A stretch of DNA of 64,000 bases from a bacterium. GTDB taxonomy: Bacteria > Sumerlaeota > Sumerlaeia > SLMS01 > JAHLLQ01. This document shows positions 1-64,000 of this stretch, in pieces. The stretch is taken from the NCBI GenBank assembly GCA_020444065.1, contig JAHLLQ010000001.1, positions 372,001-436,000 on the forward strand. Direction: 5' to 3'. The notes under the pieces are model-generated. The model had not been told where the DNA came from. It did not search any database and saw only the letters and a program-made list of their open reading frames with translations. The position numbers were made by a program, and so were the translations under genes. Position 1 is the stretch's first letter. Every line of letters begins with the position of its first letter.

Positions 1-993
1 CGGCAGCATGTAGGCGTTCCGTTTTCCGTGCGCGATGCTGAGTACGATGAACGGAATCACAATCCATCCGACAATTCCGGCCATTCCGGTCGGCCATTTG
101 CCGCGTGTGCGCCACAGGATGATTCCAGCAGGAATCAACAGGATCCCCCATGGTACGAAGATGCTCGTACACAAGTGCGTAAGGTAAAAGTAGAATGGAG
201 CGCCGTGAGAGCCATTCAGGAAACGTTCGACCGTTTGCTCGTGGATCTGACTGAGGATGAACTCCAATCCGTTCGCGTGAATCAACATCACGAGAACCAG
301 CGCGATGCCCGCAGCCAGAACAGCCACTCCACCGAGCAGACGAGTCTCACGCACTGGTCTCAGAGACCGTTCCGCGATCGATTCGGCGATGATGGGAGAA
401 ACGAAGATAATCAGCGCCAGGGGTCCCTTGATGAATGTCGCGGCCACCAGGGCAGCCCACATCACCAAGGCTCGGGCGAGCGGAATGACTTTCTCGCGCG
501 ATCTCGTCAGCAGGATCGCCATCGCGATCATCAAGGCCCCGGTGAACATCATGTCCAACTGGGCCTTTGGTGCGTCATCCAGGACCTGACCGGTTGTCAT
601 CAGCACAAGCGCCGCCATCAGCCCGGCCCGATAGCCAAATAACCGGCGGCCAATGACGAAGGAGAGCACAACTGCCAGAACACCAAAGAGTATCGAAGGA
701 ATTCGGAGGGTCCAGGTGGAGACCTTGCCGCCACTGAGCTTCAACATCCCCGCGAGGAACCAGAATGGCAGGGGCGATTTCTCGTCGTAGGGCTGACCGT
801 AAATGGTCAGTTGAAACGGGCTGCGGCCCTGGCCCACTTCCTTGGCTACCTGGACATAGCGGCCTTCATCCGGCCCGCGCAGATCCCAGAGCCCAGCGGT
901 CCCAATCCAGACTAGAGCACAGATCCCGGCCAGAAGCCCGATCGTCCTCCAATCCCGCCGTCCCCAAGCGAGCAACCTGTTTTCTTGAATCAT
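1..993 (-). CDS. ArnT/PMT-like membrane glycosyltransferase (3' end cut off)
   Basis: Likely transfers a sugar from a polyprenyl-phosphate donor to a lipid or protein at the inner membrane. The minus strand is open for 331 codons from ATG at 993 to the window edge, so the C-terminus is missing. After a first membrane span (about residues 18-36) comes GPDEGRYVQVAKE, the acidic first-loop motif of the GT39/GT83 (ArnT, PMT) fold. It is followed by YDEKSPLPFWF, like the Y.EKPPL..W motif of that family, and later by GAPFYFYLTHL..PW and SIAHGKRNAYMLP, also family landmarks. Many hydrophobic helices follow. No good ribosome-binding site is visible before the ATG, so the start is the weak point. The acceptor cannot be told; lipid A-type decoration is one possibility. 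Confidence 0.8.
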   Translation of the reverse strand, partial: MIQENRLLAWGRRDWRTIGLLAGICALVWIGTAGLWDLRGPDEGRYVQVAKEVGQGRSPFQLTIYGQPYDEKSPLPFWFLAGMLKLSGGKVSTWTLRIPSILFGVLAVVLSFVIGRRLFGYRAGLMAALVLMTTGQVLDDAPKAQLDMMFTGALMIAMAILLTRSREKVIPLARALVMWAALVAATFIKGPLALIIFVSPIIAESIAERSLRPVRETRLLGGVAVLAAGIALVLVMLIHANGLEFILSQIHEQTVERFLNGSHGAPFYFYLTHLCTSIFVPWGILLIPAGIILWRTRGKWPTGMAGIVGWIVIPFIVLSIAHGKRNAYMLP

Positions 994-1137
994 GGGGTAA
1001 CCTTGCCCATCCCAAATGACCCCGATCGTGAATGTTTTTTACGCTTAGTCGAGGCCAGGGACCGTCCTGCGGCCCCAGAGGATCAGGGAGAGCAATTACC
1101 GGGCTCAGATGACCAGCCATGCTTCGAAGACAATGTA

Positions 1138-1470
1138 TCAGAACAGAGGCGACAGTCTTGCGCGCTCCTTCCAGATTGGCTCGCCGCCGATCATTCCCTG
1201 AACATCCTCCATGACGATGAGGGGCTTGGGGGATCTGGGGACGATGAAGGACCCGTACGGATAGACACTGCCGTCGTCCTTGGGCTGTTTTCTATCGATC
1301 CAGCCTGTCTGGTGAGTCTTCGGATCGGATGTTACAGAAACTCGGTCTGCCGATTCCTCGATGGAGGCGACCCGAATTTCTACGCAATTGAAGGACTTAC
1401 CCAGGACTATGGCCAGGACCATGTAGTTCTCGAAGTCCACGACCGGGCATTCGAGCGGATTCATGTACAT
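1138..1470 (-). CDS. PrcB C-terminal-domain-like small protein
   Basis: A 110-residue product starting at an ATG with a perfect Shine-Dalgarno (GGAGGAG, six bases upstream). The stretch VDFENYMVLAIVLGKSFN followed by CVEIRVASIEE and later YPYGSFIVPRS matches the pattern of the PrcB_C domain (DF..yMV.a.FLG....GYsVEI). That domain occurs in small exported bacterial proteins of unclear function. The product has no signal peptide of its own. In-frame codons upstream of the ATG remain open and read like the usual lead-in (GHKGGPSPEEYN), and a signal-peptide ORF sits just upstream in another frame (1520-1591). The gene may therefore be a frameshifted remnant. Function unknown; the family call is from memory of the motif. 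Confidence 0.5.
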   Translation of the reverse strand: MYMNPLECPVVDFENYMVLAIVLGKSFNCVEIRVASIEESADRVSVTSDPKTHQTGWIDRKQPKDDGSVYPYGSFIVPRSPKPLIVMEDVQGMIGGEPIWKERARLSPLF

Positions 1471-1519
1471 ATTGTACTCCTCCGGCGATGGCCCACCTTT
1501 GTGTCCGAGTCGCTGGCTG

Positions 1520-1591
1520 CTATGCGAATATCACAACTCCTGAGAGTGTGCAGAAGGCCACAATAGTCAGGATTGCCCCAACTCGTTTCAT
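1520..1591 (-). pseudogene. orphan signal-peptide ORF upstream of the PrcB-like gene
   Basis: A 23-codon reading frame, MKRVGAILTIVAFCTLSGVV then IFA, ends in TAG. It has a GAGG eight bases before the ATG and looks exactly like a signal peptide: two basic residues, a hydrophobic core and a small residue at the end. It stops about 50 bases before the PrcB-like gene, in a different frame. The simplest reading is that these were one exported protein separated by a frameshift, perhaps with a deletion of the missing N-terminal part. A sequencing error is an alternative. Confidence 0.35.
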
Positions 1592-1626
1592 GTCACGCAT
1601 CCTCGATAGGAGGGTTGCCAAAGACC

Positions 1627-3555
1627 CTAGTCATTTAGCGAATCAGCCGCCCGGGTCAGTTCCTGTTCAAGCGCAGGATTGGACTCAATGGCCGCCTGCA
1701 GTTCACGCCGCGCGACTTCCAGGTGCCCCTCGCGGCGGGCGATCTCTGCGCGCAGGACGTGGGCGCGGGCGGGATCGCCGAGGCGAACGACCTCACCGAT
1801 GGCTGGCTCGGCGGCCTCGTAGTCTCCGGCAGCGATCGCCAACTCGGCTCGCAGGACCCAGTAGCGCCCGTACCGCGGTCCTTCCTGCCGGCCCGCGCTA
1901 TCGAGAGAATCCGCCGCCTGGTCGAGACGACCCAGGCGGATCGCCAGATAGGCATGCGCCAGGCGCCCGCGCGTTGAGGGCAAGCCTGCTTCCTCCAGCT
2001 CATGCACTCGCCTGATGATCTCGGTCGCCGCGGCTTCCATAATCGCCGGCGTCGGCGCATACTGATCGAGTCGGTCCGGATCGAATCTGTAGGAGGGCAG
2101 TTTGCAGTCTTGGGCAACTGAAGGACTTGCAATTAATCGGCTGGAGTTATCCCAGCCGACGAGGACCCACCCGATGGCCTCGAAGTCGCCGACAAGGCGC
2201 TTCTCCTGTGCTCTGCCGGAGAATGGCTCGCAATAAAAGCCAATCCCAGCATCTGCGAGTTTCTCCACCCAGCCCTCGCCGGGCGTGAGAAGGGGAACGT
2301 AAACGTCACGAATGTATTCCTCGGAATAGGCCTCCTGGCGACCATCCATGACGACTCCGAGACGCGCAACGGAGGGCTGGGAGAGAAGGACACTGGTCCA
2401 GCCGTAAGAGGCGAGCACGGCCCCTTCACTTTCCGGGACCTCATCGAGGACTTGTCCGATCCCTCGAACGTCCAGCGTTGGATCGAGCCCAAGTCCGCTT
2501 TGTCGCCAGGGCGTCACCTGTACGGATCCCCAACCGATCAAGACACACAGCAGGGCGACCAGGACCTCCGCGCGCCTCGGAACGCTCTCGGGAATCTTGG
2601 GCAATGCAGAGATGGCCTGCACCAACCCCGGCAATCCCACGATCGCAGTCGGCAAGACGGCCCGCGGGATGACCGAGGACAGCGCGATCATTCCAGCAAT
2701 CAGTGCGGCTTCCCAGCGACGATCCCTGCGCCAGAGCCATACCGCCGTCGCGGCCAACGCAATCAGCATCGCGAGCGCACCCGGCATCGATTTCCAGGCA
2801 GAGAGCTGGTACTCGGCAATGCCGAAGTCCACTCCCCCGCCGATGAAGAGCTTGAAAGGGCCGAGCAGCGGCAGCACGCCCGATGGGTGAATCAAGGCGA
2901 AAGCAATGAACGGAATCGCAGCGGCGGGGAGGCAGAGCGTGATGACCTTTCGCGCTGGCAGATCTACCTGCATGGCGAGGAACGCGAGCACGCCGAGTCC
3001 AATGTACCACTCCGCGTGCAGGAATGCCCAGATCGAGAATAGCAACCCGATGCCCGCCGCGGCGAGAATGGTGCGCCGCTGGGCGAAGTCGCGACAGCGA
3101 TCCGACGAGCCCATCCAAACAACTGCTCCAAGCAGAGCGGCAGAGAATAAACCGGGGCGCTCGACGAAGCGGGGGGAAACGGCTGCAGCGAGCAGAATTG
3201 TCACCACGGCTGCCAGCCAGGGCGCACTTCTGCGATTTGTGGCGCCACGGAATGCCAGCAGGAAGCCGGTCGAGTAGCCGATGGCCTTCGGGATCACGAG
3301 CCCGGCGGGGCCGGCGAGATTCCAGGCGATTGCGAACAATGGAGCCGCCAGCAGCCATGGCGACTTCCAGGGAATATCCGAATAGGCATGCAGTCGATAG
3401 AACTCTGTTTCCAGCCCTCCGGACAGCGCCTGCCGCCCCGCAGCCAGGTAGAATCCGAAATCCAGATCGTAGATATCCACGATCGTCAGAAATGCCAAAC
3501 CGGCGACAAGTCCGGTGAAGGCGATCCACTTGCCAAACGTAGAATGACGAGGCAC
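1627..3555 (-). CDS. GT-C-like polytopic membrane protein with C-terminal TPRs
   Basis: About 642 residues from the GTG at 3555 (AGGAAG nearby). An in-frame ATG at 3627 would add 24 residues that do not look coding. The N-terminal two thirds has about ten membrane segments. Its first loop reads DLDFGFYLAAGRQALSGG, then SDIPWKSPWLLAAPLFAI, like the DPDxWWHLxxG...HEWLFE pattern of an uncharacterised bacterial GT-C-type membrane family. A soluble periplasmic stretch follows, and the last 120 residues are tetratricopeptide-like helices (AHAYLAIRLGRLDQAADSL, RAELAIAAGDYEAAEPAI). It lies on the same strand as the ArnT-like gene. The loop suggests a lipid-linked sugar or protein-modification role, but no substrate can be named. 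Confidence 0.6.
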   Translation of the reverse strand: MPRHSTFGKWIAFTGLVAGLAFLTIVDIYDLDFGFYLAAGRQALSGGLETEFYRLHAYSDIPWKSPWLLAAPLFAIAWNLAGPAGLVIPKAIGYSTGFLLAFRGATNRRSAPWLAAVVTILLAAAVSPRFVERPGLFSAALLGAVVWMGSSDRCRDFAQRRTILAAAGIGLLFSIWAFLHAEWYIGLGVLAFLAMQVDLPARKVITLCLPAAAIPFIAFALIHPSGVLPLLGPFKLFIGGGVDFGIAEYQLSAWKSMPGALAMLIALAATAVWLWRRDRRWEAALIAGMIALSSVIPRAVLPTAIVGLPGLVQAISALPKIPESVPRRAEVLVALLCVLIGWGSVQVTPWRQSGLGLDPTLDVRGIGQVLDEVPESEGAVLASYGWTSVLLSQPSVARLGVVMDGRQEAYSEEYIRDVYVPLLTPGEGWVEKLADAGIGFYCEPFSGRAQEKRLVGDFEAIGWVLVGWDNSSRLIASPSVAQDCKLPSYRFDPDRLDQYAPTPAIMEAAATEIIRRVHELEEAGLPSTRGRLAHAYLAIRLGRLDQAADSLDSAGRQEGPRYGRYWVLRAELAIAAGDYEAAEPAIGEVVRLGDPARAHVLRAEIARREGHLEVARRELQAAIESNPALEQELTRAADSLND

Positions 3556-3732
3556 GAGTTTTTCTTCCTGGCAGGCTGCGTGTAAAAGAACCCGAGACGT
3601 CGTGCGGGTCAAGCCACCCCTGTCCACGATAGCGTGAGGATAAAACTCTTGCCCGATCGGCCCTGGGTTTCGCAGAAGGGAAGGCCCTTATGACAAAACC
3701 TCCCGGTACTCCACCCGTATAAAGGAAGAATC

Positions 3733-5541
3733 ATGACTATTGCACCTGAACAAGAGCGGATTTTGACCCGCGAAGAACAGGCCCCCGAGAATTGCTGGAA
3801 TCTCGAAGCGTTGTACGCCACACCGGAGGACTGGGATAAGGAGTTCTCCCAAATCGATGAACTTCTGAAGCCCATCCTGGCACTGCAGGGCAAGCTGACG
3901 TCCCCTGCTGCTGTGGCTGAGACTTTCAAGGCCGAGGATGCCCTGGGCCGCGCGATCGAGCGCCTTTACTCGTACGCCCACCATCGGGAAGACGAGGACA
4001 CGGGCAACAGCACCAATCAGGGCCGCAGCCAACGCATCATGGCCAAGTACACCGAGGTGGCCGCCAAAACTGCATGGGTTCGCCCCGAGATTCTGACGCA
4101 GTCGCTTGAGACGCTAAAGGCCTGGCGCGAGGATGAGGCGTTGAAGCCCTATCAGCGCTCGATGGACGTCCTGGTACGCGACAAGCCGCACACCCTGTCG
4201 AATGCGGAAGAGACCCTGATCTCCACCGCCGGCGAAGTTTTCCGCAATCCGTACAATACTTTCGGCTATCTGACAAATGCGGACATGACTTTCCCGGATG
4301 TTGAGGACGAAAAGGGCAAGAAACGCCCCCTTTCCCAGGGCCGTTACATCACATTCCTGGAAAACCGCGATCGCAGCGTTCGCGAGCGCGCCTTCAAGAC
4401 ATTCTACGACACCTACATCGGCTTCGAGAACACCCTGGCCTCGACGCTGGCCGGTTCCGTGAAGCTGGACAACTTCAACGCGCGGGTGCGCCATTTCGAC
4501 TCGGCCCTCGAGGCTGCGCTGCATCCGGACAATGTGCCCGTTTCGCTCTACGACACGCTCGTCGACTCGGTTCACGAGGCCCTGCCGAAGTTCCACAAGT
4601 ACCTCGAGCTTCGGAAGCAGATTCTCGGCGTTGACGAACTAAACATGTGGGACGTGTACGTTCCGATCGTTCCGGACTTCGACATCAAGGTCGACTGGGC
4701 GGAAGCCTGCCAGTGGGTCCTCGAAGCCTGCGAGCCGCTCGGCAAGGAGTACACCGACGCCCTGAAGACGGCCTTCACGGATCGCTGGATCGACGTGTAC
4801 GAGAACAAGGGCAAGCGCAGCGGCGCCTACTCGGGCGGCTGCTACGATTCCTTCCCGTATGTGCTGATGAACTACCAGGGAACGCTGGATCACGTGTTCA
4901 CGCTGGCCCACGAGCTCGGACACTCGATGCACAGCCTGCTGGCCCACAAGACCCAGCCCTATCGCTACGCCGATTACACGATCTTCGTGGCGGAAATCGC
5001 CTCCACCACGAACGAGGCCCTGCTGCTGGACTACCTGCTGAAGAAGACTGACGATCCTAAGTTTAAGGCCTATCTGCTCAACCACCGCTGCGAGCAGTTC
5101 CGCGGCACCGTTTTCCGCCAGACCATGTTCGCCGAGTACGAGCGCATGATCCACGAGATGGATGCTTCCGGCACACCGTTGACGGCGGAGAACTTCAGCA
5201 AGTCGTACTACGACCTGAACGCGAAGTTCCACGGCCCGCTCATCAAGGCCGATGATCGGATCAGCCACGAGTGGTCGCGCATCCCGCACTTCTACTACAA
5301 CTTCTACGTGTACAAGTACGCGACCGGATTCTGCGCCTCGCAGGTCTTCTCGCAGCGCATCCTGAACAACCCCGAGCATCGCGATATGTACCTGGACTTC
5401 CTGCGGTCCGGCGGCAGCGCCGATCCGCTCGACCAGGTCAAGAAGGGCGGCGTGGATCTGACCGATCGCAAGGTCATGACCAACGCCTTCGAGTCCTTCG
5501 GCCAGTCGGTGAAGGAACTGAGCGGATTGCTGCTGGGATAA
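3733..5541 (+). CDS. pepF: oligoendopeptidase F
   Basis: Zinc metallopeptidase of family M3 that cuts short peptides in the cytoplasm. At 602 residues it is the usual family length. The zinc site is clear: H393-E394-x-x-H397 in AHELGHSMHS, and the third ligand E421 in FVAEIASTTNEALLLDYLL. Substrate-side motifs near the C-terminus (HFYYNFYVYKYATGF) are typical of PepF. The start follows AAAGGAAG at good spacing. No signal peptide. A strong intrinsic terminator follows, so it is probably a single-gene unit, transcribed divergently from the membrane/TPR gene. Confidence 0.95.
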   Translation: MTIAPEQERILTREEQAPENCWNLEALYATPEDWDKEFSQIDELLKPILALQGKLTSPAAVAETFKAEDALGRAIERLYSYAHHREDEDTGNSTNQGRSQRIMAKYTEVAAKTAWVRPEILTQSLETLKAWREDEALKPYQRSMDVLVRDKPHTLSNAEETLISTAGEVFRNPYNTFGYLTNADMTFPDVEDEKGKKRPLSQGRYITFLENRDRSVRERAFKTFYDTYIGFENTLASTLAGSVKLDNFNARVRHFDSALEAALHPDNVPVSLYDTLVDSVHEALPKFHKYLELRKQILGVDELNMWDVYVPIVPDFDIKVDWAEACQWVLEACEPLGKEYTDALKTAFTDRWIDVYENKGKRSGAYSGGCYDSFPYVLMNYQGTLDHVFTLAHELGHSMHSLLAHKTQPYRYADYTIFVAEIASTTNEALLLDYLLKKTDDPKFKAYLLNHRCEQFRGTVFRQTMFAEYERMIHEMDASGTPLTAENFSKSYYDLNAKFHGPLIKADDRISHEWSRIPHFYYNFYVYKYATGFCASQVFSQRILNNPEHRDMYLDFLRSGGSADPLDQVKKGGVDLTDRKVMTNAFESFGQSVKELSGLLLG

Positions 5542-5567
5542 GCGGCTGTCCCAAAAACTCTTGTCCG

Positions 5568-5601
5568 AAACCGGGGAGGCGCGAACCGTCTCCCCGGTTT
5601 T
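5568..5601 (+). terminator. intrinsic terminator of pepF
   Basis: AAACCGGGGAG, an 11-base loop, then CTCCCCGGTTT, followed by TGTTG. An 11-bp perfect stem 27 bases after the pepF stop, with T residues at the 3' side. Confidence 0.8.
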
Positions 5602-5697
5602 GTTGTCAAACGAGGACAAAAAGAGGCCGTGGCGCGGCTTGACCGGCGGCCATGGGGCTCCGCATAATCCGCACGATCCGGAGCAGGAAAGGCCTGT

Positions 5698-8478
5698 ATG
5701 AAGAATCAGAACTTCAAGTACGTCGTTATCGCCCTGGTTGTGGCCACCCTCGGCCTTGCCGTGGTAGCGGTCATTCGCTCTCGCGGCGTAGAGCAGCCAG
5801 TCGCGCAATTGGCCTCGAACGGGAGCACCGATGATGGGTCCGACTGGCGATCCGGGATCAAGCGCCCGAGTTCATCGGGGGGCAGCCGGGGGGATTCTCG
5901 CGACGGTAACAGTGGCAGCTCGGCATCCGAAGACCGGGAGTCGGGTGGTCAAGCCTCGACGGAAGATGCGGGGAGTTCGACCGAGAAAGCACCTGGCGAA
6001 GAAAGCAAGACCGGCCCGGTAATCGGCGGCGGCTCTCCCCTGCCGGGAGGCGGAGGCGGATCCGGCACTGGCAATGGCGCTGGGATTGCTCTGGACAAGA
6101 ACGGGAATCCGCTGCCCGGGCAGTATCGCCCCGACAGCAAGAACGATCCATCCACGATTCCGACCGGAGATCACAGAAACTCCGACTGGAACGATGCGAA
6201 TGATCAGGGTGGTAGCGCCGAAGGCGATGTTGGTTCGGAAGACGACACGGAACCGACGCCGACGGAGACTCCGACGGATGAGCAAGCGACTCTCGGCGGG
6301 CGTGTACTGCGGGGGGAATCCGGCGTCGCCGATGCGCAGTTACAACTGACGGCGGACAACTACTGGAAGCAAGTCACGAGCGATTCGGACGGGAATTACT
6401 ACTTCCCGCCGCTGAACCCGGGCGATTACACGCTGCGCCTGGTCTACCCGGCGATGCCGAATCCGCAGCGACTCATTTCGCTGGGATCGGGTGAGTCAAA
6501 TACGAGCGAAGATTTCGTCATCCCGGACCTGCCGCCGATGTACGGTCAGGTCGTCAACGACATGACCGGCGAGGGTGTGAAGAGTCCCTCGGTTTCAATT
6601 TGGCAAGGACAGAAGGGCTTGGGCGAGGTCCTTGGCGACGGGGATGGGAACTTCGAGCTATTTCCGCTCGATCCCGGCAGCTATACCGCGAAAGTCATCG
6701 CCAATGGATTCCGCCCGGGCGACACGTCTTTCGAGGTTTCTGATAACGCAGACTACAACGATCACATCCAGATTCGTCTGACTCCGGCCGTGACTCTTTC
6801 CGGACGAGTCGTCGATGCGAACGGGTTCGCTGTGAGTGGCGCCCTTGTTGCTCTCTTCAGTCCCGGATCTGTCTATGGGGGAACGTACTCTTCGCAGCCT
6901 TTCAAGACAACCGGAGCCGGCGGTGATTTCCTGTTCAGTTCGCTGCCGGAGGACGGCGGCAATGTTCGCGCAGGCGCCTATCGCGAAGGATACGTCCCGG
7001 CTTACAGCGAAACGATCGATCCCGCCAGTTCCGATGGCGTTGTGGGCGATATTGTCCTGCCGACGGGCACAAAGATCACGGGCCGTGTTGTTACGGCCGA
7101 TGCGACGCCGATCGATTACGTTCTTGTCGAGGTCATTGGCGGCTTCAGCAACACGGGCGGCATCTATCAGCGCTTCAACTATCAGCTTCCCTCGAATGAA
7201 TCGACGGCGGACGGCGTGTTTGAACTCTCCGCGATCGAACCTGGCTCGGTCACATTGCGCTTCACGGCTACTGATTACGTTACGAAGGAAGAGCAGTACA
7301 TCGTTTCCGGCCCGACGATGGATATCGGCGACGTGGAAATGGAGAGTTCCAGTGAGCCTAAGGAAGGTCGCCTGGCGGGTATGATCATCACCGATGAAGG
7401 CAAGGGTCTGCCGAGCCAGAACGTCTACATCAAGTGCCTCGATTGTTCCTCGTCTGAGGAAGCGTTGCAGAACTCCGACAGCCAGGGACGATTCAGTTTC
7501 GAGGAAGTGACGGAGGGAACGTACTCGATCGACATCAGCGGCTCGACATTCCGAGGGAACCTTTGGGTGCCGCTCAGTCAACGATACGTTGGTGCGCAGC
7601 CGGGCGGCGAAAGCGTCGTGTTACTCTACGACATGAGTCACTCCATCAAAGCCGATCTCATCGATACAAATGGCGATCCGATCCGTCGATTCCAGGTGGG
7701 AATCAATGTGCTCGACCAATCGCCGTCCACGGTCAGCGGACAGAAGAATGAGATCCGGATGCGCTACGAATCCGAGATGAGCACCTCAGAAGGCGTGATG
7801 ACGTTGCCCTACCTGATCTCCGGAACGGCGAACCTGACAATCAGCGTCTCCGGTGGTGGCACCGAGGAGATCTCGAACGTCTATATCGCCCCGACGGAAT
7901 CGGTGATTGACCTGGGACAGGTTGTGATTTCGCAGGGCGGGACAGTAAAGGGCTACGTCGTGGCGGAAGAAGGCGGCGGTTCGTTGCAGGGCGTCACGGT
8001 TCAGGCCCTGCCACCAGACGGATCGTCGGGCAGCCATCCGCTGAATTCGCTGTCCTTCTCCACAATCACGGGACCGACCGGAGAGTTCGAGCTATCCGGT
8101 CTGCCGGAGACGACGATCGATCTGCAGTTCCGACTGTCCGGCCGAGTAGCGACTCGCCGGCGCGGAATCCCCATCACACCGGGGGAAACGTCGGACGTTG
8201 CGGAGGTCGCGCTGCCGCTCGCTGCGATCATCGAGGGCAAAGTGACCGACTCCGTTTCGGGGAATCCGATCTCCAATGTGCTGATTAACTTCAATAATTG
8301 GTTGGTTTACAGCGACCGCGAAGGTAAGTATCGGGCCGATATGGTGCCGCCGGGGGACATCGCGATGATCGCGATTCACAACATTGCCGGCGATTCGCAC
8401 GAGAAATTCGCCGCGCAGTTCATTGCTCCGGCAGGCGAAACAACGATCTACGATTTTGAGATGGTGCCCCAGGAGTAG
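5698..8478 (+). CDS. membrane-anchored multi-repeat carboxypeptidase-regulatory-like protein
   Basis: 926 residues with one N-terminal membrane segment (about 8-26), then a low-complexity Ser/Gly/Asp region to about residue 195. The rest is a string of beta-sandwich repeats of the CarboxypepD_reg/Cna-B-like type, each opening with a G-x-V-x-x-x-x-G-x-x-x-x-x-A-x-V pattern. Repeat starts are near residues 198, 282, 366, 459, 557, 651 (weaker), 750 and 845. Typical pieces are LSGRVVDANGFAVSGALVAL and ITGRVVTADATPIDYVLVEV, with DG.F.f..LPEG-like turns. Such repeats are structural, not catalytic, so it is probably displayed in the periplasm or on the surface. AGGAAAGG precedes the ATG. It ends one base before the next gene, suggesting coupled translation with a cyclic-di-GMP enzyme. 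Confidence 0.75.
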   Translation: MKNQNFKYVVIALVVATLGLAVVAVIRSRGVEQPVAQLASNGSTDDGSDWRSGIKRPSSSGGSRGDSRDGNSGSSASEDRESGGQASTEDAGSSTEKAPGEESKTGPVIGGGSPLPGGGGGSGTGNGAGIALDKNGNPLPGQYRPDSKNDPSTIPTGDHRNSDWNDANDQGGSAEGDVGSEDDTEPTPTETPTDEQATLGGRVLRGESGVADAQLQLTADNYWKQVTSDSDGNYYFPPLNPGDYTLRLVYPAMPNPQRLISLGSGESNTSEDFVIPDLPPMYGQVVNDMTGEGVKSPSVSIWQGQKGLGEVLGDGDGNFELFPLDPGSYTAKVIANGFRPGDTSFEVSDNADYNDHIQIRLTPAVTLSGRVVDANGFAVSGALVALFSPGSVYGGTYSSQPFKTTGAGGDFLFSSLPEDGGNVRAGAYREGYVPAYSETIDPASSDGVVGDIVLPTGTKITGRVVTADATPIDYVLVEVIGGFSNTGGIYQRFNYQLPSNESTADGVFELSAIEPGSVTLRFTATDYVTKEEQYIVSGPTMDIGDVEMESSSEPKEGRLAGMIITDEGKGLPSQNVYIKCLDCSSSEEALQNSDSQGRFSFEEVTEGTYSIDISGSTFRGNLWVPLSQRYVGAQPGGESVVLLYDMSHSIKADLIDTNGDPIRRFQVGINVLDQSPSTVSGQKNEIRMRYESEMSTSEGVMTLPYLISGTANLTISVSGGGTEEISNVYIAPTESVIDLGQVVISQGGTVKGYVVAEEGGGSLQGVTVQALPPDGSSGSHPLNSLSFSTITGPTGEFELSGLPETTIDLQFRLSGRVATRRRGIPITPGETSDVAEVALPLAAIIEGKVTDSVSGNPISNVLINFNNWLVYSDREGKYRADMVPPGDIAMIAIHNIAGDSHEKFAAQFIAPAGETTIYDFEMVPQE

Positions 8479-8479
8479 C

Positions 8480-10645
8480 ATGAACGAGTCGTCTGAAATG
8501 ATCCGGAAGCTGGATTCGGAAGAGGAGTTTCGTCTTCACGAAAGCATCCTCCTGGCTCACGATTATGCCTCGCTGATGGAGCAGATGGGGCGCGCGATCG
8601 AAGAGGCCATTGGCTCGTCGTTGCCGATTCTTCGCCTGACGCTCTCCCATCCGACGAACAGCCGTGTGCGGATTCAACTGGCGCAGAAGCGTGGTATTGT
8701 CAGCGTCGATCGGCCGCATCCGGTGACAGATACGGACCCGCATCCGGAGTTTCTCCTGGGGGTCCCAACGCTCGTCGGTGCCAAGGCCGAGATTCTGGAA
8801 GGCGACAAGAAGTGGAAGGCTCCAAAGTCGATTCCCGACAATAGCCTGCTGATTCCGCTCGAAGAAGGTGGCGAGACGTGCGGCGTCCTGCATGCGGAAC
8901 TTGTCCCCGAACAAGTCGAGCCTTTGCGCAAGGGCTGGGACCGGCTTGGTCGAATCGCACGCGCAGCGCGAAAAGTCATCACGGTCTGTCACGAGTTCGA
9001 GCGCGTGCGCTTTGAACGCAACGACATGCAGGAGATCTTCGAGGCCACGACGTACTTGCAGGGGACGGAGTCGGCGGAATCCCTCGCGCAAGCCGCCGCG
9101 GAGGTGATGGTCGAGCGGTTGGGTGCGGATCGTTCAGTCATCTTGTGGTTCGACAAGCGCGCAAGCAAGTTGGTGGGAATTGCCTCACATAACTGCGATG
9201 AGTTGCATCGCGTGATTGAAGTACCGATCCTGGAGGATGCTGGAATCCTGGCAGAGACATTCCGCCAGGCCAGTGCGCAATGGGTGACGGAGATTTCCGA
9301 GCGCGATCCGATTCCGCGCAGCGATCAGGCCCCGGCGCGGCCGCGCTTTCACGCGCTTTGCCTGCCGCTGATCGTCGGCAATCACCCCAAGGGGGTCATC
9401 TACGCCGACCACAGAGAAAACCGCGCGCAGATCACTCTGCAGCGCCTGATCTTCCTGCAGCTTTTCGCGAATAACATTGGCGCCACGATCGAAGCCGCAC
9501 GCCTGATCGAAGAAATCGGACGTCTTGCAGATCAGGATGGTCTGACAGGCCTCGCAAATCGTCGCGCGTTTGACGTGACCGTTCGACGAGAGGTTCTGCG
9601 TGCAGCGCGTTACGACCAGCCGCTCTCGATTCTGATGATCGATATCGATCGCTTCAAACACATGAACGACACATACGGCCACCTGGCCGGCGACCAGGCA
9701 ATCATCGCCACGGCCCACGTGCTGCAGGAAGCAATCCGCGAGACGGACTTCGTCGCTCGTTATGGCGGCGACGAGTTTGTCGTCCTGATGCCGAATACGG
9801 ATGCAACGCAGGCCGGTATTGTCAAGGAACGCATTATCGAAGTCGCCCGCAAGCGCGCCGAGCTTCTCGATCGCGAGAAGTGGCACTACAGCCTGTCGTG
9901 CGGTCTGCGCTCTGCGCGTGGACAAGAAGCGGAGCAGTTGCTCGAGAGTGCTGACAAGGCGCTCTATGCGCAAAAGGAAGCGCAGGTTCGTCGCTCGCTG
10001 CTGCAGACGTTGGTGATCACGCCGCCCGAAGAGCTGCATAACTGGAATCACTATCTCAGCAAGATCCTGCGCGTGCTCTACGAGAAGGAGCCGCATTATC
10101 ATTCGCATGCGCTCCGCGTGATGAATCTCTGCGTGTCCGTTGCAAGTCGTGCCGGCTGGGAACGCGACGAGGTTGAGTGCGTTGCGCTGGCGGCGTTGCT
10201 GCACGATGTCGGAAAGATCTCGATTCCGGGCTCCATCCTGTCACGTCCCGGTCCGCTCTCGTCCCGCGAGTACAAACTCGTACAAGCCCACACAAAAGTC
10301 GGCATGGACTTGCTGAAGGAAGTGCACTACATGGGCGAAACGGTGAACCTGGTGGGCTCGCACCATGAACGCTGGGACGGCAACACGAAGTGCGAATTCC
10401 CTGCCTATCCTGGCGAGTTGGCCGGTGAGGACATTCCGCGCGGGGCGCGCTTGCTGAAGCTGTGCGACAGTTACGATGCGATGACCTCGCCGCGTCCGTA
10501 CTCGACACCGATCTCTTCAGAGGCCGCCGTCGCCATCATCCGCGAAGAGGCCGGTCGCTCCTTCGATCCGGGAATTGTCGAGTTTCTAGCACAATGGGTT
10601 GAAGATTGCGAATCGCGCCCACTTGTTCCGGTTCGTCACTCATGA
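8480..10645 (+). CDS. GAF-GGDEF-HD-GYP cyclic-di-GMP turnover protein
   Basis: 721 residues from the ATG after AGGAG (the end of the previous gene). The order is an N-terminal region, a GAF-like domain (about 170-345), GGDEF (about 355-520) and an HD-GYP-type domain (about 535-715). The GGDEF active site is intact (RYGGDEFVVLM, G429-F433), and an inhibitory I-site RETD sits five residues before it. The HD pair is H575-D576 in LLHDVGKISIPGSI, followed by GSHHERWDG and later CDSYDAMTSPRPY. The GYP loop departs from consensus: after HHE..DG about six extra residues (TKCEFPAYP) precede the YP. It can in principle both make and break c-di-GMP; which dominates is unknown. The stop overlaps the next start. 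Confidence 0.9.
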   Translation: MNESSEMIRKLDSEEEFRLHESILLAHDYASLMEQMGRAIEEAIGSSLPILRLTLSHPTNSRVRIQLAQKRGIVSVDRPHPVTDTDPHPEFLLGVPTLVGAKAEILEGDKKWKAPKSIPDNSLLIPLEEGGETCGVLHAELVPEQVEPLRKGWDRLGRIARAARKVITVCHEFERVRFERNDMQEIFEATTYLQGTESAESLAQAAAEVMVERLGADRSVILWFDKRASKLVGIASHNCDELHRVIEVPILEDAGILAETFRQASAQWVTEISERDPIPRSDQAPARPRFHALCLPLIVGNHPKGVIYADHRENRAQITLQRLIFLQLFANNIGATIEAARLIEEIGRLADQDGLTGLANRRAFDVTVRREVLRAARYDQPLSILMIDIDRFKHMNDTYGHLAGDQAIIATAHVLQEAIRETDFVARYGGDEFVVLMPNTDATQAGIVKERIIEVARKRAELLDREKWHYSLSCGLRSARGQEAEQLLESADKALYAQKEAQVRRSLLQTLVITPPEELHNWNHYLSKILRVLYEKEPHYHSHALRVMNLCVSVASRAGWERDEVECVALAALLHDVGKISIPGSILSRPGPLSSREYKLVQAHTKVGMDLLKEVHYMGETVNLVGSHHERWDGNTKCEFPAYPGELAGEDIPRGARLLKLCDSYDAMTSPRPYSTPISSEAAVAIIREEAGRSFDPGIVEFLAQWVEDCESRPLVPVRHS

Positions 10646-11475
10646 CTCTGCACGACAAGCTCGAAGATCTCTACCATCGATTCCACAGACCAGAGTTCCT
10701 CGATCGCGATCCACTCGGCGTCGCGCATCGGTACGATGATCCTGCAGACCAGGAGGTCGCCGCATTGATCGCAGCGTCGTTCGCGTTCGGCAATGTGACA
10801 GCGATCCTCCGCACGCTCGATCGCATTCTCAAACCGCTCGGAGCGCATCCGGCGAAGGCGATTGCCGACCGCCAGCCGGCGGATTGGCGGAATGCTTATC
10901 GCGGATTCGTCTACCGCTGGGTTCATGCAAAAGACTTGCGGGTCTACCTGGCGTGGATCGGATGTGCGCTGCGTGAGCACGGTTCACTCGGCAACCTTTG
11001 GCGGGCACTCGATGAGAACGAGCCGAACGTTCTTCCCACGATGGAGCGCTGGGTCGATGCATTGCGATCGACAGACACGGGCAGACTGCAACCAAGACGC
11101 CGGGTGTTGGAGCGCACAGGCGGCAACCACTCGGAACTCCCCTCGGGCGCGCACATGCTGCTGACCTCCCCCGCCGGGAAGAGCGGCTGCAAGCGCATCA
11201 ACCTGTTCCTGCGCTGGGTGTGCCGCCCGGCAGACGGTGTCGACCTGGGATTGTGGGATGTGTCGATGAAGCGGCTCGTCATGCCGGTAGATACGCATAT
11301 CTTGCGCGTGTCCCAGACGGTCCTGGGAATCACGACACGGCCCAACGCGGATCTGAAGACGGCTTTGGAAATTACGGACGCGTTCGCGCGCATCTCGCCG
11401 GATGATCCCTGCCGCTACGATTTCGCGCTGACGCGACCGGGAATCTTAAAGCTGACGGAAGAAGAATTCGGCTAG
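10642..11475 (+). CDS. TIGR02757 (DUF2400) family protein
   Basis: 277 residues. The ATGA overlap with the preceding stop decides the start. Family marks: DPLGVAHRYDDPADQEVAAL, IAASFAFGNVTAIL, then KRINLFLRWVCRPADGVDLG, LWDV, and DTHILRVSQTVLGI. These are conserved in TIGR02757 proteins, whose helical fold and DTH-type motif resemble HhH-GPD DNA glycosylases; the biochemical activity has not been established. Translational coupling to a c-di-GMP enzyme probably reflects operon packing. Its 3' end overlaps the convergent small membrane protein by four bases. Confidence 0.8.
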   Translation: MTLHDKLEDLYHRFHRPEFLDRDPLGVAHRYDDPADQEVAALIAASFAFGNVTAILRTLDRILKPLGAHPAKAIADRQPADWRNAYRGFVYRWVHAKDLRVYLAWIGCALREHGSLGNLWRALDENEPNVLPTMERWVDALRSTDTGRLQPRRRVLERTGGNHSELPSGAHMLLTSPAGKSGCKRINLFLRWVCRPADGVDLGLWDVSMKRLVMPVDTHILRVSQTVLGITTRPNADLKTALEITDAFARISPDDPCRYDFALTRPGILKLTEEEFG

Positions 11476-11753
11476 AACGTCCCAGAGCTCTGCCCGGCAG
11501 TTTCAATAGCCAGGACAAAGGAGCCGACCAGAATTGGAATCAAGCCGCCAATTAGAAACACGAATGGTGGCCAAGCACGTTTCCAGTACATAATCAGCCA
11601 GATCAGAGGAACGATTCCGCATGTAAACAGTCCGCCGAGTCCCCACCAGACGTTTGTCTTGAACATCTCGACCAGAAACCAGACTCCACCCCCGACGTTT
11701 ACGGCTCCTCCAATAACCAGCACCAAGATGGCGATCATCATCATCACGGACAT
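11472..11753 (-). CDS. small three-span membrane protein, unknown
   Basis: 93 residues, start supported by GGAGG eight bases upstream. It has three hydrophobic segments: MMMIAILVLVIGGAVNVGGG, WWGLGGLFTCGIVPLIWLIM and FVFLIGGLIPILVGSFVLAI. The glycine-rich segments and the short WKRAWPP loop resemble small inner-membrane proteins of no assigned function. It sits directly downstream of valS on the same strand reading away, 18 bases before the valS stop, so it is probably expressed on its own upstream of no other gene. No domain recognised. Confidence 0.6.
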   Translation of the reverse strand: MSVMMMIAILVLVIGGAVNVGGGVWFLVEMFKTNVWWGLGGLFTCGIVPLIWLIMYWKRAWPPFVFLIGGLIPILVGSFVLAIETAGQSSGTF

Positions 11754-11771
11754 TTGCGGTTCCTCCGAGAA

Positions 11772-14612
11772 TCAGGCCTGCAGCGATTCCAGCTTGCTTC
11801 TCATTGCGTCGACGTCGGCCTCGAGCTTCGCCAGCCGGTCGCGTTCCTTCTGAACCACGTCGGCGGGTGCCTTCGAGGTGAACTTTTCGTTCCCGAGCTT
11901 GTTACGACAGGCGATCAAGCCCTTCTCGGAGAAGGCGAGTTCCTTCTCCAGGCGCTGGCGCTCCTGCTCGACAAGCTCCTGCGGCAGCTTCACGAGAATT
12001 GTGAGGTCGCCGCTGACGAAGGTCGAGGCAAATTCGGGATGCTCGACTGTTTCGCCGATCGTGCATTCGCTGACGGAAGCCAGTTGGCGGATGGCCGGCG
12101 CGCCAAGCTCCAGGCGCCGGCGGGCCACGGCGTCGCGGTGCTCGATCAGAACTTCGACCTTCATTTCCGGCGGGATACGCATCTCGCCGCGGATATTCCG
12201 GATGGCCCCAATGGCCTCCTGCAGCAGTTGGATCGTGGCATCCGCCTCCGCGTCCACGGCCTGGTCGTGATTCACGGGCCAGGCGCCAACGGCCAGGGCG
12301 AGGGATTCAAACGTATCCGGGAAGCCGAGCGTCTCGACGGAACGTCCCGGGGCTGCAGGTGCCAACTCGTCGGCCTCGCTGCCGGTCAAGCGCTGACGCA
12401 GGATATGCCAGATTTCCTCCGTCGCAAACGGCATCACGGGATGCAGAAGGCGGCAGATGTGCTCCAGCACGGTTACCAGAACGATCCGCGCCGCACACGC
12501 GGTATCCGGATCGTCGCCGTACACGCGCGCCTTCACAAGTTCCAGGTACCAGTCGCAGTAATTCCGCCAGACGAAATCGTACAGCGTCGCGACGTAGCGA
12601 TCGAACTCGTAGTCCTCCAGGTGCTTTGTGGCGCCGGCAATGGTCTGCGCAAGCTGACTGAGGATCCAGCGGTCCTCGACGCGCAGGTGCTCCTTTGGCA
12701 CGCCGCCGCGGAATTCGTCGCCGGTCAACGGCTCCGTCACCATCATCACGAAACGCGACGCATTCCAGAGCTTGTTCACGAAGTTGCGATAGCCTTCGAA
12801 GCGCGTCCAATCCAGGTCGATGTTGCGACCGAGCGCTGCATAAGCGCCCACGGTCAGTCGCAGCGCATCGGTTCCAAATTCCTCGATCACGTTGATCGGA
12901 TCGATGACATTGCCTTTCGACTTCGACATCTTCTCCCACTTGGCCAACACATTCTTCGGCAGATTGCCGCTGGCCTCCATCTCGCGCGCTTCCATCGGCG
13001 GGATCAGCTTATAATCGCTGCCCTTCTTCTCGTAGAATGTCTTCCCGAAAATCAGCCCGTGCATGTAGACGTCGCGGAACGGGCGCTCGCCGATCAGTTC
13101 GAGGCCAAACATGATCATGCGCGCGACCCAGAAGAAGAGAATGTCGTGGCCAGTGACCAGAACGTTCGTCGGATGCCACTTCTTCAGATCGTCGGTTTCC
13201 TCTGGCCAACCAAGAACCGCTGCCGGCCAAAGCGCCGATGAGAACCACGTATCGAGCACGTCGGATTCCTGTTCCCAGGCATCCGGCTCGGCCGCGACCT
13301 CGGGCGGATCGCCTTCGCCATCGTAACACACGACGACGGAGGGATCGTCCTTGCGATACCAGATCGGAATGCGGTGCCCCCACCACAACTGGCGACTGAT
13401 ACACCAGTCGCGCACGTTGGTCATCCAGTTCGTATAAATGTCCTCGTAGGGGTGCGCGGGGATGATGCGAATGTCCTTCTGCTGAACAGCAGCGAGGGCT
13501 TTTTCTGCCAGCGGCTTGATCTTCACGAACCACTGCTTGGAAAGGCGCGGTTCGATGACGGATTTGCTGCGATAGCCGCGACCGATGCGATGATCGTGCT
13601 CTTCGATCTTCTCCAGCAACCCGAGTTCCTTGAAGTCGCGCACGATCGCTTCGCGCGCTTCGTAGCGATCCAGCCCTTCGTACTTCCCGCCATTCTCGTT
13701 GATGCGCGCATCATCGGTCATGACGTTGATCATTTCAAGATTGTGGCGCTGGCCACATAGGAAGTCGTTCGGATCGTGGCCCGGTGTGATCTTCACGACG
13801 CCGGAGCCGAAGTCTTTCTTCACGAAATCATCGGCAATGACCGGAATCAGGCGATCTACTAACGGCAGTCGCACGTTCTTGCCGATCAGGCCCGTCCAAC
13901 GTTCATCGGTCGGATTCACCGCCACGGCCGTGTCGCCAAGCATCGTTTCCGGGCGCGTCGTCGCAACGGTCACATGACCGCTACCATCCTCGAGCGGATA
14001 CTGCAGGTGCCACAGATGGCCCTTCTCGTCTTCGTATTCCACTTCGTCGTCGGAGAGCGCCGTCTTCTGAACGGGATCCCAGTTCACAAGGTACTCGCCG
14101 CGGAAAATCAGCCCGCGATCGTAGAGGCGCTTGAAGGCAACGCGCACCGCACGCGCACGCGTGTCGTCCAGCGTGAACGCTTCGCGGTCCCAATCGCATG
14201 AACACCCCAGGCGGCGGAGCTGATTCACGATTCGATCGCCGTGGTCTTTCTTCCACTTCCAGACTTCCTCGACAAAGGCGTCACGGCCCATCTCGAAGGG
14301 CTCTTTGCCTTCGCGACGGAGCTTCTCGACGACGACGTGCTGCGTCGCGATGCCCGCGTGATCCGTCCCGGGAACCCAGACGGCATTCTTGCCTCGCATG
14401 CGCTCGAAACGCATCAGGGTGTCCTGGATCGTCTCGTCCAGCCCGTGGCCCATGTGCAATACACCCGTCACATTCGGCGGCGGGATAACGATGCAGTAGG
14501 GCTCGCCTTCGGCCTTCGGGTCGGCGTGGAAGAAGCGATTCTCCTCCCAGAACGCGCCCCAACGGGCTTCGGTTTCCTGAGGCTGGTAATGTTTCGGCAA
14601 CTCGGCAGTCAC
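11772..14612 (-). CDS. valS: valyl-tRNA synthetase
   Basis: Class I synthetase that charges tRNA-Val; 946 residues, within the normal range. The HIGH motif is PPNVTGVLHMGHG (HMGH at 53-56) and the KMSKS motif is EKMSKSKGNV (K561-S565). Between them lies the editing (CP1) domain with the threonine-rich TTRPETMLGDTAVAVNP. A helical anticodon-binding domain and the ValS-specific C-terminal coiled coil (LVEQERQRLEKELAFSEKGL) complete the protein. The start is GTG at 14612 with AAGGA eight bases upstream. Confidence 0.97.
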   Translation of the reverse strand: MTAELPKHYQPQETEARWGAFWEENRFFHADPKAEGEPYCIVIPPPNVTGVLHMGHGLDETIQDTLMRFERMRGKNAVWVPGTDHAGIATQHVVVEKLRREGKEPFEMGRDAFVEEVWKWKKDHGDRIVNQLRRLGCSCDWDREAFTLDDTRARAVRVAFKRLYDRGLIFRGEYLVNWDPVQKTALSDDEVEYEDEKGHLWHLQYPLEDGSGHVTVATTRPETMLGDTAVAVNPTDERWTGLIGKNVRLPLVDRLIPVIADDFVKKDFGSGVVKITPGHDPNDFLCGQRHNLEMINVMTDDARINENGGKYEGLDRYEAREAIVRDFKELGLLEKIEEHDHRIGRGYRSKSVIEPRLSKQWFVKIKPLAEKALAAVQQKDIRIIPAHPYEDIYTNWMTNVRDWCISRQLWWGHRIPIWYRKDDPSVVVCYDGEGDPPEVAAEPDAWEQESDVLDTWFSSALWPAAVLGWPEETDDLKKWHPTNVLVTGHDILFFWVARMIMFGLELIGERPFRDVYMHGLIFGKTFYEKKGSDYKLIPPMEAREMEASGNLPKNVLAKWEKMSKSKGNVIDPINVIEEFGTDALRLTVGAYAALGRNIDLDWTRFEGYRNFVNKLWNASRFVMMVTEPLTGDEFRGGVPKEHLRVEDRWILSQLAQTIAGATKHLEDYEFDRYVATLYDFVWRNYCDWYLELVKARVYGDDPDTACAARIVLVTVLEHICRLLHPVMPFATEEIWHILRQRLTGSEADELAPAAPGRSVETLGFPDTFESLALAVGAWPVNHDQAVDAEADATIQLLQEAIGAIRNIRGEMRIPPEMKVEVLIEHRDAVARRRLELGAPAIRQLASVSECTIGETVEHPEFASTFVSGDLTILVKLPQELVEQERQRLEKELAFSEKGLIACRNKLGNEKFTSKAPADVVQKERDRLAKLEADVDAMRSKLESLQA

Positions 14613-14716
14613 GGCGGGGTTCCTTGTCAGAAGGTCGATGCGCCGGTCAATGCCCGGCGGAATCGGATTAGTACGCGCGCAAGGGTGGGGGCGTCAACTG
14701 GGGAGCGGCCAACAGC

Positions 14717-14747
14717 CGTACGCCCTCCCGCAATGGGAGGGCGTACG
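14717..14747 (-). terminator. perfect hairpin after the lamin-tail gene
   Basis: A 13-bp perfect stem (CGTACGCCCTCCC / GGGAGGGCGTACG) with a five-base loop, 25 bases past the stop of the secreted lamin-tail gene and before valS. It lacks a U-tract on the minus transcript, so it may be a weak or factor-assisted terminator or an mRNA-end stabiliser. Confidence 0.55.
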
Positions 14748-14771
14748 TGGACAAACGGTCTGGACGAGTGG

Positions 14772-17198
14772 TTATGGGATATCGGCAGAATCGATCAGCG
14801 CATCATCGTTCTGGTCCGCCCTCAGATCTGCATTGCGCTCTCCGACGATCATTTCCACCACGCCCTGAGTGTCATAGGGTGTCGGCGATGGAGTGGGAGA
14901 CGGCGTGGGCGTTGGGCAATACGAGTTGGGTGCCCGAACTGTCGGCGGATACTGCGAGTAGGCGTCTGTATTCCGAGTGCCGCCCCAGCCGTTTGGACAT
15001 CGCTGACTGGAATGCCCCTGGACGTCGCCGCCGGCGGATTCGTCCACAACGGGCTGGCCCGGATTCAAGAGGTTCATGATGGGCGAGGATTGCGAGACCG
15101 TTCCCGTTCCAGCCACGAAAACGATTGCATCGACGAGTGCCGCGGTTGTCGGAGCCGACCCGACGGGGAAATCGATCGCGTCGGCGTGGTAGAGCCCGAT
15201 CGCTGCACCATCGTTCGGCAGCGTATTTGTGGTAAGCCGAATTGCCGGCGTCACTGAAAGGTTCTCTCCACCCAAAACAAAGTAGCCATCCATGGTAGTA
15301 AACTCGCCGTCCAGGTCGAACGTCTGAGTCACCGTTGGGGACGAGGAATTGTCCGCGTAAACCACGACCGCGAAACCGTCCAGCGGAGTGTTCGGGAATC
15401 CGCCATTGAAGATCTCGATGAACTCCGCGCGGTCGACGGTTCCAAGCGTATCCGCGTCGACCTCATTGATCAGAAGCTGAGGAGTCGGCAACGGAGTGGG
15501 CGTCGGCGTCGGAGATGGGGTTGGTGTGGGAATGATCCCGATGCCATTCAGAGCGACAAGTCCGGATGATGTCATCGTGTCTTGTGGGATCACCTGGAGG
15601 ACTGCGTGTTTCTCCCCCACTGAGTCCGGATCGAAGTTCACACTGACGCTCAATACGTCACCTGGATTGAACGCGGCCGGCAGGGCAACGAATGACTGGA
15701 GATTGAACTGATCGGCGGCCAGGCCTGCGATCACGATGTCGGTGATAATCGTCGCGTTGCAGTAAGCGAAAGTGACGTCCTGCGTGCTTGTCGGTCCTGC
15801 GTCGATATCTCGTATACCGAAGTCCAAGAGATCGGTCGAGATCGTATCGCAAACCTGTGCCCCGTTGCCGAGGAGAGGCACCGACGTCGGCGGTTCGGGT
15901 GGAGGATAAACGTCATGGGTGATAATAAGTTCAGCAGTCTTGGGACCGAGCGAATCGGGATCGAACTCTATGCCGATCGTCACAATGACGCCCGGTTCAA
16001 TCGGACCGGTGACATTGTTGAGGATCGTGAACTCGCTGGCATCCGGCCCGACGATCTGGAGCTGATCGACGGTCAACGGCAAGACTCCCGTGTTCTCGAT
16101 ATCCACGCCCAGGCTCTTGGTGGGATTCCCATCCGTTCCGACAGCATCGACGTCGCCGAAGTCCAAGACCTCCGGACTCACGAGGATCTCCTGGGCTCCG
16201 CCTGTGCCTTCCAGGCGCAGGATGTTCTCTGGTTCGATCTCGCTGTCGGTCGTGACCGTGACAAGCGCCGTCTGAATACCTTTGCCGATGGCAGGACTGG
16301 CATTGGGAGCGAACGTCAAATCGATCCCAGTCTGCTGGCCTTCGAGCAGAACCATCGGGACCGGGTTATCGAGGGCGAGAATGAACTGTGCAGAGTTCGG
16401 GCCGCTGAGTTCGATGCTGTCGATTCGAAGCGATCCCGATGTGCTGATGATGTTCGAGTGCACGGGCGGGATGCTCGTCTGGCCGATCGGGACCAGGCCA
16501 AAACCAATCAGGCCACTGCGCGTCATGTCCAAATCGGACTCGTAGGAGACCTTCATGGAAACGTAGTTCACGTGCATCTGCTTTCCGATACTGGAGTTGA
16601 TGCGTTGCGCAAAGACGCCCCAGCGGATCACGCCGGTTTCGGAATTAATGAAATCGGCAAAGCTGGTGAAACCCGTCATGGCTTGTGGCACGACTCGAAT
16701 CAGTTCCGTCGTAGTTTGCCGATCGATCACAAGATTCGGCTCCAAGGCCACCCAGGAGTCTGCCGCAAAGGCATCTGCCTGGCCCGCCTTCTGAATCCAG
16801 ATCTGGTGAGGCCGATCCTGGTTCCCGCTCGAATAGCCCTCGAACGTGAACTCGATCGATGTGATCTGATCGACGGACTCCTGAACGACCATATCGAGTT
16901 GAAGAAAGGTCGCCTCCGGAGGCGTCGGATCGACGGTTACCCACTCGTCATCATTGCTCGCCGAAGGCGAGGAGATGGCGCTGTACTGCTCGGCCGTCGC
17001 TTCGACGAAGCTCTTGCGATCATTCGGGGAGGTGTAAGGGAACTGAAGCACGCGGCTCTCGTGAGCCTGCACCGTCCCTCCCGGAGTAATCCCCCTGAAT
17101 GTATAGGACGTCGAAGAAGTTGCTGCGAATGCGGGATGCGATAGTATCGAAACAGCCAGGAACAAAAGTAATGCAGGTGAAAAGCGGTGGCACTGCAT
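14772..17198 (-). CDS. secreted choice-of-anchor / lamin-tail protein with dockerin-like end
   Basis: 808 residues from an ATG preceded by AAGGG. The signal peptide is MQCHRFSPALLLFLAVSILS followed by HPAFA. After an N-terminal beta region come three choice-of-anchor-D-type (ASPM/SPD-2/Hydin) immunoglobulin-like repeats, about 232-333, 336-435 and 450-550, with phrases such as LDFGDVDAVGT and LDFGIRDIDAGPTSTQDVTF. A Pro/Thr linker (555-571) follows, then a lamin-tail domain (about 573-725; LLINEVDADTLGTVDRAEFI, EIFNGG). A second Pro/Thr/Ser linker and a last piece with a calcium-loop look (ADLRADQNDDALIDSADI) end the protein. The last piece resembles half of a type I dockerin. Probably surface or extracellular; no enzyme domain seen. 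Confidence 0.7.
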   Translation of the reverse strand: MQCHRFSPALLLFLAVSILSHPAFAATSSTSYTFRGITPGGTVQAHESRVLQFPYTSPNDRKSFVEATAEQYSAISSPSASNDDEWVTVDPTPPEATFLQLDMVVQESVDQITSIEFTFEGYSSGNQDRPHQIWIQKAGQADAFAADSWVALEPNLVIDRQTTTELIRVVPQAMTGFTSFADFINSETGVIRWGVFAQRINSSIGKQMHVNYVSMKVSYESDLDMTRSGLIGFGLVPIGQTSIPPVHSNIISTSGSLRIDSIELSGPNSAQFILALDNPVPMVLLEGQQTGIDLTFAPNASPAIGKGIQTALVTVTTDSEIEPENILRLEGTGGAQEILVSPEVLDFGDVDAVGTDGNPTKSLGVDIENTGVLPLTVDQLQIVGPDASEFTILNNVTGPIEPGVIVTIGIEFDPDSLGPKTAELIITHDVYPPPEPPTSVPLLGNGAQVCDTISTDLLDFGIRDIDAGPTSTQDVTFAYCNATIITDIVIAGLAADQFNLQSFVALPAAFNPGDVLSVSVNFDPDSVGEKHAVLQVIPQDTMTSSGLVALNGIGIIPTPTPSPTPTPTPLPTPQLLINEVDADTLGTVDRAEFIEIFNGGFPNTPLDGFAVVVYADNSSSPTVTQTFDLDGEFTTMDGYFVLGGENLSVTPAIRLTTNTLPNDGAAIGLYHADAIDFPVGSAPTTAALVDAIVFVAGTGTVSQSSPIMNLLNPGQPVVDESAGGDVQGHSSQRCPNGWGGTRNTDAYSQYPPTVRAPNSYCPTPTPSPTPSPTPYDTQGVVEMIVGERNADLRADQNDDALIDSADIP

Positions 17199-17349
17199 GG
17201 TGATACCCTTATCAAATGTTATCGTATCAACCGTTGGTCCACACCTTATGCCATGGTGCGATGCATCTCTCCTTTGATGCCATGTGTAGGTTATCCTATC
17301 TGTCCCTCCTATCGGTAACAAGCAGATTCCGGAGCCCGCCAAACGCAAA

Positions 17350-17380
17350 CCGGCCCGGGGACGCTCTGTCCCCGGGCCGG
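17350..17380 (-). terminator. terminator of infC-rpmI-rplT
   Basis: A 13-bp perfect stem (CCGGCCCGGGGAC / GTCCCCGGGCCGG) with a five-base loop, 25 bases after the rplT stop. The minus transcript continues UUUGCGUUU, a broken U-tract. Confidence 0.75.
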
Positions 17381-17405
17381 TGATCAAGTGCGATGAAGCG
17401 GATTC

Positions 17406-17804
17406 TTACAGGGTCGGCACTGTGCGGGCGGCGCTGGGTTCCTTCGAGGACTTCAGAGCCGTGCGAGCCTGCTCGACCAGGGACGTGAAGCCCTTCGGGT
17501 CGTTGATGGCGATCTCAGCCAGCATCTTGCGATCGATCTCAACACCGGCCATGTTCAGGCCATTGATCAAACGCGAGTAAGCCATGCCGTTCTGGCGGCA
17601 AGCGGCGTTGATGCGAGCGATCCACAGACGGCGGTATTCGCGCTTCTTCTGCTTGCGGTCGTTGAAGGCGTACTGCAGCGCGCGCATGACGTTCTCATTG
17701 GCGGTGCGGAACAACCGATGGCGTCCACTGTAGAAGCCGCGGGCCTGCTTCAAAACTTTCTTACGACGTTTCCGCGATGCGGGGTTATTTGTTGCTCTGG
17801 GCAT
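17406..17804 (-). CDS. rplT: ribosomal protein L20
   Basis: 132 residues. Begins MPRATNNPASRKRRKKVLKQ and contains ARGFYSGRHRLFRTANENVM and YRRLWIARINAACRQNGM, all L20 hallmarks. L20 starts 50S assembly and in Bacillus and E. coli is also the repressor of its own operon, which matters here because the infC leader carries an attenuator-like structure. The C-terminal dozen residues (SSKEPSAARTVPTL) extend beyond the usual L20 end. Third gene of infC-rpmI-rplT. Confidence 0.98.
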   Translation of the reverse strand: MPRATNNPASRKRRKKVLKQARGFYSGRHRLFRTANENVMRALQYAFNDRKQKKREYRRLWIARINAACRQNGMAYSRLINGLNMAGVEIDRKMLAEIAINDPKGFTSLVEQARTALKSSKEPSAARTVPTL

Positions 17805-17870
17805 GACAGTCTGCCTCCGTGATATGTCGTCTAAACGATTCCCCTGGGGAACCGGGGCGAGAGTGCGGGG

Positions 17871-18065
17871 TTACTGGTTCAACATCCTCTTCAGGCGGCC
17901 CTCATCGGAGCCGTCGACGTAGGTGTGCTTGCGCAGGTGGCGCTTACGCTTTGCGTCCTTCTTCGTCAGGATGTGACGCAGGCCCTGCTTTTTGTGCTTG
18001 ATCCGGCCGGAAGCAGTCACTTTGATGCGCTTCTTCATTGCGGCCTTGGTTTTCATCTTCGGCAT
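17871..18065 (-). CDS. rpmI: ribosomal protein L35
   Basis: 64 residues, the normal size, beginning MPKMKTKAAMKKRIKVTASG and containing HILTKKDAKRKRHLR. Very basic. Lies between infC and rplT in the conserved order, with a 66-base gap to rplT. Confidence 0.97.
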   Translation of the reverse strand: MPKMKTKAAMKKRIKVTASGRIKHKKQGLRHILTKKDAKRKRHLRKHTYVDGSDEGRLKRMLNQ

Positions 18066-18158
18066 TTTGGGAAACTCCCTTGGCGTAGATCGTTCTATCC
18101 GGCTTCCGGGGAAACCGGCCGGCAGACAATTCCGGTCTGCCAGGTGTTCGGCTCGCTC

Positions 18159-18719
18159 TTACGAGGTGGCCGCTTTGTCCTCTTCTTGATTTGCCTGCTC
18201 CGGCTTCCAATCCTTCCGCCGGGTGACAATCATGTGCATGAACTTGCCGGTCTGGCTCGGCGGCTTTTCCATCTCTGCAATGTCTTCCAGCTCTTTCAGG
18301 ACTGCCGAGACAAGCTGCTGTCCCAACTGCGGCTTGGTGACTTCGCGCCCGCGATACTGGAAGGTGAACTTCACCTTGTCGCCGTTCTCCAGGAACTTAC
18401 GAACTTTGCGCAACTTCGTATCCCGATCGTGGGCATCGATCGTCACGCGCATCTTGCATTCTTTCAGTTCGGACGACTTGGCCTTCTTCCGGGAGGCTTT
18501 CAGGCGCCGTTTCTGCTCGTACATCACCTTTCGGTAGTCATAGATGCGGCACACCGGCGGGTCGGCATTGGGAGCGACCTCGACAAGGTCCAGTTGGGCC
18601 TCCTTGGCGCGCTGCAGGGCATCCTCGGTTGCAACGACGCCGAGCTGTTCACCCTCCTGGCTGATAAGGCGGACCGACTTTGCGCGTATCTGATCATTGA
18701 TGCGAGCGGTAGGCTTAAT
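18159..18719 (-). CDS. infC: translation initiation factor IF-3 (AUU start)
   Basis: Prevents premature 30S-50S joining and checks start-codon pairing. The best start is an ATT at 18719: GGAGGA lies eight bases upstream and the product then begins KPTARINDQIRAKSVRLI, where IF-3 homologues begin. No in-frame ATG or GTG lies nearby; the in-frame ATG at 18800 would add 27 residues that run through a terminator. The 186-residue size fits. Both IF-3 domains are visible: N-domain ending PVCRIYDYRKVMYEQKRR, C-domain ECKMRVTIDAHDRDTKLRKV. An AUU start is known for infC in E. coli, where it allows IF-3 to limit its own translation. Confidence 0.93.
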   Translation of the reverse strand: MKPTARINDQIRAKSVRLISQEGEQLGVVATEDALQRAKEAQLDLVEVAPNADPPVCRIYDYRKVMYEQKRRLKASRKKAKSSELKECKMRVTIDAHDRDTKLRKVRKFLENGDKVKFTFQYRGREVTKPQLGQQLVSAVLKELEDIAEMEKPPSQTGKFMHMIVTRRKDWKPEQANQEEDKAATS

Positions 18720-18754
18720 GGCTGATTCCTCCGTTTGACTGGCGATATCCCAAC

Positions 18755-18790
18755 AAAAAAAGCGGAGCACCGAATCGATCGGCTCTCCGC
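18755..18790 (-). terminator. leader terminator (attenuator) of infC
   Basis: On the minus transcript: GCGGAG, an inner CCGA/TCGG helix, CTCCGC, then seven U residues. This is a textbook intrinsic terminator, but it lies 36-71 bases upstream of the infC start and downstream of a candidate promoter. It therefore reads as an attenuator rather than a gene end. Confidence 0.75.
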
Positions 18791-18944
18791 ATACAAACAT
18801 AACCCAGGCGCCGCTCTACTTGCCACGACCCGGGAGAATTCTGCTTGTTTGTCCAACCCGGTTGCAGCCACCTGGGCGCGTGCGGGTGAGAAGCGGAGAG
18901 CTTCTACTTTGTGTTCGGCCTCTTCTTCTCTGAAGGGGCGCGCG
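18791..18944 (-). promoter_or_regulatory. infC leader with candidate antiterminator/pseudoknot
   Basis: Upstream of the leader terminator, 18889-18905 forms a hairpin AGAAGC-TCTCC-GCTTCT on the minus transcript. The segment GCTCTCCGC (18901 to 18893) is the exact complement of GCGGAGAGC (18790 to 18782), the 5' arm of the terminator. Pairing of the two would dismantle the terminator. The loop TCTCC alone could make a pseudoknot with the arm. L20-controlled leaders of infC or rpmI in Bacillus and E. coli use comparable long-range pairing; whether L20 binds here is inference. Confidence 0.6.
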
Positions 18945-18974
18945 ATACTCCCGACAGGTGGTGCCCCCTGTCAA
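18945..18974 (-). promoter_or_regulatory. candidate sigma70-type promoter of infC operon
   Basis: TTGACA (18974-18969), an 18-base spacer, and GAGTAT (18950-18945). Transcription would start near 18938, giving a leader of roughly 220 bases. The -35 and spacer overlap an inverted repeat GACAGG-N8-CCTGTC (18953-18972). Confidence 0.5.
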
Positions 18975-19116
18975 GCCCGGATTCTTGCTCCTCGTCACGA
19001 ATTCTCCTGCTTGCGTGACACGCCGATTTTCTTGACGGTTGGGGCTGGGCGCGGCTACCTTCAACTCATGCGGAAGACCGATTTGCGCCAATCTCCCAAG
19101 GCATGACGGGCTCGCC

Positions 19117-20274
19117 ATGACGACATCGGTCCGTGAAATCCTACGCTCAGGGCGACTGGAGACTCATTTCCTGCCTGTTCTGGACGTGCAACTCCGCTGT
19201 ATTCACGCCTGGGAAGCCCTTGCCCGCGGGCCGGAAGGGGCATTTCCCGATTCCAGCTTCCCCCTGCTGCACGCCGCTCAAGAAGAGAATCTTCAGTCGG
19301 AATTCGAACTGACCGCCATCCGGCATGCAGTGGATCGCTTCCGCTTTCACGACCCAGGGGTCAAACTCTGGCTCAATTCCGGATCGGACCTCCTGCTGGA
19401 TGAGACATTTGTCAATGAGGTCCGCGAGCTCCTGAACGAGACACGCGCAAATCCGACCGAGACTCAGATGATCATGAGGCTCCCGCGGGACCTGTCGCCG
19501 GCGCAGATGACGCTCCTCTCATCGGCGCTCAAGAGCCTCCAGCCGTTCGAGGTGATCGTCGCCTTCGATCAGTTGCCCGATTCACGCGAGTTCGCGGAAG
19601 TCTGTCGACGCCTCCCCGCCTTGCACTACTTGAAAATCGGTCGCCACGCTATCCGCGATCTTCCTTCGCGCGCAATCAAGCGCATGCACCTGGACGATCT
19701 TGCCAGCAAGGCCCGGGAGTTTGACATCCAGCTCATTGCTGAAGGTGTCGAGACGATGGAGGAGCTTCATGCCATCCGACCCCTGCGTCCTCAGTACGTC
19801 CAAGGCTTTCTGTTCGGTCGACCCGGCGACCCGCCGGAGGTTGACGTCCGCCTGCTTCCCGAGCTTGAAGTCTCAGCACCAGTGGTTCGCAAACGAGACC
19901 ATTGGAAGAGCATCGGCGATCTCATGACTCCTGCGCCGGTTGTGACGAGACGGACTCCGCTCTCGACAATCAAGGAACTGCTGGCGAATCACCCAGAGTT
20001 GCCAGGAATTCCCGTGCTGGACGAAGCCCGGCCGGCGGGCCTGATTCATCGTTGCGATGTTGAGTCTCGCGAAGACGATGCGATCGCGCGCGATCTTCTG
20101 GATGCGTCGATCACAATTGCCGGCGCGCACGAAGAACCGGCGGATGTTCTTCGCCATCTCGTCGAAGATTCGCACGGGCAATCGCGATTACCGGAAATCC
20201 TGTTTGTCCAATGGGATGGGCTTTATCAGGGAGTCGTGCTGCTCGAGTCCCTGCGCTCGCATCTACAGAACTAA
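19117..20274 (+). CDS. degenerate EAL-domain protein with CBS pair
   Basis: 385 residues from the ATG at 19117 (a longer in-frame start exists at 19039). Residues 10-250 follow the EAL phosphodiesterase fold: FLPVLDVQLRCIHAWEALAR (E33 of EAL) and IQLIAEGVETMEEL (E209), then VQGFLFGRP. Several catalytic positions are altered: the metal-binding glutamate after the TQMIM strand is absent (IMRLPRDL), and the DDFG loop reads AFDQLPDSREF. It may therefore bind rather than cut c-di-GMP. From about 265 on, SIGDLMTPAPVVTRRTPLST and GIPVLDEARPAGLIHRCDV look like a CBS-domain pair, which usually binds adenine nucleotides. Single gene, divergent from infC. Confidence 0.75.
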   Translation: MTTSVREILRSGRLETHFLPVLDVQLRCIHAWEALARGPEGAFPDSSFPLLHAAQEENLQSEFELTAIRHAVDRFRFHDPGVKLWLNSGSDLLLDETFVNEVRELLNETRANPTETQMIMRLPRDLSPAQMTLLSSALKSLQPFEVIVAFDQLPDSREFAEVCRRLPALHYLKIGRHAIRDLPSRAIKRMHLDDLASKAREFDIQLIAEGVETMEELHAIRPLRPQYVQGFLFGRPGDPPEVDVRLLPELEVSAPVVRKRDHWKSIGDLMTPAPVVTRRTPLSTIKELLANHPELPGIPVLDEARPAGLIHRCDVESREDDAIARDLLDASITIAGAHEEPADVLRHLVEDSHGQSRLPEILFVQWDGLYQGVVLLESLRSHLQN

Positions 20275-20297
20275 ACGATTGGGCCTCACAAGAACAA

Positions 20298-20328
20298 CCG
20301 GCTTCCCAGGGGCGGGCTGGGAGGCCGG
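20298..20328 (+). terminator. bidirectional hairpin between EAL and pdhC genes
   Basis: CCGGCTTCCCAG, a seven-base loop, CTGGGAGGCCGG: a 12-bp stem with one mismatch between two convergent genes. Followed by a second small hairpin and TTTA near 20340-20358. Confidence 0.6.
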
Positions 20329-20428
20329 TCGGAGCGGGGGCAGGACCCCTGCTCTTTAATGGAGATGGGGGCCGTTGAAGGCCCGCGCCACCTCCAATGT
20401 CCTTCGTTTGCGGGTTGCTTTGCTCTTC

Positions 20429-21712
20429 TCAGACCAGCATCAGCAGCGGGTCCTGCAAAGCTGCCTTCAGGTCTTGAAGATAGGACGCTCCGACCGCTCC
20501 GTCAACAACACGATGATCACAACCCATCGTTACAGTAAAAACTTTGCCGACGGTGAGTTCGCCGTTGCGCACGACGGGCTTCTCGATAGCCGCGCCGATC
20601 GCAAGGATTGAGGACTCGGGGGGATTCATGATCGCGTCGAAATTATCGATCCCGAACATCCCGAGATTACTGATCGTCTGCACGCCGCCAGTCAGATCTT
20701 CTTCGCCCAGTTTGCGCTCGCGTGCGCGGCCCGCAAGTTCACGAAGTTCCTGGGCAAGCGCGATCACGCCCTTCATGTTCGCGTTGCGAATGACCGGCGT
20801 CAGAAGCCCATCCTCGATCGCAACGGCGACCGAAATGTCTGCCGTGTTCTTGCGGATCAGTTTGCCATCGATCCACTGCGTGCGGACCCACGGGTGCTGC
20901 ATGCACGTGGCGGCAACTGCCTTGATGATGAAGTGCGTCAACGTCACCTTCGATTCCGGGTAACGCTCGCGGACGACTGCGACGGCCTTCTCGAGCGGCT
21001 CGGCGTCGACTTCGACGGTGAGGTTGAATGCAGGAACTTCCTGACGCGAGTAAACGAGGCGACGCGCGATGGTCTTGCGCATTCCGGATAGCGCGATCTC
21101 TTCGTCCTCGCCACCGATCGCCGCGGCAAAGCTGGGCGCCGGGGCCTTCGCGGCGGCCTTCGCGGAGCCTGAGCCGAGAGCCGCTTCGATGTCCCGCTTC
21201 ACAATGCGGCTGTTCGGTCCGCTTCCGTCAATTGCCGAGAGGTCAAGACCATGATCGTCGGCCATCTTGCGCGCCAGCGGCGACGCAACGATCCGTCCGT
21301 TGTCGCTCTTCGCGGCGGGCTTCGGCGTCTCCTTGGCGGGTTCGGGCGCACGTCGCAGGTCGACTTCGGGAGCCTTCGACTGCTTGACGATTGGCTGCTC
21401 GTCATCCTGCTTGGGAGCAGGTTCCTTTTCCTTTTTCTCAGTCGGCGATGGCTTGATGTCAGAGACATCCTCGCCTTCCTCGCCAATCACGGCGATTTCC
21501 TGCCCGACGGGAACTGCCTGGCCCTCGGAAGCCATGAGCTTCAGCACCGTGCCGTCGTCGAACGCTTCCTGCTCCATGACAGCCTTGTCGGTTTCAATTT
21601 CCGCCAGAACATCGCCAGCGGAAACACGATCGCCTTCCTTCACATGCCACTTCACGATCGTACCTTCCGACATTGTCGGAGAAAGCTGGAGCAACTGAAT
21701 GGGACTTGCCAT
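20429..21712 (-). CDS. pdhC: pyruvate dehydrogenase E2 (dihydrolipoamide acetyltransferase)
   Basis: Core subunit passing acetyl groups from E1 to CoA. 427 residues from the ATG at 21712 (AAGGA upstream; a longer in-frame start reads through the E1beta end in another frame). There is one lipoyl domain with the attachment lysine K43 in IETDKAVMEQE. An acidic/Ala-Pro linker is followed by a peripheral-subunit-binding domain near 138-178 (ASPLARKMADDHGLDLSAID). The acetyltransferase domain carries the active-site DHRVVDGA (H400, D404). Last gene of a pdhA-pdhB-pdhC unit; no E3 is in the window. Confidence 0.95.
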   Translation of the reverse strand: MASPIQLLQLSPTMSEGTIVKWHVKEGDRVSAGDVLAEIETDKAVMEQEAFDDGTVLKLMASEGQAVPVGQEIAVIGEEGEDVSDIKPSPTEKKEKEPAPKQDDEQPIVKQSKAPEVDLRRAPEPAKETPKPAAKSDNGRIVASPLARKMADDHGLDLSAIDGSGPNSRIVKRDIEAALGSGSAKAAAKAPAPSFAAAIGGEDEEIALSGMRKTIARRLVYSRQEVPAFNLTVEVDAEPLEKAVAVVRERYPESKVTLTHFIIKAVAATCMQHPWVRTQWIDGKLIRKNTADISVAVAIEDGLLTPVIRNANMKGVIALAQELRELAGRARERKLGEEDLTGGVQTISNLGMFGIDNFDAIMNPPESSILAIGAAIEKPVVRNGELTVGKVFTVTMGCDHRVVDGAVGASYLQDLKAALQDPLLMLV

Positions 21713-21744
21713 CGTATCGATATCCTTCCCGGGATCGTATTCGC

Positions 21745-22731
21745 TTAGTCGACGTAACAGACTTTCTCCACCGCCGCGACGACATCGGCCGGGATCGGCA
21801 GAGCAAGTTCTTCGAGGTTGTAGGCATACGGCATCGGAACATCCTTCGCCGCCAGACGCTCGATGGGAGCATCCAGGTAATCGAACGCGCGGCTGGCAAC
21901 TTCGCCTGCCACCCAGGCGCCGACACTTGCCTTCGGCCAGCCTTCTTCGACAACGACAACGCGATTCGTCTTCTTCACGCTCGCGAGGACCGTATCCCAA
22001 TCGAGCGGGCTGAGTGTCATCAGGTCGATGACTTCACAGTCGATGCCCTTGGCTGTCAATTCCTCGACAGCAGGCAGGACCGCAGCCGTCAGCATGCGTG
22101 ACCACGTAATGATCGTAACATCGTCGCCTTCGCGCTTCACGTCCGCCTTGCCGAGAGGAATCAGGAATTCGGGTTCTTCGGGCACTTCGCCGCGGAAGTT
22201 GTAGAGCTTCTCGGCCTCGATGAAGATGACCGGATCGTTGTCGCGGATGGCGGACTTCAGAAGGCCTTTCGCATCGCGCGGCGTTCCGGGCATGACGACC
22301 TTGATGCCTGGAATGTGAACGTATTGCTGCTCGAGGGACTGGCTGTGCTGGCTGGCCAGCGCGCCGCCCGCGCCACCCGGCCCACGAAGCGTCATCGGAA
22401 CAGTGAACTGTCCGCCGGACATATAGCGCAGCTTCGCCAGGTTATTGATGATCTGGTCGAGTGCGAGGATTGCGAAGTTGAACGTCATCACTTCAATCAC
22501 GGGACGCATTCCAACGTGCGCGGCACCGATGCCGAGGCCGACAAAGCCGGCTTCCGTGATCGGCGCATCGACGACTCGAAGGTCGCCGAAGCGATCGAGC
22601 AGTCCCTGCGAAACTTTGTAAGCGCCGTGGTACTGGCCGACCTCTTCTCCCATCAGGAAGATCTGATCGTCGCGCTCCATCTCCTCGGCGAGGGCCTGGT
22701 TCAGCGCCTCGCGGTACGTAATCTCTGCCAT
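21745..22731 (-). CDS. pdhB: pyruvate dehydrogenase E1 beta
   Basis: 328 residues, normal length. Begins MAEITYREALNQALAEEMER and contains IFLMGEEVGQYHGAYKVSQG, DAPITEAGFVGLGIGAA and MTLRGPGGAGGALASQHSQS, family marks of the beta chain that completes the thiamine-diphosphate site. It lies 51 bases after the E1 alpha stop and 32 bases before E2. Confidence 0.96.
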   Translation of the reverse strand: MAEITYREALNQALAEEMERDDQIFLMGEEVGQYHGAYKVSQGLLDRFGDLRVVDAPITEAGFVGLGIGAAHVGMRPVIEVMTFNFAILALDQIINNLAKLRYMSGGQFTVPMTLRGPGGAGGALASQHSQSLEQQYVHIPGIKVVMPGTPRDAKGLLKSAIRDNDPVIFIEAEKLYNFRGEVPEEPEFLIPLGKADVKREGDDVTIITWSRMLTAAVLPAVEELTAKGIDCEVIDLMTLSPLDWDTVLASVKKTNRVVVVEEGWPKASVGAWVAGEVASRAFDYLDAPIERLAAKDVPMPYAYNLEELALPIPADVVAAVEKVCYVD

Positions 22732-22782
22732 GGAAATCTCCAGTATATCTGAACCGTATTGAGCTTCCCGTCGGGGACGGAG

Positions 22783-23913
22783 TTAGTTGTCTGTCGGGCC
22801 GGGGTATCCCGGATAATCGAGGTAGACGTCGGTGTAGAGTTCGCTCGGGTCGGGCTGAGGCGCCTCGTCCGCGAACTTGATGGCGTCCATGACGGTCTCT
22901 TTGATCTCGTCTTCCATCTTCTTCACCAGCGCGTCGGTGATCAGATCCGGATACTGCTCGCGCAGTCGATCCATCGGATCCTTAGCACGCCAGGCCTGCA
23001 CCTCGTCCTTAGTACGATACGTTGTGGCCGGGTCGGACATCGAGTGGCCGCGATAGCGGTAGCAGATTGCCTCGATGAACGTCGGACGTCCCGTGTTGCG
23101 AGCGCGGTCGGCGGCCTGCTGCATCGTCTGGTACACGTCCAGAACGTCCATGCCATCGCACTGGACTCCGCGGATGCGATATGCCCCGGCCGTGCGCATA
23201 TAGAGCTGCGGCTCGGCGCTCGCGCGCGTCACTGCCGTGCCCATGCCGTAGCGATTATTCTCTACGATGTAGACGACCGGCAGATTCCACAGCGACGCCA
23301 TGTTGAGGCTCTCGTGGAACACGCCCTGGTTCATCGCCGCCTCGCCCATGTAGCAGACGATCACCTGGCCGGTCTTGTTGTAGCGCGCTGCCCAGCCGGC
23401 ACCAGTTGCCAACGGAACGTGTCCACCGACGATGCCGTTGCCGCCCATCATGCCGGCCTTCGCGTTGAACAGGTGCATGGAGCCGCCCTTGCCCTTGCTG
23501 CAGCCGGCGGCCTTGCCGAAGAGCTCGGCCATCACTTCGCGCGGGGTAATTCCGCGGATCAGGGCATGGCCGTGATCGCGATAGGTCGTGAAGATCAGGT
23601 CCTTCTCTTCGAGCGCCGCGACGCTGCCGACAGCAACGGCTTCCTGGCCGATGTAGAGATGGCAGAAACCGTGGATCTTCTGCATCTGGTACTGCTGGGC
23701 CGTGCGCTCTTCGAAACGACGGATCAGAAGCATCTGGCGATAGATATCGACCAGCTTCTCCTTGGGCAGATCGACATGGGGCCGAGGAGTCGGCGCCGAA
23801 GCCTTGCGCGTTGCCTTCTTGGCCGGAGCCTTTGCAGCTTTCTTCGCAGAGCCCTTGGCCGCGGGAGCTTTGGCGCCCTTGGCCTTCGTGGAACGAGTCT
23901 TAGATGTAGCCAT
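22783..23913 (-). CDS. pdhA: pyruvate dehydrogenase E1 alpha with Lys/Ala-rich N-terminal tail
   Basis: Thiamine-diphosphate subunit that decarboxylates pyruvate. The core shows YIGQEAVAVGS, GHALIRGITPREVMAELFGK, the ThDP motif GDG-equivalent region around VGGHVPLATGAGWAARYNKT and GEAAMNQGVFHESLN, then YRYRGHSMSDPATTYRTKDE. Unusual is the first ~45 residues: after MATSKTRSTKAKGAKAPAAK comes more Lys/Ala/Pro repeat of the histone-H1-like kind, not part of E1. The start chosen is ATG 23913; a clear Shine-Dalgarno is not visible. An in-frame start at 24045 would give a longer, even less E1-like leader. First gene of the pdh unit. Confidence 0.93.
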   Translation of the reverse strand: MATSKTRSTKAKGAKAPAAKGSAKKAAKAPAKKATRKASAPTPRPHVDLPKEKLVDIYRQMLLIRRFEERTAQQYQMQKIHGFCHLYIGQEAVAVGSVAALEEKDLIFTTYRDHGHALIRGITPREVMAELFGKAAGCSKGKGGSMHLFNAKAGMMGGNGIVGGHVPLATGAGWAARYNKTGQVIVCYMGEAAMNQGVFHESLNMASLWNLPVVYIVENNRYGMGTAVTRASAEPQLYMRTAGAYRIRGVQCDGMDVLDVYQTMQQAADRARNTGRPTFIEAICYRYRGHSMSDPATTYRTKDEVQAWRAKDPMDRLREQYPDLITDALVKKMEDEIKETVMDAIKFADEAPQPDPSELYTDVYLDYPGYPGPTDN

Positions 23914-24461
23914 GAACAATATACCAATCGAAGTGGTTGGTTTGAAGCCCGATCGTCCGGGCGAAAATCTCAGCTTTCTTGCGGGAAAACGACCGTGTTT
24001 CTCCTGGCGGCGCCAACCGACTGCGCCGCGATCCGGGGTCTTCACCGTCGCGCGGCGGGTACCGTAGGAGTCCCCTCAGGCCCGATGCAACAGCGATTTT
24101 CAGACCAGTTTGTGACAACTTGACACGATCTGCAAGCACTCGTGATCTGTGCCCTTCAAACACCGATTAGGCAGCCGATTCTCCCTTCGTCCGGCCTGCG
24201 GATGTCACGCCGACCTGGGCGAAAGAGGATTGCTTGGGATGCCTCAAAACACTGCATCCGAGATGGCAGATGGGGCGTGCACAATCAGGCGCATTGATGA
24301 TGGACCAGGCACATCCGAGATTGGAGTGGAAATAAAACCTTTTATCCAACCGCTCCAATAAATTTCAGAAATCCAAGGCTAATACATTGACCAGCCACGC
24401 CCATTCTGCATACTCGGATTGTGTTGCAAGTCTCGATTGTAAACCAAAAGGGGGCCGAAAC
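23914..24461. other. divergent intergenic region between pdhA and the GH57 gene
   Basis: 548 bases without a convincing gene. Its right end holds a candidate promoter for the GH57 gene (24387-24414) and a relatively AT-rich patch around 24325-24370. No strong minus-strand promoter for pdhA could be chosen, and no RNA gene or long repeat was seen. Confidence 0.5.
24387..24414 (+). promoter_or_regulatory. candidate promoter of the GH57 gene
   Basis: TTGACC (24387-24392), a 16-base spacer, CATACT (24409-24414). This would give a leader of about 40 bases before the ATG at 24462. Confidence 0.4.
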
Positions 24462-27400
24462 ATGAAGACGCGATGCGCACCAAGTCTTCAATGCATGGCA
24501 GTCGCGGGCGGGATTCTCCTCGCAGCGGCCGCAGCGCCCGCCCAGAACACCAATCCTCAGGTGACCTGGCACTGGCACATGCACCAACCGATTTATTGGA
24601 ATGATCAGCAGGAAAACGGCGACGATCGGTATGAATACGCCTGGGAATCGATCCAGGCCAAGGACGCCGGCCGGGCTTATCCGGAAAACAATCTGCGCGA
24701 GATCTTCGGCAAAGAAGACCGCGTGGCCGCATATCAGTATCGGATGCGCGATGCACTGGGGGCGATCGGGGGATACGCCAATTCCGGTGCGACGACGAGC
24801 TACTCCGGAGCGCTGATGGAGAATGTCGAGAGTATGGGCAATGCCTGGCAGTTGGGCTACAGTCCCGGCTGGAAAGATCCACTGGCTGAAGCTAACAACT
24901 GGGAAACCACGGGCGGCCATCACCGTCTCGATATCGTGAATTTCTCGTACCACCACGCCTTGCTGGCGCTCCACAATGACGAAACCGTCTATATGGAGCT
25001 TCGCCTGGCGCAGGAGAAGGTGAAGGAAGAATTCGGATCCGCGGCGGTCTCGAAGGGCTTCTTCCCGACGGAAATGTGTTTCTCGGAGCGCTTGATCCCC
25101 GTCATGAACGACCTGGGGATCGATTGGGCGATCGTTTCCGGCGAGCACGTTGCCCGCGCCTGCCCGGATTTCCCGCTTCAACTGGGATCCGGCGGCGTCA
25201 ACTGCGCCCCGCCAAACGCGGCCGACCAGATCAATCCGAACGGCGAGTCCTTTATCCGTACATCGATCAGCCGCGGCTGCGCGCCGGTTCAGGCGAACCC
25301 GATGTCCTACCAGCCCGCGTACGCGAAGTACGTCGATCCGGAAACCGGGCAAGAGCACAAGACGATCGTCGTTCCATCCGACCAGGGCTATGGTTGGGAA
25401 GATGGCTACGGATGTCTCGGTGCCGGATTCCTGACGGCTTTGAACGACCGCAACGATCCGAATCAACCGTCGCTCGTCGTGCTGGCGCACGATGGTGACA
25501 ATGCCTTCGGCGGCGGTTACAGCTATTACAACGAATGCGTTCCGAATCTTGCCGGCGGCGCCGCGTCGCAGGGCAATGAAGTGACTTCGATTCAGCAGTA
25601 TCTGCAGGACTTCCCACCCGATTCCTCGGAAGTGATTCACGTCGAGGACGGCGGCTGGGTGAACGCCGATGGCGACTTCGGCAGCCCGATGTACATTAAC
25701 TGGAACTTCCCGTTGCTCGATGCAAACGGCCAGCACGATCCCGTCAACGGGTGGCACGAGAAGCCCCGCGAGATGGCGCTGTTCACCGAGGCCCTCAACC
25801 GTGTGCTGACGGCTCAACAGATCAGCGGCCATTCGCCGGACTTCAGCAAGATCCTGCATCCTGACGGTTCGACGCACGCCGTCGATCGCGCGTGGCACTA
25901 CTACCTCGGCGCGTTGGATTCCGGTAACGTCTACTACGGCACGCCGCTGGATCTCGAAATCAAGGGCACAATCGGCGTAAATGAAGTCTACGAGCACGTC
26001 GACCCGATCATCGGCGATGCGTCTCAGGATGCGACCCCGCCGACCATCTGGTTGCCGCAGCGCTTCCCGTACAATCCCGGCAGCCTGAACTACGGCGTCG
26101 AATTCCAGTACAAGCAGACGATCGACGACGGCGACTTCCACATCTGGACGTTCATCTCTGACGTGAGTGGCCCGGTCACGGCGACGCTGAAAGTGCGCGT
26201 CGACAATGACGGCTCGAACCCGTTGAGCTCCAACCAGAATGAGACCTTCGCCGGCGGCAACGAAGTCGGCAACTGGGTCGACATTCCGATGAGCGGCCGC
26301 GTGTTCCCAGCCGAAAACGTCTACGACAAGCCTGGCCTCGATTACTACGAATTGCCCGCACACATGCCGTATCACTTTGCGGCCGAAGTGGTCGATTATC
26401 GTGACGTTCTGCTCGACTACTACGTCGAAGCCGTCGACGCGAAGGGCAACGTTTCTCGCTCTCCCATCCAGCACGTTTACGTTGGCGATGGCAGCGGCTC
26501 GACGGAAGGCACGACTGCCGTCGTGACCGATCCGAAGCCTCCCGTTCGCGGACAAAGCGTCACGATTACTTACGATGCATCGAACCGTGCACTTGCCGGT
26601 GCGGCGGAAGTCTACGCACACATCGGCCAGGACGGTTGGCTGAATGTCATCACACCCGATCCCGCGATGAGCTCGCTTGGCGATAACAAGTGGGAAGTCA
26701 CCTACACCGTTCCGACGGATGCCGGAGTGATCGATCTGGTCTTCAATAACGGCGCCGGAATCTGGGATAATAACGGTGGTGCCGATTGGCATGTCACGAC
26801 CGTGGCGGGCGATGGCCCGACACCGACTCCGTCCCCGGTTCCGACTGCAAGCCCAACAGCTTCACCTTCTCCGTCACCGTCACCGTCGCCCACGCCTTCG
26901 CCGAGTCCATCACCGTCTCCGTCACCTTCGCCTAGCCCCACGCCCACGCCTTCGCCTTCTCCGTCGCCTAGCCCCACAGCTTCGCCGACGCCAATCGATG
27001 GCCGCGTGGCGGTCAGCCCGAATCCGCCGGTTGCCGGTTCCACCGTCACGGTGCTCTACGATGCAGCAGGCGGACCTCTCGCAGGCATGGGTTCTGTTTC
27101 GATCCACTACGGCTACAACGGGTGGACTGGCGTGCAGGATCTGACCATGTCTCAGAATGCTCAGGGCTTCTGGCAGTACAGCTACACCGTCCCGACGGCC
27201 GCGACGCAAATCGATCTCGTCTTCCACTCGGGTGGCACCTGGGATAACAACGGAGGCACCGATTGGCACTACTCAACGAGTGGCGCGACGACTCCGTCCC
27301 CAACGCCTTCGCCGACTCCCGAACCCACACCAATCGACGGCCGCGCCGCGGTCTCCCCCGCCACCCCGGTGCCCGGTGAATCTGTAACGGTGCTCTACGA

Positions 27401-28031
27401 TCCGAGTGGCGGTCCTTTGGATGGCAGTGCCTCCGTCAACATTCACTATGGCATCAACGGTTGGAGCGGAGTGCTCGACGAAGCGATGACGCTGAACGCG
27501 AGTGGGTTCTTCGAACTGACCTACACCGTTCCGACGGACGCCGATGTGATCGATGTCGTGTTCCACTCCGGCGGTACGTGGGATAACAACGGCGGTTCCG
27601 ACTGGCACTTCACAACCAGCGGCGGCGTGACGCCGACACCGATTCCCGACCGTGCAGCGACCGTACCTTCACCTCCGCAGGCCGGCGAAGTCATCTCCGT
27701 CCTGTACGACGCCGCGGGTGGTCCGCTAGCGAGCGCAAGCAACGTGTACCTACACATCGGAATCAACGCCTGGTCCGAAGTCGACACGTTCGATCATCTG
27801 ATGTCCCTGAACGCCGATGGCTTCTGGGAGTATAACTGGACGGTGCCTTCAAACGCATCGCAGGTCGATGCCGTGTTCCAGAATGGCGCCGGCACTTGGG
27901 ATAACAACAACGGGCAGGACTGGCATTTCACAGTGAGCGGAACAGGGGCCGCATATCTTGCGGATCCGTTCCTGTTGATAGCCACTCCGACGCCCACCCC
28001 TACGCCCCTGCCGCAGTTGGTGACTCACTGA
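24462..28031 (+). CDS. secreted GH57-type glycosidase with four CBM25 starch-binding modules
   Basis: 1189 residues; AAGGGGG precedes the ATG. Signal peptide about 1-27 ([20 protein letters not shown], then AAAAAPAQ). The catalytic part (about 30-680) has the GH57 opening [11 protein letters not shown] (H41-Q42-P43), [16 protein letters not shown] (candidate nucleophile E204) and [14 protein letters not shown] (candidate acid D344 or D346). Four modules follow near 686-779, 847-939, 960-1054 and 1062-1159. Each has VTVLYD, an IHYG.NGW turn and a WDNNGG.DWH ending, the pattern of CBM25. A Pro/Ser/Thr linker separates the first from the second; the last is followed by another Pro/Thr tail. Expected role: breaking down external alpha-glucans such as starch or glycogen. 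The product spectrum cannot be predicted. Confidence 0.85.
26815..27000 (+). repeat. in-gene Pro/Ser/Thr linker minisatellite
   Basis: Degenerate short repeats of the CCGTCACCGTCGCC kind encode [11 protein letters not shown] linker residues 784-846 of the GH57 protein. The repeat stays in frame. It is a likely spot for length variation and assembly error. Confidence 0.7.
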
Positions 28032-28060
28032 CGGCACTTGGCGTTTCCCTCCCGACACCG

Positions 28061-28088
28061 AAAGGGCCCTCCAGCAGGAGGGCCTTTT
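28061..28088 (+). terminator. intrinsic terminator of the GH57 gene
   Basis: AAAGGGCCCTCC, loop AGCA, GGAGGGCCTTTT: a 12-bp stem with one G-U pair running into five T residues, 30 bases after the stop. Confidence 0.9.
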
Positions 28089-28206
28089 TGGGTTAGGGGC
28101 AATTCGGGCAAACCGTTCAACGGTCCTGTTAAGCTTGCACCTTCGATTCCACATCCGGAATTCTATGGTCCGTAGCTCCATTTCGATCTCTGGAGGGAGG
28201 GGCCCC

Positions 28207-30228
28207 ATGAGGATCTGGATGGCACTGGCGGGCGCAGCGCTTCTGCTTTGCAGCCCTTGGCGCACGATCGCAGAAGTAAAGAAGCCACCCGATACGTACA
28301 TTCGCCTCGATCGCGATTACCTGACCGACTTTGCCCCGCCCTGGCGGGTTGAAAGGCACGGCGATCAGTTGTGGACGCTTCCGAGGCTGCCCTACCCCGA
28401 GATACGAGTCACGTGGCCGATCGAGGCGAAGGCTGACGGCGACAAACTGATCTTCGAACTGAAGAGGGAGATGATCCGGAGGAAAGATGGCAACGAGACC
28501 TTTCACTCGTACGAAAGCCTGGAGTTCATCGGCAAACGCGCCGGTAACTCCGGGCATCGCTACGAAGGGGAAGTGCTCTGGCATAGTCGCCAGGAGGGTC
28601 CTGGGAGCATTCTGCTCACTCCGTTTGAGGGCACATGGGGAGCCGATGAGATCGAAGGAATCCTTGTGGGGACATTTTATTTGCCGGACTACGGAGGCGA
28701 GAGCGGTGTATCCGGCGACTTTCGAATCCCAATGGGCGGGGCTGTGATCGATGATGCCGTCGATCAAGTCACGATCGTTGCGAGGCATCCGAATTACGAA
28801 GTCTACGAAGACACCTACCGGACAAAGTCGATCCCCGAATCGATCTGGGTGACAGGTCGTGTCATGACCGATGAGGGGGAACCCATTCCGGGCACTGAAA
28901 TCGAGATCGTCGAGTACTCGGAAACGGGGATCACGGATTCGGAGGGGGAATTCTCCATCCGCATCAATCTGGAGAATGGGTTTGGGGAATGGCACATTCA
29001 TGATTGGTTTGAGATGACCCCCAACATGACCGGCATGAAGGTTCAGCAGGTCTCGAAGGAGGAGTTGTTTGCGAATGGGAAGAGTCAGCTCATCGAGGTG
29101 GAGCTAACGGCAGATGGACGGCCACTGGAGAATCGGAAGCTCTCCGTTGGACTGAATTGGGATTCACTCGTCGACTGCAAAGGAAAGAACACCGAGTTGC
29201 TGACGACGCCCATGATGCAAACGTCGGCGGATTCGAACTACTACACCGACGGCAATGGGCGCGTGAAGCTCTACCTGCAGATGCCGGTTTGGAAGAACCG
29301 CCGTATGGCGATCATGGAAGACGCGGATCGCCTGGTATTCCCGGTTTCTGTTGAACTCACAGTGATGGATGTTGAGACGCAGAAGAGTTGCCGGACGACG
29401 ATCGCAATCGAAAGTCCATTCCCGCATATTAAGCGCCTTTCGATCCCACCAACGCACGCGGGAGACTTCCAAAGTCGCCCCGGATCGCACCTGATCGTTA
29501 CGGATCCGGATTCACGCGCCTTTGAAGTGGCCATTCAATTTGCTGGCGACATCAAACTCGAGACTGAGACCGGCCTGTATGAAGGTTGGGTGGTGACGCG
29601 ATGTTATGATGGGGACCTGAAATTCCTCTACAGGCCTCCCGCAGAGCTGAGTGACAACATAAAGAAGACACCGAGTCTCTTTAAAGAGTGCGCCAAAGCA
29701 AATCTGAAGTATGTCGCTGAGAAGAGCACGGAAACTGCAGCAGGCAAGACCTTTGACCAGATCAGCGTCGTCTCAAAAGCACGTAATAGCGAAAGCAAGA
29801 GTCGTTTGTTCACCCAAATTGGCAAGGGCGACCCAAGCGAAATCATGGGAATGGGCGTGAATGGCGTGAAGATGGTCAAGACGACCGGCGATGTTGCCGC
29901 GTTGATTCAGGATGAGAGTCGAAAGCCCAAGGACAGTCCAACCCACACAGGCGATCAAATTGTGAACTGTGTCGACAGCGTCTTCGGCGTCGTGGATGGC
30001 GTCTTGGGAACCTTCGGCGTGGAAAGCACACCAACCGCGGAAGTGGGCAAGGTGATCTACGCCAACATGAAGGCCGTCTACAAAGTCCATCGCGAGAACG
30101 AGAAAATCGCGCACTCGTACTCGGAGTCATTCCGCGCAACCTTCCGGTTTGTGATTTCGGATGATGACGGGAACAAGGTCCTGGCAGTGCGACGCGCCCC
30201 GATGTGGGCTTATAGGAAGGGAGATTGA
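28207..30228 (+). CDS. secreted protein of unknown function
   Basis: 673 residues from the ATG at 28207, preceded by GGAGGGAGG. Signal peptide MRIWMALAGAALLLCSPWRT then IAE. Around residues 215-260 there is a carboxypeptidase-regulatory-like stretch (WVTGRVMTDEGEPIPGTEIE, then ITDSEGEFSIRINLENG). The rest is mixed beta/alpha with no recognised domain; the last 150 residues are helical (VNCVDSVFGVVDGVLGTFGV) and lack a sorting signal. It is followed two bases later by another secreted protein, so the two are likely co-expressed. No function proposed. Confidence 0.65.
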   Translation: MRIWMALAGAALLLCSPWRTIAEVKKPPDTYIRLDRDYLTDFAPPWRVERHGDQLWTLPRLPYPEIRVTWPIEAKADGDKLIFELKREMIRRKDGNETFHSYESLEFIGKRAGNSGHRYEGEVLWHSRQEGPGSILLTPFEGTWGADEIEGILVGTFYLPDYGGESGVSGDFRIPMGGAVIDDAVDQVTIVARHPNYEVYEDTYRTKSIPESIWVTGRVMTDEGEPIPGTEIEIVEYSETGITDSEGEFSIRINLENGFGEWHIHDWFEMTPNMTGMKVQQVSKEELFANGKSQLIEVELTADGRPLENRKLSVGLNWDSLVDCKGKNTELLTTPMMQTSADSNYYTDGNGRVKLYLQMPVWKNRRMAIMEDADRLVFPVSVELTVMDVETQKSCRTTIAIESPFPHIKRLSIPPTHAGDFQSRPGSHLIVTDPDSRAFEVAIQFAGDIKLETETGLYEGWVVTRCYDGDLKFLYRPPAELSDNIKKTPSLFKECAKANLKYVAEKSTETAAGKTFDQISVVSKARNSESKSRLFTQIGKGDPSEIMGMGVNGVKMVKTTGDVAALIQDESRKPKDSPTHTGDQIVNCVDSVFGVVDGVLGTFGVESTPTAEVGKVIYANMKAVYKVHRENEKIAHSYSESFRATFRFVISDDDGNKVLAVRRAPMWAYRKGD

Positions 30229-30230
30229 TC

Positions 30231-31268
30231 ATGTCGACTTCATTCAGGCTCATTGCTGCATCCCTCCTTTCTCTGACGCCTGTCGCGATTGGCGCGGAGA
30301 GCGCCATCCCGTCTGAACTCGATCAACTGGCACATGCTTACTACGCCGCCGTGGAGGCAGAGGACTTCGAGCAACTCCGTCCTCTGCTACAGCCCGCGGC
30401 GGGAATGTCGATGGAGGAGCTGGAGCAGGGATACACCACAACCTTCGATGCGGTGGACGTGAAGATACATGGGGTCGAAGCGACACGCTTCGAGACCGAT
30501 GACGACGGCAGCATGGGAGGGCTTTGGGTCACGGTACCATCGACAGTTTCGATGCCCGATGGTTCGGACAGCTTCGATCAGGAGCTGACTTACGTGATGA
30601 TCATCGCGCGCACAGGCGATGGCTGGAAGGTCGCCAAAGTGATGCAATCTTCGATCTTCGAGCTGCAGGGCCTTTCGCAACGGACGCTCGAACTGCCGGA
30701 TGATCTGCCCGAGGGAATCAGTATCGAAGACATCGGCCCGGATCTCAAAGCGGAAGAGGCGGAGGTCGCAGTCGCTGCTACACCCGCCGCGACTGTCGCC
30801 GCGACTCCGCGTGCAATTCCCAAGGGCTGGAAGCAGATCGAGCACGCAAAGTATTCCCACACGTTCGCAATTCCGGGCGATTGGGTTGCGAATCAAGGCG
30901 AAGTGCGCGGCGAAACGATTCAGGTTTTTCAACCAAGGATGGCGCCGGTTCCGCAGGTTCGCGTTGTGCATTTCCCGGTTCCGAAGCCCATGACCCAGGA
31001 AGAGCTGAAGGGCACCGTGCAACAATCGCTGGCTCAGGGTGGCGTGTTCCGTAAGTCCCTCAGTACCGAAGCGATCAAGCTCGATTGCGGACTCGGTCAG
31101 AAGACGTGGTACGAGGGCGATCTCTTTGGGTTCCCACTGCAAACACTGCAGATCGCTGGAACAAAGGGAAACGATCTGATTTTCCTCGCGGTGATGATGA
31201 CTCCTGGCGATTCAGCACAGAAGAAGATTGCCACTCAGATCGGCGATTCCTTCACGCTTTGCGAGTAG
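30231..31268 (+). CDS. secreted NTF2-like plus PsbP/DcrB-like protein
   Basis: 345 residues. AAGGGAG at good spacing favours the ATG at 30231 over an overlapping TTG at 30225. Signal peptide MSTSFRLIAASLLSLTPVAI then GAE. Residues about 30-145 (DQLAHAYYAAVEAEDFEQLR ... GDGWKVAKVMQSSIFELQ) have the helix-then-sheet layout of NTF2-like domains. An Ala/Thr/Pro linker follows. Residues about 205-345 (YSHTFAIPGDWVANQGEVRG) look like a PsbP/DcrB-type fold. Both folds are common binding or scaffold units, so the role is unknown. It probably shares a transcript with the preceding secreted gene. Confidence 0.6.
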   Translation: MSTSFRLIAASLLSLTPVAIGAESAIPSELDQLAHAYYAAVEAEDFEQLRPLLQPAAGMSMEELEQGYTTTFDAVDVKIHGVEATRFETDDDGSMGGLWVTVPSTVSMPDGSDSFDQELTYVMIIARTGDGWKVAKVMQSSIFELQGLSQRTLELPDDLPEGISIEDIGPDLKAEEAEVAVAATPAATVAATPRAIPKGWKQIEHAKYSHTFAIPGDWVANQGEVRGETIQVFQPRMAPVPQVRVVHFPVPKPMTQEELKGTVQQSLAQGGVFRKSLSTEAIKLDCGLGQKTWYEGDLFGFPLQTLQIAGTKGNDLIFLAVMMTPGDSAQKKIATQIGDSFTLCE

Positions 31269-31278
31269 CGCTTAACTA

Positions 31279-31310
31279 CCTCCGCCCCCGACGGTGATCG
31301 GGGGCGGAGG
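31279..31310 (+). terminator. bidirectional hairpin between convergent genes
   Basis: CCTCCGCCCCCGA, six-base loop, TCGGGGGCGGAGG: a 13-bp perfect stem ten bases past the plus-strand stop and 32 bases past the minus-strand stop. No U-tract on either side. Confidence 0.65.
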
Positions 31311-31342
31311 TCCCAGGGGTACTACGGACAGAAGCAGAAGCT

Positions 31343-32449
31343 TCAACGGCGATTGCGGCGAGGAGCTTCCGGCGCGCCGGGTGCCTGAGGATTGTCCCCC
31401 TGCTGCCAGTTATTCTGTTGCTGGAACCGAGGCGCTGCGGGGGCGCCGCCCTGCAACCGCTGCTCAATGCGTTCCAGGCGATTCTCCACGCGTTCGCGCA
31501 CCTGCGGTTCCAGATCTTCGAGAGCGGCATCGATCTCCGCCTGATCTTCTTCGCTCAGGCCGTCCTTCGCCAGGTCGCGAACAAGATCGCGGACTTCGCG
31601 GATGGCCTGGCGCATCTGGTCGCGATTATCGCGGACGCGATCGCGACGGTAGTCCTGCAGTTCCTGCTCCTGCTCTTCCGTGAGGACGTTCTTGACGACC
31701 ACGCGATGTCCCAGCAGCGCCTTCATTTTGGCGTTCTGCGAATCGGTCATGGCGTCGATGGCGGCGTTGACCTCGGCCAGATCGGGGGCGTCGGCGTCCA
31801 ACGCTTCCTTGATCGCGTTGTGGTAGTCGGCCGGAGTCTCGTCTTCGAAGCCTTCCAAAGCCTTCTCGGTTTCGTCGTAGCTCTTCTGGAGCAAGTTGAC
31901 CTGCTCGTCGGTCAGGCCGATGGCGTCGACGAGTTCCTCGTCATCCCAGAAGCATGCCCGCTCTCCGAAGTGCGGTCCGCCTTGCTGGCCGCGCTGACCA
32001 CGGCCCTGGCCCCAACCGCCCATCCCAGGGGCGAATCCCGGTCGTTGCATGCGCGGTGGCGCGAATCCCTGTCCACCCATTCCCGGCCCAAAGCCTTGTC
32101 CCTGCATTCCAGGTCCGAAACCTTGTTGACCCTGCATCCCAGGGCCGAAGCCCTGAGGTGGCTGTCCCTGCATCCCGGGACCAAAGCCCTGCGGGCATTG
32201 CATTCCGGGAGCACAATTCTGCTGCCCCTGCATGCCGGCGCCCTGCTGCCAGTAGCCGCGGCGGCCCTGCTGGTAGTTGCCCTGCTGCGGGCCTGCGCCG
32301 CGAGTCCACGGAGCGGGAGCAGCATATCCTGCGTTGTTCTGTGCGTCCTGGTTCGGTGCGTCGTCCGGACCTTGAGCGAAGCCGTAGCCAATGAAGCCCA
32401 AGCAGAGCGAAGCAGCGATGGCAGTGATAGTCTTGGTAGCGCGTTTCAT
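31343..32449 (-). CDS. exported LTXXQ (Spy/CpxP-like) protein with Gly/Gln/Met repeats
   Basis: 368 residues from the ATG at 32449 (AGGAG eight bases upstream). Signal peptide MKRATKTITAIAASLCLGFI then GYGFAQ. Residues about 60-150 are made of repeated QGFGPGMQGQ-type units. Then comes a helical region with two LTXXQ-like motifs, IGLTDEQVNLLQKSYDETEK and VLTEEQEQELQDYRRDR, typical of Spy/CpxP/ZraP-type periplasmic proteins that bind misfolded proteins or metals. The C-terminal helices end in a Gln/Pro tail. Probably periplasmic and stress-related. The repeat-rich N-terminus is not a usual part of the family. Confidence 0.7.
   Translation of the reverse strand: MKRATKTITAIAASLCLGFIGYGFAQGPDDAPNQDAQNNAGYAAPAPWTRGAGPQQGNYQQGRRGYWQQGAGMQGQQNCAPGMQCPQGFGPGMQGQPPQGFGPGMQGQQGFGPGMQGQGFGPGMGGQGFAPPRMQRPGFAPGMGGWGQGRGQRGQQGGPHFGERACFWDDEELVDAIGLTDEQVNLLQKSYDETEKALEGFEDETPADYHNAIKEALDADAPDLAEVNAAIDAMTDSQNAKMKALLGHRVVVKNVLTEEQEQELQDYRRDRVRDNRDQMRQAIREVRDLVRDLAKDGLSEEDQAEIDAALEDLEPQVRERVENRLERIEQRLQGGAPAAPRFQQQNNWQQGDNPQAPGAPEAPRRNRR
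32040..32220 (-). repeat. tandem repeat encoding QGFGPGMQ units
   Basis: Five to six imperfect units of roughly 24-33 bases, encoding variants of GMQGQQGFGP within the LTXXQ-family gene. All are in frame. Confidence 0.6.
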
Positions 32450-32520
32450 GATCTTTCTCCTGTGATCCTTGAGCTTGCCATACTGAGCAGCGGCATCTGC
32501 AGCAGGATGAAGAAAGTTCA

Positions 32521-32548
32521 ATGCCGACACGAGAATTCGTATCGGCAT
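32521..32548 (-). terminator. hairpin between the REC-anchor gene and the LTXXQ gene
   Basis: ATGCCGATACGA, loop ATTC, TCGTGTCGGCAT on the minus strand: a 12-bp stem with one wobble pair, about 105 bases after the stop of the seven-gene locus and 71 bases before the next start. It could end the long operon or be a leader structure of the LTXXQ gene; no U-tract follows. Confidence 0.45.
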
Positions 32549-32653
32549 CGAGAGAAACAGTTGATTTTATTTGATTTAGACGAGAACCTACCACGGAGTG
32601 TACGATGAAGGGCGTACCACAACGTACGATCCGAACTCCGATTGGTACATCCC

Positions 32654-33805
32654 TTACATGCCAGGAAGGATCCTCTGGGCGATGAGAGGCAGCAATGTCC
32701 CAACGACACAGGACAACACGACGATGATCACGCAGATCACCATCCACGAGCGCGTTTGCTTCCGGAGTTTTGCTGTTTCACGCTCCATCAAGGGCTTCAA
32801 CGTCGAGTTCATCTCATTGCCGACGGCTGCACGGGCCGAGTCCTGGATGATCTTCGGCAGTTTCTTCTCTGCCAGGTCGACCATCTGCTTCTCGGCCAGT
32901 TCCGGCAGTTTCTCTTTGGCGACGAGGGGAACGAGCTTTTGCGCCTGAGTTTGAATGATGGCGACGATGTTCTCGCCAATCTCTGCGGCACGCTCTTCAG
33001 CCGCCTTCTGGACGCGATTCTCGACTTCGCGCGGCAGGACGTTCTCGATCTGTTCCTTCAGACGCTCGCGCACCATGCCGGGCAACATGCCATCGGCGGC
33101 GCGCTTGACGGTCTTTTCTGTCTGCTCCACCAGGATGTTGCTCATGGCCTCGGTCACCTTGCGCTCGGCCAATTTCTCGACCATCGACTTGGCGACTTCC
33201 TGCACGGTCATCTTGACCAGTTCCTGCTCCTTTTCGGCAGTCAGGGACGTCACGCGGGCTTCCACCTCGCGGCGGGCGCGCTGGTCAATGATGGAGACGA
33301 TCGACTGGATGGCGCGCTCGACGATGATCTGAATCTTGCGCTCGACGGCGGCCTGGATCTTCTGCTCGGCAACCGCCTGCATGTGACGCTCGGCGGCTTC
33401 TTCCAGGTACTCGCGGGACTTCTGGCGCAGGCGCTGCTCGTCGAGGATTTCCTCGACTTTCGTCAGCAGGCGAGTCGGCGTGAATGGCTTGGCGATCCAG
33501 CCGGTCGCGCCCTTCAGCGGAACGCTCTCCAACAGATCGATGCTGTCTTCCGGAATCAGAAGCAGAACGGGAATCTTGTAGGTCTCTTTGTCGGTCTTGA
33601 TCTGACGGGTTGTTTCCAGGCCATCGATGCCCTTCAGCGTGCTATCGACCATGATGAGGTCGTATTGCTCGAGCTCGGGATGGGCGAGCGCAGCGAGTCC
33701 GTTGCTGGCGATCGTAACGCGGAAACCATGCTCCTCCAGGACGGCCTTGGTAACCTCCTGGACGGTAGCGGAATTGTCGACAACGAGAAGCCGTTCACCC
33801 GGCAT
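32654..33805 (-). CDS. response regulator with coiled coil and C-terminal membrane anchor
   Basis: 383 residues, AGGAGC upstream. Residues 1-118 are a receiver domain: D10, phospho-acceptor D54 (LIMVDSTLKGIDG) and K106 (GWIAKPF). The second residue of the usual acidic pair is N11 and the Thr switch strand reads LLLIPED, so signalling may be altered. From about 125 to 345 it is a long charged helix or coiled coil (HMQAVAEQKIQAAVERKIQI, EKLAERKVTEAMSNILVE). Residues about 357-380 form one membrane span (WMVICVIIVVLSCVVGTLLP). There is no DNA-binding or enzymatic output. Last gene of the Roadblock/MglA locus; by position it could play the part RomR plays for MglA in Myxococcus, but that is inference. 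Confidence 0.75.
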   Translation of the reverse strand: MPGERLLVVDNSATVQEVTKAVLEEHGFRVTIASNGLAALAHPELEQYDLIMVDSTLKGIDGLETTRQIKTDKETYKIPVLLLIPEDSIDLLESVPLKGATGWIAKPFTPTRLLTKVEEILDEQRLRQKSREYLEEAAERHMQAVAEQKIQAAVERKIQIIVERAIQSIVSIIDQRARREVEARVTSLTAEKEQELVKMTVQEVAKSMVEKLAERKVTEAMSNILVEQTEKTVKRAADGMLPGMVRERLKEQIENVLPREVENRVQKAAEERAAEIGENIVAIIQTQAQKLVPLVAKEKLPELAEKQMVDLAEKKLPKIIQDSARAAVGNEMNSTLKPLMERETAKLRKQTRSWMVICVIIVVLSCVVGTLLPLIAQRILPGM

Positions 33806-33855
33806 GGGAAGATGCTCCTTCGCCCATTACAGGGGCGGAATCGGTTTTCGAGGCC

Positions 33856-35172
33856 TCAGGCCACGAGGCGCAGAATATTCTGCACGCGTTCGACCAGTGG
33901 GAAGGGACCACGGAAGCGAACCGTGGCCCTGGGGCCCATCTCGTCGAGCAACTCCCGCACGACCCGCGAAGCGGCCCGCTCCCCCACTCGCTGGGCGAAT
34001 ACGCGGAAGGCGATCTGCAGCAGATTCAACAAGCCCTCAAGCGCGTCTTCGTAACATTCATCAACGGGCTCGGTGTATTCACAGTAACTGAAGAACGTCT
34101 CAATCTGGCGCGTATCCACGGTGTTCCGATGGACTTCGACCATGTCTGCCTTCGTGTAGGTCTGCAGCAGGTCGCGCCAGATTTGCTCGTAGAGCTTCTC
34201 GTCATTCTCCGCCGGAGAGTATTCCTTCTGATCCATCAGTCGTTCGGCGAGAACATTCGTGAAGTGAGCAATCAGGCCGATCGGAGAAATGAAATCCATC
34301 GCCTGGCGCGGCACGGACTTCTTTTCCTGCTTCTTGCCACCGCCGATCAGACCGAGCAGCCCGCCCTTCTTGCCGGCTGCCTGCTCTTCCGCCTGTGGTG
34401 CGGCTTCCGACTTCACTTCCTCGCCGGAACCTTCAGTCTTCTTTTCCGCACCGTTCTTCTTTGCAGCGTCTGCGTGTTGAAGCAATCCAGTCTTCAGGAA
34501 CTGGCTGAGGATCCGGTGCACCTCGAAGCGCCCCATATTCGAGCGATTTACGATCGCCTTGACGGTAAACTGCCCGTTTACCTGAGCCAGGACCCGCCAT
34601 TCCTGCGGCCGCAGATTCAGATCGCGCTGAAAGCTGTCCCCGACTTCGACCGGCGAAAGTACCAGGTCGTCGTGCGGAATGACGGCCTGAATCTTCTGCC
34701 ACTCGTCGTTGCGGCGGCTGCCTTCCAGAATCAGCGGTTCAATCTCGATCGTGACAATCGCATCGCCGAGACGAGATTCATCGACCTGCTCGAATTTGAA
34801 CTCGCCATCGTCCCAGGCAAACAGATTCCAGATCTCTTCCTCCAACTGCAGACGAAGAGTCTCGCGGATCGTGTCTTCGGAAATGATGTCGCGTTCGACC
34901 AGAATCTGGCCAAGGCGCTTGTCGGATTCGACTGTGCGCTGCAGGTTCAGAAGCTGGGCCAGTTCGCTGCGCTTCAACAATCCCCGATGGACAAGCAGAT
35001 CGCCGAGACGGCGACGGCGCTCGATCGAGGAGGAGTTGATGATGCGACCCGCCTGGATATAGAGAGTGATCTCCGTGTTTCCGCGGCGCAGATGAAGCAT
35101 TCCCGACGATTTCCCCATACTGATAAACTGGAGAACTTCGGGAAGCGGAACTTGATTAAGACTACCTTGCAT
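33856..35172 (-). CDS. PATAN/DUF4388-domain protein
   Basis: 438 residues. The N-terminus MQGSLNQVPLPEVLQFISMG, followed by SSGMLHLRRGNTEITLYIQA and GRIINSS, is the PATAN (DUF4388) signature. Then comes a winged-helix-like pair with LGDLLVHRGLLKRSELAQLL and LGQILVERDIISEDTIRETL, and a third with VLAQVNGQFTVKAIVNRSNM. An acidic/lysine linker (about 240-300) leads to a C-terminal helical domain (300-438) not recognised. PATAN proteins occur next to MglA/Roadblock genes and response regulators in delta-proteobacteria and others, as adaptors of unknown mechanism. It lies 50 bases before the receiver gene and 58 after a Roadblock gene. Confidence 0.75.
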   Translation of the reverse strand: MQGSLNQVPLPEVLQFISMGKSSGMLHLRRGNTEITLYIQAGRIINSSSIERRRRLGDLLVHRGLLKRSELAQLLNLQRTVESDKRLGQILVERDIISEDTIRETLRLQLEEEIWNLFAWDDGEFKFEQVDESRLGDAIVTIEIEPLILEGSRRNDEWQKIQAVIPHDDLVLSPVEVGDSFQRDLNLRPQEWRVLAQVNGQFTVKAIVNRSNMGRFEVHRILSQFLKTGLLQHADAAKKNGAEKKTEGSGEEVKSEAAPQAEEQAAGKKGGLLGLIGGGKKQEKKSVPRQAMDFISPIGLIAHFTNVLAERLMDQKEYSPAENDEKLYEQIWRDLLQTYTKADMVEVHRNTVDTRQIETFFSYCEYTEPVDECYEDALEGLLNLLQIAFRVFAQRVGERAASRVVRELLDEMGPRATVRFRGPFPLVERVQNILRLVA

Positions 35173-35230
35173 AGTCCAGAAACTCCGGGCTCAGCCCGCT
35201 TATCGGATCTCGATGAAGCGAATGGCAGCG

Positions 35231-35716
35231 TCAGTCGGTCTTGAACAGATCGTCCAGGCGGTCTTCCACGTCGCGCTCGATATCCACTTGGCGTCCGGAT
35301 GGGAGGCGTTTGTGGCGAGCGGCATCCAGCGTCTCGCGAATGGCCTTGGTTCCTTCCTTCGAGTACAGGCGAACCATGCCGATGGTGGTGCGATCGTCGA
35401 AGATAACGGTCAAGATCGTGTCGTCATCGACGAGGATGTTGTGGATGTGGTCCTTTTCGCCCTGGTGGAAGAGCACGGAGAAGTCCGACTCTCCAACAAG
35501 GGAGGCCATGGCACGAGTAGATGCAAAGGAGCCGGCGATCAGGGCAGCCAGAGCATCGGTATCGATATTCTGCGTGAAGCCCTTCTTGGCGAGGCACTTA
35601 CCATCGGCGTCGACCAGAATGGCGCACTTGGCCTCGGACTGCTTGAGCATCTGCAGCAGAGTCCGATGGATCTGCGTGATCTCGGTCTTGGTAAGAATCA
35701 GTGGAGCTTTGGCCAT
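35231..35716 (-). CDS. Roadblock/LC7 (MglB-like) protein
   Basis: 161 residues with AAAGGA upstream. The Roadblock fold is visible from about 15 to 130: helix LHRTLLQ-type start, then CAILVDADGKCLAKKGF, DALAALIAGSFASTRAMASL, SVLFHQGEKDHIHNILVDD and TILTVIFDDRTTIGMVRLYS. A charged C-terminal helix (VDIERDVEDRLDDLFKTD) extends past the domain. Roadblock proteins of the MglB type act as GTPase-activating or scaffold partners of MglA, and this gene lies directly after the MglA-type gene. It is one of four Roadblock proteins here. Confidence 0.85.
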   Translation of the reverse strand: MAKAPLILTKTEITQIHRTLLQMLKQSEAKCAILVDADGKCLAKKGFTQNIDTDALAALIAGSFASTRAMASLVGESDFSVLFHQGEKDHIHNILVDDDTILTVIFDDRTTIGMVRLYSKEGTKAIRETLDAARHKRLPSGRQVDIERDVEDRLDDLFKTD

Positions 35717-35774
35717 CTCTCGGGTCCTTTCTGTGCATCACGTGCTACAAAGGCGCAAAACCGGGTGCTGATCT

Positions 35775-37010
35775 TCAGGGGGTGTCCTTCTTGCCTTCGG
35801 GAAGGACGGCCACTTCACCGCCAAATCCCAGATAGCGGGCGAAGAGGCTCTTCTCAATACTGTCCTGAACCCAAACGTTCACCATCGGCCCTTCCTGGCC
35901 GCCCGTTGATTCAAAGTGGAAGAAGCTCGTGTCCTGTCCTTCGTAGTTCTTCATTTCGGAGCCCTTGAAGATGAGCTTCTTGCTCCAGGTCCTCTTGAAG
36001 ACGCCCATGAAGGACAACACACCAGTGAGCTGGTACTCGGTCGAACCGGAAATATTGGCGATCGTCAGATTGCCGCTTCCCGTCTTCATCCCGCGCCAAC
36101 GACCATCGCAGCGCTGAGAAATATTCAGGGTCGGGGGGCCGCTGGATGCCGGCGCAGCGGACTTCTGCTGCTCGGCAGCCGCCGGAGTCGGCGCCGGTGT
36201 CGGTTCCTTCGCGGCGGGAGCGGGCGCCGGGGCAGGCGGAGCAGCCTTTGGCGGCTGGGGAGCCTCAAGGGCCTCATCCGTCAGATCCGATTCTTCGATC
36301 GCGCCGTACTCGTCATCATCATCCTGCGCAGCCGGCGCTGAGGCCGCCGCGGAGGCGGCAGGAGCGGCAGACTTCGAGGAACTGCCGCCGGAAAGGGCGC
36401 CACCACCGGTATTCAGCTTCTGAATCACCAGAGAGCTGATGCCCTTGAGCGTTTCCTTCACGCCAACGCCGGTCACAGCGACGGCTTCGACTGTCGGAAT
36501 GCCGTCGCAACTGAGGGCCTCGACAATCTCTTCCTTCGTACTGATCTGCGGCATGTCGCGCTTGTTCAACTGCAGAATCCAGGGCACGCCGTCATCATCG
36601 GAACCCGGACGGTCCTGCAGGTGATAGCCGTACTCGGCGAGGTTCTGCTTCAGGTTCTCGAGGGACTCGAGGTTCTCCTGAAGACGATCCCGCTGACTGT
36701 CGGCGACGAAGACGATACCGTCCACACCACGGAGAACCAGCTTACGCGTGGCATTGTAGTAAACCTGGCCCGGAACGGTGTAGAGCTGGAACTTGGTCTT
36801 GAATCCCTTAACCTCGCCAAGATCCAGGGGCAGGAAGTCAAAGAAGAGCGTGCGGTCCTGCTCCGTGGCCAGAGAGACCAGCTCGCCGCGGAACTTGCCC
36901 GGCACGGTCTTGTGGACGTGGATCAGGTTTGTGGTCTTCCCGCAAAGACCGCAGCCATAATACACGATCTTACAAGAGATTTCTTTGAACGCGTAATTGA
37001 GTGTTGCCAT
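35775..37010 (-). CDS. mglA: MglA-type small GTPase fused to a C-terminal beta domain
   Basis: 411 residues, about twice the length of MglA. Residues 1-200 are a Ras-like GTPase with MglA marks: [40 protein letters not shown] (PGQ switch II), IVFVADSQ and LQLNKRDMP (base specificity). The P-loop reads G19-C-G-L-C-G-K-T26, with Cys at 20 and 23 where MglA proteins usually have Pro and Ser. Residues about 205-300 are an Ala/Pro/Asp linker; 300-411 form an extra beta-rich unit ([18 protein letters not shown] ... [20 protein letters not shown]) not seen in classic MglA. Flanked on both sides by Roadblock genes. It is likely the switch of this locus. Confidence 0.85.
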
Positions 37011-37084
37011 TTGTTCTCGAAAGATCCTTCGCTACGGGGTGGCGTTTCCAGACGTAATACGGCGCACGTAGCCTCCCGGCTTTC

Positions 37085-37438
37085 TCAGTGCACCCCAATT
37101 CCAAGATTGTTCAGCCTTTCGGAGGCCGAACGCATTTCGACACGGACCAACCCGAGGTTGGCCTCGGGCGTGGCCACACAGACCAGGAAACCCGAACGCG
37201 TCGAATTGAAGAACAGCTTGTTCCGATCCGTCTCGACAATGAACGAGACAAGATCCCCCTGTTCCATCTTTTTCGTAGCTTTCTCCGTCGAGTTGATGAT
37301 GGAGCTGGTCAGAGCGCCCATCATCTCATCGTTGAGCTCCGAGGCGAAATCGGACGCGACGATGATGCCGTCGGGAGCGACCACAAAGGAGCCAATCACC
37401 CCAGGGGTCTTGTTCAGTTCCGCTAATGTTCTTTCCAT
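37085..37438 (-). CDS. Roadblock/LC7 (MglB-like) protein, minimal
   Basis: 117 residues, essentially one Roadblock domain. GGAG lies nine bases before the ATG. Landmarks: GVIGSFVVAPDGIIVASDFA, EMMGALTSSIINSTEKATKK, VSFIVETDRNKLFFNST and NLGLVRVEMRSASERLNNLG. It lies 74 bases upstream of the MglA-type gene and is the best MglB equivalent because it is small and adjacent. Confidence 0.88.
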   Translation of the reverse strand: MERTLAELNKTPGVIGSFVVAPDGIIVASDFASELNDEMMGALTSSIINSTEKATKKMEQGDLVSFIVETDRNKLFFNSTRSGFLVCVATPEANLGLVRVEMRSASERLNNLGIGVH

Positions 37439-37481
37439 CGCATCAACTCCGGAAGGAATAGAGATGGCAGTTCCCGGTTCG

Positions 37482-38444
37482 TCAGGCTCCCGGTGTAATC
37501 TTGACGGCAGACTCCGCGCTTTGGAACAGCGAAGCCGTCACCGGCAAAGAAGGGTACTTCCACTGCAAGAACTCCCGGGCGGATTTTGAAATCACCGCCA
37601 ACCGGGTGTAACAATCTTCGGGCGATACCTGGCTGTTATACACCATTACCAGACCGAAATTCTGATTAAGATCCGTGATGAAAATCAAGTGCTCCTTGGA
37701 CTCTACCATCACCTTTCGCATCCGGGTCAAGCCGGCATCTTCCACCACAGCGCCCATCTGGCGCTGCAGCGAGGTGATCTTCGCCACCAGGCGATCCAGA
37801 TCCATCCGCAGCGGGAAGTCGCGCCAGACAATCAGTCCCTCGCTGTTGTAGATCAGGAAGCCCTCGAGTCCATGGCTCTTCTTGATCACGCCCGCCAGTT
37901 CGTCATAGCTGAACGACTGGATGAATCCGCCGGAGGGCATCGTGTCCACATGAGCCGTTCCCCCGCCCTTCTGGGTGGGACGCTCGATGGGGGTCGTCGA
38001 ACCGAGCTTCTCTCTCAGTTCGGGACCGACGAGTTCAGGAATCGCGGACTCCAGAATGTGAGGCGTCACCAGGACCAGCAGCAGTGCCTGCGAGATGACG
38101 CTCATCGGATTTCCGGCCCAGGCGACGAGGTAGCTGACTTCAGCCCCCGCCCCGGTGCCTTGCGTCCCGAGAATCCAACTGGCAATCCCGGCCCCGATCA
38201 CCGAGGCGACGGCGCGCGCCAAAGCCATGGTGACGGCCAGGACGGCGACGGTCGGGATCGTCATCCGCGGATTCGTGACGAGCGTCAGAATAAAGTAAAT
38301 CAGCAGCTCCGCTACCAGTACAACGGGCACCATGACCGCTGCGCTCTCAAAGAGGACGGGCGTCGAGGCAAACGCCATCGGAATGGCAACCAGTCCGAGG
38401 AACGTGATGATAACGAGAGCAGTCAGCCGATTGACGGGAATCAT
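37482..38444 (-). CDS. multi-span membrane protein with C-terminal Roadblock domain
   Basis: 320 residues. Four or five hydrophobic segments fill residues 8-135 (LTALVIITFLGLVAIPMAFA, VMVPVVLVAELLIYFILTLV, VAVLAVTMALARAVASVIGA, SVISQALLLVLVTPHIL). After a polar linker, residues about 180-300 are a Roadblock domain: FSYDELAGVIKKSHGLEGFL, IYNSEGLIVWRDFP, VMVESKEHLIFITDLNQNFG and LVMVYN. A membrane-embedded Roadblock protein could hold the GTPase module at the inner membrane. It lies 43 bases from the next Roadblock gene. Confidence 0.8.
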   Translation of the reverse strand: MIPVNRLTALVIITFLGLVAIPMAFASTPVLFESAAVMVPVVLVAELLIYFILTLVTNPRMTIPTVAVLAVTMALARAVASVIGAGIASWILGTQGTGAGAEVSYLVAWAGNPMSVISQALLLVLVTPHILESAIPELVGPELREKLGSTTPIERPTQKGGGTAHVDTMPSGGFIQSFSYDELAGVIKKSHGLEGFLIYNSEGLIVWRDFPLRMDLDRLVAKITSLQRQMGAVVEDAGLTRMRKVMVESKEHLIFITDLNQNFGLVMVYNSQVSPEDCYTRLAVISKSAREFLQWKYPSLPVTASLFQSAESAVKITPGA

Positions 38445-38475
38445 TCGCTGTTCCTTTCCTTAGGCGGAACTCCGT

Positions 38476-39315
38476 CTAGTCCTGCGCAATTGGTCGGGCG
38501 CCTGCCGCTGCGGACTCGGTAATCATCCGCAGACTGGCTGAGAACACCCGGTGGTGCAGCTTGCCGAAGTTGACCTCCGGATCAGCCGCTGCCACAATCA
38601 TTCTCCGGCCGCGGCGCACGATCAGAACCTGCGCCTTGACCATCTCCAACACCTGATAACGAACGGTCCCCTGGTCCAGCTCATCGCAGGCCAGGGCGAC
38701 CTCCTGGTAATTCATCTCCGCCGCCCCAGTGATATCCAACTCACCTTCTACACAGCTTTTTCCGGAATCAAGGTCAAGGGCGGCAACCATTTTGATGACC
38801 CCGAGTGTCTTCAACTGCTGCATCAGAGAACTGACAATATCTTCGAGCGGAAGATTCACGGAAACATCTGCGGTCGAGACTTCCCGCGACTGGCGATAGT
38901 CTTCGCCCTGCAGAGAGCGCAGTTGAGAGTTGAGCAACTGAACCTGCGGGTCCATCGGGTTGCGCTGATCCAGCATGCGGAGCGTCTCCGCCGCTTCCTG
39001 CGTGCGGCGCATCTTAATCAGGCAACGCGCCTTTTCCACCATGAGGCCCATCGCGTCGGGCGCCATGGGTTCGACCTTCTGAACTTCCTGCAAAGCGTCG
39101 GAGTAACGCCCCATGTCCGCCAGCAGTCGAGCGAAAAGCGTTCGCCCGGCAATCGAGTTCGGATCGCGGGACAGACCCAACTGGCAGGTATCGAGCGCCT
39201 GGGAGTACTGGCGCTGCCGACGCAACGCATTACAGAGCGGAATGTACGCGAGCGGGTTTCTTCCGGATAGGAAGTCCGCTTCCAACTTTGCCAAGTCGTT
39301 CGGTTTCGCCGCCAT
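38476..39315 (-). CDS. TPR protein with C-terminal Roadblock domain
   Basis: 279 residues. Residues 1-140 form TPR-like helices (NPLAYIPLCNALRRQRQYSQ, ARLLADMGRYSDALQEVQKV, KARCLIKMRRTQEAAETLRM). Residues about 155-270 look like a Roadblock domain (LEDIVSSLMQQLKTLGVIKM, VAALDLDSGKSCVEGELDI, KAQVLIVRRGRRMIVAAADP, NFGKLHHRVFSASLRMITE). First gene of the seven-gene locus; the promoter should lie in 39316-39495, but no strong -35/-10 pair was found there. Confidence 0.75.
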   Translation of the reverse strand: MAAKPNDLAKLEADFLSGRNPLAYIPLCNALRRQRQYSQALDTCQLGLSRDPNSIAGRTLFARLLADMGRYSDALQEVQKVEPMAPDAMGLMVEKARCLIKMRRTQEAAETLRMLDQRNPMDPQVQLLNSQLRSLQGEDYRQSREVSTADVSVNLPLEDIVSSLMQQLKTLGVIKMVAALDLDSGKSCVEGELDITGAAEMNYQEVALACDELDQGTVRYQVLEMVKAQVLIVRRGRRMIVAAADPEVNFGKLHHRVFSASLRMITESAAAGARPIAQD

Positions 39316-39495
39316 ATCCTCAGTCGACTCTCAAGGGCCTGCCGCGTCAAGCGGGGCTATGGACCCGCTGACATTCGGGCGAATGGACTTCACCGCCCGG
39401 TACCGCCAAACTCTCTCACAAGTCCATATACCCCAGTTTCAAAGGTTTCCGTAGGCTAAAAGCCCACCTTCCCGTCAAGGACGCAAGCAAAGGTT

Positions 39496-39526
39496 TTCGC
39501 GGGGGTGGAAAAACCCCTGGCGCGAA
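39496..39526 (-). terminator. hairpin after the GT-C-like gene
   Basis: Minus transcript: TTCGCG-CCA-GGGG-N8-CCCC-CGCGAA, an interrupted but strong stem 17 bases after the stop of the GT-C-like gene and upstream of the Roadblock locus. No clear U-tract. Confidence 0.5.
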
Positions 39527-39542
39527 GTCGACTAACCGCGTG

Positions 39543-41210
39543 TCAAAATCCGCGCTCAGTGGCGCTCGGTGGCACCTCCAGCACGAAATATCGCCGTGGT
39601 TCTGCTTCCGTTCCTTCCTCGACGTCTCCCAAATAGACCATCGAGACATTGAGTTCCCCGCCAGTCTTGTAGGTTCCCATCCGAAACGCAAGGATTTGGC
39701 GCCACATTTCTGCGTCTTCGCCAGTCGAGTAGTCTACCAGGTAACGGATGTATTCTTGGCTCAAATATGGACGTAAGTCCTTATCCCCCACATATTTACG
39801 GGCAAAATCGACGGAGTTGACCAGGCCGTCAAGGTTCACGACTTGCACGCTGTCGGGCGCCAGGAATGCCACCAAGCCTGCATTCCAGGAGCCGATTCGA
39901 GTGCCCTCCGGCGGGTTTTGAGCCTCCAACGCTGCGATGGCCTTTCGCAAACCGGGATTGGCGATCTGGATCGGCTGCGGGAGAATGCACATGGCCGCCA
40001 GGTGGAAGATCAGCAATCCCGACGCTGCGTTTGCGGCGATGTCGACTCGCACTGTTCCCAACCACCACCCCACCGCCAGAGCAATTCCGAGATAGAACGG
40101 CCCATAGTACCACTGCGCATAGTGGGTGCTGCCCGGAATGGTGAAACTGTAGACGAGCACTTGGCAAAGACTGAACGCGAGCAGCACGAGTATTGGCTCG
40201 GCTACTCGCCGTGCGTCTGCATCGCAAATGGGCAAGGCGACATTCCTTCGACGATGCAGAATCCATCCGGCAACGGCAGCAACGGCGGAGAAGAAGAGGC
40301 CGCCGCCGACCAGGACAACCCTTGGCCATGGACCGGGAGGAATGAATCCGCTGAAGAATCGAAGGACGTTTCCGATAAAGAGAATGGCGGTCTTCTTGAT
40401 ACCCATCCCCCACCACGCGACACTCCATTGCTCGATGTTGTCGGCGCGAAGTTCCGCCATCTGGTTCATCTGTTTCGCAAGTCCACTGACTGGAAGCGCG
40501 AGTCCAAACACGGCCTGGTTAGCAAGCAGCCACGCGATGAAAGGAAGCGTCGAAAGCGCGCCGAAGATCACGACTGGCAATCGGTTCTTCGATCGAATCA
40601 AAACCCACAACCAAATCAGTCCGGAGAGCCCCAGGCCATCGACTCTTGCGAGAGGAAGAAGTGCGGTTGTCATGCACAGAGAGGCAAACCATGCGCGTCG
40701 CGAATCGTCCGTCCACAAGACTTTCGCCGCGGACAAGATCGCGCACGTTGCAACGAGCATGTAGAGTCCGAACTCCATGCCCGAACTTGCGAATTCAAAA
40801 ATCAATCTCACGTTAATCCAAAGCAGCAATGCGGCAATCACTGCTGCCTTGTGAAAGCGCTCCGGCAGATCGCGGACAAGAACAAGTGCCCACGCGGAAG
40901 CCTGAAAACATGCGGCGGCTAGTAGCATTGAAAGCCGCAGTTGCAGCGTCTTGTTAAGCAGGCCGAAAGGAAGCAGAATCCATTGCCAGAGTGGTTGGAA
41001 TCCGCTTGTTGGGTGAATGCCGTCGAACGTGAAAAAGCCTGTGCCCCAGAACTTTCGTGCAATTACCCAATAGTAGTACGCATCGTCGACAATGTTGCGC
41101 GCTTCCTGAAAAGGAATGGGCGCAAGCAACACATAACCAAAGTGAATCGCCGTGGCGAGTACACCCACGGCGATCAGCACTTTCCGGTAGTTGTTCGTCT
41201 CCGGTTGCAT
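39543..41210 (-). CDS. GT-C-like polytopic membrane protein
   Basis: 555 residues with about eleven membrane spans. The first loop carries VDDAYYYWVIARKFWGTGFF and FDGIHPTSGFQPLWQWILLP, the acidic-pair and GxxPLW pattern of a widespread GT-C-type membrane family related to lipid-linked sugar transferases. A soluble C-terminal part (about 430-555) lies outside the membrane. It is eight bases downstream of the MCE gene and probably in one unit with it. The acceptor and donor are unknown. Confidence 0.6.
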   Translation of the reverse strand: MQPETNNYRKVLIAVGVLATAIHFGYVLLAPIPFQEARNIVDDAYYYWVIARKFWGTGFFTFDGIHPTSGFQPLWQWILLPFGLLNKTLQLRLSMLLAAACFQASAWALVLVRDLPERFHKAAVIAALLLWINVRLIFEFASSGMEFGLYMLVATCAILSAAKVLWTDDSRRAWFASLCMTTALLPLARVDGLGLSGLIWLWVLIRSKNRLPVVIFGALSTLPFIAWLLANQAVFGLALPVSGLAKQMNQMAELRADNIEQWSVAWWGMGIKKTAILFIGNVLRFFSGFIPPGPWPRVVLVGGGLFFSAVAAVAGWILHRRRNVALPICDADARRVAEPILVLLAFSLCQVLVYSFTIPGSTHYAQWYYGPFYLGIALAVGWWLGTVRVDIAANAASGLLIFHLAAMCILPQPIQIANPGLRKAIAALEAQNPPEGTRIGSWNAGLVAFLAPDSVQVVNLDGLVNSVDFARKYVGDKDLRPYLSQEYIRYLVDYSTGEDAEMWRQILAFRMGTYKTGGELNVSMVYLGDVEEGTEAEPRRYFVLEVPPSATERGF

Positions 41211-41219
41211 TCCTGTCGA

Positions 41220-42317
41220 TCAGATCAGCGCGCCAAAAACAACACCCAGGAAGGATCGAATGACGCCCTGCTCTTCGCTGCTCTCGAAAGATTCACCGAC
41301 CTGATTCACAGCTCGTTTCGTGTCCTGGTAAAGAGACGGATCGTTAATCAACAACCCGAGCGTCCCTTCGTCGCTATTCATCTTGCGAGTCATGATCTCG
41401 ATGTCTCCGATTGCCTTGTCGAGCTTCGGGCCGACATCGGAGAGCGACGCGATCAGGTCTTCAAGATCGCCGCGCTGGTCGGAGAGAAGGCTTTGGATTT
41501 CGTTGCCGGCTTTGCCGAGATTCTCGAACGATTCCTGAGCCTTTTGGGCAAGCTCATCGTTGTAGACAAGACGATGAAGCGTACCGTCGCCATCGCGAAT
41601 TTCCGCCGTGATATTCTCGAGTGAATTCGAGAGCCCACGCAGATCTTCGTAGAGTTGATCGTCCTGGTAAAGGCGACCAAGGGTTCCCTTACCGCCCTGC
41701 ATGTCGCTGGCAATTTCATCGGCACGAGCGACGAGTTCTTCCATCTTCGGACCAACGCGCGCGAAGGACTCGGAGGTGGTCTTGATGTTCTCGCGATTCT
41801 CGTCGATCACTGTTTCGATCTTCGCGAGAATGTCGCCCTGCTGCTCGTTCAGCGACTTCACCAGGGTCTTCGCATCCTCGCTGATCTCGGCGAAATTCTC
41901 CGCCAGATCCGCCAGGCTCGGAACGGTTTCCGTTTGGATTTCACCGCCTTCGGCGATCGTCTTCGTGTCCTCCCCGTAGCCGATCACGATGGTGGCATTG
42001 CCAAGGAACGCGCTGCGGACGACGCGCGCCACGCTATCGGTCGGAAGGGCGATATTCTTATCGATCAGAAGCTGCGTCTTGACGTCGCGACGCTCCGTAT
42101 CAAAGCCCATCTGCTCGACTTTGCCAACTCGGACGCCACGAAGGGAAACGTCCGACCCGACTTCCAGGCCGACGGCGTCATCGAAGTGGGCAACGACGTG
42201 ATAGCGATCTTCCTTGAATAATCCATCCGAGACGCGAACGCTGAAAGCGATCAGCAGAATCATCGCAACGACAACGAAAATACCAACTTTGACAGCTATA
42301 CCGGACGAATTCGGCAC
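41220..42317 (-). CDS. MCE (MlaD-type) lipid-transport protein
   Basis: 365 residues from GTG at 42317, chosen because AGGAGG sits ten bases upstream; an ATG 21 bases earlier overlaps that site. One N-terminal membrane span (about 9-29, AVKVGIFVVVAMILLIAFSV). An MCE domain (about 38-115) has VGLEVGSDVSLRGVRVGKVE and LGNATIVIGYG. A long helical C-terminus follows, with repeated GTLGRLYQDD, GTLHRLVYNDE and GTLGLLINDPSLYQD units, common in MCE proteins of this type. MCE proteins form hexameric lipid channels from an inner-membrane ABC transporter. No permease or ATPase partner is in the window. Confidence 0.85.
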   Translation of the reverse strand: MPNSSGIAVKVGIFVVVAMILLIAFSVRVSDGLFKEDRYHVVAHFDDAVGLEVGSDVSLRGVRVGKVEQMGFDTERRDVKTQLLIDKNIALPTDSVARVVRSAFLGNATIVIGYGEDTKTIAEGGEIQTETVPSLADLAENFAEISEDAKTLVKSLNEQQGDILAKIETVIDENRENIKTTSESFARVGPKMEELVARADEIASDMQGGKGTLGRLYQDDQLYEDLRGLSNSLENITAEIRDGDGTLHRLVYNDELAQKAQESFENLGKAGNEIQSLLSDQRGDLEDLIASLSDVGPKLDKAIGDIEIMTRKMNSDEGTLGLLINDPSLYQDTKRAVNQVGESFESSEEQGVIRSFLGVVFGALI

Positions 42318-42514
42318 GGTGCAAAACCTCCTGTGCAATCAATACAGGCGAAAAGATTCCATCCACAGGTCCGTCGAACGCAAGAGCAAGACGCGTTTCG
42401 CGGCCATTTCCTGCGGGATTGGAATTGAGATTCCACCCGAGCAAAGGCATGAAGAAGCCTTGAAGAGCATCTGATTCCGCCGGAATCCCCGTTTCCGAGG
42501 AGGAGCGCGAAACA

Positions 42515-43897
42515 ATGTCTCACCCAGCCCCATCCATTGCGTTTTCAGGCCTGATGCCGCACCCGCCGATCATCGTGCCAGGCGTCGGAGGCCCCCGCCA
42601 GCAGGATGCCCGACATACAATGGAGGCTATGGCGGCCCTCTCGAAGCGGCTGTTGGCCGCCGCGCCGGACAGCCTGGTGCTCATCTCACCCCACTCGCCG
42701 AGAAAACGCGGCATGTTCGGGATCTGGGCGGGCAAGACGCTCCGCGGGTCTCTGGCGCAGTTTGGCACACCCCAATCTGCCGTCGAGTTGCCCAATGACG
42801 AGCACTTTATCGCCCGACTGATCAATCGAGCGGACGACTTCGGCGTGCGCACCTGGAGAATCCCAGAAGATGAACTGGATCACGGGGCAATGGTGCCCCT
42901 CTACTACATCGCGGAAGCCGGCTGGGACGGTCCAACGACGATACTCAGTCTGAACTATCCCGGCGAGAATCAACTGGAGGACGTCGGCAAGGCTATCGCT
43001 GCGGTCGCGGAAGAAATGGGACGGCGACTGGCCGTGATGGCCAGCGGCGACATGAGCCATCGCCTGAAACCGAATGCACCCGGCGGCTATCACCCGGACG
43101 CGCAGCAATTCGATGATCGTTTCGTGAAGCTCGTACGCCAGGGCGACTTCTACGGCGTGCGGGACTTTGACGTCGAGCTGCAGGATCTGGCCGGCGAGGA
43201 CGTGGTAGATTCCTCCGTCATTGCAATGGCGGCGATCGGCTACGATGCGAAGGCGCGCGAGGTCTTGAGCTATGAAGGTCCTTTCGGGGTCGGTTACTGC
43301 GTGGCAGCATTCCGCGAGCCGAGCGTCGATCCCGAAAAAGAAACAACCGATGCGGATTCCAAGCAGTCAGGCCAGATTCTCCCAACGGTCGCACGACGCA
43401 CTGTCGAGGCCTACTTGAAACGTCGCGAGCGCTACCATCCTGAGATTGAAATTGGCGGCTATCTGGCCAGTCGCGCCGGCGTCTTCGTGACGATCCACAC
43501 GATGGACGGCGATCTGCGCGGATGCATCGGCAGCCTTGTCGGCGAGCAGGAGAATGTCGTCCTTGAAACCGTCGAGCGCGCCATCTCGGCCGCCGTCCAC
43601 GATCATCGCTTTCCACCAGTCGAAGTCGGAGAACTTCCGAATCTCCACTTTGAAGTCAGCGTGCTGCATCCGCCGGAGGTTGTGCAGGGAACCGCTGCTC
43701 TCGACCCGGAGCGCTTTGGCGTCATCATCCGCGATGGGCATGGGCGCCGCGCCGTGATGTTGCCGGGGATTGAATCCCTGGATACCGTGGAAAAGCAAGT
43801 CAGCGCAACGCGGCGCAAAGCGGGAATTCCACCGGGCGAGTCGGTCCAGATCGAGCGGTTTGAGGTCGACAAGTTCGAGGAGGAGCGACCCGCGTGA
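42515..43897 (+). CDS. AmmeMemoRadiSam B-A fusion (MEMO-like + AMMECR1)
   Basis: 460 residues, GAGGAGGAG before the ATG. Residues 1-275 are a MEMO/LigB-like domain with H16, H60 and H182 in the places of metal ligands (GLMPHPPI, ISPHSPRKRG, SGDMSHRL). Residues about 285-455 are an AMMECR1 domain (YLASRAGVFVTIHTMDGDLR, GCIGSL, FEVSVLHPPE). In many bacteria these are separate A and B proteins next to a radical SAM enzyme; here they are joined and the radical SAM gene overlaps the stop. The reaction of this system is not established to my knowledge. Confidence 0.9.
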   Translation: MSHPAPSIAFSGLMPHPPIIVPGVGGPRQQDARHTMEAMAALSKRLLAAAPDSLVLISPHSPRKRGMFGIWAGKTLRGSLAQFGTPQSAVELPNDEHFIARLINRADDFGVRTWRIPEDELDHGAMVPLYYIAEAGWDGPTTILSLNYPGENQLEDVGKAIAAVAEEMGRRLAVMASGDMSHRLKPNAPGGYHPDAQQFDDRFVKLVRQGDFYGVRDFDVELQDLAGEDVVDSSVIAMAAIGYDAKAREVLSYEGPFGVGYCVAAFREPSVDPEKETTDADSKQSGQILPTVARRTVEAYLKRRERYHPEIEIGGYLASRAGVFVTIHTMDGDLRGCIGSLVGEQENVVLETVERAISAAVHDHRFPPVEVGELPNLHFEVSVLHPPEVVQGTAALDPERFGVIIRDGHGRRAVMLPGIESLDTVEKQVSATRRKAGIPPGESVQIERFEVDKFEEERPA

Positions 43898-44973
43898 CGG
43901 AACTTGAGGGCAACTATCCGGGTCGATGGTGGCATGCGCTGGAGGACGGGCGCGTGCAGTGCGATCTGTGTCCGCGATACTGCAAGATCGCGGATGGCAA
44001 GCGAGGATTCTGCTTCGTCCGAGCGAACGATGGCGGAAAGATCGTGCTGACCACTTACGGTCGCAGCAGTGGTTTCTGCGTGGATCCGATCGAGAAGAAG
44101 CCGCTCAATCATTTCCTGCCCGGCACAAGCATCCTTTCTTTCGGGACCGCCGGCTGCAACCTGGGGTGCAAGTTCTGCCAGAACTGGGACATCAGCAAGT
44201 CTCGCGAAATGCAGCGACTCTCCGACGAGGCAATGCCGGATCAGATTGCCGAGACTGCGGCTCGATTGGGCTGTCGCTCGGTTGCATTCACTTACAACGA
44301 TCCAACCATCTTTGCCGAGTACGCCATCGACATCGCCAGGGAATGCCACGCGCGCAACATCAGGACCGTGGCGGTGACAGCGGGCTACATCACCGAGGAA
44401 GCGCGCGGCGAATTCTACGAGCACATGGACGCTGCGAACGTTGATCTGAAGGCGTTCACAGAAGATTTCTATGAGAAGGTGTGCTTCGCGAAGCTGCAGC
44501 CGATTCTCGATACGCTGAAATTCCTGAAGCACGAGACGAACGTCTGGTTCGAGATCACAACGCTTCTGATTCCCGATGCGAACGACAGTTCGGAAGAGAT
44601 CGATCGCATGACGGACTGGATTGCGGAGAATCTTGGGCCGGATGTTCCGTTGCACTTCAGCGCGTTTCATCCGGACTTCAAAATGCAGGATCGTGGCCCC
44701 ACGCCGGCATCGACTCTATCGCGCGCACGAAAGATCGCGCTGAGCAAGGGGATCCACTACGTTTATACAGGGAATGTACACGATCCACGCGGCGGCAGCA
44801 CGTATTGTCCGAACTGCGGCGCGCGCGTCATAGAACGCGACTGGTATGAATTAGGAGAGTTCAAAATCGCCGGCAACCAATGTGCGAAGTGCTCACACAA
44901 GATTGCCGGCGTATTCGAAGACAGTCCTGGAAAGTGGGGACGGAGACGTCAGCCCGTCAGGATCGGCATGTAG
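43894..44973 (+). CDS. amrS: AmmeMemoRadiSam system radical SAM enzyme
   Basis: 359 residues starting at GTG within the GTGA overlap. The radical SAM cluster motif is C88-N-L-G-C92-K-F-C95. An N-terminal CDLCPRYCKIADGKRGFC and a C-terminal zinc-ribbon-like pair (CPNCGARVIERDW, then CAKCSH) are family features. VFPN..DS-type motifs (PDANDSSEEIDRMTDWI) and FHPDFKMQDRGPTPASTL also fit AmrS/PflA-like proteins. Translational coupling with the fused B-A protein argues that the two act together. Ends 13 bases before the convergent kinase gene. Confidence 0.92.
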   Translation: MTELEGNYPGRWWHALEDGRVQCDLCPRYCKIADGKRGFCFVRANDGGKIVLTTYGRSSGFCVDPIEKKPLNHFLPGTSILSFGTAGCNLGCKFCQNWDISKSREMQRLSDEAMPDQIAETAARLGCRSVAFTYNDPTIFAEYAIDIARECHARNIRTVAVTAGYITEEARGEFYEHMDAANVDLKAFTEDFYEKVCFAKLQPILDTLKFLKHETNVWFEITTLLIPDANDSSEEIDRMTDWIAENLGPDVPLHFSAFHPDFKMQDRGPTPASTLSRARKIALSKGIHYVYTGNVHDPRGGSTYCPNCGARVIERDWYELGEFKIAGNQCAKCSHKIAGVFEDSPGKWGRRRQPVRIGM

Positions 44974-44986
44974 ACGCAGTAGATCC

Positions 44987-46141
44987 TCACACTCCAACCC
45001 ACGGATCGAGATCCTCTGCGATCCACTTTGCGCAGAACCTAACAACTTCCTCAGCACTCGGCCCACGGCATTCGCGAACGTAGAAGCCCGAGACGGCCTT
45101 GCCGATCGCGATCGCCTGCTGCGGCGGCAGCCCGAGCACGCGAGCGAAGCAATACCCGCCGTTGAAGTGATCGCCGGCGCCGGTGGTCAATCTCGGACTC
45201 TTGCACAACGGACCATCGATTGCGCCCTCCCCCGCCGGGCCGAAGGCGACCGCGGAATGCGTGGGGTGAATCACGATCTCAGGGATACCGGTCTGGTCGC
45301 AGAGGCGCTTCGCGCGATCCAGCAGTCCGGCGTGATCGTGATCGCCGTGCGGCAGTTCCAGCGCGTCGCACACTTCGAGACTCTCCTTTTCGTTCAAGCC
45401 AAGGATCGTCTGGCCCGCACCCCGGCTGAACCCGGAGATGACCTCCAGGGCGTCGCGAATATCCTGGTGCGTGCGTTTCGCCGGATCGCACAGGTCGAAG
45501 AAGTAGAGCTTTGGCTCCGCTTCGCCGAGGCCGCTCGCGTGCGAGGAGAACTCGCGCAATACGTCTGTCATGTGCGGAATCATCGTCCAGTTGACCATCG
45601 CAACCAGGTCCGTCGCGGCGAGCATTCGATTCATCACCTCGATGCCGCCCATGCGGTCGATCAGGTTATCCCAGGTGATCTCGGCCAGACTCTCGAGGCG
45701 CCCGTGCATGATCTTGCCGTCCTCGAATTCTGCGGCGATCGTCACGCCGGGATTCGTAATAGAGACAACCTCACCGTAGTCGCCAAGCGGCTCGAACACC
45801 GGGTGCATCACGGGATAGCCAAGCGCACCGACGTAGTGCACGCGACTGCCGAGGCGGCCCAGCGCATCGCCCATCAGCGGTCCGTTCCCGCCCATCTTCA
45901 CCTGCTGCAGGACAAACTCGATGTTTGTGGACTTCCCGGCCGCGCCCGCAAGGCGAGCTGCGTAATCGGAAATCGTCGGGATCGCCGTGTAGGTTTCGAA
46001 GTCTGTGCGCTTGTCGACAACCTGAACGATCTCGTCGATGAATCCATCGAGGCCGGCAAAAGCCACGGGGGGATCCTGGCGACTTGCCAGCGCCTGGCTG
46101 AGAGCTTCGGATGCCTGTTTGATCACGTCGGTGTGCTTCAT
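44987..46141 (-). CDS. PfkB-family sugar kinase
   Basis: 384 residues from the ATG at 46141; a longer in-frame start (46234) lies in the rpoC terminator zone and is unlikely. PfkB marks: the N-terminal GLDGFIDEIVQVVD, VKMGGNGPLMGDALGRLGSR, and the anion-hole/catalytic TTGAGDHFNGGYCFARVLG. It should phosphorylate a sugar, nucleoside or sugar-like compound using ATP; the substrate cannot be told. No sugar transporter or isomerase is adjacent. Confidence 0.85.
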   Translation of the reverse strand: MKHTDVIKQASEALSQALASRQDPPVAFAGLDGFIDEIVQVVDKRTDFETYTAIPTISDYAARLAGAAGKSTNIEFVLQQVKMGGNGPLMGDALGRLGSRVHYVGALGYPVMHPVFEPLGDYGEVVSITNPGVTIAAEFEDGKIMHGRLESLAEITWDNLIDRMGGIEVMNRMLAATDLVAMVNWTMIPHMTDVLREFSSHASGLGEAEPKLYFFDLCDPAKRTHQDIRDALEVISGFSRGAGQTILGLNEKESLEVCDALELPHGDHDHAGLLDRAKRLCDQTGIPEIVIHPTHSAVAFGPAGEGAIDGPLCKSPRLTTGAGDHFNGGYCFARVLGLPPQQAIAIGKAVSGFYVRECRGPSAEEVVRFCAKWIAEDLDPWVGV

Positions 46142-46239
46142 CAAAGTATTCCGTTCCAAAAGTGGGCCTGTTTCCACGCGAGTTTCGGCGTATACGCCAA
46201 GGCCCCGCGGTGACGCAAAGGGTGACTTCGTCATTTGTG

Positions 46240-46275
46240 AAAAAACGACCGCCGGAGCATGATGCCCCAGCGGTC
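46240..46275 (-). terminator. intrinsic terminator of the rpoBC operon
   Basis: Minus transcript: GACCGCTGGGGC, loop ATCAT, GCTCCGGCGGTC, then G and six T residues. A 12-bp stem with two wobbles, 32 bases after the rpoC stop. Confidence 0.9.
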
Positions 46276-46307
46276 GATTGGTTGATCGGATTGTGCGAGG
46301 ACGCGGG

Positions 46308-50687
<4,380 letters not shown>

Positions 50688-50751
50688 TACTTAACCCCCT
50701 TGTAGGTAGGGACAAGGTCTGAGGTCCTGGTTCGCTTCGAGCAGCGCCCCG

Positions 50752-55047
<4,296 letters not shown>

Positions 55048-55394
55048 GTGAAGCTCCTAGGGTGAGACGAGGTGAAAGCAATCGGACCGCACGAGGCGGA
55101 AAATCTGTCTGAAACGCAAAAAGGCCGCGGCTCCAGCACCCTCGCAGGCGCGGATCAGCGGGTTATCCGATTACTGTTTGGCTGTTTAACAACGTCTTTT
55201 TGACAAGGGACAAGCGTGAACCCTTACTGACTGTGTGCCGCGTTAGCCCGTCGATCATGACAAGATGTGAAGCAAGTCCTGTCAATCCCAAAGGGCGTAC
55301 TCCGACGTATAATCAAGCAAATTTCCGGCCAAACGAAATGGACAGGGGGCCGACGGGTGCCAAACACCCGCCGGACCCCCGGTCCGGAACAGCA
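55048..55394 (-). promoter_or_regulatory. rplL-rpoB intergenic region with promoter and hairpin
   Basis: 347 bases. A long imperfect stem at 55345-55380 (GGGGG-CCG-CGGGTG with one bulge and one mismatch) starts 15 bases after the rplL stop and may act as a partial terminator or processing site. Beyond it lies TTGACA (55285-55280), a 17-base spacer and TGTCAT (55262-55257), a good sigma70-type promoter that would give rpoBC extra transcripts with a ~200-base leader. A shorter GC hairpin followed by five T residues lies near 55117-55155. Confidence 0.5.
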
Positions 55395-55775
55395 TCAGGT
55401 CAGTTCGATGACCGCACCAACGGCCTCGAGCTGCTTCTTGTACTTCTCGGCGTCTTCCTTCGACACGTCCTTGGCCACTTCCTTCGGGGCGCCTTCGACG
55501 AGATCCTTGGCTTCCTTCAGGCCGAGCTGGGTGATAGCGCGGACTTCCTTGATAACCTTGATCTTCTCTTTGCCAGCGTCCTTCAGAACGACCGTGAACT
55601 CGGTCTTCTCTTCGGCGGGGGCGGCGGCGGCAGCGCCAGGGGCGGCTGCGCCGGCAACGGCGACCGGAGCGGCGGAAACGCCGAACTTGTCTTCCATAAG
55701 CGTGACCAACTCGGCCACTTCCATCAGAGGCATCTGGCCGATTGCCTCAACGATTTCTTCCTTGGTGATAGCCAT
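55395..55775 (-). CDS. rplL: ribosomal protein L7/L12
   Basis: 126 residues from the ATG at 55775 (AGGAG ten bases upstream; an upstream TTG is too close to that site). The N-terminal dimerisation part ([20 protein letters not shown]) is followed by an Ala/Gly hinge near 36-55 and the factor-binding C-domain ([40 protein letters not shown]). It forms the stalk with L10. Confidence 0.98.
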
Positions 55776-55850
55776 TTTCTGCAATCTCCTATGTATGCAA
55801 AAGCTTGATTTTGAATATCTTGCGTCGAGTTGTTGAAAGTTCTGTGGAGC

Positions 55851-56423
55851 TTACGCGGCGTCGCCTTCCTCCAGCTTACGCTGCAGGGCGGAGACGGCGT
55901 AAACGACCTTCGATACCGTCTGGTTGAGAGCGTAAACGACGTTCTGAGCGGGGGCCTGCATGCTGCCCAGCATCCGTCCGAGCAGCTCTTCGCGGCTCGG
56001 CATCTTGGATAGTGCATCCACGCCCTTGGCATCGAGAATTTCGCCGCCGAGCAGGCCGGCCTTGATCTCGAAGCGCTCGCCGTGGTCTTCCGCGTACTTG
56101 CTCAGGACCTTGGCCGGCGACACCGCATCCTTCAGACCAAATGCGACGACGGTCGGCCCGGTCAGCTTGTCTTCCAGCCCGTTCATCTCGATGCCGGCCG
56201 TAGCCATGGCACGCTTGATGAACGTGTTCTTAGCCACCTTCATGGTCGCACCCTCCTTGCGCAGGAGAGCACGAAGTTCCGTCGCTTCTTCGACGGTCAG
56301 GCCTTTGTTATCAAAGAAGACCAGACCATCGCCGTCCTGGAACAATCGTTCCAGTTCGCTGATTGCGCGGACTTTTGGAGAGCGGCCTCGACGCTTTTTC
56401 GCGGCTTTTCCAGGTTTCGCCAT
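55851..56423 (-). CDS. rplJ: ribosomal protein L10
   Basis: 190 residues from the ATG at 56423, preceded by AAAGGAGGTGA. A basic N-terminal extension (MAKPGKAAKKRRGRSPKVRA) leads into LVFFDNKGLTVEEATELRAL and MKVAKNTFIKRAM, typical of L10, with C-terminal helices for L12 dimers. With L12 it represses its own synthesis through the leader just upstream. It is slightly longer than E. coli L10 (165). Confidence 0.96.
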   Translation of the reverse strand: MAKPGKAAKKRRGRSPKVRAISELERLFQDGDGLVFFDNKGLTVEEATELRALLRKEGATMKVAKNTFIKRAMATAGIEMNGLEDKLTGPTVVAFGLKDAVSPAKVLSKYAEDHGERFEIKAGLLGGEILDAKGVDALSKMPSREELLGRMLGSMQAPAQNVVYALNQTVSKVVYAVSALQRKLEEGDAA

Positions 56424-56504
56424 TTTCTTTCTCACCTCCTTTCTGTATGCCCGGGGCCTTCTGTTGAGACGCCCGGACACCAGTCCCCGCAAAATGGGGG
56501 ATCA

Positions 56505-56585
56505 GGAGGAGCCGAGCCTCGGCAGGCTTGGGCCGGTCGCCCGATTTAGGAACGCACCGCTGCGTTCACCTGCTGTCTTAGGCCT
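56505..56585 (-). promoter_or_regulatory. L10 leader (ribosomal-protein autoregulation RNA)
   Basis: Between rplA and rplJ the minus transcript reads AAGACAGCAGGUG, an inner helix AACGCA/UGCGUU, then AAGCCUGCCGAGG. The paired GCAGG/CCUGC with the flanking AGA and GAGG bases is the conserved core of the L10 leader, where the L10-L12 complex binds its own mRNA. About 80 bases further is the rplJ Shine-Dalgarno. Confidence 0.75.
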
Positions 56586-56603
56586 CGCTTGGCGAGTTTG
56601 TGA

Positions 56604-56629
56604 CCCCGGCGCCGGAATAGGCGCCGGGG
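56604..56629 (-). terminator. perfect hairpin after rplA
   Basis: CCCCGGCGCC, six-base loop, GGCGCCGGGG: a 10-bp perfect stem 20 bases after the rplA stop and upstream of the L10 leader. No U-tract; possibly partial termination or RNA processing. Confidence 0.5.
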
Positions 56630-56648
56630 GAATTCCAGAGTCGTTCGA

Positions 56649-57344
56649 TCAGGCCTTGCGGTCCGGCGGGAGGATCTTGATGCCGGGGCTCATGGTTGAG
56701 CTCAACGTCACGGAGCGCATATACGTGCCCTTGGCGGCCGAGGGGCGCGCCTTCAGGAGAGCATCCAGCAGCGCGTCGACGTTTTCCGCCAACTGATCGT
56801 CGGTGAACTTCATCTTACCCACGCTAACGTGGACAATGCCGTAGCGATCGAGACGATACTCGACCTGGCCGGCCTTCAGGTTCTGGACGGCGTCCGCCAC
56901 GTTCGGGGTCACGGTGCCGACTTTCGGGTTCGGCATCATGCCGCGAGGGCCGAGGACCTTGCCGAGGCGACCGACGTGACGCATCATGTCGGGCGTTGCG
57001 ATCGCAGCGTCGAAATCCAGGAAGCCTTCCTGGACACGCTTGACGAGGTCTTCGCCACCGACCACGTCGGCGCCGGCTTCTTCGGCCGCGCGAAGGTTGT
57101 CGCCCGACGCGAACACAGCGACGCGAACCGTCTTGCCAGTGCCGTGGGGCAGGGCAACGGTGCCGCGAACCTGCTGTTCTGCGTTTCGGGGATCGACGCC
57201 AAGACGAACGTCCAACTGAACGGATTCGTCGAACTTGGCGTAAGAGAGCTTGCGGAGCAACTCAACAGCCGGGCGAACTTCACAGAGCTCGGTCTTGTCG
57301 TACTGCTCGAACTTCTCGCGATACTTCTTTCCGTGCTTAGGCAT
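56649..57344 (-). CDS. rplA: ribosomal protein L1
   Basis: 231 residues, normal size. Contains [60 protein letters not shown] and [20 protein letters not shown]. Part of the L1 stalk on the 50S subunit and often an autorepressor of rplK-rplA. It lies 93 bases after rplK. Confidence 0.98.
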
Positions 57345-57437
57345 TTGTGCTTTCTCCCGTGGTCCAGGCGGTCTCCGTCATGCGGACGACCTCCCACCGA
57401 AGGTTGGAATGAATTTATAGAATGAACGCCGGGGCAA

Positions 57438-57866
57438 TTAGCCCTCGACGACGATTCCCATACTACGGGCAGTGCCCTCGACCATGCGCATGGCGGCTTC
57501 AACGCTTGCGGCGTTCAAGTCGACCATCTTGAGCTCGGCGATTTCCTTCACCTGCTTGCTGGTCACCTTGCCGACCTTCTCCTTGTTGGGGACGCCGGAG
57601 CCCTTGTTGAGCTTGGCAGCCTTGAGGAGCAGTGTCGGTGCGGGCGGGGTCTTCAGCTCGAAGCTGAAGCTGCGGTCCGAATAGACGGTGATGATCGCAG
57701 GGATCACCAGGCCGGCCTTGTCCTTCGTGCGAGCATTGTACTGCTTGCAGAAGTCCATGATGTTGATGCCGTGCTGACCGAGGGCGGGACCAACCGGCGG
57801 AGCCGGGGTGGCCTGGCCGGCCGGGCAGTTCAACTTGATGGTTGCGATCGCTTTCTTCTTCGCCAT
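57438..57866 (-). CDS. rplK: ribosomal protein L11
   Basis: 142 residues. [40 protein letters not shown] and [20 protein letters not shown] are all L11 signatures, including the proline pair of the thiostrepton-site domain. It lies 66 bases after nusG. Confidence 0.98.
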
Positions 57867-57932
57867 GACGGGTCTATCTCTTCCTGAAGTTTAGCGGCTC
57901 CTCGAGGGAGCCCAAAATCGGTCAAAGTCGGG

Positions 57933-58460
57933 TCAGGAAACGCTCTCGACCTGGAGAACGTCCAATTCCACCGGCGTGCTGCGTCCGAAGATGGAGACCA
58001 TCACGCGCAACTTCGCCTTGTCGTAATCGATATTGTCGATGGTGCCCACGAAGCTCGCGAACGGGCCCTCGATTACCTTCACCTGGTCGCCCAGGCGGTG
58101 CTTGATCTCGGCGCGAGGCTTGTCCTTCTTCTCCTCGACCAGACCGCGGATATTCGTGACTTCTTCATCGCTCAGCGGCGTGCGTGCTCCGCCGGCGCCG
58201 ACGAAACCGGAGACACCCTTGATTTCCTCGGTCAGCTTAAACAGCTCTTCGTTCTCCTCCATCTGGACGAAAACGTAACCGGGCATGATGTTGCGAGCGT
58301 GCTCGCGCTTCTTGCCCTCTTTGATTTCAACGATTTTTTCCTCGGGAACGATGACTTCGCCCAGCTTATCGCGAAGACCTTCCACCGAGGCGCGATGCTC
58401 GATGTCCTTCTTCACGCTCTTCTCGAAGCCCGAGTAAGTGTGGATGGCAAACCACTTCAT
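57933..58460 (-). CDS. nusG: transcription termination/antitermination factor NusG
   Basis: 175 residues from MKWFAIHTYSGFEKSVKKDI (ATG at 58460; the longer in-frame start adds 26 residues that do not belong). NGN domain with GYVFVQMEENEEL, then a KOW motif (GDQVKVIEGPFASFVGTIDN). It links RNA polymerase to Rho or ribosomes. The Shine-Dalgarno is weak. Confidence 0.96.
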   Translation of the reverse strand: MKWFAIHTYSGFEKSVKKDIEHRASVEGLRDKLGEVIVPEEKIVEIKEGKKREHARNIMPGYVFVQMEENEELFKLTEEIKGVSGFVGAGGARTPLSDEEVTNIRGLVEEKKDKPRAEIKHRLGDQVKVIEGPFASFVGTIDNIDYDKAKLRVMVSIFGRSTPVELDVLQVESVS

Positions 58461-58577
58461 AAGTACTTCACAGTCCTTAATCTTCGCGTAGGATGACGGC
58501 GGTGGCCGCTGGTGAAACTTCCCGTTCGGGCCGGTCAAACAGACCCCACCCCCGCCAGTGCTGCAATCAGTGGGCCG

Positions 58578-58799
58578 TCAGCCGCCCAGCATCTTGAAGC
58601 CGATTTCCACAGCCTTCGAGAGCAGCTTGTCCCAAACGCCCATCAGTACACAAATGACGAAAGTCGAAACGATCACAACGATCGTGTAGGTGCGCAAATC
58701 GTCCTTCGATGGCCAACTGACCTTGGCCATTTCGGTGCGCACCTGGCTGCTGAAGAGTTTGATTTTCTCGAATCCGCCGACGGCCGCCTTGGTGCTCAC
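58578..58799 (-). CDS. secE: SecE preprotein translocase subunit
   Basis: 73 residues from GTG at 58799, chosen because AAAGGAAA precedes it and the longer ATG at 58853 would begin just 18 bases from the tRNA. Contains VRTEMAKVSWPSKDDLRTYT, the SecE signature, followed by one membrane span (IVVIVSTFVICVLMGVWDKL). Short single-span form, as in most bacteria outside the enterics. Confidence 0.93.
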   Translation of the reverse strand: MSTKAAVGGFEKIKLFSSQVRTEMAKVSWPSKDDLRTYTIVVIVSTFVICVLMGVWDKLLSKAVEIGFKMLGG

Positions 58800-58871
58800 G
58801 AGACTTTCCTTTGCATCAAAGTGCTCGGGCCGCCGCGGGGGCGCTCCGAGCACGGTTTGAATTCAGAATTT

Positions 58872-58947
58872 TGGCAGGGGCGGAGGGGCTCGAACCCCCA
58901 ACCTACGGTTTTGGAGACCGTTGCTCTCCCAATTGAGCTACACCCCT
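58872..58947 (-). tRNA. tRNA-Trp (CCA anticodon)
   Basis: 76 bases with a full cloverleaf: acceptor AGGGGUG/CGCCCCU, D arm GUAGCUCAAUUGGGAGAGC, anticodon arm ACGGUCUCCAAAACCGU with anticodon CCA, T arm GGGGGUUCGAGCCCC, discriminator G and an encoded CCA end. tRNA-Trp directly before secE-nusG-rplK is a common arrangement. Confidence 0.97.
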
Positions 58948-59149
58948 GAATTTCTTAGACTTCAGACCCGATCGAACCGGCTTCAAACCCCGCAGAAATC
59001 TCCCCACCAGCCGATCAGGCGCGGCTTTCTATCCGCACCTGCCCCCCCCACGCAAGCAGAAACTCCCCAAATCCCCAGCTTTTTTTCCTTCTTTGCGGAT
59101 CGCCGGAGCGAAAGGGACGGGACCTGCCGATTCGAGCCCGACTCGAGGA

Positions 59150-60100
59150 TCAGTCGGGCAGGATCTCAGACCCGGCCTCGCCACGCAAGGCAGCGGCCAG
59201 ATTTCCGGGCGTGGTGATAATGACGCGCTTCCCACCGCGCTCGATGAATTTGAGGGCTGCCTTGACCTTCGGCCCCATCGAGCCGGCCGGGAAGTGCCCT
59301 TCTGCAACGAGAGCGAGCAATTCTGACACATAAAGCTTCGGGTGGTGCTTCTCGTCGGGCTTCTTGTAATTTGTGTAGATGCCGTCGGCCCCGGTCATGA
59401 TCAGGAAGGTCTCGATGCCGAGTTCATTCGCCAACAGCGCCGAGGCGAGGTCCTTGTCGATCACGCCGTCAACGCCGTGCAGGTCGGTGCCCTTCCGAAC
59501 GACGGGAATTCCTCCCCCGCCGCAGGCGATGACCGTCGCGCCGGCATCATAGAGCTTCCGAATGGAATTGAGCTCGATGATCGCCTTGGGCTCCGGCGAG
59601 GCGATGACGCGCCTCCAGCCGCGGCCTGGGTCTTCCTTCACGATCCAGCCCTCTTCCTCGTGCTTCTTCTTGGCGTCTTCCTCGGTCATGAAGGAGCCGA
59701 TGTACTTCGTGGGGTTCTTCATGGCCGGGTCGTCTGGATCGACAAGGACCTGGGTGACGATCGTTGCGATGGGGGCGTCCAAGCCCTGCCGATTCAGGCA
59801 GTTGCGCAAACTCTGCTGAATCATGTATCCCATGCCGCCCTGGCTGTCCGAGACGCAGACGTCGACGGTCAACGGGTACAGGATTTTCGTGCAATACTCG
59901 CTGCGCGTGATGATGTTTCCGACCTGCGGGCCGTTGCCGTGGGTCAGGATGAAGGACTCGATCATGTCCTCCTTAATCAACTGAGCCAGTTCGGTCATGG
60001 TCTCGTCGGTGTGCTGGAACTGCTCCTCCAGCGTACCCCTCTCGCCGGGGCCCACGATGGCGTTTCCGCCCAGCGCGATCAGTAGTTTCTTCATTCCCAT
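59150..60100 (-). CDS. arcC: carbamate kinase
   Basis: 316 residues from the ATG at 60100 (GGAGTG upstream; MKKL at 60094 is an alternative). MKKLLIALGGNAIVGPGERG, ILTHGNGPQVGNIITRSEY, the catalytic-site GGGGIPVVRKG and VIDKDLASALLANELGIETF fit the amino-acid-kinase fold of ArcC. It interconverts carbamoyl phosphate + ADP with carbamate/ammonia + ATP. No arginine deiminase or ornithine carbamoyltransferase gene lies beside it, so the pathway is open. Confidence 0.95.
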   Translation of the reverse strand: MGMKKLLIALGGNAIVGPGERGTLEEQFQHTDETMTELAQLIKEDMIESFILTHGNGPQVGNIITRSEYCTKILYPLTVDVCVSDSQGGMGYMIQQSLRNCLNRQGLDAPIATIVTQVLVDPDDPAMKNPTKYIGSFMTEEDAKKKHEEEGWIVKEDPGRGWRRVIASPEPKAIIELNSIRKLYDAGATVIACGGGGIPVVRKGTDLHGVDGVIDKDLASALLANELGIETFLIMTGADGIYTNYKKPDEKHHPKLYVSELLALVAEGHFPAGSMGPKVKAALKFIERGGKRVIITTPGNLAAALRGEAGSEILPD

Positions 60101-60203
60101 CGGTAGACACTCCAAATTCAGGACTCGCGAATCAAGTCGTCGACTGTCTTAAAACATGTGGCGGGAGATCAAGAACATTCGTCAGGGAATCGTAAATGAA
60201 CCG

Positions 60204-60236
60204 GGCCCCGTTCGCTGAGAAAACGGAACGGGGGCC
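60204..60236 (-). terminator. hairpin after the subtilase gene
   Basis: GGCCCC-GTTC, loop, GAAC-GGGGGCC with one bulged G, about 30 bases after the subtilase stop. No long U-tract on the minus transcript. Confidence 0.55.
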
Positions 60237-60267
60237 AGAAATCATGCTCTGCTGAGCCAGTTCGGCA

Positions 60268-63200
60268 CTAGTAGTACATCCAGCCGATTCCCGGACCTGG
60301 GGGCGCGGGCTGAAGGATCAAAGCGCGTGCTCCTTCTCCGTTCTGATGGTGAATCATCAGGAGCCCCTCCGAGGCATTCGCTTTGAATGCCGCTCGGTCG
60401 TATGTGACGTCGATGCTGGAAGTCATGTTCGGAAAGACAAACCGGTCCGGAAAGGTCAGTCCCGGATTCTTCGCATCGTAGTGCAGGGTTGGTGTGGAAT
60501 CCGAATGCCCGGTCAAGTAGCCCTCGATCTCTACTCGGTAGTTGAACTTCGGATGAGTATCCGACAAACCGATCGAGGCTCCATTGCACTCCAGCAGGAG
60601 CACGTTCGTGTTGTAGGGCCAGAGGTGTAGTGCTGTCGTTGGCTGGCCGGAGAGGTAATTGAGCCATGTGCTTCCGCCATCGGAAAGCCGGATGACTTCA
60701 TTGACCAAAAGGGCTGCGGAGAAGAGGCTGCACCTGATCATGTAGTCATCTGTTCCGTCCAGATCGGAGTCGATGAAGATCCTGGTCTGTGAATAGGCAG
60801 GTGATCCCCAATCCCCCCAAGTTACGATGCCGAAGGCAATCAAGGCGGTGCTCGGGCCGTCCTGACCGTTGAGACGCTGGATGCCAACGTATTTCAGGTC
60901 GCAGCTTGTCTTGCGGGGATCGATTGTGTTCCGAGGACTCTGGAAGGTCAGTTCGTACGGCGACATCACGGAGATCGCATCGGCATTGGGAGTCATCGAT
61001 GAATCGTTAAACATCGGGGTCCCAGTGAGAGGCAGCGTGAATGTTGTGTGCTGATCGTCCAGGGGGAAGTTCGTTAGAGAAGTCCTCACCGCGCCGACAG
61101 GTCGGATCGGATAATAGAACGGAAGCTGGATGTCGCTCGACGCGTCCTTCATCACAAGGTTGCCGGATTCAGCCGGGAACCAGTACCGAGGATTTCCACC
61201 CGCTAGCGGCGACATGGCACCCGGCAGTGGGTAATACATTTGGCTCTGGAGTCCCTCGATGCGGATGTCGATGGTCTTTGTTCCACCAGCAGGGACATCC
61301 ACAACCACACCCGATGGAAGCGAAACAAACACGCCCGGCAAATCGTCCGCCAGATCCGGAGAAGCGATGAATGAAGCCGCAGAGGCGCCAAGGTTCTTCA
61401 CGGTTACGCTTTGAGTCCATGACTTGGTCCCGGGGGGAACCTCGAGGTTTCGTTGGTAAAGGTGCACTCCATCGGGGTTATCGGTGGCGTACGCGATGAC
61501 TGATGTGGAGAGCGCCTTCGCGATGTCGATCCGGCCGGCTCCAATGCGCGCGGGGTCGTAGCGCGGAGTCGAGTTGCCCAGTTCGACCGGCATGAATGGA
61601 TACGCCGTGTTCATCAGGAGCGCCTTCAGTTCCTGCGGCGTCCAATCGGGATGGGCCTCTTTCAACAACGCCATTGCCCCGGCTGCTAGACCCGCGGCCT
61701 GTGACGTCCCGATCCGAACGAGGGGCTGGTCTACTGTGCCCATTGCGGCGGAAGTGATATTCACCCCGGGTGCGGCGACGTCGGGCTTCATGATCCCTTG
61801 TCGCGCGGGTCCTCGGGAACTTCCTGAATAGACAAGATCGGTTTGCGGGATGTCGTAATCTGACGAGAACGTTGCGATGACGCTCAGCGGATCGTTCGCC
61901 AACTCATCTTTGATCAATTGGCCATCGGACTGGCCGAGAAAAAACGCGGGAATCGTGATGATTCCCGGCTCGCCATTCATATCAACCAGCGAATCGCCGG
62001 AGTTGTTCACGATGATGGCAGCAATTGCTCCTGCGCTCTGGGCCATTGCAACCTTCTCGTCGAAACGGCATCCGCCACGGTCGATGAGTGCGATATGACC
62101 GGTCAGATCCGCGGGGTTTGTCGGCGACGAACACGAATCGTGAGGCTCGACGTAGACCACCCTCTCAGTAATGCCGGGCGAAGTCAGCGCAGGAGTGAAG
62201 TTCGATCCACCCACTTCATAAAGGCCAGCGATCGCAGGCGGAGCATCGACGAGGAGTTGCGGTTTTGTGACGCCGGGATCTTGTGAGTTGGCTACAGCGA
62301 TGACCTTGCGAGCCGCGGCAGGAGTGCTGACGATGTACTGCTCGTCGCCCACGTCGCCGGCTGCGGCAACGACGATTGCGCCGGCATCCACTGCAGCGTT
62401 TGCTGCCATTGCAGTCGGTTCAAATTCCGGATCGCTTCCAGAAGATCCGAGAGCAAGACAGATCACATCCATCCGATCAGCGAAGTCGCCGTTACCGTCC
62501 GGATCGATTGCCCACTCGATGCCCGCCGGCGCGAAGTTAGTGCTGCCGGCGGGGCCAAAGACTTTGATGGAATAAAGAAGCGATTCCGGCGCGGCGCCTG
62601 GGCCGATTCGCATGTCTGCCAGATTGGTCGAGGCATCGTACGTGCCTGTGTAAGTGTCACCGGTTGACGTTACGCCGAAGCCGCCGATCGCTCCTGCGAC
62701 GTGCGTCCCGTGATCCCACAGATCGACGGGATCCAGATCCGGACTGGGGGTCGTGACGTTGACATTATCGTAAACATCGCCAACAAGGTCGATCCCGCCC
62801 GGGATTTTCGCTGAGGGAAATCCTCCATCCAGAATGGTCGGATCGTTTGGGTTCGGGTTCCCATCTCCGCCAAAATCCGCATGCCGATAATCGATGCCTG
62901 TGTCGATTACGCCGATCTTGATGCCACTGCCGGTATAGCCGTAGCTCTCCCAAACGGATTGGGCGCCGATGAAGGGAACGCTCGAGGAGTTGTGAGGAAC
63001 GGCCGCCGCAATCCGCAGGACTGCCTTCACGCCATCGATTTTCTCCAGTGCAGGCATGTTGCCTTCGCTCGGAAAAATCGCGATGCCATTCAGCGTGCGT
63101 TGCAGGCGATAGAGTTCGGTGAGGTTCGGGTCAACAGCTCGTAGCTTATCGGCAACACGATCCTGGGCCGCCTTGATCTGCTTCAACGCATCCACACCCC

Positions 63201-63420
63201 GGGCTACAGCGAGAGATTCCGCATCGTCCCGGTCGGCCGCCTTTGCCTCAGCAAGCGCTTCCACGTAGACCTTCACGGTCGGCGGACTCTCCAACTGGAC
63301 AAACCAGGCAGCCTGACCCTCGGACTGAGCGGCGGATCCGACAGCGAAAGGCAGCGCCAACAGTGCCGCCAGAAGGAATCGGGTGAGGCGGAAAGCATGG
63401 AAGTTTGGGCCGATCTGCAT
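60268..63420 (-). CDS. secreted subtilisin-like (S8) protease with PA insert
   Basis: 1050 residues from the ATG at 63420, where a signal peptide begins (MQIGPNFHAFRLTRFLLAAL, then LALPFAVGSAAQ); ATGs further upstream give no better leader and no clear ribosome site is seen. An inhibitor-I9-like propeptide region (about 36-145) precedes the catalytic domain. The triad is D173 in VIDTGIDYRHADFGG, H237 in DHGTHVAGAIGG and S573 in GTSQAAGLAAGAM. A protease-associated domain is inserted before the serine (GHIALIDRGGCRFDEKVAMA, IVNNSGDSLVD). The C-terminal 400 residues are beta-rich, Fn3-like, with no recognised anchor. Likely an extracellular or surface protease. Confidence 0.92.
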   Translation of the reverse strand: MQIGPNFHAFRLTRFLLAALLALPFAVGSAAQSEGQAAWFVQLESPPTVKVYVEALAEAKAADRDDAESLAVARGVDALKQIKAAQDRVADKLRAVDPNLTELYRLQRTLNGIAIFPSEGNMPALEKIDGVKAVLRIAAAVPHNSSSVPFIGAQSVWESYGYTGSGIKIGVIDTGIDYRHADFGGDGNPNPNDPTILDGGFPSAKIPGGIDLVGDVYDNVNVTTPSPDLDPVDLWDHGTHVAGAIGGFGVTSTGDTYTGTYDASTNLADMRIGPGAAPESLLYSIKVFGPAGSTNFAPAGIEWAIDPDGNGDFADRMDVICLALGSSGSDPEFEPTAMAANAAVDAGAIVVAAAGDVGDEQYIVSTPAAARKVIAVANSQDPGVTKPQLLVDAPPAIAGLYEVGGSNFTPALTSPGITERVVYVEPHDSCSSPTNPADLTGHIALIDRGGCRFDEKVAMAQSAGAIAAIIVNNSGDSLVDMNGEPGIITIPAFFLGQSDGQLIKDELANDPLSVIATFSSDYDIPQTDLVYSGSSRGPARQGIMKPDVAAPGVNITSAAMGTVDQPLVRIGTSQAAGLAAGAMALLKEAHPDWTPQELKALLMNTAYPFMPVELGNSTPRYDPARIGAGRIDIAKALSTSVIAYATDNPDGVHLYQRNLEVPPGTKSWTQSVTVKNLGASAASFIASPDLADDLPGVFVSLPSGVVVDVPAGGTKTIDIRIEGLQSQMYYPLPGAMSPLAGGNPRYWFPAESGNLVMKDASSDIQLPFYYPIRPVGAVRTSLTNFPLDDQHTTFTLPLTGTPMFNDSSMTPNADAISVMSPYELTFQSPRNTIDPRKTSCDLKYVGIQRLNGQDGPSTALIAFGIVTWGDWGSPAYSQTRIFIDSDLDGTDDYMIRCSLFSAALLVNEVIRLSDGGSTWLNYLSGQPTTALHLWPYNTNVLLLECNGASIGLSDTHPKFNYRVEIEGYLTGHSDSTPTLHYDAKNPGLTFPDRFVFPNMTSSIDVTYDRAAFKANASEGLLMIHHQNGEGARALILQPAPPGPGIGWMYY

Positions 63421-63692
63421 GAAGGGAGTACCCCGAACAGAGAATTGTCGCCGCCCGACGACCATTGAGGAAAAATGCCGAACCTCAACATTGCCAGTCT
63501 TCCGCTCACGTGACTCGGACTGACAAGCGGCTGATTTGAGACTACTGCACAAGATATGGGCAATCTTCACGCCAGCAAAATGGGGACGCAGATGAGCCTT
63601 GCGAGACGCCTCCACCGACTTCCCCCTTGCCGCTGTGCACCGGTGTGGAGAGGGTGGCGAGAAGCTGGTATTGCTCGCAACAGGGCGCTCTC

Positions 63693-64000
63693 ATGATCCT
63701 GCCACTCCCCGGCCGCCGGCGGCGTCGGGCCGTCGCAAAGAAATCCGATTCCAAGGCCCCAAAACGTCTCGTCGTTCTGGTGCCTCCCCTGCTCAATCCG
63801 AGCCTCATCATGCAGTTGCTGGCGTGGAGGCTGCGCCGCGCAGGCTATCGCACGCGCGTGTTCAGCTACGCGTCCTATCGGCGCGACATTCCGGATAATG
63901 CAGAGTTACTGGCGGCGTATCTGCGGCAGCTCGGCGAGGACGACATCGATGTGGTAACGTTCAGCCTGGGGGGGATTCTGCTGCGTTGGGCGGTCAATCA
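63693..64000 (+). CDS. alpha/beta-hydrolase, 5' part only
   Basis: 102 codons run off the right edge from an ATG at 63693. After a basic leader, KRLVVLVPPLLNPSLIMQLL gives the first strand, and DIDVVTFSLGGILLRWAVN has the nucleophile elbow (S-L-G-G with the serine after the strand) of lipase-type alpha/beta-hydrolases. The family is probably EstA/lipase-like, but acid and histidine residues lie outside the window. Divergent from the subtilase gene. Confidence 0.6.
   Translation, partial: MILPLPGRRRRRAVAKKSDSKAPKRLVVLVPPLLNPSLIMQLLAWRLRRAGYRTRVFSYASYRRDIPDNAELLAAYLRQLGEDDIDVVTFSLGGILLRWAVN

Follow-up and report, generated by a model that had tools for sequence, protein, structure and literature searches.

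Which kind of regulatory RNA, if any, stands between the probable promoter of an infC-rpmI-rplT operon and its first gene in a member of the uncultured phylum Sumerlaeota? The stretch of DNA analysed here, referred to as the window, comprises 64,000 nucleotides, and the operon and its leader are read directly from its minus strand. An earlier note on this sequence had described a complete intrinsic terminator upstream of infC together with an exactly matching antiterminator segment, and had proposed that the leader is a separate design serving the same operon as the known L20 leaders, possibly a new switch class. We show here how the leader is built, how its parts covary in relatives and how it compares with catalogued leader families.

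Anatomy of the infC leader

The elements of the leader are compiled in Table 1. All parts of the terminator that had been described between TTGACA-N18-GAGTAT and infC were found on the minus strand, and the AGAAGC-TCTCC-GCTTCT hairpin, termed H2 here, was confirmed around the antiterminator segment. The exact complementarity reported for this segment holds as well: 18901-18893 forms nine Watson-Crick pairs with the terminator 5' arm at 18790-18782 (-17.4 kcal/mol). The segment consists of the entire five-base loop of H2 and the two stem bases flanking it at either end, hence pairing with the arm opens H2 and is an alternative to the hairpin. Thus, the loop-to-arm pairing of the earlier note stands, while the pseudoknot on an intact hairpin that it had envisaged does not.

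Table 1. Genes and leader elements of the infC locus; minus-strand leader elements are given in the direction of transcription.
Feature	Position	Strand	Basis or remark
-35-like element TTGACA, probable infC operon promoter	18974-18969	-	read directly
Weak -10-like element GAGTAT, 18 bases past TTGACA	18950-18945	-	read directly
AAGU with the AA dimer (invariant AAGN of the L20 core)	18909-18906	-	AAG invariant in 32 relatives
Hairpin H2, AGAAGC-UCUCC-GCUUCU	18905-18889	-	RF00558 match; helix covariation
Antiterminator segment GCUCUCCGC, complementary to terminator 5' arm	18901-18893	-	inside H2
CACCCG with invariant CACC; ACCCG (18887-18883) is the H1 5' strand	18888-18883	-	CACC invariant; H1 pairing
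CGGGU, 3' strand of helix H1	18860-18856	-	read directly; H1 covariation
Intrinsic terminator hairpin GCGGAGAGCCGAUCGAUUCGGUGCUCCGC	18790-18762	-	-18.7 kcal/mol; aligned to RF00558 terminator
Terminator 5' arm, partner of the antiterminator	18790-18782	-	9 pairs with 18901-18893
U7 tract of the terminator	18761-18755	-	read directly
Shine-Dalgarno GGAGG of infC	18732-18728	-	read directly
infC (IF3), AUU start codon at 18719	18719-18159	-	Pfam IF3_N and IF3_C
rpmI (ribosomal protein L35)	17871..18065	-	Pfam PF01632, E 1.3e-23
rplT (ribosomal protein L20), presumed ligand of the leader	17406..17804	-	Pfam PF00453, E 4.6e-45
Divergent gene, EAL domain then CBS domain	19039-20274	+	upstream of infC operon

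A plain sigma-70 consensus scan did not accept the infC promoter because of the weak -10 element. In 21 of 32 relatives TTGAC lies 38-100 bases ahead of the core, compared to an occurrence in roughly 5% of the 80-base stretches in the window. In the alignment of infC start regions from G001-G039, most relatives show AUU, AUC or AUA in place of AUG, and the window gene has AUU.

Covariation and distribution in Sumerlaeota

The core, AAGN-[hairpin]-CACC...GGGU, was found in 32 of 37 Sumerlaeota infC leaders compared to 3 of 1498 control stretches. Five leaders are without it. In G018 a contig end cuts the region; in G011, G020, G025 and G026 (L122, L138, L148 and L136) no L20 core is seen upstream of infC, and here the leader seems to have been lost or replaced. 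In one relative (G027, L143 positions 830-876, plus strand) an Acido-Lenti-1 RNA (RF01687) match lies near infC, with 34 bits against a cut-off of 37.

Three motifs, AAG, CACC and GGU (the last in H1), do not vary among the 32 relatives, which is partly due to their use as alignment anchors; these were chosen by sequence and corrected by hand for G012 and G024, and the inner pairs of H1 and H2 lie outside of them. In both helices together 97.0% of the cells are paired, compared to 86.3% with shuffled 3' letters and at most 62.9% with slid partners, and there are 40 double changes where 13.4 are expected. H2 is paired in 98.7% of its cells with double changes in four of five pairs, H1 in 95.3% with double changes in two pairs. 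For the loop-to-arm pairing, the energy of each H2 with its own arm was compared to that with arms of other genomes in 5000 permutations, a test that corrects for kinship only partly and in which terminator and core were chosen manually for G028, G032, G037 and G038. Own arms reached -15.3 kcal/mol and swapped arms -12.0 kcal/mol, with no permutation as good (0/5000), and with one genome per family the values were -15.1 and -11.2 (0/5000). Examples of such H2/arm pairs are CUCCGUC/GACGGAG in G007, UCCGCCC/GGGCGGA in G021 and UCCCGCCCU/GGGGCGGGA in G012. The covariation check in the infC leaders of relatives, which the earlier note had put forward, was therefore positive for the hairpin core as well as for the arms.

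Families f1, f2, f3, f4, f8, f10, f12 and f15 together gave -19.3 versus -15.6 (0/5000). Loop-arm matching was not significant in families f5, f6, f13 and f14 taken together (571/5000), hence the antiterminator is not universal in Sumerlaeota. By energy, another stretch pairs with the terminator arm at least equally well in 13 of the 32 leaders. Core and terminator are kept in the leaders of f5, f6, f13 and f14 (G014, G015, G023, G024, G028, G029, G032, G033, G035-G038; L124-L133, L139, L146), and in several of them the arm pairs best with the CACC region immediately 3' of H2. These families may use an antiterminator with another partner.

The fold energy of the whole window leader is by itself unremarkable (z -1.52), a point in favour of a constitutive terminator with a chance complement and an unregulated operon. 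However, when the upstream leader is shuffled by dinucleotides, a nine-base complement of the arm arises in only 0.22% of cases, the core recurs in the relatives and both core and arms covary. Furthermore, the upstream EAL gene is divergent, so that the terminator at 18790-18755 can serve the infC operon alone. A constitutive terminator with a fortuitous complement can thus be given practically no weight.

Relation to the L20 leader family

The Rfam scan of the window at the gathering threshold returned a tRNA as the sole match and no leader. In a 551-base search with E-values allowed, the L20_leader family RF00558 matched 18915-18750 with 36.1 bits (E = 1.8e-5). The alignment is full-length (model positions 1-127), and the hairpin and the U-tailed terminator are co-located. 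In the whole genome of the window the infC leader is the single RF00558 match (E 4.2e-5), and in 99 genomes, some related and others not, each of the best 11 matches sits immediately upstream of infC. Second matches in G130 and G146 were considered as extra leaders; the one in G130 overlaps an rpsO-like gene at its 3' end and was attributed to chance. The score of the window leader is below the curated cut-off of 58.7, hence it is missed by routine Rfam annotation. The Clostridia locus L051 and some infC leaders from the G060 and G090 phyla likewise fail to reach this value, indicating that the cut-off is strict and not decisive.

The Rfam consensus of RF00558 contains the hairpin AGAAGC-ACCC-GCUUCU and a terminator 5' arm starting with GCGGg, which is complementary to the CCCGC of the hairpin. 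The window leader likewise lies upstream of infC-rpmI-rplT and combines an intrinsic terminator with an alternative antiterminator pairing. It also has the H1/H2 junction, AA dimer and paired G-C positions published for L20 sites. L20 leaders are described as retaining two features of the rRNA site, an AA dimer and two consecutive G-C pairs (PMC7247131); the paired helices and the invariant letters AAG, CACC and GGU in Sumerlaeota agree with this. These invariant letters and a paired H2 are common to RF00558 members of other phyla. RF00558 members from the G090 and G060 phyla gave a positive swap test as well, and H2-arm complementarity is thus a property of the family.

The comparison with catalogued leader families, named beforehand in the earlier note as the outcome that could refute its proposal, has therefore produced a match. 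A separate switch class that has a fold and a ligand of its own and serves the same operon by coincidence might still be suggested by the score under the Rfam cut-off, by the G+C-rich letters in loop and terminator and by a phylum for which no prior report of an L20 leader was found. However, the full-length alignment, the invariant letters and paired H2 shared with RF00558 members from other phyla, and the identical loop-to-arm pairing in such members make this idea extremely improbable, and the claim of a new design has to be given up. The window leader is very probably a divergent RF00558-type L20 leader that autoregulates infC-rpmI-rplT via transcription attenuation. Sequence and comparison support this with the leader anatomy, the family match, the covariation of helices and arms and the switch predicted during transcription.

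Outside the phylum, 80 named infC loci were inspected, and the core was seen in three Firmicutes (L051, L072, L103) and one Coriobacteriia locus; among these 80 it is absent from the named Deltaproteobacteria, Chloroflexota and Alphaproteobacteria leaders. The Coriobacteriia locus L093 (match starting at 435) has a terminator in front of infC together with a core-like element, AAGC-[8-pair hairpin]-CACC, and its leader has no Rfam match at E 0.5. In the phylum of G060 (L162-L190), RF00558 matches with E below 1e-5 were found in 32 of 60 genomes, chiefly in one family and nearly none in the other large family.

Proposed mechanism and comparison with known L20 systems

A constrained fold that forced the antiterminator gave back the unconstrained structure, and folding of truncated transcripts was used instead. 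In these growing-transcript folds the nine antiterminator pairs have a probability of 0.96-1.00 for 3' ends from 18782 to 18764, and the terminator dominates once the transcript includes 18762, the final base of its stem; the energies are then close to each other (-72.9 and -74.5). The predicted switch behaves like a finely balanced attenuator that can be tipped by a protein. In Bacillus, binding of L20 at the H1/H2 junction stabilises the terminator (PMC6097659; PMC10931766), and by homology to that system L20 is most likely the ligand here, with the same direction of control. Without free L20, the H2 segment 18901-18893 would pair with the newly made arm 18790-18782, allowing readthrough into infC. 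L20 in excess over rRNA would bind the AAGN-H2/H1 core and hold H2 closed. The arm would then stay free, the terminator at 18790-18755 could form and transcription would end before infC. The operon encodes IF3 and L35 as well, and since L20 is assigned by homology, either of them might be the ligand of an RF00558-like leader. However, L20 sites are reported to feature the AA dimer and the two consecutive G-C pairs that are conserved here (PMC7247131) and the homologous Bacillus RNA responds to L20 (PMC6097659), which renders IF3 or L35 very unlikely and leaves L20 as the preferred ligand.

The L20 leader has been placed in Firmicutes (PMC6097659) or in Firmicutes and Thermotogales (PMC3766115), and in the literature searched we found no earlier report from Sumerlaeota. 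The leaders described here question this confinement. They carry an autoregulatory RNA that has been studied in depth into an uncultured phylum, in which it escapes routine Rfam annotation, and as diverged sequences they add covariation support for the core helices and for the loop-to-arm antiterminator. One may speculate, although we consider it rather unlikely, that "Firmicutes plus Thermotogales" greatly understates the age or the mobility of L20 attenuators, which would be nearly universal in Sumerlaeota, with families f5, f6, f13 and f14 keeping the core while the antiterminator has been rewired to another partner or lost and the same terminator is under L20 control through another alternative pairing.

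Compared to known systems, the window leader is closest to the infC attenuator of Bacillus subtilis and RF00558, with which it shares the operon, the order of AAGN, H2, CACC/H1 and U-tailed terminator, identical H2 stem letters (AGAAGC/GCUUCU) and a loop complementary to the terminator arm. The spacer between core and terminator, 99 bases in the window leader, measures 42-103 bases in RF00558 members of other phyla. Differences are the G+C-rich loop and terminator, the longer spacer, the score under the cut-off and the phylum. The rpmI/rplT operator of E. coli, a long-range pseudoknot acting on translation, likewise mediates L20 autoregulation of the same operon (PMC10931766). However, there translation of the ribosomal protein genes is repressed and infC lies outside L20 control, whereas here the terminator is located upstream of infC. 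The L20 leader candidate of Deltaproteobacteria also retains the AA dimer and two G-C pairs (PMC7247131), but is described as yet another structural scaffold (PMC7247131) and is set apart by that description; in the Deltaproteobacteria infC loci examined, the core of the window leader was not seen. Thus, the design and the mechanism are known ones, and the supportable novelty is the new phylum, Sumerlaeota.
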